Source of the DNA: Candidatus Hydrogenedentota bacterium
GTDB taxonomy: Bacteria; Hydrogenedentota; Hydrogenedentia; Hydrogenedentales; CAITNO01
Reading direction: 5' to 3'
Length of the DNA stretch: 64,000 bases
Assembly: GCA_903893795.1 (NCBI GenBank)
Contig: CAITNO010000034.1
Coordinates: forward strand, 1 to 64,000
In this document: positions 1 through 64,000 of the stretch, piece after piece
How positions within the stretch are numbered: position 1 is the stretch's first letter
Layout: the number at the start of each line of letters is the position of its first letter
The notes under the pieces: model-generated
Seen by the model: the letters and a program-made list of their open reading frames with translations, nothing else
Database searches by the model: none
Told to the model about the DNA's origin: nothing
Translations under genes and position numbers: made by a program

Positions 1-53
1 CACTGCACGCCCTTGGGCACGCCATAGCGGCTCATCTCCGGTTCTGGAACCAC
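1..53 (-). CDS. Possible N-terminal fragment of a gene leaving the left edge
   Basis: On the minus strand an open frame runs off the left edge. From a GTG at 51-53 it reads VVPEPEMSRYGVPKGVQ, preceded by GAGGGATGGG, which could act as a ribosome binding site. It is too short to recognise. An upstream in-frame TGA near position 93 limits how far the frame can reach. It may be the next gene after lgt, or chance. The rest of the stretch up to the lgt stop (54-255) shows no gene I can support. Confidence 0.2.
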   Translation of the reverse strand, partial: MVPEPEMSRYGVPKGVQ

Positions 54-255
54 CCCATCCCTCGGATAATATCCATGACGCCTGTCTGGCGCTCATTAAC
101 CGGTTGCACTCAAAGCGTGGCTTTTACCACGGTCTGCTAGGTGCGGAATGGAGAACTGGAAGCGTTCTTCCCCGAAATTTCGGACGGGCAGCGGGGGGAA
201 GCGTTGTGAAAGCACCGCTGAAACGCAAGGTCGCGCCCCCAAGACTCCAGTGGGA

Positions 256-1092
256 CTATTTGCGTTCACTGGGGGCAAAGAGATTGCCCTTCCGCCCTCG
301 AACACCTGATATCACCGCCAAATACAGCATTGACGAACCCAGGACCATTGCAAGGCTGATTGTCTGGGAGACCGTCATGCCAAACACGGACCCCGTGCTG
401 TCCCCCCCGAATCCCGTATTTCGGAATATCTCGACCGCATAACGGACCATGCCATACAGGAAAAGGTATGCAAGCACGACCGCACCATCAAACGCCTTGC
501 GCCGTGAATAGACAAGCAACAGCAGGAACACCAGAACCAGACTAACGGTCATATAGATCTGTGTGGGATGGACGGGCAGTGATTGCGGGGCCGAGGAGTT
601 GATCAGCCCCAGTTTAAGCTGCTGCAGCCAGGCAAGGCTGTATTTTGGAAAGCGAACCGCCCAGGGGACGCTGGCCAGACCACCCCAGCAGCATCCGTTC
701 AGGAAACACCCCACCCGCACAATGGCCTCGCCCAGGGCGAGAAAGGGCGCCGCGACATCGCCGCATTTTTGCACGGGGAGTTTACGTGCGTGACAGTAGG
801 CCAGCAGTGCCATGACGCCGCCGACAAGTCCACCGTAAAACACCAGGCCCTCCTCCCAGAGAAACAACGCATGCCAGAGATAACCCGGCCCCGCGTATTG
901 CAGAATCCAAAAGACCTTCGCCCCCAGGAGGGCCCCGAAGAAGACATACACCCCAACGCCGAGTGTCATCGGCAGATGAAGGCGTTTGGCGGCGCGCACG
1001 ACAAAGAATGTGCACACCAGAAATGCGAGCACCATCATGACCGTGTAGGAGGGGAGTCTCAGCCCGAACATTTCAAAGACCGTCGGATGCAT
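256..1092 (-). CDS. lgt: Prolipoprotein diacylglyceryl transferase (Lgt)
   Basis: Integral membrane enzyme that moves diacylglycerol from phosphatidylglycerol to the lipobox cysteine of prelipoproteins, the first step of lipoprotein maturation. About 278 aa with several hydrophobic segments. Family signatures visible are FYGGLVGG, the RVGCFLNGCCWG block corresponding to the conserved Arg-Gly-Asn motif region, VHPTQIY, and a late YGMVRYAVEIFR arginine motif. I chose the ATG at 1092, which AAAGGAG precedes with a short 3-nt spacing; a TTG at 1110 is an alternative but has no ribosome binding site. It is the last gene of a minus-strand run whose six upstream genes all encode lipobox proteins, so it probably sits beside some of its own substrates. 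Confidence 0.95.
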   Translation of the reverse strand: MHPTVFEMFGLRLPSYTVMMVLAFLVCTFFVVRAAKRLHLPMTLGVGVYVFFGALLGAKVFWILQYAGPGYLWHALFLWEEGLVFYGGLVGGVMALLAYCHARKLPVQKCGDVAAPFLALGEAIVRVGCFLNGCCWGGLASVPWAVRFPKYSLAWLQQLKLGLINSSAPQSLPVHPTQIYMTVSLVLVFLLLLVYSRRKAFDGAVVLAYLFLYGMVRYAVEIFRNTGFGGDSTGSVFGMTVSQTISLAMVLGSSMLYLAVISGVRGRKGNLFAPSERK

Positions 1093-1152
1093 AAACTCCT
1101 TTATTGGCAAATTATTCCGTCAGCCAGAGCACGATGTTCTGGCGGGTGCCTG

Positions 1153-2241
1153 TTACTTGGCAAGACGAAACCCGAGATGGGAATAGGAGAACAACGGGTT
1201 GAGGCTGTCGCGGCATGCGGAGCGGCAGTAGTTGCCGGCATCGGACCAGCCACCGCCACGAATCACACGGGCCAACCCTGCAGGCGACTCCCAGGCACTG
1301 CCATCGGTCGGTGCGCCCGCATAGCTGCTGTGATACCAGTCTTGGCACCATTCCCAGACATTTCCGCTCATATCGTAGAGGCCAAAGGCGTTCGCCGTTT
1401 TCTGGCCCGCATCGTGCGATTCAATCACACTGTTGTTCAGGTACCATGCGTAATTGCCGATATCCGCGTAGATAAGGTCATCACCCCAGTAGAAACGTGC
1501 CGCTGGAACATGGTTTCCCGCGCGGCACGCATATTCCCACTCCGCTTCCGAAGGCAGCCGGAACACCGCGCCGGTGGCGGTGTTCAATGCGAGAATAAAG
1601 GACTGGGCATTGTTCCACGAGACCGTATCCACGGGGCGGGCGTCCGTGTCGGCGCCAACGGGCAACATTCCCTGCCCACCCTGGAACCAGGAGGGGTTCG
1701 ACCCGCCCATGACCGCCTTCCATTGCGCCTGGGTCACCTCGTATTTGCCCATCCAGTATCCATCCAAGGCAACCAAATGCGCCGGTCCTTCATCGGAGCC
1801 CCGCTGCTGTTCGGTGTCCAGACTGCCCATCGTGAAGGTTCCCGCCGGGACCCACACCATCTCCAGGGGCACATTGCCGGGAAGCATGACCGTCTCGACA
1901 TAGCCCGCCGCCGGGGGCGCCACCGTGATGAAGTTGAGTTCCAGTGCTGTGTTGCTATCGGCCGGAGTGCTCACTTCCAGCGACACGTTGTAGTTGCCCG
2001 CATCGGCATACACATGGGAGGGGTTCTGCTCTGTGCTCCCGGCGCCGTCGCCAAAGAGCCAGTGCCATGCCGTGATCGGGGTGTCCGCCGGTGCGGATCT
2101 GTCTGTAAACCGCACGGTCAACGGGGCCGTCCCCGACACCGCATCGGCGCTGAAATCGGCCGTGAGTTTTTTCGGACACCCCGTGAGCAAAATGCACGCC
2201 GCCAGCATCCCGATCCCCAAGGTCCAGGTCATCCTGTTCAT
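1153..2241 (-). CDS. Lipoprotein with PKD domain and FGE/SUMF1-fold domain (copy 1)
   Basis: 362 aa, predicted lipoprotein. A signal peptide ends in the lipobox LLTGC. A PKD domain follows at about residues 27-105 (ending with the FGDG and HVYADAGNYNVSLEV motifs), then an FGE-sulfatase (SUMF1) domain at about 125-362 with EYEV-like KYEVTQAQWKAV, RLPSEAEWEYACRAG, GNVWEWCQDWY and the terminal GFRLAK. Of the two copper-binding cysteines of true formylglycine-generating enzymes only one equivalent is present (GNYCRSACR; the first position is Asp), so catalysis is doubtful. GAGGA lies 9 nt before the ATG. It belongs to an array of five paralogues; role unknown, probably surface binding or structure. 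Confidence 0.88.
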   Translation of the reverse strand: MNRMTWTLGIGMLAACILLTGCPKKLTADFSADAVSGTAPLTVRFTDRSAPADTPITAWHWLFGDGAGSTEQNPSHVYADAGNYNVSLEVSTPADSNTALELNFITVAPPAAGYVETVMLPGNVPLEMVWVPAGTFTMGSLDTEQQRGSDEGPAHLVALDGYWMGKYEVTQAQWKAVMGGSNPSWFQGGQGMLPVGADTDARPVDTVSWNNAQSFILALNTATGAVFRLPSEAEWEYACRAGNHVPAARFYWGDDLIYADIGNYAWYLNNSVIESHDAGQKTANAFGLYDMSGNVWEWCQDWYHSSYAGAPTDGSAWESPAGLARVIRGGGWSDAGNYCRSACRDSLNPLFSYSHLGFRLAK

Positions 2242-2362
2242 CTTATACTTTCCTCAACTAGAGTTGCGGTCCACGAAGAACCGGCACCCGCCGAATTTCC
2301 CACTGGACTTCAGTTGGCCACAGTCCCTTCTTCACGGGCACGCCGGCAAGACAGATAGGCGG

Positions 2363-3700
2363 CTACGACCTGGCGATACGGAACCCGATGTTGTAATACG
2401 TGCTCACCGGGATGCTCAGGTCTCGGCGTGCGGTGCGGCAGTCGTAGAATATGCTGCTCACGCTGCCACCCCGAACGTCGCGGGACGTGCCTGATACCGG
2501 CCCCGTCGGATCGGTCTGCGCACCTGAACTGTAGAGGTCGTTCCAGTCACCGCACCACTCCGTAACATTCCCGCTCATGTCATAGCAGCCCACCGGGCTC
2601 ACACTGTTCACCGTCGGGATAGCCCCGTTCGGACTCACCCGAACGCCATCAAACCATGCATCCGGTGCCGTGTACGGCGCCGCCGCCAGCCCGAGAGGGT
2701 TGACATAGTTTAATCCTGTATAGTAGTTGCACCGGTCATCCCCCGTCAGACTGTCGGCCGTAAACCCGTAAATCCAGTGCCGTGCGCCGTCCCACGCCGC
2801 CGCCCGTTCCCATTCCGCCTCGGTGGGCAGGCGATACCCGCCAGGCATCGGCGGTGCCACCGTCAACGGCCACTCCCCGGTGGTCATGTCATAACACTGC
2901 GTCAGCCCCTCCTGTTGGCTCAGCCAGTTGCAGAACGCAGCCGCACCATACCACGACACCAGAACCATCGGATGCATGTCCATCGAATAGACCGTCGTGC
3001 CGGGCAGTCCTGTAATGCTCTTCGACGAAAACATCCCGCCCGCATACTGGATGGTGCAGTCGGGAGACGAGAAGGAGACGATGAGATAGCGGCTGCCGCC
3101 GCTTCCACCGGCGAAAATGTCGCCCACGCCCGCCCAGGGCGTCCCTCCCGCATCACTGTACAGATATCCCTGTACCTTCGCCCAGTTCAACACGTCACAA
3201 TACTTCTTGTTTGTCACCTCGCACCTGCCGATCTGGTACGCGCTAAGCGACACCGAATGCGCCGGCAGTTCATTGAGGCCGGCGTATGTGGCGTCATCCC
3301 CCGCAGCGGTCGGGCCCATGACGAATGTCCCCGCCGGAACCGGCACCATTAGAGGACCTTCCCCGGTAATGAAACCCGGCTTCAGCTTCGTGTCTGTTCC
3401 GTTGGCCGTGGTCACCGCCAGCGAGACGTTGTAGTGGCCTGCGGACGCGTAGGTGTGCGAAGGGTTCTGCACGTTGTCGGTCCCGCCGTCGCCAAAGATC
3501 CACGCCCATTGCGTGATCGGCGAATTGCCGGGGGCGGACAGGTCGGTGAACTGCACCGTCAGGGGCGCCGGGTCCGACGTCACGTCCGCGCTGAAATCCG
3601 CCGTGGGCCCGCCCAAACCCGGCAAACACCCCGTAACGAAAACACACGCGGCGGATAGGAAGAGCACTAGCGTATTGACCGCGAATCTGGATGTAAACAA
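2363..3700 (-). CDS. Lipoprotein with PKD domain and FGE/SUMF1-fold domain (divergent copy 2, TTG start)
   Basis: About 445 aa. The start is inferred to be TTG at 3698-3700 because AAGGAG lies exactly 6 nt upstream and the product then begins with a clean signal peptide ending FVTGC; longer ATG starts add a charged, non-signal N-terminus. Order: lipobox, PKD domain (FGDGGTDNVQNPSHTYAS), FGE-fold domain with AGTFVMG, RLPTEAEWERAA, GNVTEWCGDW and GFRIARS. The FGE domain carries extra loops (about 80 aa longer than its neighbours) and is the most divergent of the array. The copper-site cysteine pair is reduced to one (YDCRTARR). Predicted envelope lipoprotein of unknown ligand. Confidence 0.82.
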   Translation of the reverse strand: MFTSRFAVNTLVLFLSAACVFVTGCLPGLGGPTADFSADVTSDPAPLTVQFTDLSAPGNSPITQWAWIFGDGGTDNVQNPSHTYASAGHYNVSLAVTTANGTDTKLKPGFITGEGPLMVPVPAGTFVMGPTAAGDDATYAGLNELPAHSVSLSAYQIGRCEVTNKKYCDVLNWAKVQGYLYSDAGGTPWAGVGDIFAGGSGGSRYLIVSFSSPDCTIQYAGGMFSSKSITGLPGTTVYSMDMHPMVLVSWYGAAAFCNWLSQQEGLTQCYDMTTGEWPLTVAPPMPGGYRLPTEAEWERAAAWDGARHWIYGFTADSLTGDDRCNYYTGLNYVNPLGLAAAPYTAPDAWFDGVRVSPNGAIPTVNSVSPVGCYDMSGNVTEWCGDWNDLYSSGAQTDPTGPVSGTSRDVRGGSVSSIFYDCRTARRDLSIPVSTYYNIGFRIARS

Positions 3701-3706
3701 GGGGTT

Positions 3707-3712
3707 CTCCTT
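3707..3712 (-). promoter_or_regulatory. Shine-Dalgarno site deciding a TTG start
   Basis: AAGGAG on the minus strand, 6 nt before a TTG codon at 3698-3700. It is the only good ribosome binding site near the start of the divergent PKD/FGE lipoprotein, and the resulting N-terminus is a proper lipoprotein signal peptide. Confidence 0.7.
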
Positions 3713-3841
3713 CCGTTGACGGCCACTGGGCGCGGCCATCTTTGTCTGCCTATGCCTGACAAGCCTGCTCCTTTGCCGCACAGCCCATTCATGGGAAATC
3801 CGACACGCACAAGCCTGCTGAAGAACTTCTACTCAGTGACA

Positions 3842-5440
3842 TCACGGGAAGACCAAATTCTGCAGCCAATCGGTCGTGACCGCGTTAATCAGGGCGGAGG
3901 CGGCAAGGACGGTGTGGTTGTTGGGGTTCGGGCCGTTGAGAAAGTCCCAGTCATCACACCCCGGGGCGGTGAGATAGCCGGCGAGGGACGTGTTGAACAG
4001 CCAGATGGCGTGGTTCATGCCGCGCGCCTCGAGCAGGCTCATCATGTCGCCCACGAAAAGGTCCGCACCCGGCGCCCAACGCTTGGCGCCAAATTCGTTC
4101 GCCGCCACCGGCACGCCGTTGGTGGCCGCAAACGCGTCCATGGGCGCAAGATAACTGTCGAGCCACGCGTGGTTGATCATGACGCCGTCGGCGTCGACGC
4201 CGGGATAGTTGTACGGGACGCCGGGATCTTGACTGGTGTACGTGGAAGGCTCGTACGGGTGGGCCGTGTAAACGGAGCGCGGGTCACCGGTCAACTGGAG
4301 GTAGGGCATCCACGAGATCGCGCTATAGTCCATGCTGCCCACAAGGACGGGGGTGTTGGCGTCCACCTCCCGCACGGCGGCCGCGATGCGCGGGTGCAAC
4401 TGGTTCCAGTCATAAAGCGATCCCGCGTGCGCGGGATAGAATTGTGCGGGGTCCCACCAGTTCCCCCCCAGCAGCACGTTGGAGTTCGGCTCGACCATCA
4501 GGTCGTATCCCACCACAAAGGCCCGGTCTTGATAGCGGTTTGCGGTGTATTTCCACATGGCCGCCCACGCATCCTGCGGGGCCTGGTTTGTCCAGAGGCT
4601 GTTGGTGACGGGAAAGGGCGCCGACAAGTTGAAATCGCTGCGGCCGGGCCCGGACCGCGCGCTGATGACGGCGAACAAACCCGCGTTCTCGGCCATGGTG
4701 AGCAGGGTGTCGAGGTTGTTCTGGACGTCCGTGTCCAGAGCATAGGGCGGAAACTCGGCGTACAGTCCCGGATGCGAGATATTCACATAGTTGGCGCCCA
4801 GCGCGGCGAGTCGGTTGAAGTCGGCCTGCGTATACGGCGGTCCCACAACTCCCCCCCCCAAGAAATCGCCCTCCTGGGCCGGATATGCGCGCCGTTGCGT
4901 GATGTTGGCACCCCGCAGGTGCGTGCCGCCCGTCCACAGGGCAAACTTGTCTTTCAGGAAACTGGCGGTTACCGTGACATTGGCCGTGACATTCGCGTCC
5001 GTGCGCGGGTTTTGCGTCAAGGCGTCGCTCCATTGAACGAAGTAATATCCCGCGGCGGGAACCGCCGTCACCGCCGGGCCGCTGGCGCCATAGTTCACCG
5101 TCAGCATCGGAGGGCCGATGATCGCGCCGTTCGCGCCCGCACCGTAGGCCAGCGTGAACTGCTGCGCGCCCGCGGAAAGCGTCAACGCCACGGCGGCGCC
5201 GGACGCGACAACCGAACCCGCCGCCGGGTCCTGGCTGATCACCTGTCCCACGGGAACAGCCGGGCTGTAGATTTGAGTCACCGCGCCTACCGCCAATCCG
5301 GCGCCGGTGATGGACGCAGATGCCCCGGCCTGCGCGAGGCCAACGACGTCGGGGACGGTTACGGTGGCCGGTTTGCACCCAGTAATCACCAGGCCTGCCG
5401 CCAGCATCCCTATCACCAAGGACCATGACATTTTCTTCAT
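3842..5440 (-). CDS. Lipoprotein with PASTA, InlB-type repeat and GH5-like glycosidase domain
   Basis: 532 aa. ATG at 5438-5440 follows AGGAG by 9 nt. The signal peptide ends VITGC (lipobox). Then come a PASTA domain (about 23-90, VTVPDVVGLAQAGASASI), a divergent InlB/bacterial-repeat domain (about 93-160, YYFVQWSD) and a TIM-barrel domain resembling glycoside hydrolase family 5 (about 165-530). Candidate acid/base Glu is in VGYDLMVEPNSN, where the family's invariant Asn before Glu is Val, and the candidate nucleophile is in PVAANEFGAKRW. Probably a surface glycosidase or a carbohydrate-binding derivative; substrate unknown. It interrupts the FGE-fold lipoprotein array and shares the array's orientation. 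Confidence 0.8.
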   Translation of the reverse strand: MKKMSWSLVIGMLAAGLVITGCKPATVTVPDVVGLAQAGASASITGAGLAVGAVTQIYSPAVPVGQVISQDPAAGSVVASGAAVALTLSAGAQQFTLAYGAGANGAIIGPPMLTVNYGASGPAVTAVPAAGYYFVQWSDALTQNPRTDANVTANVTVTASFLKDKFALWTGGTHLRGANITQRRAYPAQEGDFLGGGVVGPPYTQADFNRLAALGANYVNISHPGLYAEFPPYALDTDVQNNLDTLLTMAENAGLFAVISARSGPGRSDFNLSAPFPVTNSLWTNQAPQDAWAAMWKYTANRYQDRAFVVGYDLMVEPNSNVLLGGNWWDPAQFYPAHAGSLYDWNQLHPRIAAAVREVDANTPVLVGSMDYSAISWMPYLQLTGDPRSVYTAHPYEPSTYTSQDPGVPYNYPGVDADGVMINHAWLDSYLAPMDAFAATNGVPVAANEFGAKRWAPGADLFVGDMMSLLEARGMNHAIWLFNTSLAGYLTAPGCDDWDFLNGPNPNNHTVLAASALINAVTTDWLQNLVFP

Positions 5441-5589
5441 CGCATATTCTCCTGTGTTGGACCGCCCCGGACTGGGAAGGGCCTTCTTGCGCTGCCGCGC
5501 TTCTTGGCTGTTTTGAGCCTGCGCTTCTACATTGGCTCTTTCAAAGATCAAGCTGTAACGCGATAGACGGCAAAGCAATTAGGCGGCAA

Positions 5590-6678
5590 TCATCTGGCAA
5601 GGCGGAAGCCGAGGATGCCGCCCGCACCCGCCGGGTTGTCGCCGTCGCGGTTTGCAGAACGGCAGTTGCCGCCGCCATCGTTCCAGCCACCGCCCCGAGT
5701 CACGCGGAACAGGCCCGTTGGCAACTCCCACGCGCTTCCATCCGGCGGTGCGCCCGCGTAACTGTCGTGGTACCAATCCTGGCACCAATCCCAAACGCTC
5801 CCGCTCATGTCAAACAAGCCAAAGGCATTTGCCGACTTCCCTCCCACATCGTGCGTCTGAAGGCCACTGTTGCCATCATACCACGCATAATTGCCAATCT
5901 CCGCATAGCCCAAGTCGTCCCCCCAGTAGAAGCGCGTCGGCGGAACATGGTTTCCAGCGCGGCAGGCATACTCCCACTCCGCCTCCGAAGGCAGGCGGAA
6001 GGTCTTGCCCGTGGCGGTGTTCAGCGCAATAATGAACGCCTGAACATCATTCCACGAGACCGTCTCCACAGGACGGTTGTCCGTATTCGTGCCTGCGGGC
6101 ACGCCGTTCTGGCCGCCCTGGAAGCCCGAGGGATTTGACCCAGCCATCACCGCCTTCCACTGGGCCTGGGTCACCTCGTACTTGCCCATCCAGAACCCGC
6201 CCAGCGCCACCGAATGCACCGGCCCTTCATTTGCGTTCCGGTCCAGCTCCGTGTTCGGGCTGCCCATCACAAATGCCCCCCCCGGCACCCACACCATCTC
6301 CAGGGGAAAATTGCCGGAAAGCACCACCGTCTGAACCTCGCCCGCAACGGGCGCCGTCGCGTTGATGAAGTTGAGCTTCAGCGCCGTGTTGCTCCCCGCC
6401 GATGCGGTCACCTCCAGCGACACGTTGTACATGCCCGCCGTGGCGTACTCGTGGGAGGGATCCTGCACCGTGCTCTCCGCGCCGTCGCCAAACAGCCGGT
6501 GCCATGCCGTGATCGGCGTGTCGCCCGGGGTGGATGTGTCTGTGAACTGCACCTTCAACGGCGCGGTTCCCGACACCGCATCGGCGCCGAAATCGGCCAC
6601 GAGTTTTTTGGGACACCCCGTGAGCACCAAACACACCGCCACCATTACAGTTCCCACAGTCCAAGGTTTTCTATTCAT
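5590..6678 (-). CDS. Lipoprotein with PKD domain and FGE/SUMF1-fold domain (copy 3)
   Basis: 362 aa from the ATG at 6678, chosen because AGGAG sits 8 nt upstream; the in-frame GTG at 6687 overlaps that site. The lipobox is LVLTGC followed by PKKLVADFGADAVSGTAPLK, nearly the same as in copies 1, 4 and 5. PKD domain, then FGE fold with GAFVMGSPNTELDR, RLPSEAEWEYACRAGNHVPP, SGSVWDWCQDWYHDSY and GFRLAR. Only one of the two FGE copper-site cysteines is present (GGNCRSANR). Likely outer-surface or periplasmic lipoprotein; no function can be assigned beyond the fold. Confidence 0.88.
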   Translation of the reverse strand: MNRKPWTVGTVMVAVCLVLTGCPKKLVADFGADAVSGTAPLKVQFTDTSTPGDTPITAWHRLFGDGAESTVQDPSHEYATAGMYNVSLEVTASAGSNTALKLNFINATAPVAGEVQTVVLSGNFPLEMVWVPGGAFVMGSPNTELDRNANEGPVHSVALGGFWMGKYEVTQAQWKAVMAGSNPSGFQGGQNGVPAGTNTDNRPVETVSWNDVQAFIIALNTATGKTFRLPSEAEWEYACRAGNHVPPTRFYWGDDLGYAEIGNYAWYDGNSGLQTHDVGGKSANAFGLFDMSGSVWDWCQDWYHDSYAGAPPDGSAWELPTGLFRVTRGGGWNDGGGNCRSANRDGDNPAGAGGILGFRLAR

Positions 6679-6746
6679 CAAAGTCACTCCTGTGCTGCGT
6701 TGCGCCGGACCCCCACATTGACTTCAACACTTGAAAAATGGAGCCG

Positions 6747-7838
6747 CTACCTGGCAAGACGAAACCCCACGGATTGATTCGGGAATGAGGGCTGAACCTC
6801 GTAACGGCAGGCTGACCGGCCGTATTTTGGCGCGTCATCCCAACTGCCTCCCCGGCAGGAGTGGTGAGTGCCTGCCGGCAGCTCCCACGCGGTGCCGTCA
6901 GGCGGCGCATCCAGGTAACTGTCGTGATACCAGTCCTGGCACATTTCATAGACATTTCCGACCATGTCGTACAGGCCGAAAGCATTGGCCGTTTTCCCGC
7001 CCACATCGTGCGTTTGACCATCGGCATTGTCCGCATACCAGGCGTAATTGCCAATATCGGTGTATCCCGGGTCGTCGCCCCAGTAGAAGCGGGTCGGCGG
7101 CACATGGTTTCCCGCACGGCAGGCATATTCCCATTCCGCTTCCGAAGGCAATCTGAATGCGTCGCCCGTGGCGGCGTTCAGGGCAAGCAGAAAGGCCTGG
7201 GCGTCATTCCACGATGCGTTCTCCACGGGGCGATGGTTCGTGTCGGCGCCGGCAGCAATCAAAGGGGATTGTCCTGCCTGAAACCGCGAGGGGTTCGACC
7301 CGCCGGCAACCGCCTTCCATTGCTCCTGGGTCACCTCATATCTGCCCACCCAGTATCCATTCAGCGAAACCAGATGCTCAAAATCTTCATCGCCATAACG
7401 GTCCACTTCAGTGAGCGGGCTGCTCATGGTAAAGGTTCCCGGCGCTATCCACACCATCTCCAGGGGCACATTGCCGGGAAGCATGACCGTCTGCACTTCG
7501 CCCGCAACAGGAGCGGTCGCGTTGATGAGACTGAGTTTGAGTTTTGTGTCGCTCCCCCCCGATGCGGTCACTTCCAACGAGACATTGTAGGTGCCCACTG
7601 CGGCATACACATGCAAAGGATTCTGTGCGACGCTTTCCGAACCGTCGCCAAAGAGCCAGTGCCATGCCGCTATCGGCGTGTCGCCCGGCGTGGAGGCGTC
7701 CGTGAACCGCACCGCCAGCGGCGCGGTCCCCGACACTGCATCGGCGGTGAAATCCGCCGTGAGTTTCTTGGGGCACCCCGTGAGCAGCAGACACGCCGCC
7801 AGCATTACAGTTCCCACAGTCCATGACGTCCTGTTCAT
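6747..7838 (-). CDS. Lipoprotein with PKD domain and FGE/SUMF1-fold domain (copy 4)
   Basis: 363 aa with lipobox LLLTGC. AGGAG lies 8 nt before the ATG. The order is the same as its neighbours: PKD domain then FGE fold (GTFTMSSPLTEVDR, RLPSEAEWEYACRAG, GNVYEMCQDWYHDSY, SVGFRLAR). The usual MGS at the start of the FGE fold is MSS, and both copper-site cysteine positions are lost (DDAPKYGRSACR). This copy therefore very probably does not oxidise cysteine to formylglycine. It lies 68 nt from copy 3 and 42 nt from copy 5, consistent with co-transcription. Confidence 0.88.
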   Translation of the reverse strand: MNRTSWTVGTVMLAACLLLTGCPKKLTADFTADAVSGTAPLAVRFTDASTPGDTPIAAWHWLFGDGSESVAQNPLHVYAAVGTYNVSLEVTASGGSDTKLKLSLINATAPVAGEVQTVMLPGNVPLEMVWIAPGTFTMSSPLTEVDRYGDEDFEHLVSLNGYWVGRYEVTQEQWKAVAGGSNPSRFQAGQSPLIAAGADTNHRPVENASWNDAQAFLLALNAATGDAFRLPSEAEWEYACRAGNHVPPTRFYWGDDPGYTDIGNYAWYADNADGQTHDVGGKTANAFGLYDMVGNVYEMCQDWYHDSYLDAPPDGTAWELPAGTHHSCRGGSWDDAPKYGRSACRYEVQPSFPNQSVGFRLAR

Positions 7839-7880
7839 AGCGCTTTCTCCTGTGTTGCGTGGTGCTGCGCCTTGGCGTGA

Positions 7881-8972
7881 TTATCTGGCAAGGCGGAACC
7901 CGATAAGACTGTACGCCGATGAAGGATCGTTGCCGGAACGGCTCGCAGAACGCAGGTTGTGTTCGGTTTTATTCCAAGCGCCGCCCCGAACGACGCGAGC
8001 GGCACCGGCTGGCGCCTCCCACGCGCTCCCGTCCGGTGGTGCTCCCACATAGTTGTTGTGCCACCAGTCCTGGACCCATTCCCACACATTCCCGGCCATG
8101 TCATACAGGCCAAAGGCATTCGCCGTCTTTCCGCCCACATCGTGCGTCTGGGCACCGCTGTTGCCGGCGTACCAGGCGTAATTGCCAATATCCACATAAG
8201 CCAAATCGTCCCCCCAGTAGAAACGTGTCGGCGGAACGTGGTTTCCGGCGCGGCACGCATATTCCCACTCCGCCTCCGAAGGCAGGCGGAATGTGTCACC
8301 CGTGGCAGTGTTCAGCGCGATGATGAACGCCTGGAGGTCATTCCACGAGACTTGCTCCACCGGACAGTTGTCCGTGTTGGCATCGGCAGGCACGCCGTTC
8401 TGGCCACTCTGGAAAAACGAGGGGTTCGATCCGCCCGCCACCGCCTTCCATTGCGCCTGCGTCACCAGGTTCTTGCCCATCCAGTACCCGCCCAAGGCCA
8501 CCAAATGCACCGGCCCTTCACCGGCATCCCGGCCCGGTTCGGTGTCCGGGCTACCCATCGAAAAGGTCCCCGCCGCTATCCACACCATCTCCAAGGGAAC
8601 GTTGCCGGGGAGCATGACGGTTTGGACTTCGCCCGCAACGGGGGCCGTCGCGTGGATAAGGCTGAGTTTCAACGAGGTGTCCGTCCCCGTTGATGCGGTC
8701 ACCTCAAGCGACACGTTGTAGTTTCCCACCAGGCTGTAGACATGGGAGGGATTCTGCTCGACACTCTCCGAACCATCGCCAAAGAGCCAGTGCCATGCGG
8801 TGATTGGCGTGTCACCGGGCGTGGAGGTGTCGGTGAACTGCACCCTCAATGGAGCAGTGCCCGACTGCGCACTGGCGCTGAAATCCGCTGCCAGTTTCTT
8901 CGGACATCCGGTGAGCGACAAACACACAACCAGCAATGCAACTCTTGCTATCCATGATTTGCGACTAAACAC
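7881..8972 (-). CDS. Lipoprotein with PKD domain and FGE/SUMF1-fold domain (copy 5, first of the array)
   Basis: 363 aa. The start is GTG at 8970-8972, preceded by GGAGGAG with 6-nt spacing. The lipobox is LSLTGC, followed by PKD and FGE-fold domains (GTFSMGSPDTE, RLPSEAEWEYACRAG, GNVWEWVQDWWHNNY, LIGFRLAR). Both cysteines of the FGE copper site are missing (NKTEHNLRSASR), and the Cys in the WEWCQDW motif is Val. As the first minus-strand gene of the run it probably carries the promoter for at least copies 3-5 and perhaps the whole lipoprotein-lgt stretch. Confidence 0.88.
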   Translation of the reverse strand: MFSRKSWIARVALLVVCLSLTGCPKKLAADFSASAQSGTAPLRVQFTDTSTPGDTPITAWHWLFGDGSESVEQNPSHVYSLVGNYNVSLEVTASTGTDTSLKLSLIHATAPVAGEVQTVMLPGNVPLEMVWIAAGTFSMGSPDTEPGRDAGEGPVHLVALGGYWMGKNLVTQAQWKAVAGGSNPSFFQSGQNGVPADANTDNCPVEQVSWNDLQAFIIALNTATGDTFRLPSEAEWEYACRAGNHVPPTRFYWGDDLAYVDIGNYAWYAGNSGAQTHDVGGKTANAFGLYDMAGNVWEWVQDWWHNNYVGAPPDGSAWEAPAGAARVVRGGAWNKTEHNLRSASRSGNDPSSAYSLIGFRLAR

Positions 8973-9340
8973 CGGATTCTCCTCCGTGGCACTTGATTTC
9001 CGTCACCTCTTGAAAAACTTCGCGCGACATCCGTGGCCCACCACCCGCCCCGCATATCCCGACTACCATTATAGGAATTTATTCTGACAGGAACAGGCAG
9101 GCTGAACAAGGGTGATTACTACGGATACAGCCAAGCTGCGGATACAGAGGAATGTTGGCGGGGTCGCAATGCGGCGAGGCTGCTGAACGCCTGACGCCAA
9201 TGGCGCAGTGGTTTTTGGGCGCGAGTTCTTTCATAATAGCGGGGCTGACTGGCGGCGCGGTCCGTCAATGTTGACGCGAAGGCTAACTGGAACCCCGCTC
9301 CTGACAGCCCCGGTGGAACCATTATTTTGGAGAGATGGCG
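8973..9340. other. Gene-free divergent intergenic region
   Basis: Separates the minus-strand lipoprotein array from the plus-strand DUF1569 gene. The only promoter-like element I see is ATTATA at 9068-9073, which reads TATAAT on the minus strand and could be the -10 box of the array; its -35 match is poor. No open frame with coding character was found here. Confidence 0.4.
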
Positions 9341-9796
9341 ATGGAACATCTGGACACAGACTATGTGGAACGGCTGATCAAACGGTTGGAGCGAATTTCG
9401 CCCGACGCGGTGCCCAAGTGGGGCCAGTTGCGGCGCGACACGCTCATAGAGCATCTGGTTTGGGTCATGAAGTACTCGATGGGACGGTCCAAGCCCATGG
9501 ACTTTTGCGGGAACTGGGTAACGGTGCATGTGATCGGCCCGCTGCTGCTGCGGGGTGTACTGCCCGTGCCGAAGAATGTGAAGATGCCAAGGAAGTTTCA
9601 GGACCGGGGCGTGACAAACCGCGAACCGGGTGACCTGAACACGCTGCGGCGCCTGCTGGAGGAGTATTTGAATCTGGTGCAGGCCGATGAACTGCGCCCG
9701 GCCCCGCACCCGATGTTTGGCGACTTGGGCATCGACGGCTGGGACCGCATGCACGTGCACCACTTTGAGCATCACCTGCGGCAGTTTGGGGTATAA
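9341..9796 (+). CDS. DUF1569-family protein
   Basis: 151 aa, soluble. It matches the DUF1569 pattern: PKWGQLRRDTLIEHLVWVMKYSMG near the N-terminus and the C-terminal HPMFGDLGIDGWDRMHVHHFEHHLRQFGV, corresponding to the family's HPFFGxLTxxEW...H.DHHLRQFG ending. DUF1569 is related to the DinB four-helix metal-binding fold; the His residues could bind metal, but no reaction is known. The ATG at 9341 is preferred over 9335 because GGAG ends 8 nt before it. Stands alone, convergent with the next gene. Confidence 0.85.
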   Translation: MEHLDTDYVERLIKRLERISPDAVPKWGQLRRDTLIEHLVWVMKYSMGRSKPMDFCGNWVTVHVIGPLLLRGVLPVPKNVKMPRKFQDRGVTNREPGDLNTLRRLLEEYLNLVQADELRPAPHPMFGDLGIDGWDRMHVHHFEHHLRQFGV

Positions 9797-9924
9797 TCGG
9801 CAGACGCGCAGGCATATGCGGAACGAATATTGGATGATGAGACGGGGGAGAATTGTGCCGGCCTGGGTGTGAAGGAATGGTTCCCTGCGGGCGGCGGCAG
9901 TCATCCAGCGCAACGGATTGGGGT

Positions 9925-11016
9925 CTACCGGCAGTCCCCGATATCCCCGGCAAGCTTCTGTGCCACCATGTCACAGGTCAACGCCCTGGGATGGCCCCAT
10001 GCCGTGCTGGCACAGTCATCATACCAAAGCTCCGCGGTGGGTACGCGGGAGTCGACAAGAAGGCGGCTGTAGTCAAGCAGTGTGATGCCTTTGCAGCCCT
10101 TCAGACGGGCGCGCAGGTCTTCACAACAGGCCTGCGGTGTTCCAGGATAAAGCATGAAACAGAACTTCAAGTCTGGACTGGACTTTGCGATGGAATCGGC
10201 GCATTCCTGCAACAGCCGCACCAGCAACGTTGCCGCATCGCCTGAAGCCACCGCATCCCGGCGTAAAGGCATGCGGTTTTCCAGGAACTTGAGCAAATGG
10301 AGTCCCTCGGACCAGCGCATCCAGAACGGCTGCGCCAAGTAGCGGTCCTGGAAAGTGCCCGCCCATTCCATCTTCCCGCCTTCCCATCTGAGCCAGGGCA
10401 TGGAACAGCCCCAAAGCACCATGACGTCCGGGCTGCCCACGAGACGTCCGAGGTGGTGATCAATGAACGCATAAATGACCGCCCCCCTCTTCGCCGGGAG
10501 TGCTTTGAGCACCTCGAGTTTGTTGAGCTGCAGCCACATCTGCTGGGGACCGTAGGCGGTGTACGCAAAATTCACGGGCAGGTACCCGGGACAATGCGCG
10601 GCGAAGCGGGCCGGGAGGGTTTCGTTGTCCCGGACGCCGTTTCCAAAAGTGAACGAGCAGCCAAAGAACGCGGCGACATGGTCGCGGGTTTCGGGGGAAT
10701 CGCAGGGGGTCACCCGCCGCGAATGATCGTCTATCGAGTAATCGACCTCATAGATGGGGTGGTCGCCGCGCGCCGCACGCTCATGTATGGTCACATTCGG
10801 ACAGGGCCTAAAACCCAGGGGGGTGTTGATGTCCGTGTACCTGCCCCGATCCGAGACTTTCAGATCGTCCGCCGACGCATTCCTGAAGTGGGCCTTGACC
10901 CGTAGGGCCGCCTCCACCGTCCCCAGCAGCAGCACAACCATTGCGCATCCCATGGCAAACGCCAGGAGACCGGTAACGAGACCGTAAAAACGCGATTCCT
11001 TCAACCCGCTCTTCAT
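9925..11016 (-). CDS. Membrane-anchored SGNH/GDSL hydrolase-like protein
   Basis: 363 aa. One N-terminal membrane segment (about residues 10-38) then an extracytoplasmic domain. The SGNH nucleophile block is AAFFGCSFTFGNGV (Ser in GCS), and a C-terminal WYDDCASTAWGHP provides the Asp-x-x-His pair expected of this fold. GGGAG is 6 nt before the ATG. Members often act as acyl- or acetylesterases on polysaccharide. Divergently transcribed from a radical SAM gene. Esterase activity and substrate are inference only. Confidence 0.75.
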   Translation of the reverse strand: MKSGLKESRFYGLVTGLLAFAMGCAMVVLLLGTVEAALRVKAHFRNASADDLKVSDRGRYTDINTPLGFRPCPNVTIHERAARGDHPIYEVDYSIDDHSRRVTPCDSPETRDHVAAFFGCSFTFGNGVRDNETLPARFAAHCPGYLPVNFAYTAYGPQQMWLQLNKLEVLKALPAKRGAVIYAFIDHHLGRLVGSPDVMVLWGCSMPWLRWEGGKMEWAGTFQDRYLAQPFWMRWSEGLHLLKFLENRMPLRRDAVASGDAATLLVRLLQECADSIAKSSPDLKFCFMLYPGTPQACCEDLRARLKGCKGITLLDYSRLLVDSRVPTAELWYDDCASTAWGHPRALTCDMVAQKLAGDIGDCR

Positions 11017-11291
11017 TGCGCACTCCCGCGTTCAGTATCGCAACACGACCTGAACAGAATCGATGGCGATAATAGCGGGTTCATTGCGCAATATCAAAAC
11101 AGCCAGAATGATGGCAAATGGCCCGGGACCCAACCGATTCTGCGACGCTTCACCCATCACGGGACGGCGGTGTGCCGCCGGTTCGTCTGGTTGCGTCGCG
11201 TCTACAGGGCTGTCTGTCTTGACAATGCCGCCGCCGACAATCCATAGTTCGGCTTGGACAATGCCTGTGCAGCCTTCGGAGTTTTTCTCAC

Positions 11292-12515
11292 ATGAACGAC
11301 CCAATTATCTCCAATGATTCTCCCGCAGAGCGCCTGCGCGACTGGGTTGCCTGCAAGCCCCAGGGTCCCTGGTTTGTGACAATTTATCCGACAAACCGGT
11401 GCAACCTGGTGTGCAAAATGTGCTGGCAGCGGGGCGTGGACAAATTGGAGTTTTCCCGCGAGACCTCCGACGAGCGCCTGCTGGAACTGGTCGATGAATG
11501 CGCGGATATGGGCGTAAGGGAGTGGCTCATAGTCGGCGGTGGCGAGCCGATGCTGCGCTCCAAGGCGGTCATGGCCATGTGCGAACGGATCCGGGCGCGC
11601 GGCATGAACGGAGTGCTTCAATGCAATGGAACCGTCTTTTCCGACGCCGACTTCACACGGCTCATGGACATCGGCTGGGACAGACTGACCTTCAGTGTTG
11701 ACGGCCCGACAGAGGAGATAAACGACGCGGTCCGAAGCGCCGGGTCCTTCGTGAAGGCCACGGGGCATTTTCGCCGGTTTTCGGCCATGAAACGCGAACG
11801 CGGCGCCACCCATCCCTCGCTTTGGTTAAGCACAGTTGTCAACCGTCTGAATTACGACCGTTTGGACAGCATGGCGAACCTCGTGCATGACTGCGGCGGC
11901 GACGGCATCCAGGGGGTCGTTCTGATTCCGGAGGGCCCATCGGGCCGTGAACTCGCCATCGGCAGGGAACGGCTTGACGAGGCAGCCGAACACATCAGGC
12001 GGGCTGCCCGGCACGCCCGTGAAATAGGCCTCCAGGAGATGCTGGAATGGACCGCCTATAACATTAGCGTGCCCGTCGGATGTCCATCAAGGGGCCGCCG
12101 CGCAGGCGACCCGGGGATTCACCGCGTCGCCTGCCTCGAACCCTGGACCAGTGTGCTAATCCTGCCCGATGGCGAAGTTGGGCCCTGCTGCGCTTTCTGG
12201 GATGAGAACGCGCCCAGCATTCAGAATCGCCCTTTCCGGGAAATATGGGAAGGTTACCTGGCGGGTATTAGAAAGGGTTTCCTGGAAGACCGCCTCCCCC
12301 CTTACTGCGCCCGTTGCCAGCAGTGGCTGCGCATGCGAAGCAACACGCTCTTGGCGGAGCTCGATCCGATGCCGGCCCCGCCGAAGTGGTCCGAGATGGG
12401 CGCTGTGAATTTCCTTTGCATGCTGCCGCATAAAACCCTGTCCAGCATCGGAAGATATGGCCTGCGCGGCGCCGTCAAGCGTGGCCGTGAGTGGCTCGCT
12501 CTGATGCGGAAATGA
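11292..12515 (+). CDS. Radical SAM protein with SPASM-type C-terminal cluster
   Basis: 407 aa. The CxxxCxxC cluster motif is CNLVCKMC (about residues 38-45), followed by GGGEPML of the SAM-binding strand. A SPASM-like C-terminal cysteine set is visible: CPSRG, CLEPW, GEVGPCCAFW and PPYCARCQQW. CGGAG lies 10 nt before the ATG. The last about 22 residues (GLRGAVKRGREWLALMRK) resemble the tail of the B12-binding radical SAM protein encoded 2 kb away. Such enzymes often modify peptides or sugars, but no precursor peptide is evident nearby. Convergent with the downstream methyltransferase. Confidence 0.88.
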   Translation: MNDPIISNDSPAERLRDWVACKPQGPWFVTIYPTNRCNLVCKMCWQRGVDKLEFSRETSDERLLELVDECADMGVREWLIVGGGEPMLRSKAVMAMCERIRARGMNGVLQCNGTVFSDADFTRLMDIGWDRLTFSVDGPTEEINDAVRSAGSFVKATGHFRRFSAMKRERGATHPSLWLSTVVNRLNYDRLDSMANLVHDCGGDGIQGVVLIPEGPSGRELAIGRERLDEAAEHIRRAARHAREIGLQEMLEWTAYNISVPVGCPSRGRRAGDPGIHRVACLEPWTSVLILPDGEVGPCCAFWDENAPSIQNRPFREIWEGYLAGIRKGFLEDRLPPYCARCQQWLRMRSNTLLAELDPMPAPPKWSEMGAVNFLCMLPHKTLSSIGRYGLRGAVKRGREWLALMRK

Positions 12516-12530
12516 CCAAGCGAGTTGTGG

Positions 12531-13364
12531 TCAGACTTTCTTTCTCCGGCAAAGGTAGATGATCTGGCTATCCAGCGGAATCTGGTGTCGGACAGCCTCC
12601 GCCGGGGACATCACATCGAGCGGAAATATCTCTTCGACATCGAAGCCGACGAGGCGTTCCTTGAAGTCGAGAGGGGAATAGCCGCGCACGTGATCAAACT
12701 GGTCCGGATCGGGTGCGGGGAACTCAACTGTCCCAGGCCATTCCATCATGAAGGGGACCATAATGACCGCCTCTCCATCACTCTTGAGAATACGCCGCAG
12801 TTCGGCCAGCCCCATGCCATCGTCAGGCACATGTTCGAGAACATGCAGGCAGAAGATACCGTCGAAGCACGCATCGGGAAACGGCATATGCTGAATATCG
12901 GCCTGAACGCCTGGAATACCCCGGCCCAAAACCATATGCGGGGTGTAATCGGTGGCGATGCAGCGTAGATTCGGCAGTGCTTCGAGGAAACTTGTGATGT
13001 GGTATTCAGGGGAGAAATGCAGCACAACGCCGCTGTCTCGCTTGATGAACGCCGGCGGCCGTCGATCGAGGAACAGGCGCATCAGGCGCCAGCGTTCGTG
13101 CGCGTGGCAGTGCGGGCACTCCACCCAGGGAACGACAAATGCGCCGCAGTCGACCCAGTAAAAGCCGTAGCCCTGCCAGCCGCAGCACGGGCAGCTAACG
13201 CGCGGGTTGCGGACGCACCGGTTCATGACACGAACACCCACGTTGATTGCGCAGGTTTTCACATGGACCCATCCATGATGCCAGCCGCGCGCACGGACAC
13301 GATGGAACACGTAACAGACCTCTTCCAGAAGCACGCGTGCGTCGAATGCCAGACGTTGCCCCAT
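12531..13364 (-). CDS. Class I SAM-dependent methyltransferase with N-terminal zinc-ribbon-like cysteines
   Basis: 277 aa from the ATG at 13364 (GGGAGG about 10 nt upstream); an earlier ATG at 13427 has no site. An N-terminal CPCCGWQGYGF...CPHCHAHERWRL segment (two CxxC) looks like a zinc ribbon. The methyltransferase domain follows: VVLHFSPEYHI, ATDYTPHMV, ADIQHMPFPDACFDGIFCLH and VLEHVPDDGMGLAELRRILK, the typical Methyltransf_11 order. This arrangement resembles methyltransferases found in polysaccharide and natural-product loci; target unknown. It follows ispE by 96 nt in the same direction and is convergent with the radical SAM gene. Confidence 0.8.
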   Translation of the reverse strand: MGQRLAFDARVLLEEVCYVFHRVRARGWHHGWVHVKTCAINVGVRVMNRCVRNPRVSCPCCGWQGYGFYWVDCGAFVVPWVECPHCHAHERWRLMRLFLDRRPPAFIKRDSGVVLHFSPEYHITSFLEALPNLRCIATDYTPHMVLGRGIPGVQADIQHMPFPDACFDGIFCLHVLEHVPDDGMGLAELRRILKSDGEAVIMVPFMMEWPGTVEFPAPDPDQFDHVRGYSPLDFKERLVGFDVEEIFPLDVMSPAEAVRHQIPLDSQIIYLCRRKKV

Positions 13365-13460
13365 CCCCTTGCTGCCTCCCTTTTGTATTCGCCGAGTGGG
13401 CGAGCTTGTATGAACAATTACCCGCATCCGTCAACCATCACGACCTCGAACCAATCACAT

Positions 13461-14330
13461 TTACTCTGACACACCCTTGGGAACCGTTTCAACCACGGTG
13501 CTGGCACAGCCTTCACCGAGACTTTCCGCGACACGCCGGGCTTCTTCACAACTTGCGCATACGCCGAACATCGTGGGCCCGCTGCCGCTCATGGCGGCGG
13601 CGAGGCATCCGGCGTCGAGCAACTGCGCCTTGATCTCCGCCAATAGGGGGTGCATGGTGAACACGGGACGCTCCATGCGGTTGAACACCGCCCCGGCGAA
13701 GTCGCCTGCGGCAAGCGCATCGATGGCACGGCGGAAGGATTCGGTTTTTCCATCAATGGGCGGCTCGGTGTTTTTTTCGAGCAGGGGATGGTTGTAGACC
13801 TGGGCGGTGCTGACGGCCAGGGGCGGGTGGACTAGCACATACCACCCTGTGCCGGATGCATCTACCGGACTGAGGCATTCGCCGCGTGCGGTGCCCGCCA
13901 TGCGGCCGCCGGTGAGACAGTAGGGCACATCGGAGCCGAGTTCGAGTGCAAGATCCTGCAGGCACTCCGTGGTCAACCCCAAATCCCAGAGCCTGTTGAG
14001 CCCGGCAAGGGCGGCGGCGGCATTGCCTGAACCGCCGGCAAGACCGGCGGCGACGGGAATGTTCTTTTCGAGATGCATCGCGGCGCCGCGCACACAGCCG
14101 GTGTGCCTGCAAAGCAGGGCCGCGGCGCGGCACACGAGATTGGTGTCGCCCGTTTCCAGATCGGGCCGGGAACAGGTCAGCGCCACGCGGCCCGAAGGGT
14201 CGTCCTTGAAGGACAGCCTGTCATGCAGGCTGACGGTCTGAAAGATGGTTTCTATGTCGTGGTAGCCGTCACTGCGACGGCGAAGCACGTCCAGATACAG
14301 GTTTATTTTTGCATAGGATTTGAGCAGCAT
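13461..14330 (-). CDS. ispE: 4-diphosphocytidyl-2-C-methyl-D-erythritol kinase (IspE)
   Basis: GHMP-family kinase of the MEP isoprenoid pathway; phosphorylates CDP-methylerythritol. 289 aa from the ATG at 14330 (LLKSYAKINLYLDV is the expected N-terminus). The GHMP ATP loop is PVAAGLAGGSGNAAAAL (usual GGGSSDAA, here with Gly-Asn). LGSDVPYCLTGG and the C-terminal AAMSGSGPTMFGV are the other family motifs. No strong ribosome binding site is visible. The co-directional methyltransferase follows 96 nt downstream. Confidence 0.95.
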   Translation of the reverse strand: MLLKSYAKINLYLDVLRRRSDGYHDIETIFQTVSLHDRLSFKDDPSGRVALTCSRPDLETGDTNLVCRAAALLCRHTGCVRGAAMHLEKNIPVAAGLAGGSGNAAAALAGLNRLWDLGLTTECLQDLALELGSDVPYCLTGGRMAGTARGECLSPVDASGTGWYVLVHPPLAVSTAQVYNHPLLEKNTEPPIDGKTESFRRAIDALAAGDFAGAVFNRMERPVFTMHPLLAEIKAQLLDAGCLAAAMSGSGPTMFGVCASCEEARRVAESLGEGCASTVVETVPKGVSE

Positions 14331-14484
14331 GACGCAATGATACGACAGCACCGGGCGCGGGATGCAATATTGAAGGGTGAAGGCTGAAGGCCGAAGGAAG
14401 GATGTTTCTGTGATAGAATGAAATGCCGTGGGCGGTGGTAATTGGCGCGCCTGCGGGTGAGTCCTTTTTAAGGAGTGATTGGTT

Positions 14485-16119
14485 ATGCCCTCTTCCAGTT
14501 ATGACGCAACCATTATCATGCCGCCGATGTGGCACATCCGCGAACCCTGGACCGCCCCAGCGTATATCTGCGAGGCGCTGCGCGCTAAGGGCTACCGGGT
14601 ACAATTCCTTGACTACAACGTCCGGCTGCACCGCATATGCGAGAAGCTGGGCTACAGTTTTCTTTGGGAAGACGGGGGGTTCTTCAGGACCTGGTGCGGC
14701 AGCGATTTGAACTACTTTGCGCAATTGTTTGATCTTGACGAGATCGCAGGGAGTGTCATCGGCATCAGTTGCACGCAGACGAGCTGGTCTTTCGGCCGCG
14801 AACTGGGCCGGCTGATCCGGGCGCGTTTTCCGCAGCGCAACATCATCTTCGGCGGGCATTCGGTGTATTTTCCCGAGGAGGCCTCCCGCATCCCGACCGA
14901 TGCGGCGGATGCGATCTGCAAGGGCGAGGGCGAGCACACGATCTGCGAGATCATGGAACGGGGCTTTGGCGCGATTGGCGACATTGCCGGGGTCTACGTG
15001 CCCTCGGCGAAGGGTTGGCAACTGACACGGGAGCGGCCCCCGGAAAAACAGCTTGACACGCTTGCCTGGCCGCGCTTCGAAGGCATCAACCTGAACGACT
15101 ACGGCAAGCATTTCCTGCCGCTAATGGGCGCGCGGGGCTGCATCGGCCGCTGCGAGTTCTGTCCGGATCGTTACCGGACGCCCGGTTTCCGCACACGGTC
15201 CGCCATGAACCAGGTGGACGAACTGGAGTATTTGAGCGGCGCGTTTGACGTGGAGCATTTTCCGTACAACGACCCGCTCATGAACGGCCATGTGGGCGTC
15301 CTGACAGAAAAGGCCCACGAGATTCTGCGGCGCGGGCTCAAGGTGCAGTACGGCGGAAACATGATGGTGCGGGGGGAGATGCCGGACGAACTGTTCCCGG
15401 TGCTGCGCCAATCGGGCATGTCGGTGGCACTGGTGGGCATTGAAAGCGGCAGCGCGGACGTGCTCACATCCATGCGCAAGCGGCACACGCCGGACATGGC
15501 GGCGGCGTTCCTGAAGAAGCTCCACGACACGGGCATCAAGACCGAGATCAATTTCATCCTCGGTTACCCGTCGGAAACGGAGGCCCATTTCGAGGAAACC
15601 TGCCGTTTCGTCCGGAACAACCGCGCCAGCATCGATGCGGTGATCAGCATCATGCCCTGCCTGATTCAGCCGTCGGACCTGTATGATCACCGCGCGGAAT
15701 ACGGGATAGAGATGGAGAGTCCCACGAGCTACTTCACCTGGTGGAACAGGGATCGCAGCAACACCTATGAAATCCGCCTGGACCGGGTGGAGCGTTTTCG
15801 CAGGATGTGCGAGGACCTGGGTCTCCTGGAAGACCATGTCATGAGCGACATACAGCCGGGCGCGGAGCACATCCCGCCGCAGGCGTCAAAATTCCTGCAC
15901 GAATTCAGGACGGTATGTGTGGACGCGCCACACCTCTGCGAGGAGGAACGCGAGCGCAACCGCAAGGCCGCGGAACGGCTTGACCGGCACATCCAGGCCA
16001 CCACGCCGCGGGTCACCCCGGTCTACCTTCTGGGCAAGGCCATCAAGAGCGCCCGCCGGCACGGACTTCTCGGGTCAATCCAGCGCGGACGAGAGTGGAT
16101 GAAGCTGCACCGGGGATAG
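14485..16119 (+). CDS. B12-binding-domain radical SAM protein
   Basis: 544 aa. The ATG at 14485 is preceded by AGGAG with 9-nt spacing; a TTG six bases earlier is less likely. The N-terminal about 150 residues form a cobalamin-binding-type Rossmann domain (ISCTQTSWSFGRELG, FGGHSVYFPEEA). The radical SAM core has CIGRCEFC at about residues 218-225 and GIESGSADVLTSMRKRHT. The C-terminal tail (GLLGSIQRGREWMKLHRG) is shared with the SPASM protein upstream. This class includes methylases and ring-forming enzymes acting on unactivated carbons. Substrate unknown; the neighbours give no firm pathway. Confidence 0.88.
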   Translation: MPSSSYDATIIMPPMWHIREPWTAPAYICEALRAKGYRVQFLDYNVRLHRICEKLGYSFLWEDGGFFRTWCGSDLNYFAQLFDLDEIAGSVIGISCTQTSWSFGRELGRLIRARFPQRNIIFGGHSVYFPEEASRIPTDAADAICKGEGEHTICEIMERGFGAIGDIAGVYVPSAKGWQLTRERPPEKQLDTLAWPRFEGINLNDYGKHFLPLMGARGCIGRCEFCPDRYRTPGFRTRSAMNQVDELEYLSGAFDVEHFPYNDPLMNGHVGVLTEKAHEILRRGLKVQYGGNMMVRGEMPDELFPVLRQSGMSVALVGIESGSADVLTSMRKRHTPDMAAAFLKKLHDTGIKTEINFILGYPSETEAHFEETCRFVRNNRASIDAVISIMPCLIQPSDLYDHRAEYGIEMESPTSYFTWWNRDRSNTYEIRLDRVERFRRMCEDLGLLEDHVMSDIQPGAEHIPPQASKFLHEFRTVCVDAPHLCEEERERNRKAAERLDRHIQATTPRVTPVYLLGKAIKSARRHGLLGSIQRGREWMKLHRG

Positions 16120-16219
16120 AGCCAGGACGGCGCCGGCGTGCCGCAGAACACTCGGGCCGACCTATGCCAGCTCGGTGCATTGTGCCCCTTGGAAGCGTCG
16201 CGCCGCCCTGCCGTCCAGT

Positions 16220-16645
16220 TTACTTCTCTTCTGTTTCGTTTTCCGCGTTGAAGGCGTCGAAGGTGGTCAGGAAGGAATCCGCACCGGAATCCAGTGCTTC
16301 CATCATGGCATCGAACACGTTCGGGAGGCTGCCGGGTGTTTCGAGCATGACTTCCACGGACACGGTGACGATGTTGTCCTCGGTCATGAACACCTTGGCG
16401 CAGGCGATTTCCGCGTTGACCACGTTTGCCGCGCACAGGGCCAAGGCGACGCCCTCTTCAACGACTTCCATGATTTCGCAGCTAATGGCTGTGAATTCGG
16501 GACCCTCACCCTCGCTCTCGGCGCTCAGGGTGTAGGTGTTGCCGTTAAGGTCGAAATCGACAAAACCATCCTCGTCGACCTGAACCTCGGTTCCGCGCGT
16601 CTTGAGAAAGGCAGCATAAATCTGGGGCGTTGTGTCGTCGGACAT
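16220..16645 (-). CDS. Small acidic protein, possibly YbjN-like
   Basis: 141 aa, strongly acidic (MSDDTTPQIYAAFLKTRG at the start, AENETEEK at the end). The ATG at 16645 is set by AGGAG 8 nt upstream. The pattern of a short N-terminal helix, VQVDEDGFVDFDLNGNTYTL strands and a C-terminal helical region with FMTEDNIVTVSVEVMLETPG resembles the YbjN/type III secretion chaperone fold, but I am not sure. Lies downstream of rplS, behind two strong hairpins, so it may be separately transcribed. Role unknown. Confidence 0.7.
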   Translation of the reverse strand: MSDDTTPQIYAAFLKTRGTEVQVDEDGFVDFDLNGNTYTLSAESEGEGPEFTAISCEIMEVVEEGVALALCAANVVNAEIACAKVFMTEDNIVTVSVEVMLETPGSLPNVFDAMMEALDSGADSFLTTFDAFNAENETEEK

Positions 16646-16719
16646 TTTGAATTCTCCTTTATTGGCCGCGCCGGGCTTCATGGCCGCACGGTCATTGAAA
16701 ATCATACAGCATGACAAGA

Positions 16720-16751
16720 GCGCCGGGACACAAACCCTCGTGTCCCGGCGC
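16720..16751 (-). terminator. Perfect 12-bp inverted repeat, candidate terminator or 5' hairpin
   Basis: GCGCCGGGACAC and its exact complement flank an 8-nt loop. It lies between rplS and the small acidic gene, both on the minus strand. The T-tract after it is weak (CTCTTGTC), so it may be a processing or stabilising hairpin rather than a strict intrinsic terminator. Confidence 0.5.
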
Positions 16752-16763
16752 CCAATTTCTCAA

Positions 16764-16794
16764 ACACGGGGCGGTTGAGCGGAGCGCCCCGTGT
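16764..16794 (-). terminator. Perfect 10-bp inverted repeat just after rplS
   Basis: ACACGGGGCG and its complement around an 11-nt loop, 15 nt beyond the rplS stop, followed on the minus strand by TTTGAGAAATT. With the hairpin at 16720-16751 it makes a tandem pair that probably ends the ffh-rplS operon. Confidence 0.55.
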
Positions 16795-16809
16795 GATTAT
16801 GCTTTGCTA

Positions 16810-17169
16810 TCAGGCGTTGCGCTGCTTGGCCTTGACGCGGGCGGACTTGCCGACGCGGTCGCGCAGGTAGTACAGCTTGGCGCGGCGCACCTGGCCCTCG
16901 CGGGTGACTTCCACCTTTTCCACGCGCGGCGAATGCAGCGGGAACACACGTTCGACGCCCTCGCCGAAGGCGACGCGGCGGACGGTGAAGGTGGCGCTGG
17001 GGGCTTCGGCGTTCTTGCGCGCGATAACCACGCCCTCGAACACCTGGATGCGCTCCTTTTCGCCCTCAACGATGCGGAAATGCACGCGCACCGTGTCGCC
17101 CACATTGAACTTGGGCAGCTTTTCCGCCGCTTTTGCGGTCTTCAGCGTGTATTCTTCAACGACGTTCAC
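16810..17169 (-). CDS. rplS: 50S ribosomal protein L19
   Basis: 119 aa, the usual length for L19. Recognisable by [51 protein letters not shown] and [19 protein letters not shown]. It sits at the 30S-50S interface. The start codon overlaps the trmD stop by 4 nt, so the two are translationally coupled at the end of the ffh-rpsP-khpA-trmD-rplS operon. Confidence 0.98.
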
Positions 17170-17918
17170 GGTTCATTCTCCCTCTCCGGCACCGGGGCTT
17201 CATTCCCGGCTTCGGCGAGCAGTTCCAAGTCTTGTTCCGTAAGATTCTTCAACAAATCAGGCCGCCGCGCGCGCGTCACGCGCAGGGCTTCTTTTCTTCG
17301 CCAGCGGCCAATGGCCGCGTGATCACCCGCCAGCAACGGCGCAGGCACCTTCATTTCGCGAAACTCGGTCGGCCGCGTGTACTGCGGCGGACCGAGCAGC
17401 CCGTGGAAGAACGAGTCGGTGTCCACCGACTCCCACTTGCCCACAACGCCCGGTATCATCCGGCCAATCGCCTCCACCATCACCAGCGCGGGCAGTTCGC
17501 CGCCGTTGAGCACATAGTCACCGATGGAAATCTCCTCGGTCACCAGCGCATCGGACACGCGCTCGTCCACGCCTTCATAGCGTGCGCAAACAATCACCAA
17601 ATCCTGCGCCGCAGCCAGTTCCTTGACCTTTTCCTGGTCAAGCCGGCGTCCGCGCGGCGACATCAGCACCACACGTTCGCACGAGTTCCGTCCGCGCAGG
17701 CTTTCCACCGCCGCGAACAGCGGCCCGCACTGCATCACCATTCCGGCGCCGCCGCCGTAGGGCGCATCGTCGACGCTGCGGTGTTTGTCCGCGGAAAAGT
17801 CCCGCGGATTGGTCACCGCCACCTCGATCAGGCCCTCGTCAACGGCTCTGCCGAGCAGGCTTGCCTTGAGCACGCCCTCGACAATTTCCGGAAACAGGCT
17901 GACGATGTCTATGCGCAT
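17166..17918 (-). CDS. trmD: tRNA (guanine-37-N1)-methyltransferase (TrmD)
   Basis: SPOUT-class enzyme that methylates G37 of tRNAs reading CNN codons and so limits frameshifting. 250 aa. The N-terminus [12 protein letters not shown] is standard. The trefoil-knot SAM site is seen in [22 protein letters not shown] and [18 protein letters not shown], and GPPQYTRP is the tRNA-side motif. It follows khpA by 34 nt; the rimM gene that usually precedes trmD in this operon is not there. Confidence 0.98.
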
Positions 17919-17952
17919 CCGCGTCGTTTCCCTGCGGCCGCCGCAACCGGCG

Positions 17953-18192
17953 TCACTCCGCGATGTCGAGCAGCACCGATTCGCCGGCCTTGCCGGCGGC
18001 TGTGCTCACGAGCGTGCGCAGGGCCTTGGCCGTGCGTCCACTGCGCCCTATAACGCGGCCCATGTCTTCCGCATTCACCTTCAACTGGATACGGGAGCCC
18101 TCGCCGTCTTCCGTGGTCTCAATGACCACGTCGCCGGGATGCTGCACCAAACGGTGGACAATAAAATCCACCAGATCCGCCACCGGCGTCAT
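17953..18192 (-). CDS. khpA: KH-domain RNA-binding protein KhpA (YlqC)
   Basis: 79 aa, a single KH domain with the GxxG loop as GRVIGRSGRTAKALRTLV. Widely conserved between rpsP and rimM/trmD; KhpA binds RNA, in Firmicutes together with KhpB, and affects cell-envelope synthesis. The start overlaps the rpsP stop by 4 nt, indicating translational coupling. Confidence 0.95.
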   Translation of the reverse strand: MTPVADLVDFIVHRLVQHPGDVVIETTEDGEGSRIQLKVNAEDMGRVIGRSGRTAKALRTLVSTAAGKAGESVLLDIAE

Positions 18193-18677
18193 TCGGCTTT
18201 CTCTTCGACCGCCTCGGCGACTTCGGCTGCGGGCGCTTCCGCCACGGCCACCTCGTCTGCTTCGGCAGCAGGAGCTTCCACTGCTTCCGCGGCTTCGGCC
18301 TCGGGAGCCGCTTCGGCAACCGCCGGGGGCGCTTCAACGACGGGCGGGGGGGCGTTGTAACCGGCATCCACGACCGCCTCGTCCTTGACCAGGGCAACCG
18401 CTTCCTCGGGGTTCGTGCCGTCGTGGAAATGCTTCATGACGCCGAGCTTGCTGAACACGGCGCGAACCGTGTCCGACGGGGTGGCGCCTTTGCGCAGCCA
18501 CTCGAGCGCCTTGACCGCGTTCACCTCACTGACCGGCAGGGGCCGGGCGGTGGGATGGTACACGCCCAGGGTGTCAATCTCGCGCCCGCGCGTGCGGGTC
18601 CGGCCGTCCTGAACGACGATCCGGTAATAGGGCTTTTTCTTGCGCCCGCCGCGCATCAACCGAATTACTGTTGCCAT
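18189..18677 (-). CDS. rpsP: 30S ribosomal protein S16 with long Ala/Glu/Val-rich tail
   Basis: 162 aa, about twice the usual 80-90 aa. The N-terminal half is a normal S16 (MATVIRLMRGGRKKKPYYRI, RGREIDTLGVYHPTARP, ALEWLRKGATPSDTVRAVF). From about residue 105 a low-complexity acidic tail rich in Ala, Glu, Val and Pro runs to the end. Similar extensions occur on S16 in several phyla and are probably disordered. Second gene of the ffh operon, 18 nt after ffh. Confidence 0.96.
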   Translation of the reverse strand: MATVIRLMRGGRKKKPYYRIVVQDGRTRTRGREIDTLGVYHPTARPLPVSEVNAVKALEWLRKGATPSDTVRAVFSKLGVMKHFHDGTNPEEAVALVKDEAVVDAGYNAPPPVVEAPPAVAEAAPEAEAAEAVEAPAAEADEVAVAEAPAAEVAEAVEEKAE

Positions 18678-18695
18678 GATAGTCCTCTCTGCCGA

Positions 18696-20036
18696 TCAAA
18701 ACCCCGGCATGGGTGGAGAAAATCCCCGGGGCGGTTTGCCCTTCGGACCCCTCATCATCTGTTTCATCATCTTCTTCATCTTCTCGAATTCCTTCAGCAG
18801 CGCATTCACCTCCTGCACGGAGGTGCCGCTGCCGTCGGCAATTCGACGGCGCCTGCTCCCGTTGATAATGACCGGGTTGCGCCGTTCCTTGGGCGTCATC
18901 GAAAGAATGATCGCCTCGGTGTACTTCAACTCGTCCTCAGCCCCTTCAAGGCCCTGCGGCATCATCTTGTTCAGGCCGGGAATCTTTGCAATCAGGTCGC
19001 CGAACGACCCGAGTTTCTTCACCTGCTGCATCTGGGCGAGAAAGTCTTCCAAATTCCAGTCGCCCTTGCGGGCCTTTTTCTGAAAGTCGATCGCCTGGTC
19101 GCGGTCGACCACCTGCTGCGCCTTCTCCACCAGAGAAACGATGTCGCCCATGCCGAGAATCTGGTCGGCCATGCGCCCCGGATGGAACGCCTCCAGCGCC
19201 TCAAGCTTCTCGCCGGTGCCGATGAACTTAATCGGACAGCCCGTGACGTCGATAAGACTGATCGCCGCACCGCCGCGCGCGTCGCCGTCCATCTGCGTGA
19301 GCACCACGCCGGTCAGGGGCACCGTGTCGTGGAACTGCTTGGCCGAGCGCACGGCATCCTGGCCGGTCATCGCGCTGGCCACAAACAGAATCTCGTGCGG
19401 CTTTATCTGCGCCGAAATCTGCCGCACCTCCGCCATCATCTCCGCATCCACGTGCAGACGGCCGGCCGTGTCGAGGATCAGCGTGTCACAGCCGCGCATC
19501 GACGCCTCGCCGCGCGCCATCAGGCAGATGTCCACCGGATTGGCGTTCACGCCCAGGCTGAACGATTCCACGCCCGCCTGCTGCGCCACTATCTCCAACT
19601 GTTGGATGGCGGCGGGACGGTACACGTCCGCGCCGACCAGCATCGGCTTTTTGCCGCGCTTTTTCAGCATCAACGCCAGTTTCCCGGCAGTGGTCGTCTT
19701 GCCCTGGCCCTGCAGGCCCACCATCATGATGATGGTCGGCGGCGCCGACGCCTCTGCCAGAGGCGCATTACGCTCGCCCATCACCTTAATCAACTCGTCG
19801 TGGACAATCTTGACGATCATCTGGCCGGGGTGAATGCTTTCAATCACCTTCTGGCCGACCGCCGCGTCCTGCACGTCGGTGATAAACTTCTTGACTACTT
19901 TATAATGGACGTCCGCTTCCAGCAGCGCCTGGCGAATCTGCTGCATGGCGTCCTTCATATTCGCTTCGGTCAGGCGACCCTGACCGCGAATATTCTTAAA
20001 CGCCGATTCCAGTTTTTTCGTCAGGTTTTCAAACAT
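18696..20036 (-). CDS. ffh: Signal recognition particle protein (Ffh)
   Basis: 446 aa SRP54 GTPase that binds signal sequences and 4.5S RNA for co-translational membrane targeting. NG domain with VGLQGQGKTTTAGKLAL (G1), DVYRPAAIQQL, LILDTAGRLHVD (G3), LTQMDGDARGGAA (G4 region) and KFIGTGEKLEAL. A methionine-rich M domain ends in MKKMMKQMMRGPKGKPP. First gene of the minus-strand operon with rpsP, khpA, trmD and rplS. No 4.5S RNA gene was recognised nearby. Confidence 0.98.
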   Translation of the reverse strand: MFENLTKKLESAFKNIRGQGRLTEANMKDAMQQIRQALLEADVHYKVVKKFITDVQDAAVGQKVIESIHPGQMIVKIVHDELIKVMGERNAPLAEASAPPTIIMMVGLQGQGKTTTAGKLALMLKKRGKKPMLVGADVYRPAAIQQLEIVAQQAGVESFSLGVNANPVDICLMARGEASMRGCDTLILDTAGRLHVDAEMMAEVRQISAQIKPHEILFVASAMTGQDAVRSAKQFHDTVPLTGVVLTQMDGDARGGAAISLIDVTGCPIKFIGTGEKLEALEAFHPGRMADQILGMGDIVSLVEKAQQVVDRDQAIDFQKKARKGDWNLEDFLAQMQQVKKLGSFGDLIAKIPGLNKMMPQGLEGAEDELKYTEAIILSMTPKERRNPVIINGSRRRRIADGSGTSVQEVNALLKEFEKMKKMMKQMMRGPKGKPPRGFSPPMPGF

Positions 20037-20148
20037 AACCTGCTGTACAGCCTTGTCTTAGAGTCACCCGGAGCACTTTCCCGGAAAGGGCCTTCCCGCA
20101 CAGCGGAGATTGTCTGGAAAGACAGATCACCCCCGCACAGGGACCATA

Positions 20149-20178
20149 AGCATACCAAACAGACGCTCCCCGATGCAA
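20149..20178 (-). promoter_or_regulatory. Candidate promoter of the ffh operon
   Basis: On the minus strand TTGCAT (20173-20178) and TATGCT (20149-20154) are separated by 18 nt, about 110 nt before ffh. A reasonable housekeeping-sigma match, unsupported by anything else. Confidence 0.35.
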
Positions 20179-20275
20179 CCTCAAGCCGGTGGGGAGTTTA
20201 GGCGGGGTGGCCAAAGACCGGCACAAGAAATCTGTCTATTGGGAAGGAACAGACAGCATCCGCCTGTGGCAAAAA

Positions 20276-20431
20276 TCAATCCTCTTCCTTCTCAAGAACG
20301 ACCAGAAAATCGTTGTAACTCTTGCCATGGTTGGCTGTAACAGACACCACCTTATAGCCTTCTTTCAGCAGGGTGTCCAACTTTTCCTTGCCAGAACCAT
20401 TGGATTCAATGATTAACGATATCTGCTTCAT
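20276..20431 (-). CDS. 51-aa protein, DUF4177-like
   Basis: MKQISLIIESNGSGKEKLD followed by LLKEGYKVVSVTANHGK and FLVVLEKEED. The combination of a GYKVVSV strand and a terminal LVVLEK strand resembles DUF4177-type small beta-alpha-beta proteins. Coding status rests on AGGAGG 6 nt before the ATG at 20431 and on the protein-like composition; it is hidden in a longer frame that starts far upstream. Divergent from lexA, with a candidate promoter at 20504-20533. Function unknown; an SOS link through the shared intergenic region is only a possibility. Confidence 0.75.
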   Translation of the reverse strand: MKQISLIIESNGSGKEKLDTLLKEGYKVVSVTANHGKSYNDFLVVLEKEED

Positions 20432-20503
20432 GCTCCGCCTCCTGAACGTTGAACCGGGAACACCATCGCATGCACGGTCTCCGCGAAAAAACACAGTGAA
20501 TGA

Positions 20504-20533
20504 ACTGTACAGCACTTTGCCGGGGCCAATCAA
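20504..20533 (-). promoter_or_regulatory. Candidate promoter of the 51-aa gene
   Basis: Minus-strand TTGATT (20528-20533), 18-nt spacer, TACAGT (20504-20509). It points at the DUF4177-like gene and lies back to back with the lexA promoter. Confidence 0.35.
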
Positions 20534-20541
20534 AAACGGGC

Positions 20542-20572
20542 TTGACAGCAGGTGCATCCTGTGGTCTAATAT
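20542..20572 (+). promoter_or_regulatory. lexA promoter
   Basis: A perfect TTGACA at 20542-20547 and TAATAT at 20567-20572 with a 19-nt spacer (slightly long), 50 nt before the lexA ATG. The inverted repeat immediately downstream would lie over the transcription start. Confidence 0.6.
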
Positions 20573-20592
20573 AGCTGAAAAGAGATTCAGCT
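20573..20592. promoter_or_regulatory. Candidate LexA operator (AGCTGAA-N6-TTCAGCT)
   Basis: A perfect 7-bp inverted repeat with a 6-nt spacer directly after the -10 box of lexA. The core CTGA-N8-TCAG has the same arm spacing as the proteobacterial CTGT-N8-ACAG box. The position suits autorepression. The LexA site of this lineage is not known to me, so the assignment is inference from symmetry and place. Confidence 0.6.
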
Positions 20593-20621
20593 TAATTGTT
20601 TCAGTATACCGGAGAAAGACC

Positions 20622-21236
20622 ATGACACGAGGACTGACGTTGAGGCAGCGCGATATTCTGGAGTTCATCGTGCGCTGTGTCCGTGACAACGGCTTCCCAC
20701 CGACCATTGCGGAGATCGGCAACCGTTTCGGCATTTCCTCGACCAACGGCGTCAATGACCACCTTGTGGCGCTGGAGCGCAAGGGCTTTATTGAACGCTC
20801 CTCCAAGGCGCGCTCTATCCGGGTGACCGACCTGGCCGCCATTGACCTTTTCGAGGATGAGGCGGGCATGTTGCCCCTGCTGGGGCGCGTGGCGGCCGGC
20901 CAGCCGTTGATGGCCATTGAGAACGTGGAGGGACGCGTGGCCGTGGACGCGCAGTTGGCGCGGCGCAATGCCTTCTGTCTGCGCGTGGCCGGCGACAGCA
21001 TGATTGAAGACGGCATTCTCGACGGCGACATTGTGGTCGTGGACCAGGAAAAAACGCCACGCCGCAACGATATCGTTGTGGCCCTCGTGGAGGGCGAGGC
21101 CACGGTCAAGCACTACCACCCCGACGGCAACATTGTCGAACTGCGCCCGGCCAACGCCACCATGCGACCCATGCGCTTCCCCACCGACGACGTGGCCGTC
21201 CAGGGCGTCGTGGTGGCACTGCAACGGAAGTTGTAA
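20622..21236 (+). CDS. lexA: LexA repressor
   Basis: 204 aa. N-terminal winged-helix DNA-binding domain (LTLRQRDILEFI, FPPTIAEIGNRFGISSTNGV) and C-terminal S24 autopeptidase. The scissile Ala92-Gly93 lies in GRVAAGQP, Ser126 in VAGDSMIEDGI and Lys163 in EATVKHYHPDG, the standard Ser/Lys spacing. GGAG sits 8 nt before the ATG at 20622. It represses DNA-damage genes and is cleaved when RecA filaments form. An inverted repeat between promoter and gene suggests autoregulation. Confidence 0.97.
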   Translation: MTRGLTLRQRDILEFIVRCVRDNGFPPTIAEIGNRFGISSTNGVNDHLVALERKGFIERSSKARSIRVTDLAAIDLFEDEAGMLPLLGRVAAGQPLMAIENVEGRVAVDAQLARRNAFCLRVAGDSMIEDGILDGDIVVVDQEKTPRRNDIVVALVEGEATVKHYHPDGNIVELRPANATMRPMRFPTDDVAVQGVVVALQRKL

Positions 21237-21473
21237 CTGCGCTGCGTGCCGTGAAGTCTTGCGCGGAAAAACGGAAGGCACCACTGGTGCCCGCATTGTA
21301 ATTCCGGGCAGGGCGACCTTCCAACGGCAATGCAGGAACACGACTCCCGCTATACAAGCACCGATAAAAGGGGGTATAGTAAATTCCCATACGGCCTGGG
21401 TTCACTGCTTTTGTGCGAACTTGGACTTCGAATTAAGTCAGGCCGACGCCCCCCAAACAGGAGGAAATGCACC

Positions 21474-24400
21474 ATGCCGCAAAAATGTCTTGTAAACATG
21501 GGGATTGGAATGCTCATGGTGGGATTGCTGCTGTCGTTCGCCGCCACGGCGGCAACGATGGAGAAAGACACTCTTTCCACGGCGGCCATGCAGTACGGTT
21601 ACGGGGCGCTCACCTCGAATGTCGCCTACGCTGCCGATTCATCGACCTTCCTTGCCGGTTCGCGGGATGGCAAGGCGCGCATCTTCACCGTCAGCACGGG
21701 AGCGGTCGTTCGCACCCTTGCCGGGCACTCGGATGCGGTGCTGGCCGTGGCATACTCCGCCGACGGCACCCAAATCATCACCGGTTCCGCCGACAAAACC
21801 GCCAAGTTGTGGAACGCGGACACGGGCGGTCTCCTTTTCACCTGCACCGGGCACACAGATGCCGTCACCTCTGTGGTGTTTTCGCAAGATGGCACCCAGG
21901 TGCTCACGGGATCAAAAGACAACACGGCAAAACTGTGGAACACGGTAAGCGGCTTAATTGTCCGCACCTTCAGCGGGCACAGCGCCGCAGTCAACGCCGT
22001 GGCGCTCTCCACCGACGGCATCCTGGCGCTCACCGGTTCGGCGGACGGCACGGCCAAACTGTGGCCCCTGGCCACGGCCGTGGAAATCCGCAGTTTCACC
22101 GGGCACACGGAATCGGTTAATTCCGTGGCCTTCAGCGCCGATGGAAGCAAGGCGCTCAGCGCTTCGTCGGACAACACGGCAAAGCTGTGGGATACGGCGA
22201 CAGCTACGGAGCTTCGCTCCTTCTCCGGCCACACCGGGTCCGTCAACACCGCGGCATTTTCGTCCGATGAGGGGACTGTGCTTACCGGCTCCGGCGACCA
22301 CACGGCGAGACTCTGGAATGCCTCGACAGGCGTTCAGACGCTCACCTTCACAGGACATGCGGGTTCTGTGACCTCGGCAGTGTTTTCTTCTGACGGCACC
22401 AAGGTGCTTACGGGTTCCCTGGACAACACCATAAGACTGTGGGAGGCCGCCAGCGCCGCGACAGTTCAGTCGTTCAACGGTTTCACAGACCCTTGTTTCT
22501 CCGTGGCGTTTTCACCGGACGGAAGCCGGTTGCTCACCAGCGGCGGACAGGGTTGTGCCCCCGGTCAGCTTGGATGCGTTCTGTCAGGCCCCCCAAGGGG
22601 CGCCGCATTGCTTTGGAACACCGTGACCGGCAAGGAAACGCGCGCCTTTGCAGGACAGGCGGAGCCCGTGGTGTCGGTGGCGTTTTCTCCCGATGGAACG
22701 AAAGTGCTCGGTTCCTGGTGGGATGGTTCGGCAAGCCTGTGGGACGCCGTCACCGCCTCGGAAATCCTGCATTTCGCCGGGGAAACGGGCCTGATGAATC
22801 CCCTGGCGTTTTCGCCGAACGGAACCGCCGTGGTTACGGAATCTACACCGGGTACGGCGACCCTATGGAACGCCACCACCGGCGCCATTGTCCAGACCTT
22901 TACTGGACACACCCTCTACCTCTCGTCCGTGGCGTTCTCGCCCGATGGAACACAGTTGCTCACCGGATCGTGGGACAAAACAGCCAAGCTTTGGAACGCC
23001 GCCACCGGCGCGGAAATCCGCTCTTTCGCCGGACACAGTTCCGCCGTGTCGTCCGTGGCATTCTCGCCCGATGGCAAGCAGGTGCTTACCGCTTCGGCTG
23101 ACAAGACGGCCAAGTTGTGGGACGCCGGGACTGCCGGGGAAATCCGTAGCTTCGCCGGGCATGCCTCCGAAGTCAATTCCGTGGCGTGCTCGCCCGACGG
23201 AACGCAGGTGCTTACCGGGTCAGAGGACAAGACCGCAAAACTCTGGGATCTGGCCACAGGCGCGGAACTCCGCAGCTATGCGGGGCACCTGGCTGGAGTG
23301 CGCGCGCGCTTTTCGCCAGACGGCGCCCGGGTGATCACCGCATCCGCCGACGGCACGGCAAAGTTGTGGCCGGTCTCGGGACAGTCCGTTGATGTGTCCG
23401 TGCCCGATGTGGCGGGACAGACACAGTCCGCCGCGGTCGAGGCCATTGCCGCCGCAGGGTTGGCCAGCGGCCCGGTAACAACCCAATGCAGCGACACCGT
23501 GGCGGCGGGCCTTGTCATCGGCCAAAACCCCAATGCCGGACAGTCCGCACCGCTGGGAAGCGCGGTGACGCTTCAGATTTCTTCGGGCCCCTGCTCCGTA
23601 ACGGTGCCGGACCTGACGGGACAGACGCAGACGGATGCGGAAGCGACGCTTGCCGGACTGCATCTTTCCACCGGTGCGGTGACGCAGCAATGTAGCAACA
23701 CCGCTGCGTCCGGCCGGGTCGCACACCAAAGCCCGGCGGCGGGCAGCCTGGTGCCCCCCGGCGGCGGCGTGGGGTTGGTAATCTCCACAGGTCCCTGCAG
23801 CGTGACCGTGCCAAATGTGACGGGACAGACGCAGGCCGCGGCGGGCACGGTGCTTGGCAACGCAGGTCTGGCGACCGGTGCCGTGACCCTCCAGTGCAGC
23901 AACACCATTGCGGCGGGCCTGGTCATCAGCCAAAGCCCGCAGGCGGGCCAGCAGGCACCGTACGGCAGTGCCGTGGCACTGGTGGTGTCATCGGGCGTCT
24001 GCAACGTCAGCGCGCCCGACCTGGTGGGCAAAACCCAGGAAGCTGCAGCCACTGCGTTGACGACGGCCCATCTCACCGTGGGCGACGTGGCGCAACAGTG
24101 CAGCAACACCGTGGCGGCCGGGTTCGTGATCAGCCAGACCCCGGCAGCGGGAGAAGCGGCGCCCTATGGCAGCGGCGTGGCCCTGCTGCTATCCTCGGGA
24201 CCCTGCAACGTGACCGTGCCAAGTGTGACAGGGCAAACGCAGACGGCGGCAAGCGCCGCGCTCAGTGCGGCAGGCCTCCTCACCGGCCTGGTGAACCAGC
24301 AGTGCAGCGCCACCGTGGCATCGGGACAGATCATCAGCCAGACGCCCGCGGCGGGACAGGCGGCGCCTTACGGCAGCGCCGTGGCGCTTGTGGTGTCAAC

Positions 24401-25562
24401 CGGCGCATGCACCGTGACAACGCCGAACGTCGTGGGCCAGTCGCAGTTTTCGGCGACCGCCGCAATCGCCGCGGCAGGCCTGGTCACCGGCACGCTGACC
24501 GAACAATGCAACGCCACTGTGGCGGCAGGTCTCATCCTCAGCCAAACACCGGCGGCGGGCGGACAGGCCCCCATCGGAAGCGCCGTGGCGTTGACGGTAT
24601 CAACGGGACCGTGCAAAACGACCGTGCCCAACGTGGTTGGCCAGACGCAGACTGCGGCGGACGCCGCGCTCACCGGTGCCCATCTGACCCCCGGCGCCAT
24701 AACCCGGCTGTGCAGTGACACCGTGCAGGCGGGCAGTGTAATCGCACAGAGCCCCGCAGGGAACTCGGAGGCAATCGTTGGCAGCGCCGTTGCGCTGACA
24801 CTATCGGCGGGACCATGCAGTGTGACCGTGCCAAATGTGGCGGGACAGACCCAGTCCGCGGCAACGGCGGCAATAGCCGGCGTCCACCTGGGGGTTGCTT
24901 CGGTCGGCCACCAGTGCAGCGACAGCCTGGCAGAGAACCTCGTTGTCAGCCAAACCCCGGCGGCGGGCACAACGGTGGCCAACGGCGACACCGTAGTCCT
25001 GATGGTGTCCTCCGGACCCTGCAACCCGGCGGTGCCCAATGTGGTGGGCCAGCAGCAGGTTGCCGCGATGATGGCCCTGACCGCCGCGAATCTGGCCACC
25101 AGTTCCGTCACCGAGCAGTGCAACAATACGGTGGCGGCAGGGCTGGTGTTCCTCCAGGATCCGGCGGCGGGAACCGTCCTGCCTGCCGGCAGCACGGTCG
25201 CCCTGTTTGTCTCCACCGGCCCCTGCGAAGGCACCCCGCCGACCGAGGCGGAGCTCCGCGCGGCACTCGCCGCGGCCTTCTCCTCGGCCGACAGCAACGG
25301 AGACGGCACAGTCAGCTATGTGGAGGCGCTGGACCACCTGCCCGGGCTTACAGAGGCGGTTTTCAACGCGGTCGATTCGGACGGGAACGGCCAGATCAGC
25401 CTTGCCGAAGCGCAGGCGGGGTCGGGCAGTGGATGTGCGGGATGCTCCGGCGGCAAGTCGCTCTTCACCCCCGGAAACCTGAAGAAGTCTTTCAGCGACC
25501 TTTTCCTGGGAGCACTGAGCCTGACGATGCTCCTGGCTGCCTCAAAGGTAAAACGCCAATAA
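21474..25562 (+). CDS. Secreted WD40-PASTA-EF-hand protein with C-terminal sorting-like tail
   Basis: 1362 aa. AGGAGG lies 9 nt before the ATG. A signal peptide (about 1-28) is followed by 14 WD40 repeats (about 40-638; GHxxxVxSVAFSPDG...LTGSxDKTAKLW), enough for two seven-bladed propellers. Repeats 1 and 8-10 are degenerate, and repeat 8 carries a Cys-containing insertion. Nine PASTA domains follow (about 640-1250), each of about 68 aa with one mid-domain Cys (QCS/QCN) and one terminal Cys (GPC). An EF-hand pair comes next (DSNGDGTVSY, DSDGNGQISL). The end has GCAGCSGGK, a hydrophobic segment and a basic KVKRQ. Probably exported and anchored; ligand unknown, though PASTA domains in other proteins bind muropeptides or beta-lactams. 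Confidence 0.88.
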   Translation: MPQKCLVNMGIGMLMVGLLLSFAATAATMEKDTLSTAAMQYGYGALTSNVAYAADSSTFLAGSRDGKARIFTVSTGAVVRTLAGHSDAVLAVAYSADGTQIITGSADKTAKLWNADTGGLLFTCTGHTDAVTSVVFSQDGTQVLTGSKDNTAKLWNTVSGLIVRTFSGHSAAVNAVALSTDGILALTGSADGTAKLWPLATAVEIRSFTGHTESVNSVAFSADGSKALSASSDNTAKLWDTATATELRSFSGHTGSVNTAAFSSDEGTVLTGSGDHTARLWNASTGVQTLTFTGHAGSVTSAVFSSDGTKVLTGSLDNTIRLWEAASAATVQSFNGFTDPCFSVAFSPDGSRLLTSGGQGCAPGQLGCVLSGPPRGAALLWNTVTGKETRAFAGQAEPVVSVAFSPDGTKVLGSWWDGSASLWDAVTASEILHFAGETGLMNPLAFSPNGTAVVTESTPGTATLWNATTGAIVQTFTGHTLYLSSVAFSPDGTQLLTGSWDKTAKLWNAATGAEIRSFAGHSSAVSSVAFSPDGKQVLTASADKTAKLWDAGTAGEIRSFAGHASEVNSVACSPDGTQVLTGSEDKTAKLWDLATGAELRSYAGHLAGVRARFSPDGARVITASADGTAKLWPVSGQSVDVSVPDVAGQTQSAAVEAIAAAGLASGPVTTQCSDTVAAGLVIGQNPNAGQSAPLGSAVTLQISSGPCSVTVPDLTGQTQTDAEATLAGLHLSTGAVTQQCSNTAASGRVAHQSPAAGSLVPPGGGVGLVISTGPCSVTVPNVTGQTQAAAGTVLGNAGLATGAVTLQCSNTIAAGLVISQSPQAGQQAPYGSAVALVVSSGVCNVSAPDLVGKTQEAAATALTTAHLTVGDVAQQCSNTVAAGFVISQTPAAGEAAPYGSGVALLLSSGPCNVTVPSVTGQTQTAASAALSAAGLLTGLVNQQCSATVASGQIISQTPAAGQAAPYGSAVALVVSTGACTVTTPNVVGQSQFSATAAIAAAGLVTGTLTEQCNATVAAGLILSQTPAAGGQAPIGSAVALTVSTGPCKTTVPNVVGQTQTAADAALTGAHLTPGAITRLCSDTVQAGSVIAQSPAGNSEAIVGSAVALTLSAGPCSVTVPNVAGQTQSAATAAIAGVHLGVASVGHQCSDSLAENLVVSQTPAAGTTVANGDTVVLMVSSGPCNPAVPNVVGQQQVAAMMALTAANLATSSVTEQCNNTVAAGLVFLQDPAAGTVLPAGSTVALFVSTGPCEGTPPTEAELRAALAAAFSSADSNGDGTVSYVEALDHLPGLTEAVFNAVDSDGNGQISLAEAQAGSGSGCAGCSGGKSLFTPGNLKKSFSDLFLGALSLTMLLAASKVKRQ

Positions 25563-25607
25563 CCGGATGCTGCATTGTGCTTTGCGGCCCGCACCCTGCG
25601 GTCACGG

Positions 25608-27767
25608 TTACAGTGACTCCAGCAGCGGCGGCGTGTCCCCCTCGGCATCCGGGGCGGCGGCCTCCGCGACTGGTTCGGGCGCGGGAGCAATAAAGGTCCC
25701 GGGGGGGCGGGTGCCGCTGATGTAGGCTTCCTTGTAGCTGCCCCCTTCGACTCCCGTGAACCGGTCGATGTTGAAGAACTCGACCCCGTAAGGCACGTCG
25801 AAATCACGGACGGGCAGCCCTTCCTCCGCCTCGGTCATGAATTCGGTCCATACCGGACAGGAAAGGCGGCCGCCGGTGTAGTCGCGCCCCTTGCCCAGCG
25901 AACGCCCGTCGCGGTAGCCAATCCACACCACCGTGGTATAGTCGGCGGTGTACCCGCAAAACCAGGCGTCGCGGCTGTTGTTGGTGGTGCCGGTCTTGCC
26001 GGCCACGGGGCGCTTAAGCGACGACGCGCGCCATCCCGTTGGATAGAAACCGTTTCCGGGCGTGCACACCCCCTCCATCATGTGCAGTGTCACATAGGCC
26101 ACGCGGGGGTCCATGGCCTGCTCCACGCGCGTTTCGTTGTGGTAGTCAAAACGCTGCACACCGTCGCGGTCCCGAATGTCGGTGACCATGACGGACTCGT
26201 AACGCATTCCGCCGTTGGGAAAACAGGAATAGGCCACACAATGGTCCAGCGGCTTGACCTCGGGCGAGCCCAGTGCGATGGTCAGGCCCTCCACGTCGGT
26301 CGGTATGCCGCAGCGCCGCAGATAGGAGCGCACCACCGGCGCGCCCACCATGTCGGCCAGCTTCACCGACACCACGTTGAGCGACATCTCCAGGGCATGG
26401 CGTATGGGAATGGGTCCGTGATAACTGTTGTCGAAATTGTGGGGCGACCACACCTTGCCGTTCGGTGCGACGCGGGTAAAGGGCTCATCGACAATAACAG
26501 TCGACGGGGTGATGCCGCTGCCGATGGCCGAGGCCCACACAAAGGGCTTGATGCTGGAGCCCGGCTGGCGCCTGGCCTGGGTGACGGTGTTGTACTTTTC
26601 GTGCTCGTAATCGCGCCCGCCCACCATGGCCCGCACGAATCCGCGGTATTGGGGACGGTTGTCGATGCAGACCAGCGCGCCGGCAGCGGGGGTGAACTCG
26701 TCCGGCTTGCCCTGCCGTTCAAACATCTTGCGCTGCTTGTTGTCGAATTCATCAAGCCCCTTGCGCAGGGCACGCTCGGCGGCATCCTGCAGCCGCATGT
26801 CGACGGTGGTGTAAATCTCCAGCCCGTCCTGGAAGATCTTCTCGTTCTCGTATTTGTCCTGGACGAACTTGCGCACCTCTTCGACGAAATAGGGCGCCTT
26901 GAAACGCTTGGAGGGGGTGATGGCGGCGGCGCGGTTTTCCGCGATCTGCTCGGGCTTGACCACCTGCGCGGCCAAGTCCTCCGCCACAGCGGCGTCATGC
27001 TCCGCCTGGGTGATAAAACCCTCATCGAGCATCTGTTTGAGCACGACACCGCGCCGGTTGCGCGCGTTTTCGAGGTTGCGGATGGGGTTGTTGGTGTTGG
27101 GCCAGCGCGTCAGCCCGGCCAGCGTCGCGGCCTCGCCCAGCGTAAGGTCCTGGCAACTCCTGCCGAAGTATTGCTGCGAGGCGGCCTCAACACCCCAGGC
27201 GCTGATCCCGAGGAAAATCTGGTTGAGGTAGAGTTCGAGAATTTCGTCCTTGGTGAACTTGCGCTCGATCTGGAGGGCCACCAGCGCCTCGCGCCACTTG
27301 CGTTTGTACGAGTGCTCCGTGCCCACCTTGAGTTCATTGATGTTGCGCACAACCTGCATGGTGATCGTGCTGGCCCCGCGCACCCGGCCTGTTTGAGCCG
27401 CGTCCAGGGCCACGCTCAGATACGCCTCGGGGCGGACACCCTTGTGCTGGTAAAAGGTGGCGTCCTCAGTGGCGATAAAGGCTTTCTGCACCTTCAGCGG
27501 AATGTCGCAGAGGCGCAGCAACTGCCGCTCCTCCACTGTGAATTCGGCGAGCAGTTGGCCATCACTGCTGAAGACTTTGCTGCCCACCTTGGGCCGGAAA
27601 TCGGCGAATGCCTGGGACACATCGGCGGTTTCGTCGTACACCATCCAGAGAAACAGCCCCAGCCCGGCACCCCAGCATGCGCCGAGGATGAGCATGATCA
27701 AGATGAACAACCCGGCGCAGCCACGGCGGCGCACGGGTTCCTTTTCGTTGTTTTCTGGTTCCTGCAT
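25608..27767 (-). CDS. Class A penicillin-binding protein (PBP1A-type)
   Basis: 719 aa bifunctional murein synthase. The ATG at 27767 is preceded by CAGGA. A membrane anchor spans about 17-43. The GT51 glycosyltransferase domain has the catalytic Glu in ATEDATFYQHKG (Glu101) and GASTITMQ. The transpeptidase has Ser404-x-x-Lys407 (SSIK), Ser462-x-Asn464 (SLN) and Lys591-Thr-Gly-Thr (KTGT). A Pro/Ala/Glu-rich C-terminus ends at ESL. Last gene of a run with the Pro/Ala-rich secreted protein and the VanZ-like protein; 61 nt separates it from the latter. Confidence 0.96.
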   Translation of the reverse strand: MQEPENNEKEPVRRRGCAGLFILIMLILGACWGAGLGLFLWMVYDETADVSQAFADFRPKVGSKVFSSDGQLLAEFTVEERQLLRLCDIPLKVQKAFIATEDATFYQHKGVRPEAYLSVALDAAQTGRVRGASTITMQVVRNINELKVGTEHSYKRKWREALVALQIERKFTKDEILELYLNQIFLGISAWGVEAASQQYFGRSCQDLTLGEAATLAGLTRWPNTNNPIRNLENARNRRGVVLKQMLDEGFITQAEHDAAVAEDLAAQVVKPEQIAENRAAAITPSKRFKAPYFVEEVRKFVQDKYENEKIFQDGLEIYTTVDMRLQDAAERALRKGLDEFDNKQRKMFERQGKPDEFTPAAGALVCIDNRPQYRGFVRAMVGGRDYEHEKYNTVTQARRQPGSSIKPFVWASAIGSGITPSTVIVDEPFTRVAPNGKVWSPHNFDNSYHGPIPIRHALEMSLNVVSVKLADMVGAPVVRSYLRRCGIPTDVEGLTIALGSPEVKPLDHCVAYSCFPNGGMRYESVMVTDIRDRDGVQRFDYHNETRVEQAMDPRVAYVTLHMMEGVCTPGNGFYPTGWRASSLKRPVAGKTGTTNNSRDAWFCGYTADYTTVVWIGYRDGRSLGKGRDYTGGRLSCPVWTEFMTEAEEGLPVRDFDVPYGVEFFNIDRFTGVEGGSYKEAYISGTRPPGTFIAPAPEPVAEAAAPDAEGDTPPLLESL

Positions 27768-27828
27768 GGTGTTCCTGAGAGTATCACGCGCCCCCAATGG
27801 GGCGCAATCGGCCTGCGTTACGGAAGTA

Positions 27829-28230
27829 TTATTCCCCGGCGCGGACCAAAGTTTCCGGAAGGAATTTGCCCAGGAACCGGAAGAAGACGGGAGATAGGGT
27901 CGCGGCGACCAGTCCACCGGACCCGTCGGCCACCCAGTCCAGGAATTCGGTGCTCCGGGTGGGCACAAAATACTGGTGGAATTCGTCGCTCGCGCCGTAA
28001 AACGCGACGAAAAGGACCGGTATACAGAACAGGGCGCGCCGCGACCAAAGGCGTCCTGACTGCCACAACCCAAAATAGACCAGCCCGCCCAGCCCGCCGT
28101 ATAGGCAGAAATGGGCCACCTTGTCCACTCCGTCGAACTGTATCGTTTCAGGCACCGTAACTGGCCCGGAGGACATCCAGAAGATAAAGGTGCAGTAGGC
28201 CGTGACCAGCAGCATATGGGGAAGTTTCAC
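27829..28230 (-). CDS. VanZ-like family membrane protein
   Basis: 133 aa with about four hydrophobic segments. The family pattern is visible: an FIFWMSSGP entry, VDKVAHFCLYGGLGGLVYF, FYGASDEFHQYFVPTR (the conserved Asp-Glu-x-x-Gln signature) and DWVADGSGGLVAA. VanZ relatives raise teicoplanin resistance in enterococci, but in most bacteria the role is unknown. Its place between an exported protein and a class A PBP fits an envelope function. Confidence 0.88.
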   Translation of the reverse strand: MKLPHMLLVTAYCTFIFWMSSGPVTVPETIQFDGVDKVAHFCLYGGLGGLVYFGLWQSGRLWSRRALFCIPVLFVAFYGASDEFHQYFVPTRSTEFLDWVADGSGGLVAATLSPVFFRFLGKFLPETLVRAGE

Positions 28231-28250
28231 GAATTCAATCCATCCACAAC

Positions 28251-30014
28251 TCAGAGTTGGGTCAAGGTTTCATACTCGATGCCGTCGAAAAAGAACATGC
28301 GCCCCCCGGCGGCCACACCGGTGACGTAGGCATGGCCCGGAGCAATAAAATTGCGTCGCAGGGCGGTTTCGCTTCCCGTGACGAGACCGGACGGGGTGGT
28401 GGCCAGCACGAGGGAGCTGTCGCCGCCGCCCGAAAAGAGGTCTGACAGTAACAACAACGCGTAGATGCCCTCATATTCGCCCTGGTCAATGGTGGCCGAG
28501 GCCGCCTGCAACGCCGTTTCAGAACCTGTGAGCCACAGCACGGTGAGCGCCGGGAAGAAGTCCTCCGGACCGACATAGCCGCCCGGTGCCAAAAAGGCCG
28601 CCAATATGGAATTGGCGCGGCCTTCGGCCGTAAGGAGCAGAATGTCGCGCCGCTTGGCCAATTCGGGCCGACGTGCCAGTTCCCGCTGCTGGACAATATC
28701 GCCCAGTGTGCGGGCCACCATGGCGGTGAACTCCGGTATGGACGGCAGCATAACGCCGGGGGGCAGCGCCACGGGCGGCCGTTGCAGCTCGGGCGACACC
28801 GGTGCGACGGGCAGCACCAAACCGGGCGAGCGCAGCGCGAAAGGCAGCGGCACCATGGTGACCACCGACACCCCCGTGAGTGCGGTGGGCATGGAGGAAA
28901 GCAGACTACCCAGACTCACGGCCTGCTGCGACGCCAGCGCGCCGCCGTCAAACACCCAGGTCCCGCTGGATTGATAGATGCGCAGTGTCACATCGGGCAG
29001 GCGCATCCAACGGCCAATATTCTCGGGACCCGCGTAATAGCCCAGCGTTATGGCCATCTGCATGGCGGGAGGCGGAAAGGCCGATGCGGGGATGGGTGTG
29101 CTGTCCAATTTCTTAAACGGATCAGCGAGAGGCTGTTTTTCTGTTCCCGGCGACGGAACGGGGGGCGCTATTGCCGCAGGCGGTATTGCCACGGCCCCCG
29201 AAGACGGTTCAGCCGGTTTGGGCGGCGACACCGGAGGCGTGCCGACTATGGACGGCGGGGCCAAGCTGGGCGGAGGCGGCGTCTTATCCGGCGTTGCCGA
29301 TACCGGAACGGGGGGCAACCCTGCGGCCGAGGAGGGCGAAGGCGTGGCCCCAGCGCCTGCGGCGGGCACTGCGGTAACGGTGGCCGGGGCGGAAGCCGGG
29401 GCCTCCGATGATGGAGTCGGCGGGCCAGCAAGCGGAGCGCCCAACCCGGTTCCGGGCACCGCCTCGGCACCTGCCACGCCTGCCTTTGCGGCGGAAGTCG
29501 TGTCGCCAAGAAGCGCCGAATCAAGGGGACCACCCCGCAGCACGGCATCGAGTCCCATGCCAACGGTGGCCACCAGCGGCGGGGCAAAGCCCGTGCACTG
29601 CTCCAGCCACTGAAGCACCGCGTCCAATTCCTGCAGGTTGGGCGGCGTTCCACGCATCACCGATTGGAGCGCCGTGGCGGCAAAGGCCCCGGCGGCCCGC
29701 GCGGCCGCCTCCTGGCCGGTTCCTTCCAGGCCAATCATGTCACGCCACACCCCGCCCACGGCGAAGGAAAAATGGTTCTTGTCCAGATACTCGCGAAACG
29801 CGGGGGCCCATTCCTCGGCGTACACATCCGCACGGGACACCTTTTCATAGAGCGCGGCCGTCGTTTCCGACGAGGGTGATGCGGCAACGGCCTCCAAGGC
29901 CGCAATGGCCTGACCTTTCTGCTCCTCGGTCAACGCCGTGGCCGTGGCGATGCCCTGGGCCAGTAACAACAACAGGGGCACCGCCGCCCGAACGATATAT
30001 AAACGTGCTTCCAT
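28251..30014 (-). CDS. Secreted Pro/Ala-rich protein of unknown function
   Basis: 587 aa, family not recognised. Signal peptide (hydrophobic LLLLLAQGIATATA) with predicted export. A helical N-terminal domain (about 28-170) contains LEEQ/LQWLEQC segments. A low-complexity Pro/Ala/Ser/Thr linker spans about 185-300. A C-terminal region (about 305-587) includes FALRSPGLVLP, GPEDFFPALTVLWLTGSE and RMFFFDGIEYETL. The VanZ-like gene starts 21 nt downstream and then the PBP gene, so an envelope or murein-related role is plausible but unproven. Confidence 0.8.
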   Translation of the reverse strand: MEARLYIVRAAVPLLLLLAQGIATATALTEEQKGQAIAALEAVAASPSSETTAALYEKVSRADVYAEEWAPAFREYLDKNHFSFAVGGVWRDMIGLEGTGQEAAARAAGAFAATALQSVMRGTPPNLQELDAVLQWLEQCTGFAPPLVATVGMGLDAVLRGGPLDSALLGDTTSAAKAGVAGAEAVPGTGLGAPLAGPPTPSSEAPASAPATVTAVPAAGAGATPSPSSAAGLPPVPVSATPDKTPPPPSLAPPSIVGTPPVSPPKPAEPSSGAVAIPPAAIAPPVPSPGTEKQPLADPFKKLDSTPIPASAFPPPAMQMAITLGYYAGPENIGRWMRLPDVTLRIYQSSGTWVFDGGALASQQAVSLGSLLSSMPTALTGVSVVTMVPLPFALRSPGLVLPVAPVSPELQRPPVALPPGVMLPSIPEFTAMVARTLGDIVQQRELARRPELAKRRDILLLTAEGRANSILAAFLAPGGYVGPEDFFPALTVLWLTGSETALQAASATIDQGEYEGIYALLLLSDLFSGGGDSSLVLATTPSGLVTGSETALRRNFIAPGHAYVTGVAAGGRMFFFDGIEYETLTQL

Positions 30015-30176
30015 CGTGTCTGCTTACCCTTCCGCCAAAGGCGAATTCTAAAGAGATTATACTTGGAAAGAACGCTCCATTAACACGAATGCGCCGATTG
30101 GACGGAATGCCGGAGGGGCTTTCAGCCGTGCCTGCCCCTGAGTCCTGTGGTGGACGTTCTTCAAGCAAATCGAGAA

Positions 30177-31889
30177 TTATTGATTCAGCAGGCGAAGGTT
30201 TGCCTGCGCGGCGGCATTGGCCGGGTCCAGGACGAGGGCGCGCTGAAAGGCCGTGCGGGCTTCTTCAGCCCGGCCCAAGTTCATGAGCGCCACGCCCAGA
30301 TTCACCTGCGCATTCGGGTTTTGGGCGTCCATACGCGCCCCTGCTTCCAAATGAAGAAGGGCGGCGGCGGGTTGCTTGAGTTGGAGCAGGGCGTAGCCCA
30401 CGTTTGTGCGTATGTCACCCCGGCCGGGGGCCAGTCGCGCCGCCTCTTCCAGAAACGGCAACGCCCTGCCCGGGTCGCCGGCAACCAGCATGCTGCCCAG
30501 ATTGTAATTCCAGTCGGGACAGTCGGGCCGGATACGGATGGCCTCCAAATAGAGCTTGGTGGCTCCTTCCAGATCACCCTGGTCGAAGCGCCAATCGCCC
30601 ACCCGGGCAAGCCCGAGGTCGTCATTCGGATAGAGCTGGACCACGCGGCCAAACGCGGTATGGGTGTCGCGCCAGAAACCGGTCTGCCACCAGGAGACAG
30701 CGGCAAGGCAAGCAATGAGGACAGCGGCCATTGCCCCCCCCATGTTCTTCGCGAGTCCCCGGCGACACAGCCTCTCCCCCACCTCACACAAGATTCCAGC
30801 GGCGGCCAGGGAGAGCCCCATGCCGGGCAGATACATGTAGCGGTCGGCCAGGGGAGTGTTGCCGTAGGGCATAAGACCGACCACCGGAATGAGCGTGACC
30901 AGAAACCAGAACCAGCCGATTGTGAGCCAGGGACGGTGGCGGCGCGTTGCCAATGCCGCCAGTGACAGGGCCAGCACCACGCCCCAAGACGCAAGGACCT
31001 GCCAGAGCACGAAGGCGAAGGCGGGATAGTGGGGCGACAGACCAACGGGCCAGAGGAAACCCGTCAAGTAGTGGAAGTAGAAGCAGCCCACGGCGGCCAC
31101 ACGTTGCAGGAGAGGCGCGGCACCCGTTTCCACCGCGCCGCCCACCTCGTGCTGGGCGCGCCAGGTCACCACCATCACAGTGATGGCCAACAACCCAAAG
31201 GGAATCTTTTCGGCCACGAGCCACAGGGCGCGCCGGAACGGAAAGCGTCCGGTCTCATCGTTGTGGAAGCGGTCCAGCGGCCACATATCGAGCAACAGCA
31301 GCACGGCGGGAATGGGCGCGGCGCTGGTCTTGCCTGCCAACGCCAGCAGCACGGCGGCAAACAGCAGGGCGTAGCGCGTCAGACTGGGGTATCGTCCATA
31401 CCACGCATAAGTCAGCAGGGACAGCGCAAAGCCCGCACCGCAGACGAGGTCCTTACGGCTCGAAATCCAGGCCACCGCCTCCACGCGCAGGGGATGGGCG
31501 GCAAACAGCGCCGCCGCCAGCAGGCTCAACCCCCGCGCGCCGGTCAGCGCACGCAGTGCCGCATAAAACATCAGTACCGCCAGCGCGTGCCAGAACATGT
31601 TCGTGAGGTGGTGCCCCCCGGCCCAAGTGCCAAAAAGGCTCATGTCGGCCATGTGCGTGAGCGCAGTGAGCGGCATCCATATGCCGTGCAAACCGTGGGT
31701 TAATGCCCAGGAAAACCCCTCCCACGACAGCCCCAACTTCACCACGGGATGGTCGAAAATCATGGGACCGTCGTCATAGTCGATGGCGGGAAACCATACC
31801 GTGCGGGCATAGATCAGGACCACAGGCAGCAGCAGCGCCGCGACGCCCACAGTCTCGATGACCCACTGTTTTATATTCTTGGAGGACAT
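30177..31889 (-). CDS. GT-C-type membrane protein with C-terminal TPRs (copy 1)
   Basis: 570 aa from the ATG at 31889. About ten hydrophobic segments come first, with an early extracytoplasmic loop carrying acidic residues (FPAIDYDDGPMIFDHPVV) and HPLRVEAVAWISSRKD, both typical of bacterial relatives of the TMTC/PMT mannosyltransferase (GT-C) superfamily. About four to five TPRs end the protein (ALVLDPANAAAQANLRLLNQ). Related proteins are proposed lipid-linked-sugar-dependent transferases acting outside the membrane; donor and acceptor here are unknown. Third of three tandem paralogues, 64 nt after its neighbour. Confidence 0.82.
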   Translation of the reverse strand: MSSKNIKQWVIETVGVAALLLPVVLIYARTVWFPAIDYDDGPMIFDHPVVKLGLSWEGFSWALTHGLHGIWMPLTALTHMADMSLFGTWAGGHHLTNMFWHALAVLMFYAALRALTGARGLSLLAAALFAAHPLRVEAVAWISSRKDLVCGAGFALSLLTYAWYGRYPSLTRYALLFAAVLLALAGKTSAAPIPAVLLLLDMWPLDRFHNDETGRFPFRRALWLVAEKIPFGLLAITVMVVTWRAQHEVGGAVETGAAPLLQRVAAVGCFYFHYLTGFLWPVGLSPHYPAFAFVLWQVLASWGVVLALSLAALATRRHRPWLTIGWFWFLVTLIPVVGLMPYGNTPLADRYMYLPGMGLSLAAAGILCEVGERLCRRGLAKNMGGAMAAVLIACLAAVSWWQTGFWRDTHTAFGRVVQLYPNDDLGLARVGDWRFDQGDLEGATKLYLEAIRIRPDCPDWNYNLGSMLVAGDPGRALPFLEEAARLAPGRGDIRTNVGYALLQLKQPAAALLHLEAGARMDAQNPNAQVNLGVALMNLGRAEEARTAFQRALVLDPANAAAQANLRLLNQ

Positions 31890-31953
31890 GGTTTCGGTTC
31901 CCGTGCGCAAGCATACCGTTAGGAACGCGCGGCGGGCAATAGACGGCACTCCG

Positions 31954-33666
31954 CTACCGCAACGCCTGCAGATTGGCCTTCGCGGCGGCGTTCAGCGGGT
32001 CCAGTGCAAGCGCCTGTTCAAACACCGCACGGGCCTCCTCCCTTTTCTCCACCCGCAACAGTGCCACGCCGAGATTGACGCGGGCGTTCGCGTCGTTGGG
32101 TTGCAGGCGGACGCCCTCCTGCAAGGGTCTCAGCGCGTCCTGTGGCCGTTTCAGTTCCATCAGCGCACAGCCCAGATTGATCCACGCGGGCCCGTCGTTC
32201 GGGTTGAGCCGGGTGGCCTTTTCGAGCCACTGCGCGGCCTCTTCCCCATTGCGCCCCATGAGCGCGGATCCGAGGTTGTAGTAGTCATCGGCGGAATTGG
32301 GCGCGATGCGCAGGGCATCGCGGTAACACTTGATGGCGCCGTCCACATCGCCCTTTTGCAGCAGCCACTCGCCCGCCTTGGAAAAAGTGGGGGCATCGTT
32401 GGGATAGACCTGCATCTTGCGTTCGAACAGCGACCAGGTGTCTTTCCAGATGCCCACCTGCCCCCAGGACAACACCGCAAGGGCGAGCGCCAGCACCACG
32501 CAGAGCAAAGCGCGGGGCGCGCGGCCCCATGGAAGATCAACCAGCACCCACGCAACGGCCACGGACAGACCCATGGCCGGGAGGTAGCTGAACCGGTCGG
32601 CGCAGGGCGTCGCGCCAAACTTGACGAATCCGATGACCGGCACCATGGCGCCCACAAACCAGACCCAGCCAACGGTGACCCAGGGCATTCGCCTAGACAG
32701 CGCCAACGCGGCAACGCAAACCAGCACGAAGACCGCGACCTTTGCCGCCGTGACACCGACCGAATCGGTGGAAACGGCATCAATATAGGTGGGTGACAAG
32801 CCGACAGGCAGGAAGAACAACCGCAGGTAATGAACATAATGGACGGCGGCGGCAAGCACGCCCGCCAAGGGCGAATGCCCGTCGGCGGTGCTCAACCCGG
32901 CAATTATTTTCTCCCCCCGCCACGCGAGCGCGGTAACGGCAAGGGCGAAAACCGTCAGCGGGAGTTTCTCCGCAAACAGCAAGGCGGCACGCCGTGCCAA
33001 CGATGGAAACCCTCCCCCCCGCGCTGCATAGCGCCCCAAAGGGAACAGGTCCAGCAACAGCAGCACGCCGGGCAGCACCACGGCACTGGTCTTGCCCATC
33101 ATCGCCAGCGCACCGGCCAGCAGCACGGCCAAATACCGCGCCGTCCCCGGCCGATTCGCATAACGAGCATGGGCCCACAGCGCCAGCGCGAAAAAGAAGC
33201 CCGCCGTGAGGTCCTTGCGTCCCGCCACCCACGCCACCGACTCGACGCGCAGCGGATGCAACGCGAAAAGCGCCGCGGCCACAATAGCCGCATCGCGCCG
33301 CCCCACAAGCGCGCGGGCCGCGCCATAGAACGCCAGCACGGTCAGCACGTGCCACAGCAGGCTTGACAGGTGGTGTCCCCCGGCCCAGTCGCCGTAGAGG
33401 GAAACGTCGAGCATGTGCGACAGCGAGGTGACGGGCATCCACAGGCCAAAGTGCAGGTGCGTGAACACCCAGCGCGCGCCGTGCCACGACAGTCCCTGCA
33501 TCACCTCGGGCTGCTGGGTGACGATAAACCCGTCATCGCCCTGGAGAAAGGGATAGTGGACCGTGCGCGCATAGAGCGCGCCAAGCGCCAGCATCACCGC
33601 GACCAGCGCGAAAGCGGCGGCGCTGCGCGTGATGTCGGGCCGGTCTGTGGAGGTGTCGGGTTTCAT
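31954..33666 (-). CDS. GT-C-type membrane protein with C-terminal TPRs (copy 2)
   Basis: 570 aa from the ATG at 33666; the longer upstream frame lacks membrane-protein character. Same design as its neighbours: an acidic first loop (YPFLQGDDGFIVTQQPEV), HPLRVESVAWVAGRKD, multiple membrane segments, PCADRFSYLPAMGLSVAVAW, then TPRs with PNDGPAWINLGCALMELKRP and ending LDPLNAAAKANLQALR. Middle gene of the tandem set, so it arose by local duplication; divergence is large enough that the copies may differ in substrate. Confidence 0.82.
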   Translation of the reverse strand: MKPDTSTDRPDITRSAAAFALVAVMLALGALYARTVHYPFLQGDDGFIVTQQPEVMQGLSWHGARWVFTHLHFGLWMPVTSLSHMLDVSLYGDWAGGHHLSSLLWHVLTVLAFYGAARALVGRRDAAIVAAALFALHPLRVESVAWVAGRKDLTAGFFFALALWAHARYANRPGTARYLAVLLAGALAMMGKTSAVVLPGVLLLLDLFPLGRYAARGGGFPSLARRAALLFAEKLPLTVFALAVTALAWRGEKIIAGLSTADGHSPLAGVLAAAVHYVHYLRLFFLPVGLSPTYIDAVSTDSVGVTAAKVAVFVLVCVAALALSRRMPWVTVGWVWFVGAMVPVIGFVKFGATPCADRFSYLPAMGLSVAVAWVLVDLPWGRAPRALLCVVLALALAVLSWGQVGIWKDTWSLFERKMQVYPNDAPTFSKAGEWLLQKGDVDGAIKCYRDALRIAPNSADDYYNLGSALMGRNGEEAAQWLEKATRLNPNDGPAWINLGCALMELKRPQDALRPLQEGVRLQPNDANARVNLGVALLRVEKREEARAVFEQALALDPLNAAAKANLQALR

Positions 33667-33733
33667 TGACGTAGAGAATAGCGAAGCATGGGTCAGAGGG
33701 GCAAGGGAAGGACCGTGCGGGCCTACTCCCACT

Positions 33734-35458
33734 TCACCGCAAGGCTTGCAGATTCTTCTTTGCGGCGGCATTCTGCGGGTCCAGCACCAGCGCCTTCTCG
33801 AGCGCGGCACGCGCCTCATCGCCACGTCCCAAACGCAGCAGCGCCGCGCCAAGATTGACCAGCGGCGTGGGATTGTTGGGCAACAGCCGGACGGCCTCGC
33901 CCAGCGGAGCCACGGCATCCTCGGGCCGCTTCAGCCGCAGGAGCGCCTCGCCAAGATTGTCCCAGGCGTTGCCGTTCTTCGGGTTGAGGCGGGTGGCTTT
34001 TTCAAACCACTGGGCCGCCTCCCCGGGATTGCTTCTGGCGAGGTCGGTGCCGAGGTTGTAGCAGTACTCGTCCATTTCAGGTGCCAGGCGCACCGCCTCG
34101 CGGTCATATTTCGTGGCCCGTTCCAAGTCCCCCTGTTCACTAAGCCACTGCGCCGCCCGGGCAAAGGTGGCCGCGTTGTTTGGGTACACCTTCAACTTAC
34201 GCTCATACATCGACCAAGTGTCGCGCCATACGCCCACCTGTCCCCAAGCCAATCCGGACAGCACCAGCACCGCAACGGCGCAAAGAGAGAAGCGCACCAC
34301 GGCACGCACAGGCAGCGCCGTGACACTCCACGCCACAAGCACCGCCAAGCCCATGCCCGGAATGTACATGTACCGGTCGGCATAGGGCACGGTGCCGTAG
34401 GGCAGCAGACCGACCACGGGCACCAACCCGGCCAGAAACCAAAACCAGCCCACGGCCACCCACGGGCACCGCCGGCGAAAGGCAATGACACCCACCGACA
34501 ACGCCGCCACAAGACACCACCCCGCTGTCACTTTCCAGAGCACAAAGGCTGGAAAGACATGCTGCGGCGACAGGCCGAAAGGCCAGAAGTATTCTGTCAG
34601 GTAATGCACATAGTTGCCGCCGACACTGGCCATTCGCTCCGTGGAGGGCGGCACCCCCTTTTCCGTGATGGCACCCACGGCGTGCTGCGCCTGCCAGGTC
34701 ACGACAGACACGGCCGCACCCACCGCCAAGAGGGGGAGCTTCTCGGCCAGGAGCCACAAAGCGCGGCGTGCACGCTCTTTCACGCCGCCTTCAACACCGA
34801 AACGGCCCAAAGGCCAGGCATCCAGCAGCAGCAGGACAGCAGGCAGCGGCGCGGCGCTGGTCTTGCCCAGCAATGCCAGCAACCCGGCCATGAACACCGC
34901 AGCATAGCGCAGCCAGCCGGGACGCCGCGCGTATCCCCCGTGGGCCAGCAGGGCCAGCGCGAAGAAAGCACCGCCGACCAGGTCCTTCCGGCTGGAAACC
35001 CAGGCCACATCCTCCACCGCCAGCGGATGGACGGCAAAGAGGGCGGTCGCCGCAAGGCTTGCGCCGCGCGCACCGGTCAGCCCGCGCAGCGCAGCGTAAA
35101 ACGCCGCCACAGACAGCAGGTGCCAGAACATGTTTGCCAGATGGTGCCCCCCAGCCTGGTCGCCAAAGAGGCTCATGTCGGCCATGTGCGTGAGCGCCGT
35201 CAGCGGCATCCAGATGCCGTAGAGACTGTTTGAAAAGGCCCACCACAGCCCGTGCCAGGTCAACCCGTCCCTGACCACGGGATGCTGCAGTACCATGGAC
35301 CAGTCGTCGCCCTCGATAAAGGGAAAGCGCGCCGTGCGCGCGTAGAGCACCACCACCGCAAACAGCACCGCGCCCATCCCCGCGACAGCGGCGCCGGGTG
35401 TGATGTCGCGGAGTTCGTGGGCGGGCTGGATTCTTGCTTTGGATTTGCCGGATTTCAT
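33734..35458 (-). CDS. GT-C-type membrane protein with C-terminal TPRs (copy 3, first in transcription)
   Basis: 574 aa from the ATG at 35458. Features: first-loop acidic pair in FIEGDDWSMVLQHPVV, HPLAVEDVAWVSSRKD, repeated membrane segments, PYADRYMYIPGMGLAVLVAW, and four to five C-terminal TPRs (NNPTPLVNLGAALLRLGR). First of the three co-oriented paralogues. The divergent ABC-F gene starts 200 nt away. Membrane glycosyltransferase is the best reading; function inferred from fold only. Confidence 0.82.
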   Translation of the reverse strand: MKSGKSKARIQPAHELRDITPGAAVAGMGAVLFAVVVLYARTARFPFIEGDDWSMVLQHPVVRDGLTWHGLWWAFSNSLYGIWMPLTALTHMADMSLFGDQAGGHHLANMFWHLLSVAAFYAALRGLTGARGASLAATALFAVHPLAVEDVAWVSSRKDLVGGAFFALALLAHGGYARRPGWLRYAAVFMAGLLALLGKTSAAPLPAVLLLLDAWPLGRFGVEGGVKERARRALWLLAEKLPLLAVGAAVSVVTWQAQHAVGAITEKGVPPSTERMASVGGNYVHYLTEYFWPFGLSPQHVFPAFVLWKVTAGWCLVAALSVGVIAFRRRCPWVAVGWFWFLAGLVPVVGLLPYGTVPYADRYMYIPGMGLAVLVAWSVTALPVRAVVRFSLCAVAVLVLSGLAWGQVGVWRDTWSMYERKLKVYPNNAATFARAAQWLSEQGDLERATKYDREAVRLAPEMDEYCYNLGTDLARSNPGEAAQWFEKATRLNPKNGNAWDNLGEALLRLKRPEDAVAPLGEAVRLLPNNPTPLVNLGAALLRLGRGDEARAALEKALVLDPQNAAAKKNLQALR

Positions 35459-35658
35459 GGAAGCAGAGTATATCGGCGGGTCATGCGCAAGGGCAAGGGG
35501 TCGTTGTGCTGAGGATTGGACGAACACGGACCGGCACGGACGGACAGGGACAGAAAGAACGATGCCCCGGCGCAATTGGCCGCTTTGGTCAGAATTCCGG
35601 TATACTTGCGTGCTGTCATGGTTGTCTTTTCTTCCAATCCCACATCCCCGGAACTGTC

Positions 35659-37545
35659 ATGAGCCTTATACGACTGGAAAATATCAGCAAATCTTTTGCC
35701 GGCGAGCCTGTGCTCGACGAGGTGAGCCTGCGCATCGAGGAACGGGAGCGCATCGGCCTCATCGGCCGGAACGGCACGGGCAAATCAACCATTTTCCGCG
35801 TCATCACCGGCGAGATGGACCCCGACTCGGGCATCATCGAGCGCATGCGCCGCATGCGCTTTGCCTGCCTGGCCCAGTTGCCGCAGGTGCCGGAAGACAC
35901 GCCCATCGAGAAAATCGTGCTCGACTCCTTTGCCGAACTCATCGAGCAGGAGGAGGCGCTGACCCGTCTGGAACACCAGATGGCCGACGGCGACGAATCG
36001 GTGCTGGCCGAATACAGCGACCTGCAGCACGAATTCAGCGTGCGCGGCGGCTACACCTTCCGCACACGGGTGCGCCAGGTGCTGCAGGGGCTCGGTTTCC
36101 GGCTCGACGAGTTCAACCTGCCCTACAGTTCCCTCAGCGGCGGCCAGCGCACGCGCCTGCGGCTTGCGCTCGTGCTCCTGCAGGATGCCGACCTTCTGCT
36201 GCTCGACGAGCCCGAGAATCATCTTGACATGGAGGCGCGCGAGTGGCTGGAGGCCTACATCCGAAACTGCCGCGAGGCGGTGATGATCATCTCCCATGAC
36301 CGGCGCATGCTGAACGCCGTGACCGAGCGCATCATCGAGGTGGAGCGCGGCGAGGTCTTCGACTACACCGGCAACTATGACTATTACGTCGGCAAGAAGG
36401 CGCTGATCCGGGAACAGCAGCAGAAGGCCTTTGAAAAGCAGGAAGATTTCATCCGCAAGGAAACGGCCATTATCGACCGTTTCCGTTACAAGAGCACCAA
36501 GGCGCGCATGGTCCAGAGCCGGCTCAAGCGGCTCGACAAAATGGAGAAGGTGGATGCGCCGCCGCCCGAGGCGTCCGAGGCCTCCTTTGGCCTGGGCGAG
36601 GTGGCGCGCAGCGGCGAACTGGTGCTGGACGCGCGCAAAATGTCCATGGCCTACGGCCCGCTGCGGCTCTACAGCGATGTCTCCTTTGCCGTGCGCCGGG
36701 GAGAGCGCATCGGCATCATCGGCGCCAACGGCACCGGCAAGACCACCCTGCTCCGCCACATCGCCGGACAGCACGCCGGCACGGGCGGCGAGGTGGTGCT
36801 GGGCCACAAGGTCTCGCTCGCGTTTTTCGAGCAGAACCACGACAACGTCAACCGCGCCAACGACATCCTGGGCGAAATCATGTCCATGCGGCCCGACTGG
36901 AAACCCGAACAGGGACGGCGCTTCCTGGGTCGTTTCCTCTTCACCGGCGAGGACGTGTTCAAACCGGTCGCCACGCTCAGCGGCGGTGAACTGGCCCGCG
37001 TGGCCATGGCCAAACTGATCCTGAGCGGCGCCAACCTGCTCCTGCTCGACGAGCCGACCAACCATCTCGACATCGCCTCGCGCGAAGCGCTCGAAATGGC
37101 GCTCACCGCCTATGAGGGCAGCATCATCCTCGCCAGCCATGACCGCACCCTGGTCGACAAACTGGTGGACAAACTGGTCATCTTTGAAAACGGCACGGCA
37201 ACGGTGCATCTGGGCAACTACACCCACTACCGCTGGAAGAACAAGCAGGAGGAGGAAGACCGGGAGCTCAAGTCCACCGACGAGGTCCTCCGCATTCGCC
37301 GCGAAACCGAAGAGCGGGAAAAGAAAAAGTCCAAGCAGCGCGACGAGCGCAAGGACAAGAAGCGCGTCGAGAAGCTGGAATCCGACATTTCCGCCATGGA
37401 AAGCCTCATCGAGGAGTTCAGCCATCGCTTCGCCGCCCTCGACCCCACCGACTACGCCAAGGCCCAGGCACTCAAGGAAGAATACGACGGGATGAAGCAG
37501 GATTTGCAGGAATTGTATGCCGAGTGGGAAGAGTTGGCGGGGTAA
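35659..37545 (+). CDS. ABC-F family ATPase
   Basis: 628 aa, soluble, two ABC domains and no membrane segment. First domain: Walker A GRNGTGKST (36-44), signature LSGGQRTRLRLA, Walker B LLLLDEPENHLDME. Linker with basic helices (FRYKSTKARMVQSRLKRLDKM). Second domain: GANGTGKTTLLR, LSGGELARVAMA, LLLLDEPTNHLD. A charged coiled-coil C-terminus ends EWEELAG. ABC-F proteins act on the ribosome (EttA, Uup, antibiotic-resistance types); which subtype this is cannot be told. Its last 113 coding bases exist again, diverged, at 38375-38487 beyond a vapBC pair. Confidence 0.93.
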   Translation: MSLIRLENISKSFAGEPVLDEVSLRIEERERIGLIGRNGTGKSTIFRVITGEMDPDSGIIERMRRMRFACLAQLPQVPEDTPIEKIVLDSFAELIEQEEALTRLEHQMADGDESVLAEYSDLQHEFSVRGGYTFRTRVRQVLQGLGFRLDEFNLPYSSLSGGQRTRLRLALVLLQDADLLLLDEPENHLDMEAREWLEAYIRNCREAVMIISHDRRMLNAVTERIIEVERGEVFDYTGNYDYYVGKKALIREQQQKAFEKQEDFIRKETAIIDRFRYKSTKARMVQSRLKRLDKMEKVDAPPPEASEASFGLGEVARSGELVLDARKMSMAYGPLRLYSDVSFAVRRGERIGIIGANGTGKTTLLRHIAGQHAGTGGEVVLGHKVSLAFFEQNHDNVNRANDILGEIMSMRPDWKPEQGRRFLGRFLFTGEDVFKPVATLSGGELARVAMAKLILSGANLLLLDEPTNHLDIASREALEMALTAYEGSIILASHDRTLVDKLVDKLVIFENGTATVHLGNYTHYRWKNKQEEEDRELKSTDEVLRIRRETEEREKKKSKQRDERKDKKRVEKLESDISAMESLIEEFSHRFAALDPTDYAKAQALKEEYDGMKQDLQELYAEWEELAG

Positions 37546-37550
37546 GGGAC
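37433..37550. repeat. Direct repeat copy 1: 3' end of the ABC-F gene
   Basis: 118 bp covering the last codons and stop of the ABC-F gene. It aligns without gaps to 38375-38492 (offset 942) with 9 mismatches by eye, about 92% identity. The repeat pair brackets the vapBC module. Confidence 0.85.
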
Positions 37551-37603
37551 CAACACTTCACCGGTGCCTGACTTGAAACACACCCCGCACCCTAATAGTT
37601 GCC

Positions 37604-38026
37604 TCACATTCCTGTAGGAACGAGCAATGGAATCACCTGTCGGCCGTGCCGCCGGTACTGCCGGAAGTCTTTGTCGATGGTGAACGTGCTGCTGTCGGCA
37701 TGAATCTCGCTCATACGCACGAGGCAGGCATCCGCAAAGGACATGGGCATATCGGCGTATTTCTTCATCAAACGCGCGATGGGCGCCACATGGTCACCCG
37801 CATGGAAGGAAACCTCAATCACACCGCGGCGCACCAGTTCGAGCACAGCATCGGCGCCGCCGGGGGCGGCGCGAAGCAGGAAACACGCCTCAGCCAGCAC
37901 TGCCTCACAGGAGAGCAGTGGCGGAGACAATTCGGCCAATTGAAGCCGCGCCCATGCATGGTGCTTGTCCCGGCGGTTGATGGCAGCGACCAACGGTCCG
38001 GTGTCCAGAAGAACCACCGGTTTCAC
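37604..38026 (-). CDS. vapC: VapC-type PIN-domain toxin
   Basis: 140 aa PIN-fold ribonuclease. Acidic metal-binding residues are seen in VVLLDTGPL (Asp8), SCEAVLAEA, MSFADACLV and FTIDKDFRQY. VapC toxins cleave specific RNAs, often tRNA or rRNA, and are held inactive by their VapB. The start overlaps the antitoxin stop by 4 nt (ATGA), the usual coupling. The pair lies between the ABC-F gene and a diverged duplicate of its 3' end. Confidence 0.88.
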   Translation of the reverse strand: MKPVVLLDTGPLVAAINRRDKHHAWARLQLAELSPPLLSCEAVLAEACFLLRAAPGGADAVLELVRRGVIEVSFHAGDHVAPIARLMKKYADMPMSFADACLVRMSEIHADSSTFTIDKDFRQYRRHGRQVIPLLVPTGM

Positions 38027-38265
38027 CCGCCAAACCCCTTCATGTGCCTTGGATGTGTGGACAGGTCGGCGGCGGCATCCACGGACCCGACCAGTTCGCC
38101 GGCCAAATCAAGACAGGAACCGCGCCCCGTGACGCCCCTACCGGCCGCATAGGAGTCCAGCGCCATGCGGATAATCTCAGACTGCGTGGCTCCCTGCGCC
38201 TTGGCCAACCCCAGCAGCGCGCGGGACTGTTCCTCGGTCAGTTTCGACGATACTGTCTTCATCAT
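38023..38265 (-). CDS. vapB: VapB-type ribbon-helix-helix antitoxin
   Basis: 80 aa. The N-terminal ribbon-helix-helix region (MKTVSSKLTEEQSRALLGLA, ATQSEIIRMALDSYA) would bind the operon's own promoter; the C-terminal part would wrap the toxin. GGGAG precedes two adjacent ATGs (38265 and 38262); I give the first. A longer upstream frame exists but has no such site. Stop overlaps the vapC start. Confidence 0.82.
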   Translation of the reverse strand: MMKTVSSKLTEEQSRALLGLAKAQGATQSEIIRMALDSYAAGRGVTGRGSCLDLAGELVGSVDAAADLSTHPRHMKGFGG

Positions 38266-38374
38266 GCAACACTCCCGTATTACTTTCCTGACATAATTGT
38301 AATACGCATGAGCGTCCGAAGGCAACCATACCCGCCATTGCTTAATAGGAAGGGGAAAGCGGGAGAATTTATCA

Positions 38375-38492
38375 CCGCCCTCGATCCCACCGACTACGCC
38401 AAAGCCCAGGCACTCAGGGAAGAGTACGACGGGACGAAGCAGGATTTGCAGGAGTTGTATGCCGAGTGGGAGGAGTTGGCGGGGTGACGGAC
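38375..38492 (+). pseudogene. ABC-F 3'-end fragment (direct repeat copy 2)
   Basis: A partial copy of the ABC-F gene end, still open and in frame to its own stop (TGA instead of TAA): ALDPTDYAKAQALREEYDG then TKQDLQELYAEWEELAG. Compared with 37433-37550 there are 9 substitutions and no indel. Of the seven within sense codons, five are silent and two change the residue (Lys to Arg, Met to Thr). That pattern looks like divergence under coding constraint rather than decay, so the piece may come from another strain's allele. No start or ATPase domain remains. Confidence 0.8.
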
Positions 38493-38518
38493 AATTGACA
38501 GTGGATAATTGACAATGA
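38491..38518. repeat. Short direct repeat ACAATTGACA/ATAATTGACA
   Basis: Two 10-mers differing at one base, 4 nt apart, immediately after the ABC-F fragment. AT-rich against the GC-rich surroundings. Possibly a dispersed repeat or the junction of the duplication. Confidence 0.4.
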
Positions 38519-38549
38519 CCGAACGGCACAACGGCCAGACCTCGCCCGT

Positions 38550-38595
38550 CCCCTCTTCCCATAGCTCCCACACTTCCCATTCGTCCCATTTTCCC
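38550..38595. repeat. Degenerate 9-bp tandem repeat TCCCANNNN
   Basis: CCC triplets recur at 38550, 38558, 38567, 38576, 38585 and 38593. The central units read TCCCATAGC, TCCCACACT, TCCCATTCG and TCCCATTTT. Non-coding, between the ABC-F fragment and gatC. Confidence 0.55.
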
Positions 38596-38647
38596 GCCGC
38601 CCCACACCGCCAAAACTGCGCAAATTGGCGCGTTCAGACGCTTGTCC

Positions 38648-38678
38648 TTGGACACCACCCGTGCTGATGTGCTATTCT
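38648..38678 (+). promoter_or_regulatory. Candidate promoter of the gatCAB operon
   Basis: TTGGAC (38648-38653) and TATTCT (38673-38678), spacer 19 nt, ending 38 nt before gatC. A modest match. Confidence 0.3.
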
Positions 38679-38715
38679 TTGGTCTATTCCTGCCCCCCTT
38701 TTTGAAAGGCTGATT

Positions 38716-39018
38716 ATGAGCAAGATTACCAAGCAGGACGTGGAGTATGTGGCCGGATTGGCCCAATTGCGCCTGGATGAGGCCGCCAAGGAGCGGCTGG
38801 TCCGGGAAATGGGCGATATTCTGGCGTATATGGACCAGTTGAACGAACTGGACACGTCAAATGTGGAGCCGATGATGCACGCGATGGAAATGACGAATGT
38901 GTTCCGCCAGGACGTGGTGAAGCCGTCGTTGCCGCGCGAGGAGGCGCTGATGAACGCGCCGGTGCATGACGGCGAGTACTTCATTGTGCCCCGAATTCTG
39001 GAGGGTGACGCATCATGA
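38716..39018 (+). CDS. gatC: Asp/Glu-tRNA amidotransferase subunit C
   Basis: 100 aa, the small clamp subunit of GatCAB. MSKITKQDVEYVAGLAQLRL and MGDILAYMDQLNELDT are typical, and the C-terminal DGEYFIVPRILEG is the conserved VPxVL-type ending. AAAGG lies 7 nt before the ATG. The stop overlaps the gatA start by 4 nt. Starts the gatC-gatA-gatB-rsfS-kinase run. Confidence 0.97.
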   Translation: MSKITKQDVEYVAGLAQLRLDEAAKERLVREMGDILAYMDQLNELDTSNVEPMMHAMEMTNVFRQDVVKPSLPREEALMNAPVHDGEYFIVPRILEGDAS

Positions 39019-40484
39019 CCACGCCCCTCTACAAGAAAACCGTCCGGGAAATCCGCGACGCCGTGCGCTCCGGCGCATTGACGGCTGTCGAAGTGACCGA
39101 GGCCCATCTGGCGCGCATAGCGGACGTGGACCCCAAGGTGGACGCGTTTACGCAGATTTGGACCGACGAGGCGCTGGCGCAGGCGGCGGCGGTGGACGCC
39201 AAGGTGAAGCAGGGCATCGACCCGGGTCCGCTGGCCGGTGTGCCGGTCGGTGTGAAGGAGCTCATCTGCACGCGCACGGGCAAAACGACCTGCGCGTCCA
39301 AGATTCTTGAAAACTTCCGCAGCCCCTACGATGCCACGATTATCCAAAAGCTGGACGCCGCGGGCGCCGTTTTCCTGGGCAAGGTGAACATGGACGAGTT
39401 CGCCATGGGATCATCGACCGAGCGCAGCACCATCAAGACGACCAAGAACCCCTGGAACCTGAAATGCGTGCCCGGCGGATCGAGCGGCGGATCGGCCGCG
39501 GCCATCAGCGCCGACGAGTGCGCCATCGCGCTGGGCAGCGACACGGGCGGCTCCATTCGCCAGCCCGCCGCGCTCTGCGGCTGCGTTGGCATCAAGCCGA
39601 CCTACGGCCGCGTGTCGCGCTTCGGACTTGTCGCCTTTGCGTCGTCGCTGGACCAGATAGGCCCGCTCACGAAGAATGTGGAGGACGCCGCGCTGTCGCT
39701 GAACACGCTCTGCGGGCGCGACCCGCGCGACGCCACCTCGGCCGACCTGCCCGTGCCAGATTTCACGAAAGCCCTGACGGGCGACGTGAAGGGGCTGCGC
39801 ATCGGCCTGCCCAAGGAGTATTTCACCGAGGCGCTCAACGCAGAGATGCGCGAGAAGGTGGAGGCGGCGGTGGACGTGTTCAAAAGCGGCGGCGCGGAGA
39901 TCGTGCCGGTGTCGCTGCCGCACACGGACTACGCCATCGCGACCTACTACATCATCTGCACGGCCGAGGCCAGCGCCAACCTGGCGCGCTTCGACGGCGT
40001 GCGCTACGGCTACCGCAACCCGGCCGCCAAGACGGTAGAGGAAATGTACGTGCTGAGCAAGTCGGAGGCCTTCGGCCCCGAGGTGCGGCGGCGGATTATG
40101 CTGGGCACCTACGTGCTGTCGAGCGGATACTACGACGCCTATTACCTCAAGGCACAGAAGGTGCGCCGGCTGATCAAAAAAGATTTCGACGACGCGTTTG
40201 AGAAATGCGATTTCGTGATGGGGCCGACCTCGCCCATTCCGACCTTCGAGTTCGGCGCGAAAACCGAGAACCCCCTCGAAATGTACCTGGCCGACATCTA
40301 CACCATTTCGGTGAACCTGGCCACGCTGCCGGGCATATCGATCCCCTGCGGGCTGACGGCCTCGGGCCTGCCCGCCGGACTTCAGTTGATTGGGCGGCCC
40401 TTCGGAGAGGAAACCCTGCTGCGGGCGGCCCATTGTTACGAGCAAACCAGCGGCACAACCCTGGGCGACCCGCCCATTGCCTGA
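39015..40484 (+). CDS. gatA: Glutamyl/aspartyl-tRNA amidotransferase subunit A
   Basis: 489 aa amidase-signature enzyme releasing ammonia from glutamine. The Ser-cisSer-Lys triad lies in LGKVNMDEFAMGSS (Lys), VPGGSSGGSAAAIS (cis-Ser) and ALGSDTGGSIRQPA (nucleophile Ser). Ammonia is passed to GatB to turn Glu-tRNA(Gln) and/or Asp-tRNA(Asn) into the amidated forms. The presence of the full set implies the indirect route for at least one amide tRNA. Confidence 0.98.
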   Translation: MTTPLYKKTVREIRDAVRSGALTAVEVTEAHLARIADVDPKVDAFTQIWTDEALAQAAAVDAKVKQGIDPGPLAGVPVGVKELICTRTGKTTCASKILENFRSPYDATIIQKLDAAGAVFLGKVNMDEFAMGSSTERSTIKTTKNPWNLKCVPGGSSGGSAAAISADECAIALGSDTGGSIRQPAALCGCVGIKPTYGRVSRFGLVAFASSLDQIGPLTKNVEDAALSLNTLCGRDPRDATSADLPVPDFTKALTGDVKGLRIGLPKEYFTEALNAEMREKVEAAVDVFKSGGAEIVPVSLPHTDYAIATYYIICTAEASANLARFDGVRYGYRNPAAKTVEEMYVLSKSEAFGPEVRRRIMLGTYVLSSGYYDAYYLKAQKVRRLIKKDFDDAFEKCDFVMGPTSPIPTFEFGAKTENPLEMYLADIYTISVNLATLPGISIPCGLTASGLPAGLQLIGRPFGEETLLRAAHCYEQTSGTTLGDPPIA

Positions 40485-40494
40485 GGAAGCGCAC

Positions 40495-41934
40495 ATGGAA
40501 TTTGAGGCAGTCGTCGGCATGGAGGTCCATGTCGAGATCAACAGCAAATCAAAAGTGTTCTGCGGGTGCAGCGCCGATTTCCATGCCGGGCCCAACACGA
40601 ACGTGTGCCCCGTGTGCCTCGGCATGCCGGGCGTGCTGCCGGTGCTCAACGTGGACATGGTCAACAAGTCCGTGGCCGTGGGCCTGGCGCTCAACTGCGC
40701 CATTTCCCGCTGGTCCAAGCTCGACCGCAAGAACTACTTCTATCCGGACATGGCCAAGAACTACCAGATCAGCCAGTACGACCTGCCGCTCTGCCAGAAC
40801 GGCTGGATCGAGATTGACCTGGACGGCCAGACCAAGCGCATCGGCATCACCCGGGCGCACATCGAAGAGGACACGGCCCGCAATACGCACACCATCGCCG
40901 GCAACCAGAGCGGCGTGGATTTCAACCGCAGCGGCGTGGCCCTGCTGGAAATCGTGACCGAGCCCGACATCCGCAGCGCCAAGGAGGCCTTTGCCTACCT
41001 GACGGCGCTCAAGCAGCTCCTGCAGTACCTCGACGTGAGCGACTGCAACATGGAGGAGGGTTCGCTGCGGGCCGAGGCCAACATCAGCGTGCGCCCCGTG
41101 GGCCAGGAGCAATTCGGCACCAAGACCGAGGTCAAGAATGTTGCCTCCTTCTCGGGCGTTTTCAAGGCCATCGAGTTTGAAATCGCGCGCCACATCAAGC
41201 TGATCAATTCGGGCGGCAAGGTGGTGCAGGAAACGCGCGGCTGGGACGCCGACCGGGGCATCACCGTTCCGCAGCGGCTTAAGGAATCGGCCCACGACTA
41301 CCGCTACTTCCCCGAGCCCGACCTGGTGCCCATCGTGGTGGACGAGGCCTGGGAACAGCGCATACGCGAATCCCTGCCTGAACTGCCCGCCGCACGGCGC
41401 AGCCGGATGGGAACCCAGTACGGCCTGTCGGCCTATGACGCCAACGTGATCACCCTGTCCCAGGACACGGCCAACTACTATGAGCGGGTGGTGGCGGTCG
41501 GCGCAGACGCGAAGAAGGCGGCCAACTGGCTCATGGGTGAACTGCAGGCACTGCTGTCGGCGGCCAAGCAGGAAATCACCGACTGCCGTGTCACCCCGGC
41601 CGACCTGGCCGCGCTCATCGGGCTCATTGATTCGGGCGCGATCAACGGCAAAATGGCCAAAGATATCATCGCTGAAATGTTCGAGACGGGCAAGGCGCCG
41701 CAGGACATCGTGAAGGAGCAGGGACTGAGCCAGATTACCGACACTGGCGCAATCGAGGACATCATCCGCAAAGTGCTGGCCGACAACCCCGCCCAGGTGG
41801 GGCAGTTCCGGTCCGGCAAAGAGCAGGTGTTCGGGTTCCTCGTGGGGCAGGTGATGCGCGCCACCCAGGGCAAGGCCAATCCGGCCCTGCTTAATGATTT
41901 GCTGCGCCGCGAACTTTCGCGGCAGGAGAACTAG
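40495..41934 (+). CDS. gatB: Aspartyl/glutamyl-tRNA amidotransferase subunit B
   Basis: 479 aa from the ATG at 40495 (GAGG upstream, 10 nt after gatA). Zinc-site cysteines are in VFCGCSADF and NVCPVCLGMPGVLP. ARNTHTIAGNQSGVDFNRSG and SLRAEANISVRP are kinase-domain signatures, and the C-terminal YqeY-like tail is present (IIRKVLADNPAQV). Activates the misacylated tRNA by phosphorylation and accepts ammonia from GatA. Confidence 0.98.
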   Translation: MEFEAVVGMEVHVEINSKSKVFCGCSADFHAGPNTNVCPVCLGMPGVLPVLNVDMVNKSVAVGLALNCAISRWSKLDRKNYFYPDMAKNYQISQYDLPLCQNGWIEIDLDGQTKRIGITRAHIEEDTARNTHTIAGNQSGVDFNRSGVALLEIVTEPDIRSAKEAFAYLTALKQLLQYLDVSDCNMEEGSLRAEANISVRPVGQEQFGTKTEVKNVASFSGVFKAIEFEIARHIKLINSGGKVVQETRGWDADRGITVPQRLKESAHDYRYFPEPDLVPIVVDEAWEQRIRESLPELPAARRSRMGTQYGLSAYDANVITLSQDTANYYERVVAVGADAKKAANWLMGELQALLSAAKQEITDCRVTPADLAALIGLIDSGAINGKMAKDIIAEMFETGKAPQDIVKEQGLSQITDTGAIEDIIRKVLADNPAQVGQFRSGKEQVFGFLVGQVMRATQGKANPALLNDLLRRELSRQEN

Positions 41935-41935
41935 C

Positions 41936-42334
41936 ATGGCGGAAGCCACGACAAAGAAAAAGAGAACGGGCCGCATGCCCGCAGCCATTCTGGCAAAAGT
42001 GCGCGCCGTGGGCGAGTTGGCCGCGGAGAAAAAAGCCCGAAACATCCGAGCCTTCGACGTGCGCGGATTGACGCTCATGGCCGACGTGTTCGTCCTGTGC
42101 AGCGTGGGAAGCGAGCCGCAACTGCGCGCCGTGACCTCCATCGCCCGCGAGGACATGAAGGAAAAGGGCTACCAGGTCCTCCGTGTCGAGGGCGACCACA
42201 AGTGCGGCTGGTTGATTGTGGACTACGGGGATGTTATCTTTCATGTGTTCCGGGACACAGCGAGGGAATTTTACGACCTCGACCGCCTGTGGGCGGACGC
42301 CCCGGAAATAAAGCTGGAATTGGACAAGGCGTAG
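41936..42334 (+). CDS. rsfS: Ribosomal silencing factor RsfS
   Basis: 132 aa with a basic N-terminal extension (TTKKKRTGRMPAA), then the Iojap/RsfS domain: AEKKARNIRAFDVRGLT, ADVFVLCSVGSEPQLRAV, VEGDHKCGWLIVDYGDVIFH and FYDLDRLWADAP. Binds L14 and blocks 30S-50S joining during starvation. AGGAG about 7 nt before the ATG overlaps the end of gatB, so translation is probably coupled. Confidence 0.96.
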   Translation: MAEATTKKKRTGRMPAAILAKVRAVGELAAEKKARNIRAFDVRGLTLMADVFVLCSVGSEPQLRAVTSIAREDMKEKGYQVLRVEGDHKCGWLIVDYGDVIFHVFRDTAREFYDLDRLWADAPEIKLELDKA

Positions 42335-42384
42335 GGGTTGCGCCGCGCCCTCCGGACGCTGGCGCAAGTCCTTCAGAAGAGAGC

Positions 42385-43227
42385 ATGCTAGACCCTCAAT
42401 TCATGCCGGACATACCGAAGCTGTACCACTACAAGCTCGAGCGCGTGCTCGGGCAGGGTGGTACGGGCAAGGTGTATCTGGGCATCGACACCAAGAAGGG
42501 CGAGGCCGTCGCGGTAAAGCTTTTCAACGAGAACTTCTTCCGCAACTATCTCCATGTGCGCGACCTCGCCAAGAGCGTGGCCAAGTTCAAGCGTTTCAAA
42601 CACGTGAACTGCGTGCAGATCTTTGAATTCATGGACGGCCCCGAGGGCCGCTGCATGATCATGGAATACATCGACGGGCCCAGCCTCAAGTGGTACATCC
42701 TGAACCGTCCCTGGAATCTCCAGGAACGTCTGAATCTCTGCATGCAGATGTGCCAGGGGATGCAGTACCTGCACGACAAGGGCTGTGTGCACCACGACTT
42801 CAAACCCGCCAACGTGCTCTTCACCCGCACTGGCGTGGTCAAGATTGCCGACTTTTCCCTCTACGGCAGCAGTTTCCTGCTTGAGCTGATGGACCGCAGC
42901 GTGGGCGAGCAGATCACCCCCATGTTCGTCGCGCCGGAATTCATCCGCAAGGAAAAAGTCAACGCGGCCGGCGACCAGTATTCGATGGGCATCACCTTCT
43001 ATATGATGTTCGCCGAGCGCGTGCCCTTCCCCGTGGACAATCTGGGCAAGCTGTACCAGTGCCATCTGACGGTCGTTCCCGACCATCCGTCGCTGGTCAA
43101 CCCCAAGTGCCCCACCGCCCTGGGCGACATCATCATGAAGCTGCTCCAGAAGCGTCCTGAAAAGCGCTTCGCCGACTGCGACGAACTGCGCATCGCCCTC
43201 TCACAGATCGGCCGCAGCAGGATCTAA
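42385..43227 (+). CDS. PknB-like Ser/Thr protein kinase
   Basis: 280 aa, a kinase domain with no visible extra domain or membrane segment. Glycine loop GQGGTGKVY, Lys45 in VAVKLF, a catalytic loop HHDFKPAN (Asp138; HRD replaced by HHD) and a DFS metal motif in place of DFG (Asp157). VAPEFIRKE stands for APE. Catalytic Lys and both Asp residues are kept, so activity is likely. 50 nt after rsfS; no close ribosome binding site beyond GAAGAGAG. Substrate unknown. Confidence 0.9.
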   Translation: MLDPQFMPDIPKLYHYKLERVLGQGGTGKVYLGIDTKKGEAVAVKLFNENFFRNYLHVRDLAKSVAKFKRFKHVNCVQIFEFMDGPEGRCMIMEYIDGPSLKWYILNRPWNLQERLNLCMQMCQGMQYLHDKGCVHHDFKPANVLFTRTGVVKIADFSLYGSSFLLELMDRSVGEQITPMFVAPEFIRKEKVNAAGDQYSMGITFYMMFAERVPFPVDNLGKLYQCHLTVVPDHPSLVNPKCPTALGDIIMKLLQKRPEKRFADCDELRIALSQIGRSRI

Positions 43228-43589
43228 CATTCCGCCACACCCCTCCCCCGCTCCCTTTTCCGGCCGCCATTCTCCGCCTTCCCTGCCACAAACAGCGCTA
43301 CGAAGTTGCTCCGCCCCACAGCCCGCAATCAACAGCCAAAGCCCTGACTGCCTTTGGATTTGTTACGTATTTCCCCCGGATTTTAGGATGCCCAAAGCCC
43401 TATAAACTATTGTCATGAGCGCAATGATGGAATGTGGCTGACAGCGTGTCCTCCGGCCCGGATGTTTGATTGTGTGGTCACAAAAAGAAAGGGACCGGGG
43501 CTAATCATCAGCTAACGGTTCAGCGGTATAAATGCACGCAAATCTCCCAGTGATTGACGCCGGATAGACCGGTGAAGAAGGAGGTCATC
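43228..43589. other. Gene-free region, likely promoter and leader
   Basis: 362 nt between the kinase and the orphan C-domain gene. A TATAAA at 43401-43406 could be a -10 box, but no good -35 accompanies it. The stretch from about 43490 to 43575 is less GC-rich and may be an untranslated leader. I found no tRNA or riboswitch match and no coding frame I trust. Confidence 0.35.
43578..43585 (+). promoter_or_regulatory. Strong Shine-Dalgarno site AAGGAGGT
   Basis: A full anti-16S match 4 nt before the ATG at 43590. It supports the free-standing adenylate-enzyme C-domain as a real gene rather than debris. Confidence 0.7.
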
Positions 43590-43874
43590 ATGCGGATTCG
43601 TGAGATTGAGAACCGACTGACGGAATGCGCCAACGTGCGGGAGGCATGCGTCCTGCCCGGTCCCGTGTTCGCGGGAAGGATGCGGTATCACGCCTTTGTC
43701 GTCCTCGGGAAGGGCACACCTGCGGTACGAGAGCATTTTCAGGCCCATTGCAACGTGCGCCTGAAAGAACTGCGCGCCACGCTGGACATGCAGGTGGTGG
43801 ACCGTATTCCACGAACTGCCGCGGGAGTGGTGTCACGGCGCGCTTTGGCAACTTTGACGACAGTCTCAACGTGA
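43590..43874 (+). CDS. Free-standing AMP-binding-enzyme C-terminal-like domain
   Basis: 94 aa. The whole protein follows the C-terminal subdomain of acyl/aryl-CoA synthetases and NRPS A-domains: MRIREIENRLTECANVREAC, YHAFVVLGKG, VREHFQAHCNVRLKELRATL and VVDRIPRTAAGVVSRRAL. In the last motif the catalytic Lys of GKxxR is Val (AAGVVSRR). There is no adenylating N-domain before it. A near-perfect Shine-Dalgarno sequence argues for real expression. It could act with a separate N-domain elsewhere, or be a non-catalytic regulator. Followed by two tiny orphan genes. Confidence 0.7.
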   Translation: MRIREIENRLTECANVREACVLPGPVFAGRMRYHAFVVLGKGTPAVREHFQAHCNVRLKELRATLDMQVVDRIPRTAAGVVSRRALATLTTVST

Positions 43875-43901
43875 TGATGACGTGCGGGTTTCCATTCAGC
43901 C

Positions 43902-44171
43902 ATGAAACCGATTGAGATGGGTCCTCCCGTAATGCGCAATCAAAACTATGCGCGACAATGGGTGGCGTTTTACATGATGCAGGGCTACACCGAGCCGCAG
44001 AGCGAAGTTCTGGCCCGGCAGCTTTGCAGCGACGGCCGACGCGACGAGCGCGCCACGGTGGATGACAAGTATGGTTTCAAGAAAACCGGGAAATACTGCC
44101 GTCGCCAAAGCCCCGCACGAAATGTGGTGACAATTGACGAAATAAAACGGGCCATGGCGGATTATGCCTAG
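43902..44171 (+). CDS. Small orphan protein, 89 aa
   Basis: Not recognised. Mixed charge, no membrane segment or signal peptide. Features: an aromatic/Met stretch (YARQWVAFYMMQGY), LARQLCSDGRRDERAT, a Lys/Arg-rich middle (KYGFKKTGKYCRRQ) and a C-terminal helix DEIKRAMADYA. It starts 28 nt after the orphan C-domain gene, and its stop meets the next frame. Coding status is moderately supported by composition only. Confidence 0.5.
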   Translation: MKPIEMGPPVMRNQNYARQWVAFYMMQGYTEPQSEVLARQLCSDGRRDERATVDDKYGFKKTGKYCRRQSPARNVVTIDEIKRAMADYA

Positions 44172-44206
44172 TGGCCGCGGCATTTTCTGCCGCACCGGAG
44201 ATGCAG

Positions 44207-44458
44207 ATGAAGAAGTCGAATGTGGATTACAAACCGTTTTGCGACAAGTACAACCGGCCGCCGGAAGCGGACCGCGTTGCCTTGTGGACCTTCAGTGTTG
44301 AGGGGGAAACAGTATCCTTTTGGGGCACGCTGGCGGAGGCGTCCTCCATCGCCTCGCTGTATGCCCACGCGAATGCCATGGAAGAGGAGACCTTTCAGCT
44401 TATGGACTACCGCCCTGTTCCCCGCCGGGTTTTTTCGGTGCGCAGCTTCGACAACTGA
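44207..44458 (+). CDS. Small orphan protein, 83 aa
   Basis: Not recognised. The ATG at 44207 is chosen because CCGGAG lies 6 nt upstream; a GTG at 44171 touching the previous stop would add 12 residues. KSNVDYKPFCDKYNRPPEAD is followed by an alternating strand pattern (ALWTFSVEGETVSFWG) and a helix, then RRVFSVRSFDN. Soluble and slightly acidic. Precedes the pseudopilin gene by 93 nt; no function can be given. Confidence 0.5.
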   Translation: MKKSNVDYKPFCDKYNRPPEADRVALWTFSVEGETVSFWGTLAEASSIASLYAHANAMEEETFQLMDYRPVPRRVFSVRSFDN

Positions 44459-44551
44459 GCGGCTTCGGGCCGCGGCCCGGGGGCTCCCGTCCCGGCTTGG
44501 CCACGGCCTGATTTGGACTTTTCCCAACACAACGAACAAAGGAGAAATGCA

Positions 44552-45571
44552 ATGCGACGTGGAAGAAACGGTTTCACATTGATTGAACTGCTGGTGGTGA
44601 TTGCGATCATCGGCATTTTGGCGGCAATCCTGCTGCCCGCCCTGGCACGCGCGCGGGAAGCGGCCCGCCGGGCCAGTTGCCAAAACAACCTGAAACAGAT
44701 GGGTATCATCCTGAAGATGTACTCCAACGAGGCCGCCGGTGCCTTCCCCCCGATGCAGGGCATTGCGCCCTACTACACCGACGGGTCCGCCGGCAAACCG
44801 GTGGGCTGCACCACGCAGGATGAGCCGGAGATTGGCCCTTCTGTTACGGCACTCTATCCCGAGTACCTGACGGACTGGAACGTGCTTGTCTGCCCGTCCA
44901 ATCCTGACGGGACCAACGCCAAGGACGTTCTGGCCATTATCTCGGACGCGCCGGGACAGGTGTGTGTCAGTCCCTACAAGGGCCAGGCCGACAACCAGTC
45001 GGACTGCTACCAGTATTTCGGCTGGGTCATCGACCGGGGCGACGGCGCCTATCCGCAGACCGATCTGTCGGTGGTGAGCAGTGTGCTCGGCGTTACGCTT
45101 CCCGCAGGCGCCACGGCGCCGTCCCAGATTCTCGGGGTCGCACTGCCCCTTTTCAACGGCGGCGCATTCAGCAGAAGCGTCTCCGCGAACGGCGCTGCCA
45201 TCCGTCAACTGCTCGACGGCGACATTGACCTCACCGCCTCGCCCCTTTCCAGCATGATTGTCAACGCGGCCACCAGTGGAAACGGCGGCACCAAGACGGT
45301 GCACCGGTTGAAAGAGGGTGTCGAGCGCTTCATGATCACCGACATCAACAACCCGGGCGGCAGCGCCATGGCGCAGTCCAGCCTCCCCATCTACTGGGAC
45401 AGCGTCAGCAACACCCCCGGCGCGGCGGCGGCCTTCAACCATGTTCCCGGCGGCGCAAACACGCTCTACATGGACGGCCACTCGGAATTTGTGCGTTACG
45501 AAAAGAACGGCAAGTTCCCCGCCAACGGTCCCTGGGCCAACACCTACGGCATGATCGCAGCATCGTTCTAG
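44552..45571 (+). CDS. DUF1559-type prepilin-like (pseudopilin) protein
   Basis: 339 aa. Type IV prepilin N-terminus: a short basic leader RRGRNG followed by the processing site [20 protein letters not shown] and the helix. [20 protein letters not shown] is typical of the DUF1559/SBP_bac_10 group expanded in PVC and related bacteria. Near the end is [20 protein letters not shown], the H-x-DG signature with ten rather than nine intervening residues. GGAG is 7 nt before the ATG. Processed by a prepilin peptidase not in this window. Ended by a strong terminator. Confidence 0.92.
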
Positions 45572-45594
45572 AAAGATTCACGACGGTATCGGTC

Positions 45595-45624
45595 AAGGCG
45601 CGGACTTCGGTCCGCGCCTTTCTT
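45595..45624 (+). terminator. Intrinsic terminator with UUCG tetraloop
   Basis: A perfect 11-bp stem AAGGCGCGGAC / GTCCGCGCCTT around TTCG, followed by TCTTC, 23 nt after the pseudopilin stop. Confidence 0.9.
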
Positions 45625-45710
45625 CATTCATCGGACAGGGAGGTGTCGACAGAACGCGTGTGCTAATATGCCCACAACCGTGGAAATCCAACTGATTGGG
45701 AAGATGGGTC

Positions 45711-47051
45711 ATGCAGAAACCAATTGACCGAATGGAAGGCGATGTAAACGCATCTCCCCTGAGGGAGCAATGGCTCGATGAGTGCGTTTCAGCGGAGGCA
45801 CGGGCGCTGCTTGAGGAGGACAGCCGCCATTTCCTGCACCAATCGCTCTCCACGCCCTGCTTGGACGCGCTGGAATCCTGTGAAGGGGCCGTCCTGCGCG
45901 ACCTGCAGGGGCGGGAGTATCTCGACTTCCATGGAAACAGCGTGCACCAGGTGGGATACCGCAACGCGCGCGTTATCGAGGCTGTCAAAAAACAGTTGGA
46001 CCTCCTGCCCTTTTGCCCGCGCCGCTATACAAATGAACCTGCCGTCGCGCTGGCCGGACGGCTCGCCGCCATTGCGCCCGGCAGTCTAAACAAAGTCCTG
46101 TTTGCGCCGGCAGGAGCGCTGGCCGTCAGCATGGCCCTGAAACTGGCACGTGTCGCCACGGGCCGCTTCAAGACCATCAGTTTTTGGGGCGCGTTCCACG
46201 GCGCCACTCTGGACACAATCAGCGTGGGCGGCGAGGCCATGTTCCGTTCCGGCATTGGTCCGCTGCTTCCGGGTGCCATTCACGTGCCGCCGCCGGAGGA
46301 CTGCCGCGGCGATGACAGTGCCCTGGCCAATGTCGACCAGGTCGAGTATGTCATGGAGCACGAGGGGGACATCGCCGCATTCATCGCTGAACCGGTCCGC
46401 TGCACCGACGTGACCCGGCCCGGCAGGGCCTATTGGAGGCGGGTGCGCGAGCTTTGCGACCGGCACAGGGCGCTGCTAATCTTCGACGAGGTTCCGACCT
46501 GTTTGGGCCGCACGGGCAAAATGTTTGCCTGCGAACACTACGGCGTCGTGCCGGACATCCTCTGCCTGGGCAAGGGGCTGGGCGGGGCCGTCATGCCCAT
46601 GGCCGCGGTCATCGCCAGAGAAGATCTTGATGTGGCCAGGGCATATTCCCTCGGCCATTTCACCCATGAAAAATCCCCGCTGGGCTGCGCCGCCGCACTG
46701 GCCACGCTGGACTGCATCGAGGAGGAGGGTCTTGTCGAACGCAGCCGCATGATGGGGGCGCAACTGCTCGAAGGCCTTCGGGCACTTCAGGCGAAACACC
46801 GCTGCATACGCGAAGTGCGCGGCATTGGCCTGCTTGCCGGGATTGAACTGGCCGACGAAGCGGCGACCGGCCGCGCCGCAACCGATATCGCCGAACAAGT
46901 GCTTTATTCGTGCCTGCGTTTGGGGCTCAGTTTCAAGGTGTCCGGCGGCAAGGTGCTCACGCTGGCCCCACCGCTGAATATCAGCGCCGAAGAACTCGAC
47001 AAGGCCGTGGGGATCGTCGATGCCGCCCTGTCAGAGGTTCTCGCGCAATAA
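45711..47051 (+). CDS. pbfA: PbfA-like (R)-1-hydroxy-2-aminoethylphosphonate ammonia-lyase / class III PLP enzyme
   Basis: 446 aa fold-type I PLP enzyme. PLP residues are Asp259 in LLIFDEVPT and Lys288 in CLGKGLGG. The segments HQSLSTPCLDALESCEG, YLDFHGNSVHQVGYRNARVI, PFCPRRYTNEPAVALAGRLA and LGHFTHEKSPLGCAAALATL match my memory of PbfA, which removes ammonia from the hydroxylated aminophosphonate to give phosphonoacetaldehyde. The related ethanolamine-phosphate phospho-lyases are the main alternative. The start is ATG 45711; the ribosome binding site is weak. The next genes are a HAD phosphatase and an NPP-type phosphodiesterase. Confidence 0.75.
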   Translation: MQKPIDRMEGDVNASPLREQWLDECVSAEARALLEEDSRHFLHQSLSTPCLDALESCEGAVLRDLQGREYLDFHGNSVHQVGYRNARVIEAVKKQLDLLPFCPRRYTNEPAVALAGRLAAIAPGSLNKVLFAPAGALAVSMALKLARVATGRFKTISFWGAFHGATLDTISVGGEAMFRSGIGPLLPGAIHVPPPEDCRGDDSALANVDQVEYVMEHEGDIAAFIAEPVRCTDVTRPGRAYWRRVRELCDRHRALLIFDEVPTCLGRTGKMFACEHYGVVPDILCLGKGLGGAVMPMAAVIAREDLDVARAYSLGHFTHEKSPLGCAAALATLDCIEEEGLVERSRMMGAQLLEGLRALQAKHRCIREVRGIGLLAGIELADEAATGRAATDIAEQVLYSCLRLGLSFKVSGGKVLTLAPPLNISAEELDKAVGIVDAALSEVLAQ

Positions 47052-47181
47052 CGCAACCGGCCAAGACACCAAATCCACGGCAGGAAGAGATCCACCATTC
47101 TGGAGTATCCACTCTTTACAGTGAATACCCTCCAGCACTCGGCAATAGTTTCCCGCCCGCGCAGGCGCCTTATCTCCACCA

Positions 47182-47970
47182 TCAGGCGGCCTCGTACACT
47201 CCAAAATGTCGCGACTCCAACAAGTCCGCGATAGAGTCGACAACGATGTCGGGCTGATAGGCGTACCGCGCCAAATCGTCCCGTCGGGTCCCTCCAGTCA
47301 GCACCAGTATGGTGCGGTATCCCATGTTGACCCCTCCCAGTATGTCGGTTTCCATGGTGTCGCCGATCATTATGGTGCGCGCCGCGTCCAATTCCAATTC
47401 CTTTCGGGCGGCGCGCATCATGATGGGGCTGGGTTTGCCCACACTGAAAGCCTTGACACCGGTGGCAGCCTCAAGAAGCGCTGTAATGGCGCCACACCCG
47501 GGCCGCATGCCTTTGGGCGTGGGGCAGTTTGGGTCAAGATTGGTGGCAACCAGTTTCGCGCCTTTGAGAACCATGTTTGTGGCGTTCTCGATCATCTCAA
47601 AACTGATGGTTCTGCCCTCTCCCACAACAACGTAATCCGGGTCATGATCCACCACCGCGTAGCCATTGTCGTGCAAAGCGTTAAGCAAGCCGCCCTCGCC
47701 AATGACGTACGCCGTTCCCCCGGGCTTCTGGGCCGAGAGAAAACGCGCTGTTGCCATCGCGCAGGTGAAAATGTGACGCTCCTCCACGTTAAAGCCCATG
47801 CGGCAAAGTTTGGTGGCGATGTCCCGCCGTGTTCTCTGGCTGTTGTTCGTGAGAAACATAAATGGAATCTCATGGCTGCGGAGCGCGTTAATGAACTCTG
47901 TGGCGCCGCGAATGGTTTCGCCCTCGCGGTAAATAACACCGTCCATATCAATCAAGTAACCCATAGACAT
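47182..47970 (-). CDS. HAD-superfamily phosphatase, NagD-like (class IIA)
   Basis: 262 aa from the ATG at 47970 (GGAG 10 nt upstream). HAD motif I is LIDMDGVIY, motif II FLTNNSQRT, the Lys of motif III is in FSVGKPSP, and motif IV is MIGDTMETDILGG. The large C2a cap is of the NagD/p-nitrophenyl-phosphatase type. These act on small phosphate esters such as UMP, glycerol phosphate or sugar phosphates. It faces the PbfA-like gene tail to tail. It is not a PhnX-type phosphonatase by its cap. Confidence 0.9.
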   Translation of the reverse strand: MSMGYLIDMDGVIYREGETIRGATEFINALRSHEIPFMFLTNNSQRTRRDIATKLCRMGFNVEERHIFTCAMATARFLSAQKPGGTAYVIGEGGLLNALHDNGYAVVDHDPDYVVVGEGRTISFEMIENATNMVLKGAKLVATNLDPNCPTPKGMRPGCGAITALLEAATGVKAFSVGKPSPIMMRAARKELELDAARTIMIGDTMETDILGGVNMGYRTILVLTGGTRRDDLARYAYQPDIVVDSIADLLESRHFGVYEAA

Positions 47971-48365
47971 CTTTAGAACTCTCCAATTGGGGTTGTTTCT
48001 TTGGTTCAAGCAGCTTGTGGCGGCAGCCATTGCTGACAAGAGGCGCTGCAAGCGCCGCTCTTGACTTGTGCAGTCATTGCCAGTTTACATGCTTCATGTT
48101 TCCTTCACGTTTGGCTGGGGTTAGAATCGCGTGAATCTTGAATTGACAGCGCTTTCCTGCCAACAAGGCCATTTCAACATTCGGGTTCCGAAGATCTAAC
48201 GGAAGTGATCGACGGACTTGCAGCATGACCGGTCAAAGAAAATGCCTTTGGCCGTCAACCCCCATCATTTGCTAACACGACCGTGCTAAAAAGTGCGCGG
48301 AATGCGCCATTTGGATGATGGCGCCCAGAACATTGCAACGCTTCCACCTGGAAAGAAGAACTCTC
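47971..48365. other. Gene-free divergent region
   Basis: 395 nt between the HAD gene and the NPP gene. Less GC-rich than the surroundings. It holds a TTGACA at 48143-48148 without a matching -10 box. A 7-bp inverted repeat GCGCCAT/ATGGCGC (48304-48310 and 48318-48324) lies about 40 nt before the NPP start. No coding frame is supported. Confidence 0.4.
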
Positions 48366-49238
48366 ATGATTAGCCATTTCCGCGCTGGTTTCAGCGTCTT
48401 TCTAATGCTTCTCTGCACGGCCGCGGGCGCTTTGGCGCCAGAAGTCGGCCATGTCTTCATCGTCAGCTTCGACGGGGCCAGACCCGACGCCATGCAAAGC
48501 AGCAAAATGCCGGAGTTGAGCGCGATGGTTGCCGAGGGGGCCGCGTGCTGGAATGCGCAGACCGTTTTCCCGAGTGTCACGCTCATTGCCCACACATCGA
48601 TGCTAACGGGTGTTGGTCCCGAAAAACATCGGGTGGACTGGAACGACTGGGTGCCGGAGAAAGGGCTCGTGACCGTCCCCACCGTATTCTCCATTGCAAA
48701 ACAACGCGGATTCAGCACCGCCATGTTTGTCGGAAAAGAGAAGTTCAAGCATCTCAACCTGCCCGACACCGTCGACAGTTTTGAGTTTCCCGACTATTCC
48801 GAAACCGTGGTCGCCCAAACGGCAGCCAGATATATTACGGACAAGAAACCGCAACTTTGCTTTATCCACTTTGCCGATCCGGACGGCACGGGACATAAGT
48901 ACGGCTGGTGCTCGCCGGAACAAAAGTCGGCCCTCGCCGAAGGGGACACGGCGCTCGGCGCGGTGAGGAGGGCCATCGAGACCGCAGGCATTGCCGGTGA
49001 CAGCGTGATAATCGTGACCGCCGACCACGGTGGCCATGACAAGACCCATGGGAGCCACGCCCGGGAAGACATGACGATTCCCTGGATCGTCTGGGGCAAG
49101 GGGGTCAAGAAGGGTTTCACCATCACCGCACCGGTGACCACCTTTGACACGGCCGCGACGGCCCTGTGGCTGATGCATGTTGCGGTCCCTGAGGAATGGG
49201 ATGGACGCCCGGTGACAACAGCCTTTGCGGAACCATGA
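48366..49238 (+). CDS. Exported alkaline-phosphatase-superfamily NPP-type phosphodiesterase
   Basis: 290 aa. A signal peptide (FSVFLMLLCTAAGALA) predicts export. First metal Asp is in FIVSFDGARPD, the nucleophile is probably Thr in FPSVTLIAHTSMLTG, and further metal ligands are in HFADPDGTGHKYG and TADHGGHDKTHG. This is the nucleotide pyrophosphatase/phosphodiesterase pattern; Thr rather than Ser/Cys-x-Pro-x-Arg excludes a sulfatase. Substrate unknown: nucleotides, phosphodiesters or, given the PbfA-like neighbour, possibly phosphonate-derived compounds. Confidence 0.88.
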   Translation: MISHFRAGFSVFLMLLCTAAGALAPEVGHVFIVSFDGARPDAMQSSKMPELSAMVAEGAACWNAQTVFPSVTLIAHTSMLTGVGPEKHRVDWNDWVPEKGLVTVPTVFSIAKQRGFSTAMFVGKEKFKHLNLPDTVDSFEFPDYSETVVAQTAARYITDKKPQLCFIHFADPDGTGHKYGWCSPEQKSALAEGDTALGAVRRAIETAGIAGDSVIIVTADHGGHDKTHGSHAREDMTIPWIVWGKGVKKGFTITAPVTTFDTAATALWLMHVAVPEEWDGRPVTTAFAEP

Positions 49239-49351
49239 GGGCGAAACGAAAGCACTTTACTGATCATCACAACTGAAGAACTTGAAATGGCCGTGGGGAT
49301 TGTTAACGCGGCTTTGGAAGAGAGGTTCTTGGGCAGTAGCCCAGCCCCGTA

Positions 49352-49400
49352 GGAACGCACCATCCCTCCCCGCGTAGCATAACCCAGGACGGTGCGTTCC
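49352..49400. repeat. Inverted repeat GGAACGCACC/GGTGCGTTCC
   Basis: Perfect 10-bp arms at 49352-49361 and 49391-49400 with a 29-nt loop. It overlaps the next hairpin, so two alternative folds share the central arm. Confidence 0.7.
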
Positions 49401-49427
49401 ATTTTGCGGAGCAAAATTCCACGCACC
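49391..49427. repeat. REP-like hairpin
   Basis: GGTGCGT-TCC-ATTTTGC-GGA-GCAAAAT-TCC-ACGCACC: two paired arms separated by a symmetric TCC/TCC internal loop and a 3-nt apex. It ends directly at the coaE stop. It looks like a dispersed extragenic palindrome and may also end transcription from either side. Confidence 0.7.
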
Positions 49428-50033
49428 CTACGGAAGAGATGGGCCCATCTCCCCCACTATCGCGTCCACCTGACGCTGAAGGCTCTCCAGATCGCCACCG
49501 TTGTCTATCACCCATCTTGCCACGGCACGCTTTGATTCTGGGTCCGACTGCGCCGCAATGCGCCGCTCCGCCTCGGCCCGGTCCATGCCGCGCTGTTCCA
49601 CCAAACGGCGCATCCGCCCCTCCACGGGGCAAATGACCAGGACCAATCCCTGGAACAGGGGATTGACCACACCATTCTCCCCAATAAGCGCTGCCTCAAT
49701 AAGAATGGTTTCGACACCCTTCTCTCCCAATTCCATGCAGCGCCGCCCAATCTCGGCAAAGATGGCGGGATGCGTGATGGCGTTGAGTTGACGGCAGGCC
49801 TCCGGGTCGGAGAATGCTCGGGCCGCAAGCCGGGCATGGTCGATGCGCCCATCCTCCGCGAGAATATCGCCCCCAAAGGCCTGCACGACGGCTTCGAAGG
49901 CCGCCCCCCCCGGCTGAATGACGGCATGCCCCACACGGTCCGCGTCGATGACGGGAATACCGTGGCGCTCGAAGGCACGGGATGCCTCCGACTTGCCGGA
50001 GCCGATGCCGCCGGTGATTCCAAAGATTCTCAT
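49428..50033 (-). CDS. coaE: Dephospho-CoA kinase
   Basis: 201 aa; last step of coenzyme A synthesis. P-loop GITGGIGSGKSEASRAF, DADRVGHAV (Asp for the 3'-hydroxyl), LNAITHPAI and RMRRLVEQRGMDRAEAERRIA are standard. The start overlaps the stop of the GH116-like gene (ATGA), so it is translationally coupled to an unrelated-looking partner. Confidence 0.97.
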   Translation of the reverse strand: MRIFGITGGIGSGKSEASRAFERHGIPVIDADRVGHAVIQPGGAAFEAVVQAFGGDILAEDGRIDHARLAARAFSDPEACRQLNAITHPAIFAEIGRRCMELGEKGVETILIEAALIGENGVVNPLFQGLVLVICPVEGRMRRLVEQRGMDRAEAERRIAAQSDPESKRAVARWVIDNGGDLESLQRQVDAIVGEMGPSLP

Positions 50034-52264
50034 CGCAGCCATCCCCATTTCTTCTTTTTGACTTCGGTCTCACGGACGAAAACGGACAGCGTTCCGGCAA
50101 GCTGCATGGGATAGCGAAAGCGAATCAGCACCTCGCAGCGCCCGGGTTCGGAACGCGGCACGGTGTCGCAGGGAATTGAATCCTCGCTGATCGTGCAGCA
50201 TACCTGCGGATTGGCAAGTCCTTCGGGCACCCGCAGCACGACTTCGCGAACAATCACCGGGCTGTCCAGCGCGAGGTCCGTCTGTGTTTCAAAAGCCGCG
50301 CCTCCCCTGGTCTCCCGGTACCGCATGCGCCCGAAGCAAAGGGGCGTCATGAGGTTCACGAGGGTTTCCGCCCCGTTGACGCCGGGGCGCGGATCAAGGT
50401 ATACGCGTTGTGCCGAAACGGCGTGCAGCATACCGCCGTAGGCCTGGAAAAATTGCCAAAGCAGGCGCGTGTCGAAGGCATCATCCTTGTCGAGTCGCTC
50501 GGCGAGCCGCGCCGCCCAGGCACCGCCGTCCGCCATTTCACCGCCGTAGTGCCGCTCCAAGAAGGCAAGATGCACCAGGGACGCCGTGGACAGCGCATCG
50601 GTCCGGGGTTCTTCGTCGAGCGCGCGCAGGCACCCGACGATTCTCGCGGGCTGCACCACATCGTCCATGCGCAGCGCCGCCGCCTGGCACAACCCCGACA
50701 TGGCCTCGGCCGGGTCCTCGCCGGGACCGCCGTACAGGCCCGATTTCTTGTCCCAGAAGCGGGTCTCGTAATCCACCCACGCGCGGCGGCAGGCCTCGAA
50801 AAACACCGCGGCGGCAGGGTCGTGCATGGCTTCGGCCAGATGCACACAGGCGCGCAGCGCCGCGACCCGCCGGCCCGCCACACCCGCCGATGCCACGGTG
50901 GCGGGGTTGAGCAGCGCCGCGTTCGCATCTCGTAGCACTGCAGGCCAGAATTCCTGCAGGTGGGACAGACTGCCGGTATGGAGAAAATCCCGGTAAACGG
51001 ACAGAGCAAATGCGGCGGTCTCTTCCATGGAGGCGAGATCCCGCACTTCGGCGGCATGGGCCGACAAGGCCGCCGCTTCGTAGCGGGGAAAAAAGAGTAT
51101 CACCGGCAGGCACAAGTCAAAGCGGTCGCAAACCGCGCCGCTGTCCGGTTTCTGCCGCCACTGAAAGGTGCCGTCGGCCGCGAGAACACCGCTGCGGGCA
51201 AAGAACGCCGTGCTTTGCACAAGGCGCCCGCCCAGCCAGGCAGGAACCGACGCGGTGTCGAGCAGCCGTGCATGCCAGTTGCCCACCGCCGAAAACAGAT
51301 AGTCGGCATGGCGCAAACCATGCCGCGCCACGTCGGCAGCACGCTGCCAAAGCATCCCGTAGGCGGGCGCCTCCGCCTTGGAAACGCGGCGGTGCCATGC
51401 GTGGACAAAAACCACATGCCGCTGCTCGCCGGGATTGAGCCAGAAATCGCAGCACAGCGCCCCGTGGCTTGGCGCGCGGCTCTTGCCCGCCTGGGGCAGC
51501 CGTCCTGTCTCGCCGAAATCCTCCCAAAAACGGGCTTCTTCAAGGGCATTGCGCGGGTTCCAAACTGCCGTGCTCAACCCTGCATTCCACGCCCGAACCG
51601 CCAGGCATGCCTCCAGTCCGGGACCGGGCCCGTCGGGCGAATCGCCAAATAGGATTGCATTGCGCAGCGATCCCCGGTCCTGCCCCTCGGCTTCCGTGCC
51701 GAACTCCGGTCTGGGCCTCGGGTTCTCGTCATGTTCAATCAGCGTGGGCAAAATCGTGTGGCGGGGTTCGTCCGAAAGCACGGGCGGCGGCGGCATGTTG
51801 AGCAGGACCGAGCACTTCACCCGCTCCTCCGAGCTGTTTCGCAGTTCTGCCCGCAGAAACACGGCGGGCATGCACGACGCGTCATGGTCGAAGGGAATGA
51901 CCGAGCCGTGCCAGGCCCATCGAAACTCAATGGGAAGTTCCGGTGTGTTCAGCCGAAACGCCACTTTGGGAAAACGGAAAACGTCGCCCACGGACCCGGC
52001 GGAGAGCCCCTTCGGCCCTGTGCCCGAGGCGGAGGGTGGCACACTGGCCGCATCGGCCAGGAGCCGGGTCCAGACCTTGGTGCCGTGCTGAACACGCAGG
52101 GCGGCGAAGGCCCCCGGCATGATTCGCGCGGACGGCCTGGCGGGCTCGCCGGGCAGGCAAAGCTCAGACCAGGTGCCGCCGGGGTGCACCGTAATGTATC
52201 CCGTGTCCACCCCGCCAAGGGGAATGCCGTTTTCCCGGCTGTGTCCTGTCTGGGCCTCTGCCAT
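50030..52264 (-). CDS. GH116/GBA2-like protein (DUF608-type), catalytic part divergent
   Basis: 744 aa, no signal peptide. The N-terminus GIPLGGVDTGYITVHPGG and the beta-sandwich region (FPKVAFRLNTPELPIEFRWAWHGSVIPFD, AELRNSSEERVKCSVLLNMPPP) match the GBA2_N domain of bile-acid/non-lysosomal glucosylceramidases. The helical (alpha/alpha)6-type C-terminal half is present (HTGSLSHLQEFWPAVLRDAN, YETRFWDKKSGLYGG), but I cannot find the usual EGLPDQTYD-like nucleophile segment. Possibly a beta-glycosidase of altered mechanism or inactive. Its stop overlaps coaE. Confidence 0.72.
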   Translation of the reverse strand: MAEAQTGHSRENGIPLGGVDTGYITVHPGGTWSELCLPGEPARPSARIMPGAFAALRVQHGTKVWTRLLADAASVPPSASGTGPKGLSAGSVGDVFRFPKVAFRLNTPELPIEFRWAWHGSVIPFDHDASCMPAVFLRAELRNSSEERVKCSVLLNMPPPPVLSDEPRHTILPTLIEHDENPRPRPEFGTEAEGQDRGSLRNAILFGDSPDGPGPGLEACLAVRAWNAGLSTAVWNPRNALEEARFWEDFGETGRLPQAGKSRAPSHGALCCDFWLNPGEQRHVVFVHAWHRRVSKAEAPAYGMLWQRAADVARHGLRHADYLFSAVGNWHARLLDTASVPAWLGGRLVQSTAFFARSGVLAADGTFQWRQKPDSGAVCDRFDLCLPVILFFPRYEAAALSAHAAEVRDLASMEETAAFALSVYRDFLHTGSLSHLQEFWPAVLRDANAALLNPATVASAGVAGRRVAALRACVHLAEAMHDPAAAVFFEACRRAWVDYETRFWDKKSGLYGGPGEDPAEAMSGLCQAAALRMDDVVQPARIVGCLRALDEEPRTDALSTASLVHLAFLERHYGGEMADGGAWAARLAERLDKDDAFDTRLLWQFFQAYGGMLHAVSAQRVYLDPRPGVNGAETLVNLMTPLCFGRMRYRETRGGAAFETQTDLALDSPVIVREVVLRVPEGLANPQVCCTISEDSIPCDTVPRSEPGRCEVLIRFRYPMQLAGTLSVFVRETEVKKKKWGWLR

Positions 52265-52507
52265 GGCGCTTCCGCACCCCTTCCCTTCCTGTTTCGTCGC
52301 GCCCGCCCGGGCGGCAGGCGGCGTGGTCAGAGTGGATTATCGCAGAGCCGCACGGTGCCTTGCACCTCGGCCTCTCCTGGGCGTCGGCATCATTGCACGC
52401 TGGGCATTATGCGGTATAATATAACGAATGGTAGGAAAGGGCGGCCTAATCCAATGCGGTAAACAATCAGTAAAGTTCTTTAATTCAACCAGAGGGGTAC
52501 TTGTACC
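52265..52507. other. Intergenic region between the GH116-like and metallopeptidase-like genes
   Basis: 243 nt. It carries the promoter described at 52393-52420. Nothing else is recognised. Confidence 0.5.
52393..52420 (+). promoter_or_regulatory. Sigma-70-type promoter of the metallopeptidase-like gene
   Basis: TTGCAC (52393-52398), 16-nt spacer, perfect TATAAT (52415-52420), about 90 nt before the ATG at 52508. Confidence 0.6.
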
Positions 52508-54283
52508 ATGATTTCCAGAGTGGGGATGACAACATTTCTGGCGCTGATTTTTGCATTGATTGGCGGTTCCGCCGCAAGGGCCCAGAACGGTGTGCCCATA
52601 CTGGTCCTTGCCGACGGGCCGAACGGGGTGGAAAAGGCCGACATAGCCAAAACCACCATTGACGGGTCGGAGTGGACGGAAGCGCCGATTGTTGAAAACG
52701 GTCTCACCATCCATGTGCTCTTCAAGGACCCCGCCAATGCGGGGTTTCGTGACGCAAGCCTGGGGACAAACCGCCGCGCCCGGCTGTATGACGCGCTTCG
52801 CTACGTGGCCGACACGCTGAACGCCCCGGGCGAGGTCAACATGGTGGCCGGCCTTTCCGAAACCGACGGGAGCGGTCCCCTGGCCCAGGGAGGCCCCATG
52901 TTTACCTCGTCGGACGGCCTGACAAATGGCACCGTCTTTCAGCGGCTCAGCACGGGCACGATTCCCTTCCCGGGCTATGCCGAGATGTCGCTGACCTTCG
53001 ACTGGGGCTATGACTGGTACACCGGCACCGGCACCCCGCCCTCGGACGCCCTGGACATGTGGTCCGTCGCGGTCCATGAAATCACCCATTCTCTGGGATT
53101 CATCTCATTGATTTCGGCAAACGGTTCCAGCCGTTTTGCGCCTGCAAAAACCTATACGATATTTGACACCATGCTGGCGACGAAACCGTCGCTCAAACAC
53201 CTCCTCGGCGGCACGGCGGCCAATCCCAGCTTTGTGGGAACGGTGGCCGATCTCACCGGAGCTGCCGTGGTGTTCGCCGGGTCGGCCGCCACAGCGGCTT
53301 TCGGCTCCGCGCCCCCCGTCTATTCCACCAACCCCTTCCTGCAGGGAACGAGCCTGCAGCACTGGGCGGAAGACGCCATTCCGGGCGGCGCGGTGATGGA
53401 GCCGCGCTACGGCTACGGTGTCACACGTCGGCAGTACACCGACGTCGACATTGCGGTGCTGCACGACATTGGATGGAAAGACGCGGAGGCGCCCGAACAC
53501 GGTCCCTGTCCCCTTCAGTCTGTAACTCTGCTTGAACCGTCGCAGAGCACCATCGCGGCGGATGCTTCCAACACCGCCACAGTGCATTTCCGCGCCAATA
53601 TCGTTCTGGACAATTCAGATCCCCTTTGTGCCCCCAATGAGGGCGAACTGCGTGTGGAATACTATATCGATAATGTTTCGCGCGGGGTTTCGGGAAATCA
53701 GAGCGGTCATTTCCCCCTTGACTTGACGTTGGGCACGGGCACGCATACTGCGCGCGCCAGCGCATCGCGCACCGACAGCGTCTCCGTCACCGTGGTGACG
53801 GAGAAAACCTTTTCCATCACGGCCGCAGTCATCCCCCCTCCCCATCTCACCGTCACGCCCGGCAATACATCGACCGATTTTGGCAGCGTGAACGCAGGCG
53901 CGGCCAACGACACTTCCTATACTGTGAAGAACACCGGCAATGGCACGCTTAACGGTTCGGCAAGCCTTTCTGGAGACACGCAGTTCCAGTTTGTCGGAGC
54001 CAGCACCTACTCGCTTTCCGCAGGAGCCACCACAACGGTCACCGTGCGGTTTACCCCCGGCAGCAAGGGAAGTTATACGGGCACATTGACCTTTGGCGGC
54101 AATGGCGGCACTTTTGCCGTGGCGCTCACGGGTGTGGGCGCTGAGGCGTCAGGCAAGACCGGCGGCGCGCTCAACTGCGCCGGCAGCAGCGGGGTGCCGG
54201 GCGCGGGAGCGGCCGACCTGCTTGTGGCACTGCTTGTCTCCCTGGCTTTGGCGCTTGCGCGCAGGCAAATGCTGCGCAGGTAG
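52508..54283 (+). CDS. Secreted HExxH metallopeptidase-like protein with Hydin/choice-of-anchor domain and C-terminal anchor
   Basis: 591 aa. Signal peptide ending GSAARA. The N-terminal domain (about 30-330) has HEITHSLGFISL, an HExxHxxGF zinc site, and MEPRYGYGVTRRQYTDVDIAVLHDIGW near its end, as in secreted zinc peptidases that finish domains with a tDiaaL.DiGW motif. A linker or CARDB-like part (about 345-440) is followed by an ASPM-SPD-2-Hydin-type beta domain (DFGSVNAGAANDTSYTVKN, VTVRFTPGSKGSYTGTL). The end has GGALNCAGSSG, a hydrophobic segment and ARRQMLRR, a sorting-like tail. Substrate unknown. Confidence 0.8.
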   Translation: MISRVGMTTFLALIFALIGGSAARAQNGVPILVLADGPNGVEKADIAKTTIDGSEWTEAPIVENGLTIHVLFKDPANAGFRDASLGTNRRARLYDALRYVADTLNAPGEVNMVAGLSETDGSGPLAQGGPMFTSSDGLTNGTVFQRLSTGTIPFPGYAEMSLTFDWGYDWYTGTGTPPSDALDMWSVAVHEITHSLGFISLISANGSSRFAPAKTYTIFDTMLATKPSLKHLLGGTAANPSFVGTVADLTGAAVVFAGSAATAAFGSAPPVYSTNPFLQGTSLQHWAEDAIPGGAVMEPRYGYGVTRRQYTDVDIAVLHDIGWKDAEAPEHGPCPLQSVTLLEPSQSTIAADASNTATVHFRANIVLDNSDPLCAPNEGELRVEYYIDNVSRGVSGNQSGHFPLDLTLGTGTHTARASASRTDSVSVTVVTEKTFSITAAVIPPPHLTVTPGNTSTDFGSVNAGAANDTSYTVKNTGNGTLNGSASLSGDTQFQFVGASTYSLSAGATTTVTVRFTPGSKGSYTGTLTFGGNGGTFAVALTGVGAEASGKTGGALNCAGSSGVPGAGAADLLVALLVSLALALARRQMLRR

Positions 54284-54388
54284 GCACAGTCCGGGAGAAT
54301 TAAAGCGTCTTGGCATCGCCACGACGGTAGTTTTGCGCCACGGCGGCCACGGGCGTATCATAAAGCGGCGCAAGGCTTTGAAACCGTA

Positions 54389-54418
54389 TTGACATAGCCC
54401 CCGACAAAAACAGATAAT
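54389..54418 (+). promoter_or_regulatory. Upstream promoter of the acyl-CoA dehydrogenase
   Basis: Perfect TTGACA (54389-54394), 18-nt spacer, GATAAT (54413-54418). Confidence 0.5.
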
Positions 54419-54432
54419 TCTGCAAAACTCCG

Positions 54433-54461
54433 TTGCGGCGGAACGCACAACATGGTAATAT
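54433..54461 (+). promoter_or_regulatory. Proximal promoter of the acyl-CoA dehydrogenase
   Basis: TTGCGG (54433-54438), 17-nt spacer, TAATAT (54456-54461). The inverted repeat at 54477-54488 would fall just after its transcription start. Confidence 0.45.
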
Positions 54462-54476
54462 GTCCCTGACTAAGTT

Positions 54477-54488
54477 TACCGGTCGGTA
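54477..54488. promoter_or_regulatory. Candidate TetR-type operator TACCG-GT-CGGTA
   Basis: An inverted repeat of 5-bp arms with the ACCGGTCGGT core common to many TetR-family operators, between promoter and start of an acyl-CoA dehydrogenase gene, a usual target of such regulators. No tetR gene is in the window. Confidence 0.5.
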
Positions 54489-54524
54489 GGTATATGAATT
54501 ACAACCCCAAGTGAGGATCGTAAC

Positions 54525-56474
54525 ATGGCTGATGACAAGGCAAAAGATGTTGCAATGCAAATGGCGGAAGATGCCCGCCAGTCCGAATGGGATGCGGTAA
54601 GCTTTACCGCGGAAATGTTCAAGGGCAATTTCCGCTGGGATCTGCTGAACCCCTTCCCGGCCCAGCCGCCCGAGGACAAGAAGATCGGCGACGAGTACCT
54701 TGAAAAGGTCAAGGCGGTGCTTGAAAAACACGTCGATCCCTACAAGATTGACGAGACTGAGATCTATCCTCGCGAGTCGCTCAAGGCGCTGGCGGAGATC
54801 GGCATCTTCGGCATGAAGATCCCGAAGGAATACGGCGGACTGGGCATGTCGGTGACGAACTATGCGCGCGTGCTCGGCCTGGTCGGCAGCTACTGCGCCA
54901 ACACGGTCACCTACCTTTCGGCCCACCAGAGCATCGGCGTGCCCCAGCCGCTCAAGGAATTCGGCACCGAAGAGCAGAAGAAGAAATGGCTTCCCCGCCT
55001 CGCCGCAGGCGAGATTTCGGCCTTCGCGCTGACCGAGCCCGATGTGGGTTCCGACCCGGCGCGCATGGTGAGCACCGCGACCCCGACCGAGGACGGCAAT
55101 TTCTATGTCATCAACGGCGACAAGCTGTGGTGCACCAACGGCTATGACGATCTGACCACGCTGATCGTGGTGCTGGCCAAGACGCCGGACAAGGTGCTGC
55201 CGAACGGCAAGTCCATTCCGCAGATCTCGGCCTTCGTGGTTGAGACCGACACGCCCGGCGTGGAGCGGGTGCGCCGCTGCCGTTTCATGGGCCTGCGCGG
55301 CATCGCCAACGGCGCGCTGACCTTCACGAACGTCAAAGTTCCAAAAGAGAACCTCGTTGGCAAGCCGGGCATGGGCCTGAAGATTGCCCTGTCCACGCTC
55401 AATGTCGGCCGCCTCGGCCTTCCCGCCGCCGGTGTCGGCACGGGCATGGCTTTCATTGAAGACGCCAAGTGGTGGGCGACCTCACGCGTGCAGTGGGGCC
55501 AGTCAGTGGGCAAGCACCAGTCCATCTCCAAGAAGCTTGCCAACTACGCGGCCAGCCTGTTCTCGATGAAGAGCATGGTTTACCTGACCTGCGCCTTCGC
55601 GGACAAGAAGAACGCCGACATCCGCCTCGAGGCGGCTGCGGCGAAATACTACTGCTCCGAGACGCTGTGGAAGATGCTGGACGACTACGTGCAGGTGCGC
55701 GGCGGACGCGGCTACGAGCGCGCCACCTCCCTGTACGAACGTGGCGACCGTCCGGTCAGCCTGGAAATGGCCATGCGCGACATGCGTGTCGGCCGAATCT
55801 TCGAGGGTTCCTCCGAGGTCATGCACCTGATCATGGCCCGCGAAGCGCTCGACACCCATTTCAAACTGGTCATGCCGATCATCATGCCCAAGCCCGGCCA
55901 GAAAGAGGGCAAGATCTCCCTTCTGGTTAAGGCTGCCTCCTTCTACGCGACCTGGCTGCCCAAGGTGTTCATGCCGGTCAGCGCGCCGGATGCCCGCAAG
56001 CTCAACGGCGCAAACCGCGCCCATCTGCACTTCGCCGCCAAGACCTGCAAGCGGCTGGCCCGCAACCTCTTCTTCACCATGGGCAAATACCAGGCGAAGA
56101 TGGAATACGAACAGATCATCCTCGGCAATTTCGTAGACATCGGCACCGACCTGTTTGTGATGGCGGCCACACTTTCGTACGCCGACCAGTTGCTGACCGA
56201 CAACCCTGCGGACACGACGCCGCAGGAACTGGCAGACCTGTTCTGCCGCGAAGCCCGCAAGCGCATCGAGAGCAACTTCAAGGCGGTCAAGAGCAACCAC
56301 AACAAATCCTACAAGAAGGTTGCCAACCTGCTGATGGACGGTAGCCTTGGCTGGCTGGCCAACGGCAGCATGAACCCGATCCCGCCGGCATACCAGGACT
56401 GGGAGAAGAATGACTACGCCCACCCGGCCGGACGCTTTGTGCCGGCGCCGGAGAAGCCCAAAAAGGCCAAATAA
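54525..56474 (+). CDS. Acyl-CoA dehydrogenase, long C-terminally extended type
   Basis: 649 aa FAD enzyme for the first oxidation of fatty acyl-CoA. N-terminal helical domain (LAEIGIFGMKIPKEYGGLGM), the beta-domain FAD motif FALTEPDVGSDPARM and CTNGYDDLTTLI, and C-terminal QVRGGRGYERATSLYERGDR and RIFEGSSEVMHLIMAREALD, whose Glu region holds the catalytic base. A further C-terminal region of about 180 aa gives the architecture of VLCAD/ACAD9-like enzymes. GAGG about 9 nt before the ATG. Monocistronic between two promoters and a strong terminator. Confidence 0.95.
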   Translation: MADDKAKDVAMQMAEDARQSEWDAVSFTAEMFKGNFRWDLLNPFPAQPPEDKKIGDEYLEKVKAVLEKHVDPYKIDETEIYPRESLKALAEIGIFGMKIPKEYGGLGMSVTNYARVLGLVGSYCANTVTYLSAHQSIGVPQPLKEFGTEEQKKKWLPRLAAGEISAFALTEPDVGSDPARMVSTATPTEDGNFYVINGDKLWCTNGYDDLTTLIVVLAKTPDKVLPNGKSIPQISAFVVETDTPGVERVRRCRFMGLRGIANGALTFTNVKVPKENLVGKPGMGLKIALSTLNVGRLGLPAAGVGTGMAFIEDAKWWATSRVQWGQSVGKHQSISKKLANYAASLFSMKSMVYLTCAFADKKNADIRLEAAAAKYYCSETLWKMLDDYVQVRGGRGYERATSLYERGDRPVSLEMAMRDMRVGRIFEGSSEVMHLIMAREALDTHFKLVMPIIMPKPGQKEGKISLLVKAASFYATWLPKVFMPVSAPDARKLNGANRAHLHFAAKTCKRLARNLFFTMGKYQAKMEYEQIILGNFVDIGTDLFVMAATLSYADQLLTDNPADTTPQELADLFCREARKRIESNFKAVKSNHNKSYKKVANLLMDGSLGWLANGSMNPIPPAYQDWEKNDYAHPAGRFVPAPEKPKKAK

Positions 56475-56504
56475 GGGCCGCATAAGAATCCCACGCACAT
56501 AAAG

Positions 56505-56545
56505 CGGCGGGGGGCGTCAAACTGGACGCCCCCCGCCGTTCTTGT
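56505..56545 (+). terminator. Intrinsic terminator of the acyl-CoA dehydrogenase gene
   Basis: A perfect 14-bp GC-rich stem (arms 56505-56518 and 56525-56538, loop AAACTG) followed by TTCTTGTTTT, 31 nt after the stop. Confidence 0.92.
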
Positions 56546-56562
56546 TTTGCGCGAGGATTTGG

Positions 56563-56582
56563 GACAGCCGCCCTCGGCTGTC
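56563..56582. repeat. Hairpin GACAGCCG-CCCT-CGGCTGTC
   Basis: Perfect 8-bp arms with a 4-nt loop in the convergent gap between the acyl-CoA dehydrogenase and Gfo/Idh genes. Looks like a dispersed extragenic palindrome. Confidence 0.6.
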
Positions 56583-56664
56583 GGATTGGGGCATAATAAG
56601 TCTGGATTTCGGCAATGGCGGCTGCCCCACATGCGAGTGCAGCATCGTGCAGACCAATTTCAAA

Positions 56665-56678
56665 TCTCAAATTTGAGA
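56665..56678. repeat. Palindrome TCTCAAATTTGAGA
   Basis: A perfect 14-bp palindrome inside an AT-rich run where ATCTCAAA occurs twice, 25 nt from the end of the Gfo/Idh gene. Possibly part of a dispersed repeat. Confidence 0.5.
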
Positions 56679-56702
56679 TCTCAAACCCCCGTCTTGCCGC
56701 CT

Positions 56703-57800
56703 TCAGACCACGCCCTCGCGCAGGTCCGTCGGCATCGGCTCCGGGCGTTCGCAGGTGCTTTCCAGTGCCACCCGCGCGGCGGCATCCGAGGCGTCGTGAA
56801 ACGCGTGCATCACATCCAGCGCATGATAGGCCAGTGTGCCGTTGGCGCGGTGCGGCCTGTTCCCGCGTATGGCCACGGCCATGTCGGCCAGGCCAAGACC
56901 GCGCGACTGTTCCGCATAGATGTGCGTGAGCGGCACGTCCTGCCAGTCACTGTAACCGGCGCGAAACACACGCACCGGGCCGCCGAAACTGTTCGGGTCG
57001 GGCACGCTCAGCGAGCCCTGCGTGCCGTGGATTTCGATGCAGGGGCAGGTGCCGCGCCACACATCAAAACTCGTCACCATCGTGCCGATGGCGCCGCCGG
57101 CGAAATCCATAATCCCGGCCACATGTGTGGGCACCTCGACAGCGACATGGCTGCCGCGTTTTTTCTCGCTGGTGATAACCCGCTCTGCAAAGGTGACCCG
57201 CGTGCGGCTGCTCACGCCCGCCACCGGTCCCATGAGGGTGATGAGCGCGTGCAGGTAATAGGGGCCCATGTCGAACATGGGTCCGCCGCCCGCCTCGTAG
57301 TAAAACTCAGGGTCGGGATGCCAGGATTCATGGCCGTGGCACTGCATGAAGGCCGTGGCCGAAACCGGTGCGCCGATCCAGCCGTCATCGATCAGTTTGC
57401 GGCAGGTTTGAATGCCTGCGCCCAGCACCGTGTCGGGCGCGCAGCCGATGCGCAGCCCTTTTTCCCCGGCAAGACGCAGCAATTCCAAACCCTGCGCGCG
57501 GGTGAGCGTGAGTGGCTTTTCATTGTAGACATGCTTGCCGGCCTCCAGCACGCGCAATGCGACCTCGTGATGGGCCTTGGGCACGGTGATGTTGAGCGCC
57601 GCTTCAATGGAATTATCGGCCAGCAGTTCATCCACCGTGCAGGCCTTTGGCACGCCATGCTGCTTTGCCTTTGCCCCGGCGCGTTCCATGTCCAGGTCGG
57701 CGCAGGCAGCAATCTCAATCGCGTCAAAGCGTTTTCCCGCGGCGAAGTAAAGGTCCGAAATGTTGCCGCAGCCAATCACGCCAATCTTCATCGCTTTCAT
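56703..57800 (-). CDS. Gfo/Idh/MocA family NAD(P)-dependent oxidoreductase
   Basis: 365 aa. Rossmann entry MKIGVIGCGNISDLYF, then the family's GKHVYNEKPLTLT (the EKP motif with the catalytic Lys) and the C-terminal substrate domain (GGGPMFDMGPYYLHALITLMG with the DxGxH-like DMGPYYLH). Three in-frame ATGs lie at 57809, 57800 and 57791; AAGGA fits 57800 best. Acts on sugars, inositols or their derivatives. Follows the ThuA-like gene by about 30 nt, a pairing common in sugar-catabolic clusters. Confidence 0.92.
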   Translation of the reverse strand: MKAMKIGVIGCGNISDLYFAAGKRFDAIEIAACADLDMERAGAKAKQHGVPKACTVDELLADNSIEAALNITVPKAHHEVALRVLEAGKHVYNEKPLTLTRAQGLELLRLAGEKGLRIGCAPDTVLGAGIQTCRKLIDDGWIGAPVSATAFMQCHGHESWHPDPEFYYEAGGGPMFDMGPYYLHALITLMGPVAGVSSRTRVTFAERVITSEKKRGSHVAVEVPTHVAGIMDFAGGAIGTMVTSFDVWRGTCPCIEIHGTQGSLSVPDPNSFGGPVRVFRAGYSDWQDVPLTHIYAEQSRGLGLADMAVAIRGNRPHRANGTLAYHALDVMHAFHDASDAAARVALESTCERPEPMPTDLREGVV

Positions 57801-57832
57801 CACATCCATCCTTCCCCTGTTCGCGTCGTTGT

Positions 57833-58477
57833 TTAGCGGCTCGCCCAAAGCAGGCCGCGCTGCATGATTTCGCGGCATTCGGGCACGTCGAAGTCGGCGG
57901 GAACATGCCCCAGGGCGGAGTAGAAGACCCGGCCTGCGCCGTAATTGCGCTTCCAAACCACGGGCATGACGCATCCGTCAATCCATGCGGCGTGCTCCCC
58001 GGTGAACGTGGTCGTGGCAAGCACCTCGTTCGACGGGTCCACGTGCATGTAGTAGCACTCAGAGCGGATTTGGAAATCGGCAATGCCCGCCACAAGCGGA
58101 TCGTCGGGGCACGTGATATTCACCGTGTATTCGATGATGCCGCCGGGATGATCAACAAACTGTCCGCCGGTCATGAACTGGTAGTTGGTGTTGTTGCGAA
58201 AGGCGTCGCACAGGCCGCCGTGCCAGCCCGCAATACCGGACCCGGCGCGCACTGCCGCGCACAGTCCCTGCTCCTGTTCGGCGCTGAGCACGCCCATGGT
58301 CCAGCAGGGCACAATGAGGTCGGCTTCGGCCAGGGCCGCCGCATCACCAAAGACCTCCATGCTGTCCCGCACATCGACCTCGTAACCGGCCCCGCGCAGA
58401 AATGGAACAAAGCGTTCCACGCACTGCTGCGGCTCGTGTCCGTCCCACCCGCCCCAGACCATCAATGCCCTTTTCAT
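57833..58477 (-). CDS. ThuA-like (trehalose utilisation) domain protein
   Basis: 214 aa from the ATG at 58477 (GGGAG 6 nt upstream). [59 protein letters not shown] and [19 protein letters not shown] are the expected ThuA signatures of a class I glutamine-amidotransferase-like fold. ThuA was linked to disaccharide 3-keto metabolism in rhizobia; the precise reaction here is unknown. First gene of a pair with the Gfo/Idh oxidoreductase. Confidence 0.92.
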
Positions 58478-58508
58478 TTGCATCTCCCGGCGCCAAGACC
58501 GGCGCAAA

Positions 58509-58532
58509 AATAAGAGGCGGCATCCCTGCCGC
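58509..58532 (-). terminator. Terminator-like hairpin before the ThuA gene
   Basis: Stem GCGGCA/TGCCGC (58517-58522, 58527-58532). On the minus strand it is followed by CTCTTATTTTTG and on the plus strand by GTTTTT, so it may work in both directions. Confidence 0.6.
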
Positions 58533-58550
58533 GTTTTTCGCCTGTTTGCA

Positions 58551-58583
58551 GGACAAAAGAGGAAAAGAGGCTGGAAGCCTCTT
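58551..58583 (-). terminator. Terminator of the PmtA-like gene
   Basis: Stem AAGAGGCT/AGCCTCTT (58565-58572, 58576-58583) with a 3-nt loop, followed on the minus strand by TTCCTCTTTTG, about 30 nt after the stop of the methyltransferase. Confidence 0.65.
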
Positions 58584-58612
58584 CTACGCCGCGGAATGCA
58601 CCCACAGAGGGC

Positions 58613-59197
58613 TCACTTCGGCTTTGTGGCCATATACAAAAAGCATGGCGGCAGATTCTTCCAGACGGGACCCACGCGGCGAATGCGCCCGAACCGGGAT
58701 GGCATTTTGCCGGAGAAGAACCGGCGCCCCGACGGGATCATCGGGCTGATTGCATAGGCGAAGGTGACAAAGCGTCCGCCAGGCGCCAAAACGTCAAAGG
58801 TGGCCTCCAGCAGGCGATCCTGCAATTTCTCGTCAAAGCGCGCCCAGGGCAGCCCCGACACGATGGCGTCACAGTTCTCATACCCCGCCTCGCGCAGGTA
58901 GGCAATCGCATTCTCCGCGCTGTCCTGCACCACATTGGCTTCGGGGCAGCGCTTTTTCGTCGCCTCGACCAGCGAGGGAAGCACTTCAAGGGCCACGAAA
59001 AAAGATTCGGGTGTTTTCTTCCGCAGAATCGCCTCGGTAAACACGCCTTCACCGGGCCCGTATTCGACGATCGATTTGGCGCTGCCCAGGTCAGCCAGGT
59101 CGGTGATGGCATCGGCCAGCGCGCGACTGCTCGGGCCGAAGGCCCCTGTGGTCTTGTTGTCCCGGATCGCTTCCTTCATAAAGGTAAGCCACGACAT
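58613..59197 (-). CDS. PmtA-like class I methyltransferase (possible phospholipid N-methyltransferase)
   Basis: 194 aa, ATG at 59197 with AGGAG 9 nt upstream. FMKEAIRDNKTTGAFGPSSRALADAI and the SAM motif IVEYGPGEGVFTEAIL are arranged as in PmtA/KsgA-like phospholipid methyltransferases. QDSAENAIAYL and AIVSGLPWARFD (the SGLP motif) agree. Would methylate phosphatidylethanolamine if PmtA; other small-lipid targets are possible. 34 nt after the GH4 gene in the same direction. Confidence 0.82.
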   Translation of the reverse strand: MSWLTFMKEAIRDNKTTGAFGPSSRALADAITDLADLGSAKSIVEYGPGEGVFTEAILRKKTPESFFVALEVLPSLVEATKKRCPEANVVQDSAENAIAYLREAGYENCDAIVSGLPWARFDEKLQDRLLEATFDVLAPGGRFVTFAYAISPMIPSGRRFFSGKMPSRFGRIRRVGPVWKNLPPCFLYMATKPK

Positions 59198-59231
59198 GTT
59201 TGCATTCTCCTGCGCGGCGCGCCGCGGGCGG

Positions 59232-60533
59232 TTACTTGTATTCGGGCAGCCAGCCGTGGTGCGCTTCGATAAGGTCGTCGCACAAGCCAACGATTTCATC
59301 AATGGTCAATTCGGCGGCGGTGTGCGGGTCGAGCATGGCTGCCTGGTAAATGTGGTCTCTGCGGCCCGTCAGCGCGGCTTCAATCACCAGTTCCTGCACG
59401 TTGATGTTGGTCCGGTTCAGCGCGGCACATTGCGTCGGCAGGTCGCCGACATGGGTCGGTGTCACGCCGTTTCGGTCGGCCACACAGTTCACCTCCACGC
59501 ATGCACGGGGCGGCAGGTTGGTGATCAGGCCTGTGTTCAGCACGTTGCCGCCAAACGTGTACGGCCCGCCCGTCTCCACGGCGTCGATAATGTGCGACGC
59601 ATACTCGCCCGTGCGCGCATGGCTTAACGGACTGTCACCGGTCATTTCTGCCCGCATCCCGGCCCATCCCTTAATCTGCTCCTCGCAACGACGGGGATAT
59701 TCATCCAGCGGAATGTGAAACTGCTCAATCAGCTCCGGTGCCCGTTCCTTGATAAACCACGGAACATACTCCGAACTGTGTTCGCTTGATTCGGTGACGT
59801 AATAGCCAAAACGCTTCATAATCTCAAAACGCACCGTGTCCCGATGGATGTATTCGGGCAGTTGGGCGCGCCTTTTGATCTCAGGATATAGATCCTCGCC
59901 CTTTCGTGAAAGTTCCAGCAGCCAGCCTTGGTGGTTGATGCCCGCTATCTTCCAGCGCAACTGGTCCGCCGGGAGGTCCAACTCGGCGCAGAGGTAGGGA
60001 GCGCAGGTCTGCACGCTGTGGCACAGCCCCACGGTGCGCACGCCCGTGGCCTTGAGCACCGCGCCCGTAAGCATAGCCATCGGGTTGGTATAGTTCAGCA
60101 GCAGAACCCCCGGCGCGACCGTCTCCAGGATACGACAGTAATCAAACAATATGGGAATGGTGCGCAAAGCACGAAAAATGCCGCCAATGCCCAGCGTGTC
60201 GCCAATGGTCTGCCGAAGCCCGTAATTTTTCGGGATTTCGAAATCCGTCACCGTACAGGGACGGTAACCGCCGACCTGGATCGCGTTCACCGCATAGTCC
60301 GCGCCGGAAAAGGCCTTTTTCGCATCCTCAGCCAGAAAAGTCTCCACCGTCATGCCCGCCCCGAGCGTCCGGTTCAGGTTGTTGACCATTGCCTCCGAGT
60401 CGCCCAAACGGACCGGGTCCACATCGACCAGGGCAATATGCGAACCGCGCAGCGACGCAACGTGCATGCAGTCGCCCAGCACGTTTTTCGCGAAAACGGT
60501 GCTACCCGCGCCGATAAAGCAGATTTTTGCCAT
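59232..60533 (-). CDS. Glycoside hydrolase family 4 (alpha-galactosidase/alpha-glucosidase type)
   Basis: 433 aa. GH4 enzymes use NAD+ and a divalent metal and cleave by oxidation-elimination. NAD motif KICFIGAGSTVFAKN, NYTNPMAMLTG, the metal Cys-His motif GLCHSVQ (the MelA/AglA/LplD subgroup), and AGINHQGWLLEL. Cytosolic; substrate probably an alpha-galactoside, alpha-glucoside or glucuronide, not resolvable here. Upstream of the PmtA-like gene; near ThuA and Gfo/Idh genes, suggesting a small sugar-use neighbourhood. Confidence 0.93.
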   Translation of the reverse strand: MAKICFIGAGSTVFAKNVLGDCMHVASLRGSHIALVDVDPVRLGDSEAMVNNLNRTLGAGMTVETFLAEDAKKAFSGADYAVNAIQVGGYRPCTVTDFEIPKNYGLRQTIGDTLGIGGIFRALRTIPILFDYCRILETVAPGVLLLNYTNPMAMLTGAVLKATGVRTVGLCHSVQTCAPYLCAELDLPADQLRWKIAGINHQGWLLELSRKGEDLYPEIKRRAQLPEYIHRDTVRFEIMKRFGYYVTESSEHSSEYVPWFIKERAPELIEQFHIPLDEYPRRCEEQIKGWAGMRAEMTGDSPLSHARTGEYASHIIDAVETGGPYTFGGNVLNTGLITNLPPRACVEVNCVADRNGVTPTHVGDLPTQCAALNRTNINVQELVIEAALTGRRDHIYQAAMLDPHTAAELTIDEIVGLCDDLIEAHHGWLPEYK

Positions 60534-60684
60534 GGAACGAGGTCCCTTGCCGGATGCGCGGCCGGAATGGCCACGGCAGGATGATAGGACGCGACGCGCC
60601 CACGATGCAACCGGACGCCCGATCGCGGAATCCGGTATCCCTTAACTGCTGCGCATGGCCACCGCAATCAAAAAATGGGACCGG

Positions 60685-61026
60685 TCAGATGTCTTCGGTC
60701 GGGTTGGGTGAGAAGTCCGCCCGTTTGTCTTTCACGTACCGGAATTCTTCAGCGGTGTCGAGTGGTTCGCCGCTTTCTTCGATGGCGGGCCATTCCTTTG
60801 CAAAGCGCGTGTTCAGTTCGATGTAATCCTGCCACTTTGCAGGCACCTCATCCTCGGAATAGATGGCATGCACCGGGCATTCGTTGACACACACACCGCA
60901 GTCGATGCACTCGTCCGGGTCAATGACCAGCATCGTTTCACCCGCGTGAAAGCAGGTGACCGGACAGACCCCGGCACATTCGGTGTACCGGCACTTGATG
61001 CAGGGCTCGCAGACAATAAACGCCAT
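60685..61026 (-). CDS. fdxA: 7Fe ferredoxin (FdxA-type)
   Basis: 113 aa. Cluster cysteines in CEPCIKCRYTECAGVCPVTC and CIDCGVCVNECP follow the Azotobacter FdxI layout that holds one [3Fe-4S] and one [4Fe-4S] cluster, with an extra Cys6. A C-terminal part (VPAKWQDYIELNTRFAKEWP) is typical. AAGGAG is 11 nt before the ATG at 61026. Electron partner unknown. Confidence 0.93.
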   Translation of the reverse strand: MAFIVCEPCIKCRYTECAGVCPVTCFHAGETMLVIDPDECIDCGVCVNECPVHAIYSEDEVPAKWQDYIELNTRFAKEWPAIEESGEPLDTAEEFRYVKDKRADFSPNPTEDI

Positions 61027-61113
61027 GAACGGGGATTCTCCTTTGGGTGCGGTTGCGGGGATTGTACGGGATGGCGGAAAAGCGCGCAATGTTTCACGCT
61101 GCGGTCGGCACCC

Positions 61114-62577
61114 CTATTGCGCCGGGGCATCCATGGCGCAGCGCAGTCCGTAATCCTTGCGCACGGCGTCCATCCGGTCAAAATGCCGCGCGGCGCAGCG
61201 CGCCTCGAATTTGCCCGTCATAAAGGAACCGCCCCGCAGCACCCGAAAGACCTGCCCGTAGTCCTTGGTGACCACCGGATTGCCCGGATAGGCCTCATAC
61301 CAGTCCTGCACCCATTCATAGGCATTTCCCGCCATGTCCACACATTTGCTTGGCGATGCCCCGTTGAACAGCAGCCCTACGCGCACAGTGCGGTTTGCTC
61401 CGTGGTCAACCGTGTTGGCGCGGTCAGGCGCCCAATCGGAGCCCCAGGGATATTCGCGGTTGTCCGTACCGCGCGCCGCCCGCTCCCATTCCACCTCCGT
61501 GGGCAGACGCTTTCCTATCGTTTGGGCATATTTCACGGCCTCGGTCCACGTCACGCCGACAGCGGGAAAGCTCCCCTCGCCTTCATCAAATTCATGATTG
61601 GGAAAAACCTTCTTAAACTCCTCGTTGGTCACCTCGAATTTGTCGATGTAGAACGGTTTCAAACTGATGGTTCGCCGCGGCCGTTCATCGGGGGCGCGGT
61701 CATCATTGCCCATGGCAAAATCGCCACCAGGCACCAGAACCATGCCCTGGGGAACTATGCCCGGCTCCATCTTGAGTTGAACGGTTTCTGTTTCGTTGAC
61801 CTCAAGGTGAACTATCTGTTCCTGCTCGATAAAGTCCGGCGCATGCACGGTTACCAGATAGTCGCCCGGATTCAGCTTGAATTTTGCCGGGGTAAGCTGG
61901 GTCTGAGGCAGATTATTAAGCCATATCTGCGCCCCCGTGGGCCGTGAGAATACGGCCAATTCGGACTCCATGGGTTTGAATTCGTGCCGGAACTCATGCT
62001 TGAAGTTGTCTTCGGCCACAAATGAATTGGATATGGGGTAGTGGCGGTCTAGGCGCAATTCATAGGAATGCTCGCCAAGCCGCATTGTGCGGTTCAACAA
62101 GGGTGTCGTGCCCACTTTTTCCCCGTCAAGATAAACCTCCGCCCCCGAAGGCTTGGACTCAATGCTCAGATAGCCGACCAGCGGCTCCATGTCAATGACA
62201 AAATGCTCCCGCGGCTCCCCCATCACGACGATGCTCTTTATTTTGCGCTTGTACCCGTCACGCTTGAGGATCACCTCATGGGGACCGGGTTCCAATCCTG
62301 TCACCGTCACCGGTGTCGGCCCCCGGTCCAGCCCTGCCACCAAGACCAGGGCCCCTTCTTCCGGAGCGCTTTCGATCACCACTTTATTCAGCCGCTTGGG
62401 CTCCTCCCTGGGGCGACAACTGACATACACCACAGACAGCAACAAAACCACCAGAACTACCGCAACAATCCATACCAATCCACCCATATTGTTATTCTTG
62501 GCTGGTTTGGTACGGGGACGATGGTGATGGTGGTGATGGCGTCGCGGCTGTTCTTGGCTGTTGTTCGGCTGCTCCAT
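61114..62577 (-). CDS. Membrane protein with PEGA repeats and FGE/SUMF1-fold domain
   Basis: 487 aa. A short cytosolic head with six consecutive His residues, one membrane segment (about 32-54), about three PEGA-type beta domains (KVVIESAPEEGALV, YLSIESKPSGAEVYLDGEKVG, LAVFSRPTGAQIWLN) to about residue 270, then an FGE-fold domain (GMVLVPGGDFAMGNDDRAPD, RLPTEVEWERAARG, GNAYEWVQDWY, RVLRGGSFMTG). Both copper-site cysteines are absent, so formylglycine formation is unlikely. PEGA domains are thought to bind envelope polymers. A sixth FGE-fold protein in the window. Confidence 0.87.
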   Translation of the reverse strand: MEQPNNSQEQPRRHHHHHHRPRTKPAKNNNMGGLVWIVAVVLVVLLLSVVYVSCRPREEPKRLNKVVIESAPEEGALVLVAGLDRGPTPVTVTGLEPGPHEVILKRDGYKRKIKSIVVMGEPREHFVIDMEPLVGYLSIESKPSGAEVYLDGEKVGTTPLLNRTMRLGEHSYELRLDRHYPISNSFVAEDNFKHEFRHEFKPMESELAVFSRPTGAQIWLNNLPQTQLTPAKFKLNPGDYLVTVHAPDFIEQEQIVHLEVNETETVQLKMEPGIVPQGMVLVPGGDFAMGNDDRAPDERPRRTISLKPFYIDKFEVTNEEFKKVFPNHEFDEGEGSFPAVGVTWTEAVKYAQTIGKRLPTEVEWERAARGTDNREYPWGSDWAPDRANTVDHGANRTVRVGLLFNGASPSKCVDMAGNAYEWVQDWYEAYPGNPVVTKDYGQVFRVLRGGSFMTGKFEARCAARHFDRMDAVRKDYGLRCAMDAPAQ

Positions 62578-62719
62578 CGCTTAAAAATCCTATAAACCTT
62601 TGTAATTAATGGACATATGAAGCAACGATATTATTCCCCCGTCTTGAAAATGTATGGATTATGCGCCTTTGGGCGCTCACCCCCACATAGCCGAGTCCGA
62701 GGCGGACGGACAGAAATGG

Positions 62720-64000
62720 TTAAGGAAGACGAACGGACACCCCGACAACTTTCTCCAGCAACCGGCCCCCCGCCACATTTCTTACGAAGGCCTGGGGTGT
62801 GGGAAAGTCAATGGCGCTCCCCGCCACACCGGGACAAGTCCACACAATTTCCGCAAGCGTCACAGCGCCCGTGCCCGAAGCCCGCAGTTCGCCCATGATA
62901 CTTATGCCCCCATCGGCATTGGTGGAGACGCGCAGCAGTGGATTTCCCGAGGCAGACCCCTGCCATGAAAAGCCCGGTATTGAAGGAAGACCGAGCGAAA
63001 CAGTCACAACGACAATGGTATTGGGAGCGGAAACAGCGAGGCTCACGCGCAAGCGACCATGAACGGTCTTTTCGGGCGACAACTCTGTATCCACCGGCAC
63101 CAGCACGACTTCCGCCCGGTCCCGCTCCGCATACTGGTAAGCGCCGGGCAGTTCGGCGCGCAGTCCCCGGCCGGGCAGGATGACCGACACGGAAACCGCG
63201 CCCTTGCCGTCCCCCGCCATTTCGGGAACGCGCACCAGAGCATGACTGCCATCCCCCGGCGCGACACATTCCGCAGGCTGGCCGCCGAAGCGGTATTCCG
63301 CGCCGGGCAACAGTCCGGCGCCGCGCACCAATACAATACTCCCGCCCTCGGCCGGGCCGGTGTAGGGAATGACGCCCGCGATGCGGGGCGCGTCAAACAC
63401 CGGTGCCGGACTGGGATCGGCGCCGTCCCAGATACCGTCGCCGTCCGTGTCGGGATTGCGGGGATCGGTTTCGCCGGGGTCCACCATGCCGTTGCGGTTC
63501 CAGTCTTCCAGTCCGTCCGGAATGCCGTCACCGTCCGTGTCGGCCCGCAGCCAGTCGGTTTCTCCGGGGTCGCGCGCCCCGTTGCCGTTGACATCCTCAA
63601 TGTCATCGGTGAGTCCGTCGCGGTCCATGTCCTGGGCGCTAACCCCCGCGCCCGCAAGCCAGGCGAAGAGGTCTCGGGCAAAGGTCTCGGACAAAGCGCC
63701 CGACGATGCGGCCCGCAGCGGCGCATCGGACGCCAGCAAGGCCACCCGCCCATAGCCAAAGGAGCGGCCCAGGAACAGTGCTGGCGTCTCCGGCGGCGTT
63801 TCGGGCACGCGGAGCACCTTCAAGACATGGGGGGCAAAGGCGTCCTTCGCCGTGCCCACAGCCTCGCAAAAGCCATAGGCGGCGGGCATGGGAATGTGGG
63901 GCCAACTGCCCAACGGCTCTACCGCCGGATTCGGGGAAGCGGCGACGGAAGCAGGCGGCGGTTCGCCCGCGGTGATCACGCCGAAAGGCGCCACCCATGG
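62720..64000 (-). CDS. Secreted protein with thrombospondin-type-3-like Ca-binding repeats and IPT/TIG domain (5' end beyond the window)
   Basis: At least 424 aa are visible and the frame is open to the right edge. Order: an uncharacterised domain (about 1-120, FLGRSFGYGRVALLASDAPLR), calcium-binding repeats of the DxDxDG type (DMDRDGLTDDIEDVNGNG, DTDGDGIPDGLEDWNRNG, DTDGDGIWDGADPSP), an IPT/TIG domain (IAGVIPYTGPAEGGSIVLVRG) and a C-terminal beta domain ending GVSVRLP. The first part may sense or bind a ligand (a ThuA/GATase-like edge is possible but not convincing). Exported location is inferred from the repeats. Confidence 0.75.
   Translation of the reverse strand, partial: PWVAPFGVITAGEPPPASVAASPNPAVEPLGSWPHIPMPAAYGFCEAVGTAKDAFAPHVLKVLRVPETPPETPALFLGRSFGYGRVALLASDAPLRAASSGALSETFARDLFAWLAGAGVSAQDMDRDGLTDDIEDVNGNGARDPGETDWLRADTDGDGIPDGLEDWNRNGMVDPGETDPRNPDTDGDGIWDGADPSPAPVFDAPRIAGVIPYTGPAEGGSIVLVRGAGLLPGAEYRFGGQPAECVAPGDGSHALVRVPEMAGDGKGAVSVSVILPGRGLRAELPGAYQYAERDRAEVVLVPVDTELSPEKTVHGRLRVSLAVSAPNTIVVVTVSLGLPSIPGFSWQGSASGNPLLRVSTNADGGISIMGELRASGTGAVTLAEIVWTCPGVAGSAIDFPTPQAFVRNVAGGRLLEKVVGVSVRLP

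Follow-up and report, generated by a model that had tools for sequence, protein, structure and literature searches.

The window, by which we mean the whole 64-kb stretch of Candidatus Hydrogenedentota DNA that was analyzed, carries a lexA gene preceded by promoter-like hexamers, a palindrome, and a ribosome-binding site (Table 1). Judged from its sequence, the encoded protein is a canonical LexA. It matches the Pfam families LexA_DNA_bind (82 bits) and Peptidase_S24 (108 bits), both above cut-off, as well as NCBIfam TIGR00498 (202.5 bits; cut-off, 110.95), and all of its PDB matches are LexA or UmuD proteins. The motifs AAGQ, GDSM, and TVKH are present and align with PDB LexA, and by inspection Ala92-Gly93 was assigned as the putative cleavage site and Ser126/Lys163 as the putative dyad. 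The small reading frame divergent from lexA was seen, besides in its own genome, at 3 of 29 other loci, all from family f1.

Table 1. Features at the lexA locus, positions as in the window, and the helicase gene elsewhere in the window genome
Feature	Position	Strand	Basis
Reading frame of 51 aa, divergent from lexA	20276-20431	-	no Pfam match
lexA promoter -35 hexamer TTGACA	20542..20547	+	inspection; conserved spacing to box in relatives
-10-like hexamer TCTAAT, 17 nt 3' of the -35	20565..20570	+	spacing; similar hexamers in relatives by eye
Extended palindrome AGCTGAA-N6-TTCAGCT	20573-20592		around core CTGAA-N6-TTCAG
First arm AGCTGAA	20573-20579
Spacer AAGAGA	20580-20585
Second arm TTCAGCT	20586-20592
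Predicted LexA operator (SOS box), CTGAAAAGAGATTCAG	20575..20590	no strand	comparative counts at lexA
Possible third half-site TTCAG, 14 nt past the second arm	20600..20604	+	partly recurrent at lexA loci
Ribosome-binding site GGAG	20611..20614	+	inspection
lexA, 204 aa, LexA DNA-binding domain and S24 peptidase, helix STNGVNDHL	20622..21236	+	Pfam, NCBIfam, PDB alignment
Reading frame of 1410 aa after lexA	21330-25562	+	WD40-like, PASTA-like, and EF-hand-like repeats by eye
Hel308-like superfamily 2 helicase	window genome (G000) C15, L424:105-2783	-	NCBIfam and domain matches

An initial reading of the letters alone had placed AGCTGAA-N6-TTCAGCT directly after the lexA -10 box, and the palindrome does lie there: its core begins 4 nt past TCTAAT, and the lexA ATG follows at 20622. 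A strict promoter scan called no promoter at lexA because the scan demands an A at the second -10 position, which TCTAAT lacks. Across the loci compared, 25 of 30 have TTGA[CA] starting 33 nt ahead of the lexA box, and TTGA is found 28-36 nt ahead of it in 42 of 52 lexA regions. A third TTCAG, 14 or 15 nt past the second arm, is present at 11 of the 52 lexA loci, in families f1, f2, f4, and f11. The exact core CTGAA-N6-TTCAG has a single match in the window, where matches with up to two mismatches numbered 14 versus 17.5 expected from shuffled sequence. Since there is no such enrichment, the window alone proves nothing, and proof must be comparative.

Conservation of the box upstream of lexA

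LexA matches were obtained in 54 of the 60 genomes searched; the related genomes, G001 to G059, are all assigned to the taxonomic order of the window genome. We examined 52 lexA upstream regions first (30 + 22) and then that of G014. A box with at most one mismatch was present in 51 of the 52, 43 of them exact, and G014 added another exact box (52/53, 44 exact). Among the 52 regions, exact boxes occurred in 8 of 11 families and one-mismatch boxes in the other three; the sole region with two mismatches belongs to family f7. Boxes with at most one mismatch arose in about 1.1% of shuffled lexA upstream sequences and in about 0.6 to 1.1% of shuffled upstream regions overall. A random-window null was discarded because, for short loci, the windows could touch real boxes. 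Upstream regions of pgk, used as a control, had no box in any of the 30 best-scoring rows, the number to which the counts given below for the helicase, uvrA, recN, and dinB genes are also confined. A conserved palindrome lies at the lexA promoter, as is looked for in an SOS box.

Within the best 80 LexA loci listed, the 16 nearest (56-95% identical) come from Candidatus Hydrogenedentota assemblies except for three records, two named "uncultured bacterium" and one labeled Nitrospiraceae. Of the next 64 (43-53% identity), 56 are labeled myxobacterial or deltaproteobacterial and one Hydrogenedentota. The locus labeled Nitrospiraceae (L029, OTbin.67) has a Hydrogenedentota-like LexA, and one labeled Comamonas sp. 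KCTC 72670 (L055) has a myxobacterial-like LexA; in either case the label or the bin may be wrong.

Boxes at other SOS genes

Upstream of recA, a box with at most one mismatch was found in 42 of 48 genomes, including that of G037, a doubtful case in which the best-match rule chose a sequence upstream of the -35. Thirty of these 42 boxes read GTGAA-N6-TTCAG and seven ATGAA-N6-TTCAG; the recA box of the window genome is GTGAAAAGGTTTTCAG. All seven umuDC pairs examined have a box, five of them exact, and that of the window genome is CTGAACACTCTTTCAG; none was found when a box was looked for at a partial IMS row of G001. In imuA-imuB-type cassettes, which were named from RecA-like and weak IMS matches, a box was present in 9 of 11 and in a further 3 of 3 loci (12/14 together), and all 12 are exact. 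The imu-type locus of G059 has two exact boxes (L434:638 and L434:2044), before its RecA-like and IMS matches. Both of the imu-type loci without a box carry a second lexA. L205 and L206 are imuB-type loci that open with a second LexA, 38-39% identical, and have no phylum box; more generally, loci with a second LexA (38-41% identical; L205, L206, L207, and L209) had no box near the gene or cassette. The second LexA of L205 and L206 may read another operator.

For stand-alone dnaE2, 19 rows from the lower-scoring group were considered, of which two had no upstream sequence; among the remaining 17, which include two short ones, a box is present in 12 (9 exact) and missing from 5, two of those five with only a short upstream piece. 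Beyond these 17 rows, the dnaE2 of the window genome has CTGAATAAAAATGCAG directly before TATAAT, and the dnaE2 of G007 has an exact box. A box precedes dinB-type genes in 17 of the 30 best-scoring rows but not dinB of the window genome (L184), and recN had none either in its 30 best-scoring rows or in the window genome. The motif is shared by recA and error-prone polymerase genes, again as is looked for in an SOS box.

The sequence-only reading had proposed a scan for copies upstream of recA, uvrA, dnaE2, and imuB. Such copies were found for recA, dnaE2, and the imuA-imuB-type cassettes, but they are rare at uvrA: a box was found in only 5 of the 30 best-scoring relatives, and uvrA of the window genome has none. 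No imuB was detected in the window genome, which is 88% complete and in which only dinB and umuC were found. The outcome that would have spoken against that reading, an absence of the motif before other SOS genes, did not occur, as the window genome has boxes at recA, umuDC, dnaE2, and the helicase gene described below.

A Hel308-like helicase gene and the position of the box in promoters

A box was also found upstream of a gene for a Hel308-like helicase, in 29 of the 30 best-scoring rows (22 exact) as well as in the window genome. The best NCBIfam matches of this protein are ATP-dependent DNA helicase/Hel308 models, below their cut-offs, and it carries archaeal helicase domain 4 as well as an OmpR-type Trans_reg_C domain at its C terminus. 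Its first 496 residues have matches, a few of them weak, in 55 of the 60 genomes searched. Helicases of the Hel308-like type are known mainly from archaea and eukaryotes.

In 29 of 30 genomes, the helicase box sits exactly between -35-like and -10-like hexamers (TTGACnn-box-TATACT). The same layout was seen in 7 of the 9 imuA-imuB promoters tested, in 2 of 7 at umuDC, and in 1 of 30 at dinB, and in none at lexA (0/52) or recA (0/48). At recA, all 29 loci looked at have TTGA 26 to 40 nt ahead of the box, mostly 36 to 39 nt, so that the box falls after the -10, as it does at lexA. From these layouts we infer that control of the helicase and imu operons would be tighter than that of lexA and recA.

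The layouts also bear on whether the inverted repeat acts at the RNA level, forming a terminator or attenuator hairpin near the 5' end of lexA. A terminator scan does report AGCTGAA-loop-TTCAGCT followed by TAATTGTTTC, but the T run of that tail is poor, conservation is confined to the 5-bp arms, with the outer pairs and the loop varying, and at the helicase promoters the box, lying between the two hexamers, is upstream of the expected transcript. We rejected the hairpin on these three grounds and regard it as highly improbable.

Genome-wide searches in the window genome

The exact pattern has nine matches in the whole window genome (~7 Mb), versus two for a reversed control pattern. Three of the nine precede SOS genes, one precedes an ECF sigma gene, and at least two fall within long reading frames; with only three at SOS genes, the regulon is not defined by exact matches alone. 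Two models were made from hand-picked parts of the 93 distinct sites collected. R1 (54 sites) contained the window genome's own sites and was dropped as evidence; its place was taken by R2 (47 sites, none from the window genus), which was run on the window genome and two genus mates. In the window genome, where 150 of 683 first-look candidates were scored, R2 returned six sites at E up to 10, namely those of lexA, recA, the helicase gene, umuDC, dnaE2, and one ECF sigma gene, with weak E-values of 0.09 to 2.2.

The ECF sigma site (G000:C75:9379-9394; L426:1880) is an exact box 77 nt upstream of the gene, which is a possible further target. Elsewhere in the window genome, a one-mismatch box (G000:C11:26491-26506; L427) lies 25 nt before a gene for a DEAD-box helicase; the protein is related to TIGR03817, though below its cut-off, and also has an HRQ1-type winged-helix match. 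In G002, a perfect palindrome, CTGAATATATATTCAG (G002:C340:6771-6786; L431), has no obvious gene start adjoining it, and the largest frame nearby encodes an AAA_25 ATPase.

A chance palindrome would fit the genome-wide count taken by itself, as 7 Mb of sequence should contain a 10-base pattern several times and even the reversed control was matched. It does not fit conservation over 11 families and several gene classes, nor the lack of boxes at pgk and recN, and these comparative counts refute it, leaving chance a negligible probability.

Joint variation of LexA helix and lexA box

The recognition helix STNGVNDHL is found in 29 of the 52 Hydrogenedentota LexA proteins. In all four genomes of family f7, helix residue 7 is G, whereas in the other 48 it is D (47 genomes) or A (one genome). 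The lexA box begins with G instead of C in all 4 f7 genomes and in 0 of the 48 others, and in three of the four the recA box is GTGAA-N6-TTCAC. Three genomes, from families f3 and f2, have the helix residues AA or AI; their lexA boxes have a CTGT-type arm in 3 of 3 cases, versus 0 of 49 in the others. The helicase box of G018 (f3) is CTGTAAAAATATACAG, which we take to be the proteobacterial form of the box. LexA helix and lexA box thus change together in three lineages, by about three independent changes, which we regard as a lead. Other sites, however, run contrary to it. Whatever the helix, the recA box starts with G in 30 of 48 genomes; CTGT-type arms occur at dinB of G040 and dnaE2 of G001, both with the common LexA helix; and such arms are missing from the boxes that G026 (f3) has at recA, the helicase gene, and imu, and from the recA box of G018.

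This pattern is relevant to an alternative in which the box is the operator of another DNA-damage regulator that also controls lexA. In its favor, many SOS genes of Myxococcus xanthus are induced without direct LexA control (PMC9705874). Yet the box is at lexA itself in nearly every genome, its arm and frame are those of boxes bound by M. xanthus LexA (PMC9705874), and the lexA box tracks the LexA recognition helix in three lineages, a pattern not easily accounted for by a different protein reading the box. We consider control by such a regulator very unlikely.

Discussion

Taken as a whole, the comparative sequence evidence makes it very probable that CTGAA-N6-TTCAG is the LexA operator, or SOS box, of the phylum Hydrogenedentota, predicted to stand in an autoregulatory place at lexA. 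What was observed is where the conserved sites lie, which genes they precede, how they are placed with respect to promoter-like hexamers, and that lexA box and helix vary jointly. LexA binding, repression, induction, and cleavage are what we infer, and they might proceed as follows. The two recognition helices of a LexA dimer would each sit on one CTGAA/TTCAG arm. At lexA and recA, where the box is just downstream of the -10 and over or next to the start site, initiation would be blocked; at the helicase gene and most imuA-imuB-type operons, where it fills the gap between -35 and -10, polymerase binding would be blocked instead. Upon DNA damage, a RecA filament would promote LexA self-cleavage at Ala92-Gly93 through Ser126/Lys163, and the set derepressed would comprise lexA, recA, umuDC, imuA-imuB, dnaE2, and the helicase gene, together with dinB in many genomes and uvrA in a few.

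The proteobacterial LexA box is CTGT-N8-ACAG. Like that form, the Hydrogenedentota box is a 16-bp palindrome with CTG outer arms; unlike it, the fourth arm base is A instead of T. The sequence-only reading had described a 16-bp frame with arms other than the proteobacterial ones. Across the 93 distinct sites, 86 have A at position 4, and all 93 have T at the mirror position, 13. In families f2 and f3, some genes have boxes with the proteobacterial-type T in one arm or in both. Such a T on both arms was not found in the sites, save for one later site, at the G018 helicase, which has both.

The closest known box is that of M. xanthus LexA, given as CTRHAMRYBYGTTCAGS (PMC9705874), with which the Hydrogenedentota box has in common the 16-bp frame and the TTCAG arm. 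The helix STNGVNDHL, too, is present in all nine non-Hydrogenedentota LexA sequences inspected. Among 63 lexA upstream regions, mostly of myxobacterial or deltaproteobacterial label, 62 have GTTCAG at the best TTCAG site, and the first arm is degenerate; as these sites were chosen for TTCAG, only the preceding G and the first arm are informative. Unlike this type, the Hydrogenedentota sites have both arms conserved and A or T before TTCAG in 82 of 93. The regulons differ as well: in M. xanthus, only five genes are under direct LexA repression and recA1 lacks a box (PMC9705874), whereas Hydrogenedentota have boxes at recA, polymerase genes, and the helicase gene. The Hydrogenedentota box, as its sites and their genes suggest, is symmetric and would govern a canonical SOS set. 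The proposal that the palindrome is a lineage-specific SOS box is supported with a qualification: boxes are found at lexA and several SOS genes in most of the related genomes examined, but with the TTCAG arm and 16-bp frame of the M. xanthus box, they are less isolated than proposed.

Systems described for other phyla have recA and error-prone polymerases among their targets in common with Hydrogenedentota, but the operator sequences differ (PMC7739468, PMC8565304). The LexA operator of Balneolaeota is a direct repeat (PMC7739468), and the operators of Bacteroidetes are CTAA-N5-TTAG and GGA-N5-TCC, with a repressor described as not a LexA homolog (PMC8565304). In the literature searched, which covers only a minority of subscription papers, we found no study of LexA or the SOS response in Hydrogenedentota (or NKB19), and the string CTGAA-N6-TTCAG was absent. 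Papers naming LexA together with Hydrogenedentes were off subject by their titles and the start of their abstracts, and a word search of the main text of Hydrogenedentota genome papers returned neither lexA nor recA. Within that literature, no LexA box or draft SOS regulon appears to have been described before for Hydrogenedentota, and the present box is a variant of a known LexA-box type in a phylum for which no LexA study was found.

A recent paper explains LexA-box change between lineages mainly by gene duplication (PMC8565304). We give roughly even odds to a further proposal, that Hydrogenedentota preserve a natural series of helix variants with matching lexA boxes (STNGVNDHL with CTGAA-N6-TTCAG; STNGV[AV]GHI with GTGAA-N6-TTCAG, and TTCAC at recA; and STNA[AI] with CTGT-like arms), perhaps showing one SOS box turning into another, from myxobacterial-like to proteobacterial-like, without loss of the regulon. 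In the same proposal, the core of the regulon would include the Hel308-like helicase with its C-terminal OmpR-type winged helix, whose operator exactly fills the promoter spacer. The joint helix and box variants could be used to test directly how the LexA box of one lineage comes to differ from that of another, and the boxes suggest that a Hel308-like helicase may be a core SOS gene of a bacterial phylum.

Follow-up and report, generated by a model that had tools for sequence, protein, structure and literature searches.

P0001, a 1,362-residue protein encoded on the forward strand at 21474..25562 of the window (the whole stretch of 64,000 nucleotides that we analysed), probably belongs to the cargoes of a scheme by which Hydrogenedentota display proteins on their surface. 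On the sequence comparisons reported below, we give this reading a probability of a little over 60%. Dozens of secreted Hydrogenedentota proteins share the C-terminal tail of P0001, and for this reason it looks like one cargo among many rather than a one-off chimera. P0001 itself would best be read as a Sec-exported surface protein that is anchored via a sorting signal resembling MYXO-CTERM. One odd protein thereby becomes a handle on how the cell surface is built in an uncultured phylum.

Domain architecture of P0001

The open reading frame around P0001 (21330-25562) is longer than the gene that we chose. We placed the start at the ATG at 21474, as the initial annotation had done, because a ribosome-binding site (AGGAGG, read from the sequence) lies at 21459..21464; this and all other features of P0001 are on the forward strand. 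The protein starts with a predicted Sec-type signal peptide (MPQK...MGIGMLMVGLLLSFAATA, 21474..21554, end approximate). Profile searches identified both WD40 and PASTA domains in P0001 (Pfam E-values of 1.4e-123 and 8.5e-119, respectively). Together with direct reading of the sequence, they recovered the full set listed earlier, namely a signal-like N-terminus, 14 WD40 repeats, nine PASTA domains, an EF-hand pair and a tail, and thus bore out the description of P0001 as exported and scaffold-like, with a pair of propellers. This architecture is far beyond chance. The domain search returned no kinase or other cytoplasmic output domain, and no transpeptidase.

Direct reading of the WD40 part located 14 blade ends (LW/IF) at residues 70-632, with a rhythm of 42 residues. 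The only exception is blade 8, which measures 58 residues and carries a 16-residue insert with Cys361 and Cys368. Since the rhythm is interrupted once, at this insert, we divided the array into 7+7 blades. The first propeller comprises blades 1-7 (residues ~38-325, 21585..22448) and the second blades 8-14 (residues ~326-633, 22449..23372), both on the evidence of Pfam, blade spacing, a structural model and a fold match. The model, obtained with AlphaFold2 from the single sequence, consists of blades throughout (mean pLDDT 72.7), and the top PDB match of the WD40 part, by sequence and, over 587 columns, by fold, is the highly repetitive propeller 2ymu. P0001 therefore has repeats in approximate multiples of seven and the propeller fold, as WD40 propellers do. 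The relative placement of the two propellers is unreliable, given global TM-scores of 0.42-0.45 and a pTM of 0.50.

Behind the propellers lie nine PASTA repeats of 68 residues each (23400..25229), which Pfam detects as nine stretches (PF03793). The units begin at residue 643 + 68n with no insertion or deletion, and each has cysteines at unit positions 30 and 65. By eye, the PASTA units of the tail-bearing proteins from the same genome have both of these cysteines or neither, never one. Both are present in the units of P0001, C85, C81, C17, C127 and most of C139. A regular-expression count gave two mixed units, one each way, but the pattern had missed a cysteine in these, as the printed sequences show two in both. 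The simplest reading of these sequences is that a Cys30-Cys65 disulfide probably closes each unit; the all-or-none pattern fits such a bond and an oxidising, extracytoplasmic location. The rod shape and the disulfide geometry are putative, as the AlphaFold2 model of the PASTA, EF-hand and tail part was not usable (pLDDT 34).

PASTA domains are found on penicillin-binding proteins (PBPs) and on PASTA kinases, in which they bind muropeptides; those of PrkC bind peptidoglycan fragments (PMC5786024). The NCBIfam PASTA-kinase model scores 417.8 bits on P0001, below its cut-off of 450 and from the PASTA region alone, and WD40 repeats stand where the kinase domain would be, so that we rejected P0001 as a Stk1/PknB kinase. 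Since PASTA-kinase models nearly catch such proteins, mis-annotation is a practical risk. Here, PASTA repeats form cysteine-paired arrays of varying length outside both kinases and PBPs.

An EF-hand pair (25230..25421) follows, with two canonical loops of the DxDxDG type, DSNGDGTVSYVE and DSDGNGQISLAE. Residues 1258-1319 give weak NCBIfam matches to EF-hand proteins, and paralogues have Pfam EF-hands in the same place.

The C-terminal tail and the proteins that bear it

The tail (25419..25559), defined by its recurrence in the genome and in relatives, is made of a GC-x-x-C signature, a Lys-containing spacer, a hydrophobic helix and a basic end. In P0001 it reads GSGCAGCSGGK, spacer, LFLGALSLTMLLAAS and KVKRQ, with the hydrophobic stretch at 25500..25544. 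We searched the 7.0-Mb assembly of the same genome (159 contigs) with the last 47 residues and obtained 19 other matches at E <= 10, most of them with E < 0.01. Almost every one forms the C-terminus of a longer open reading frame, and many of these frames have a start like that of a signal peptide. A profile built from 16 of these tails hit 26 places in the genome and up to 31 per relative; besides P0001, about 20-25 proteins of the genome bear the tail.

At least one match (E <= 0.1) occurs in 39 of 100 genomes. The tail is essentially absent outside the order, where two of 32 genomes have one marginal match each (E-values of 0.04 and 0.06). Distant families within the order keep a Glu/Gly-rich or EF-hand run, GC-x(0-2)-C, the spacer, GDLFLxGL and the basic end. 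When 48 tails were compared, a cysteine ahead of the helix was found in 47, two or more in 46, and the basic end in 45. The Lys-containing spacer between cysteines and helix spans ~10-17 residues, and a GDLFLxGLxL motif runs into the helix. The match ends 0-4 residues before the stop codon in all 31 open reading frames found with the profile (P0001 and 30 in relatives).

NCBIfam release 20, which holds the known CTERM models, gave no CTERM match at E <= 10 to P0001 or its tail, and nine other tails yielded sub-threshold matches for three only. A query of a collection of named genomes with this region returned no match. The exosortase of the genome, used in the same way, brought up nine relatives, all but one of them Candidatus Hydrogenedentes or Hydrogenedentota and the nearest 75% identical, and from these the phylum was inferred. 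A literature search, with most subscription journals outside it, returned nothing on how Hydrogenedentota sort proteins by their C-termini. The tail probably is a C-terminal sorting signal, of a kind already known but uncatalogued in that release. In each genome it flags 20-30 proteins with little in their remaining domains to suggest a location.

Tail-bearing proteins often have PASTA and EF-hands before the tail, behind front ends that are unrelated to each other. According to Pfam, the fronts of 17 such proteins from the same genome include WD40 (two proteins), a beta-helix, TIG with 14 PASTA units, kelch with Ig-like domains and EF-hands alone, among others; a pair on contig C32 has CTLCH motifs (CxxCH proteins). 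Their PASTA arrays count 1-14 units in this genome and 1-21 overall.

The WD40-PASTA-tail order recurs in the paralogue C85 and, across 20 regions of relatives, in seven further proteins, four from G001 and two from G002, both congeners, and one from another genus (G007), hence in two genera and four genomes. These proteins of relatives are 39-53% identical to P0001. They combine 14 blades with nine, four or seven PASTA units, seven blades with five, six or 12, and, in the other genus, 11 detected blades with nine; diverged copies may be missed in these counts, which come from small profiles based on P0001. The same domain order in a paralogue and in relatives makes the architecture a recurrent family of the lineage. 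The initial annotation had taken P0001 for a lone, rare chimera. The search across genomes went against this, also because the tail cassette is found on other fronts.

Rival readings, candidate enzymes and gene neighbourhood

As candidate enzymes for the tail, we profiled an XrtH-like exosortase and membrane proteases of the CPBP family, to which myxosortase belongs (PMC11980579), in 67 genomes, 22 rich and 45 poor in tails. None of the profiled proteins tracks the tail across this set. Most of the order has the exosortase, with or without the tail (18 of 22 tail-rich versus 32 of 45 tail-poor genomes, P-value = 0.26), and we rejected it. Two CPBP proteins follow the tail in part and are leads. 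L074 occurs in 14 of 22 tail-rich and eight of 45 tail-poor genomes (P-value = 3e-4), and fails as the enzyme itself because it misses eight tail-rich genomes, with the tail-rich family f11 lacking it. L073 (14 of 22 versus 14 of 45, P-value = 0.012) was near-perfect in a sample of 13 genomes, but missed eight tail-rich genomes in the full set. Both P-values are inflated by shared ancestry, as the genomes are not phylogenetically independent, and the tail counts, obtained with a profile from P0001's own genome, understate distant tails. One or the other protein is present in 21 of the 22 tail-rich genomes, a union picked post hoc that we do not count as evidence. Two further CPBP proteins were discarded: L071, with the top myxosortase-like score, is confined to two genera and stray others, and L069, encoded 3 kb away from a gene with the tail, occurs in nearly all genomes. 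Of the nine CPBP hits in the genome, six were scanned against NCBIfam; none of these exceeded a myxosortase cut-off, and the best Mrt_core score was 41 bits (cut-off 100).

These profiles bear on the rival that survives best, which we consider unlikely. In it, the tail is an ordinary, uncleaved transmembrane anchor, and P0001 is held in the inner membrane and spans the periplasm, with its PASTA array touching murein. A hydrophobic stretch with a basic end suffices for anchoring by the C-terminus, the ability of PrkC PASTA domains to bind peptidoglycan fragments agrees with such a position, and a cognate processing enzyme was not found among the candidates profiled. However, a plain anchor would not need GC-x-x-C, a Lys-containing spacer and GDLFL to be conserved over unrelated proteins in several families, and the other tail-bearing proteins, with their beta-helix, TIG, Ig-like and kelch domains, resemble adhesins or extracellular proteins.

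It is much less probable that P0001 is secreted and released, with the tail removed without anchoring and the PASTA units and propellers at work in an extracellular matrix. Repeat-rich front ends would suit a matrix, and part of the MYXO-CTERM protein TraA is indeed freed by an unknown protease (PMC11980579), whereas the near-invariant tail cysteine suggests anchoring as in MYXO-CTERM.

A class A PBP gene (Pfam Transgly and Transpeptidase) lies convergent to that of P0001 on the reverse strand (25608..27767), and the closeness reported earlier was confirmed, with 45 nt between the genes. Being convergent, the two do not form an operon. The PBP is conserved in relatives (58-88% identity), and none of ten has a P0001 homologue or a tail gene beside it in the available sequence up to 1.5 kb to each side. 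From its domains and this synteny we judged the PBP to be outside the system; on the synteny in these ten relatives we rejected a partnership with P0001, and the functional tie that had been proposed was not supported. That P0001 is a murein sensor acting with this PBP is accordingly very improbable: PASTA domains on PBPs and on muropeptide-binding kinases and the short distance speak for it, but the ten relatives without such a neighbour include congeners with an 88% identical PBP, P0001 has no output domain, and no PBP was present at the other WD40-PASTA-tail loci examined. LexA lies upstream, with SRP54 further out. The neighbourhood is uninformative on function.

Proposed surface display and comparison with known systems

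In the display scheme that we favour, P0001 would be exported by Sec through its N-terminal signal peptide, and the tail, judging from the pattern of the 48 tails, would then arrest it in the inner membrane. Anchoring and processing at the tail would be followed by delivery through a type II secretion system (T2SS), whose GspD scores above its cut-off in the genome. On the surface, the nine 68-residue PASTA units, probably with a closing disulfide in each, would form a rod of set length, and the EF-hand pair, presumably Ca2+-binding, a joint beside the anchor. The two seven-bladed propellers at the far end may bind partner proteins or glycans. Since the front end is swapped between paralogues, binding specificity would reside there, and the rear cassette would be a common stalk and anchor.

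A more specific version, which we offer tentatively and at somewhat less than even odds, is that the GC-x(0-2)-C / GDLFL tail belongs to an undescribed sorting system of Hydrogenedentota's own. A membrane protease that has yet to be recognised as a sortase, with L073 and L074 as leads, would cleave the tail and probably attach a lipid anchor, and the tail would display adhesin-like modules on disulfide-stapled PASTA rods. The tail probably adds a new sorting signal of the cysteine type, and this calls for a search for its enzyme.

The components of P0001 have known counterparts. Repetitive bacterial WD40 proteins such as 2ymu likewise have 42-residue blades, 14 in total (PMC5587647), but P0001 is apparently extracytoplasmic and continues into PASTA, EF-hands and tail; the text of that survey makes no mention of PASTA. 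With Stk1/PknB kinases and PBPs, P0001 shares strong Pfam PASTA scores, here over nine units, and differs from them in the paired cysteines of each unit and in the fusion to propellers and a sorting-type tail.

Among C-terminal sorting systems, PEP-CTERM/exosortase and GlyGly-CTERM/rhombosortase are similar in having a C-terminal signal with a helix and a basic end and many targets per genome, and most of the order carries an XrtH-like exosortase. The tail, however, has no PEP signature, and the exosortase occurs also in tail-free genomes. The Gly-Gly signature is missing as well; the best GlyGly_CTERM score is 9.8 bits for one tail (cut-off 15.5), with no match for that of P0001. At locus L116 we observed a tail of the type that exosortases recognise, which lacks cysteine (VPLNIAPLLILGLL...RKR).

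The closest counterpart is MYXO-CTERM/MrtX of Myxococcota (TIGR03901, NF040593; signature GCGC), whose signal combines a cysteine signature with a helix and an Arg-rich end and needs the cysteines for cleavage (PMC11980579). In Hydrogenedentota, the tail cysteines are two, stand 10-17 residues ahead of the helix and are accompanied by the extra GDLFLxGL motif. Direct cleavage at Cys, as in the myxosortase model, is therefore not obvious, and the cysteine-to-helix spacer may differ between the systems. We did not file the tail as a member of MYXO-CTERM, because it has no match among the curated models and our search for a cognate enzyme found none. The three-part layout of cysteine signature, transmembrane helix and basic end is nevertheless shared, and in both cases a genome carries it on dozens of secreted, mutually unrelated proteins and has a T2SS.

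The WD40-PASTA architecture

In a congener's genome, locus L191 (G001:C167, 1-9164) holds four tail genes within 9 kb. Two of the four encode 14-blade WD40 proteins with PASTA domains and lie in tandem, an arrangement that is a local and recent duplication of the architecture. Several propeller proteins share a conserved MQYGYG-like stretch immediately N-terminal to blade 1 (window 21585-21620, L191, L200 and L034), which is perhaps a strand closing the propeller. The PASTA array of the window protein (23376-25229) scores 418 bits with the NCBIfam PASTA-kinase model, whose cut-off is 450, although the protein is without any kinase domain. Proteins with longer PASTA arrays may wrongly receive kinase names.

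A possible second tail type and the candidate processing enzymes

There seem to be two tail types in the Hydrogenedentota phylum. At L116, an ORF ending at 3079 (-) near an XrtH-like exosortase carries a C-terminal tail of the other type, cysteine-free and of the exosortase kind (VPLNIAPLLILGLLVVSLHTLRKRTLR). XrtH-like exosortases are present across most of the order; the one at L077 (2868-3830, +) has an unusually long N-terminal region, and the ORF immediately after it encodes a small membrane protein. Two CPBP-like membrane proteins of the window's own genome (L074 and L076) have QQ at the place expected for the catalytic EE motif.

Irregular and CTLCH-containing tail proteins

Three tails of the same genome, at L030 (G000:C100), L033 (G000:C1) and L036 (G000:C71), are ended early by a stop or lose the pattern, as if through frameshift or decay, or else through sequencing errors. 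At L029 (G000:C32, about 33.2-35.6 kb), two adjacent tail proteins, one with a PASTA array, contain CTLCH motifs. These motifs resemble a c-type haem site, and the two proteins are possibly cytochrome-like and displayed on the surface.
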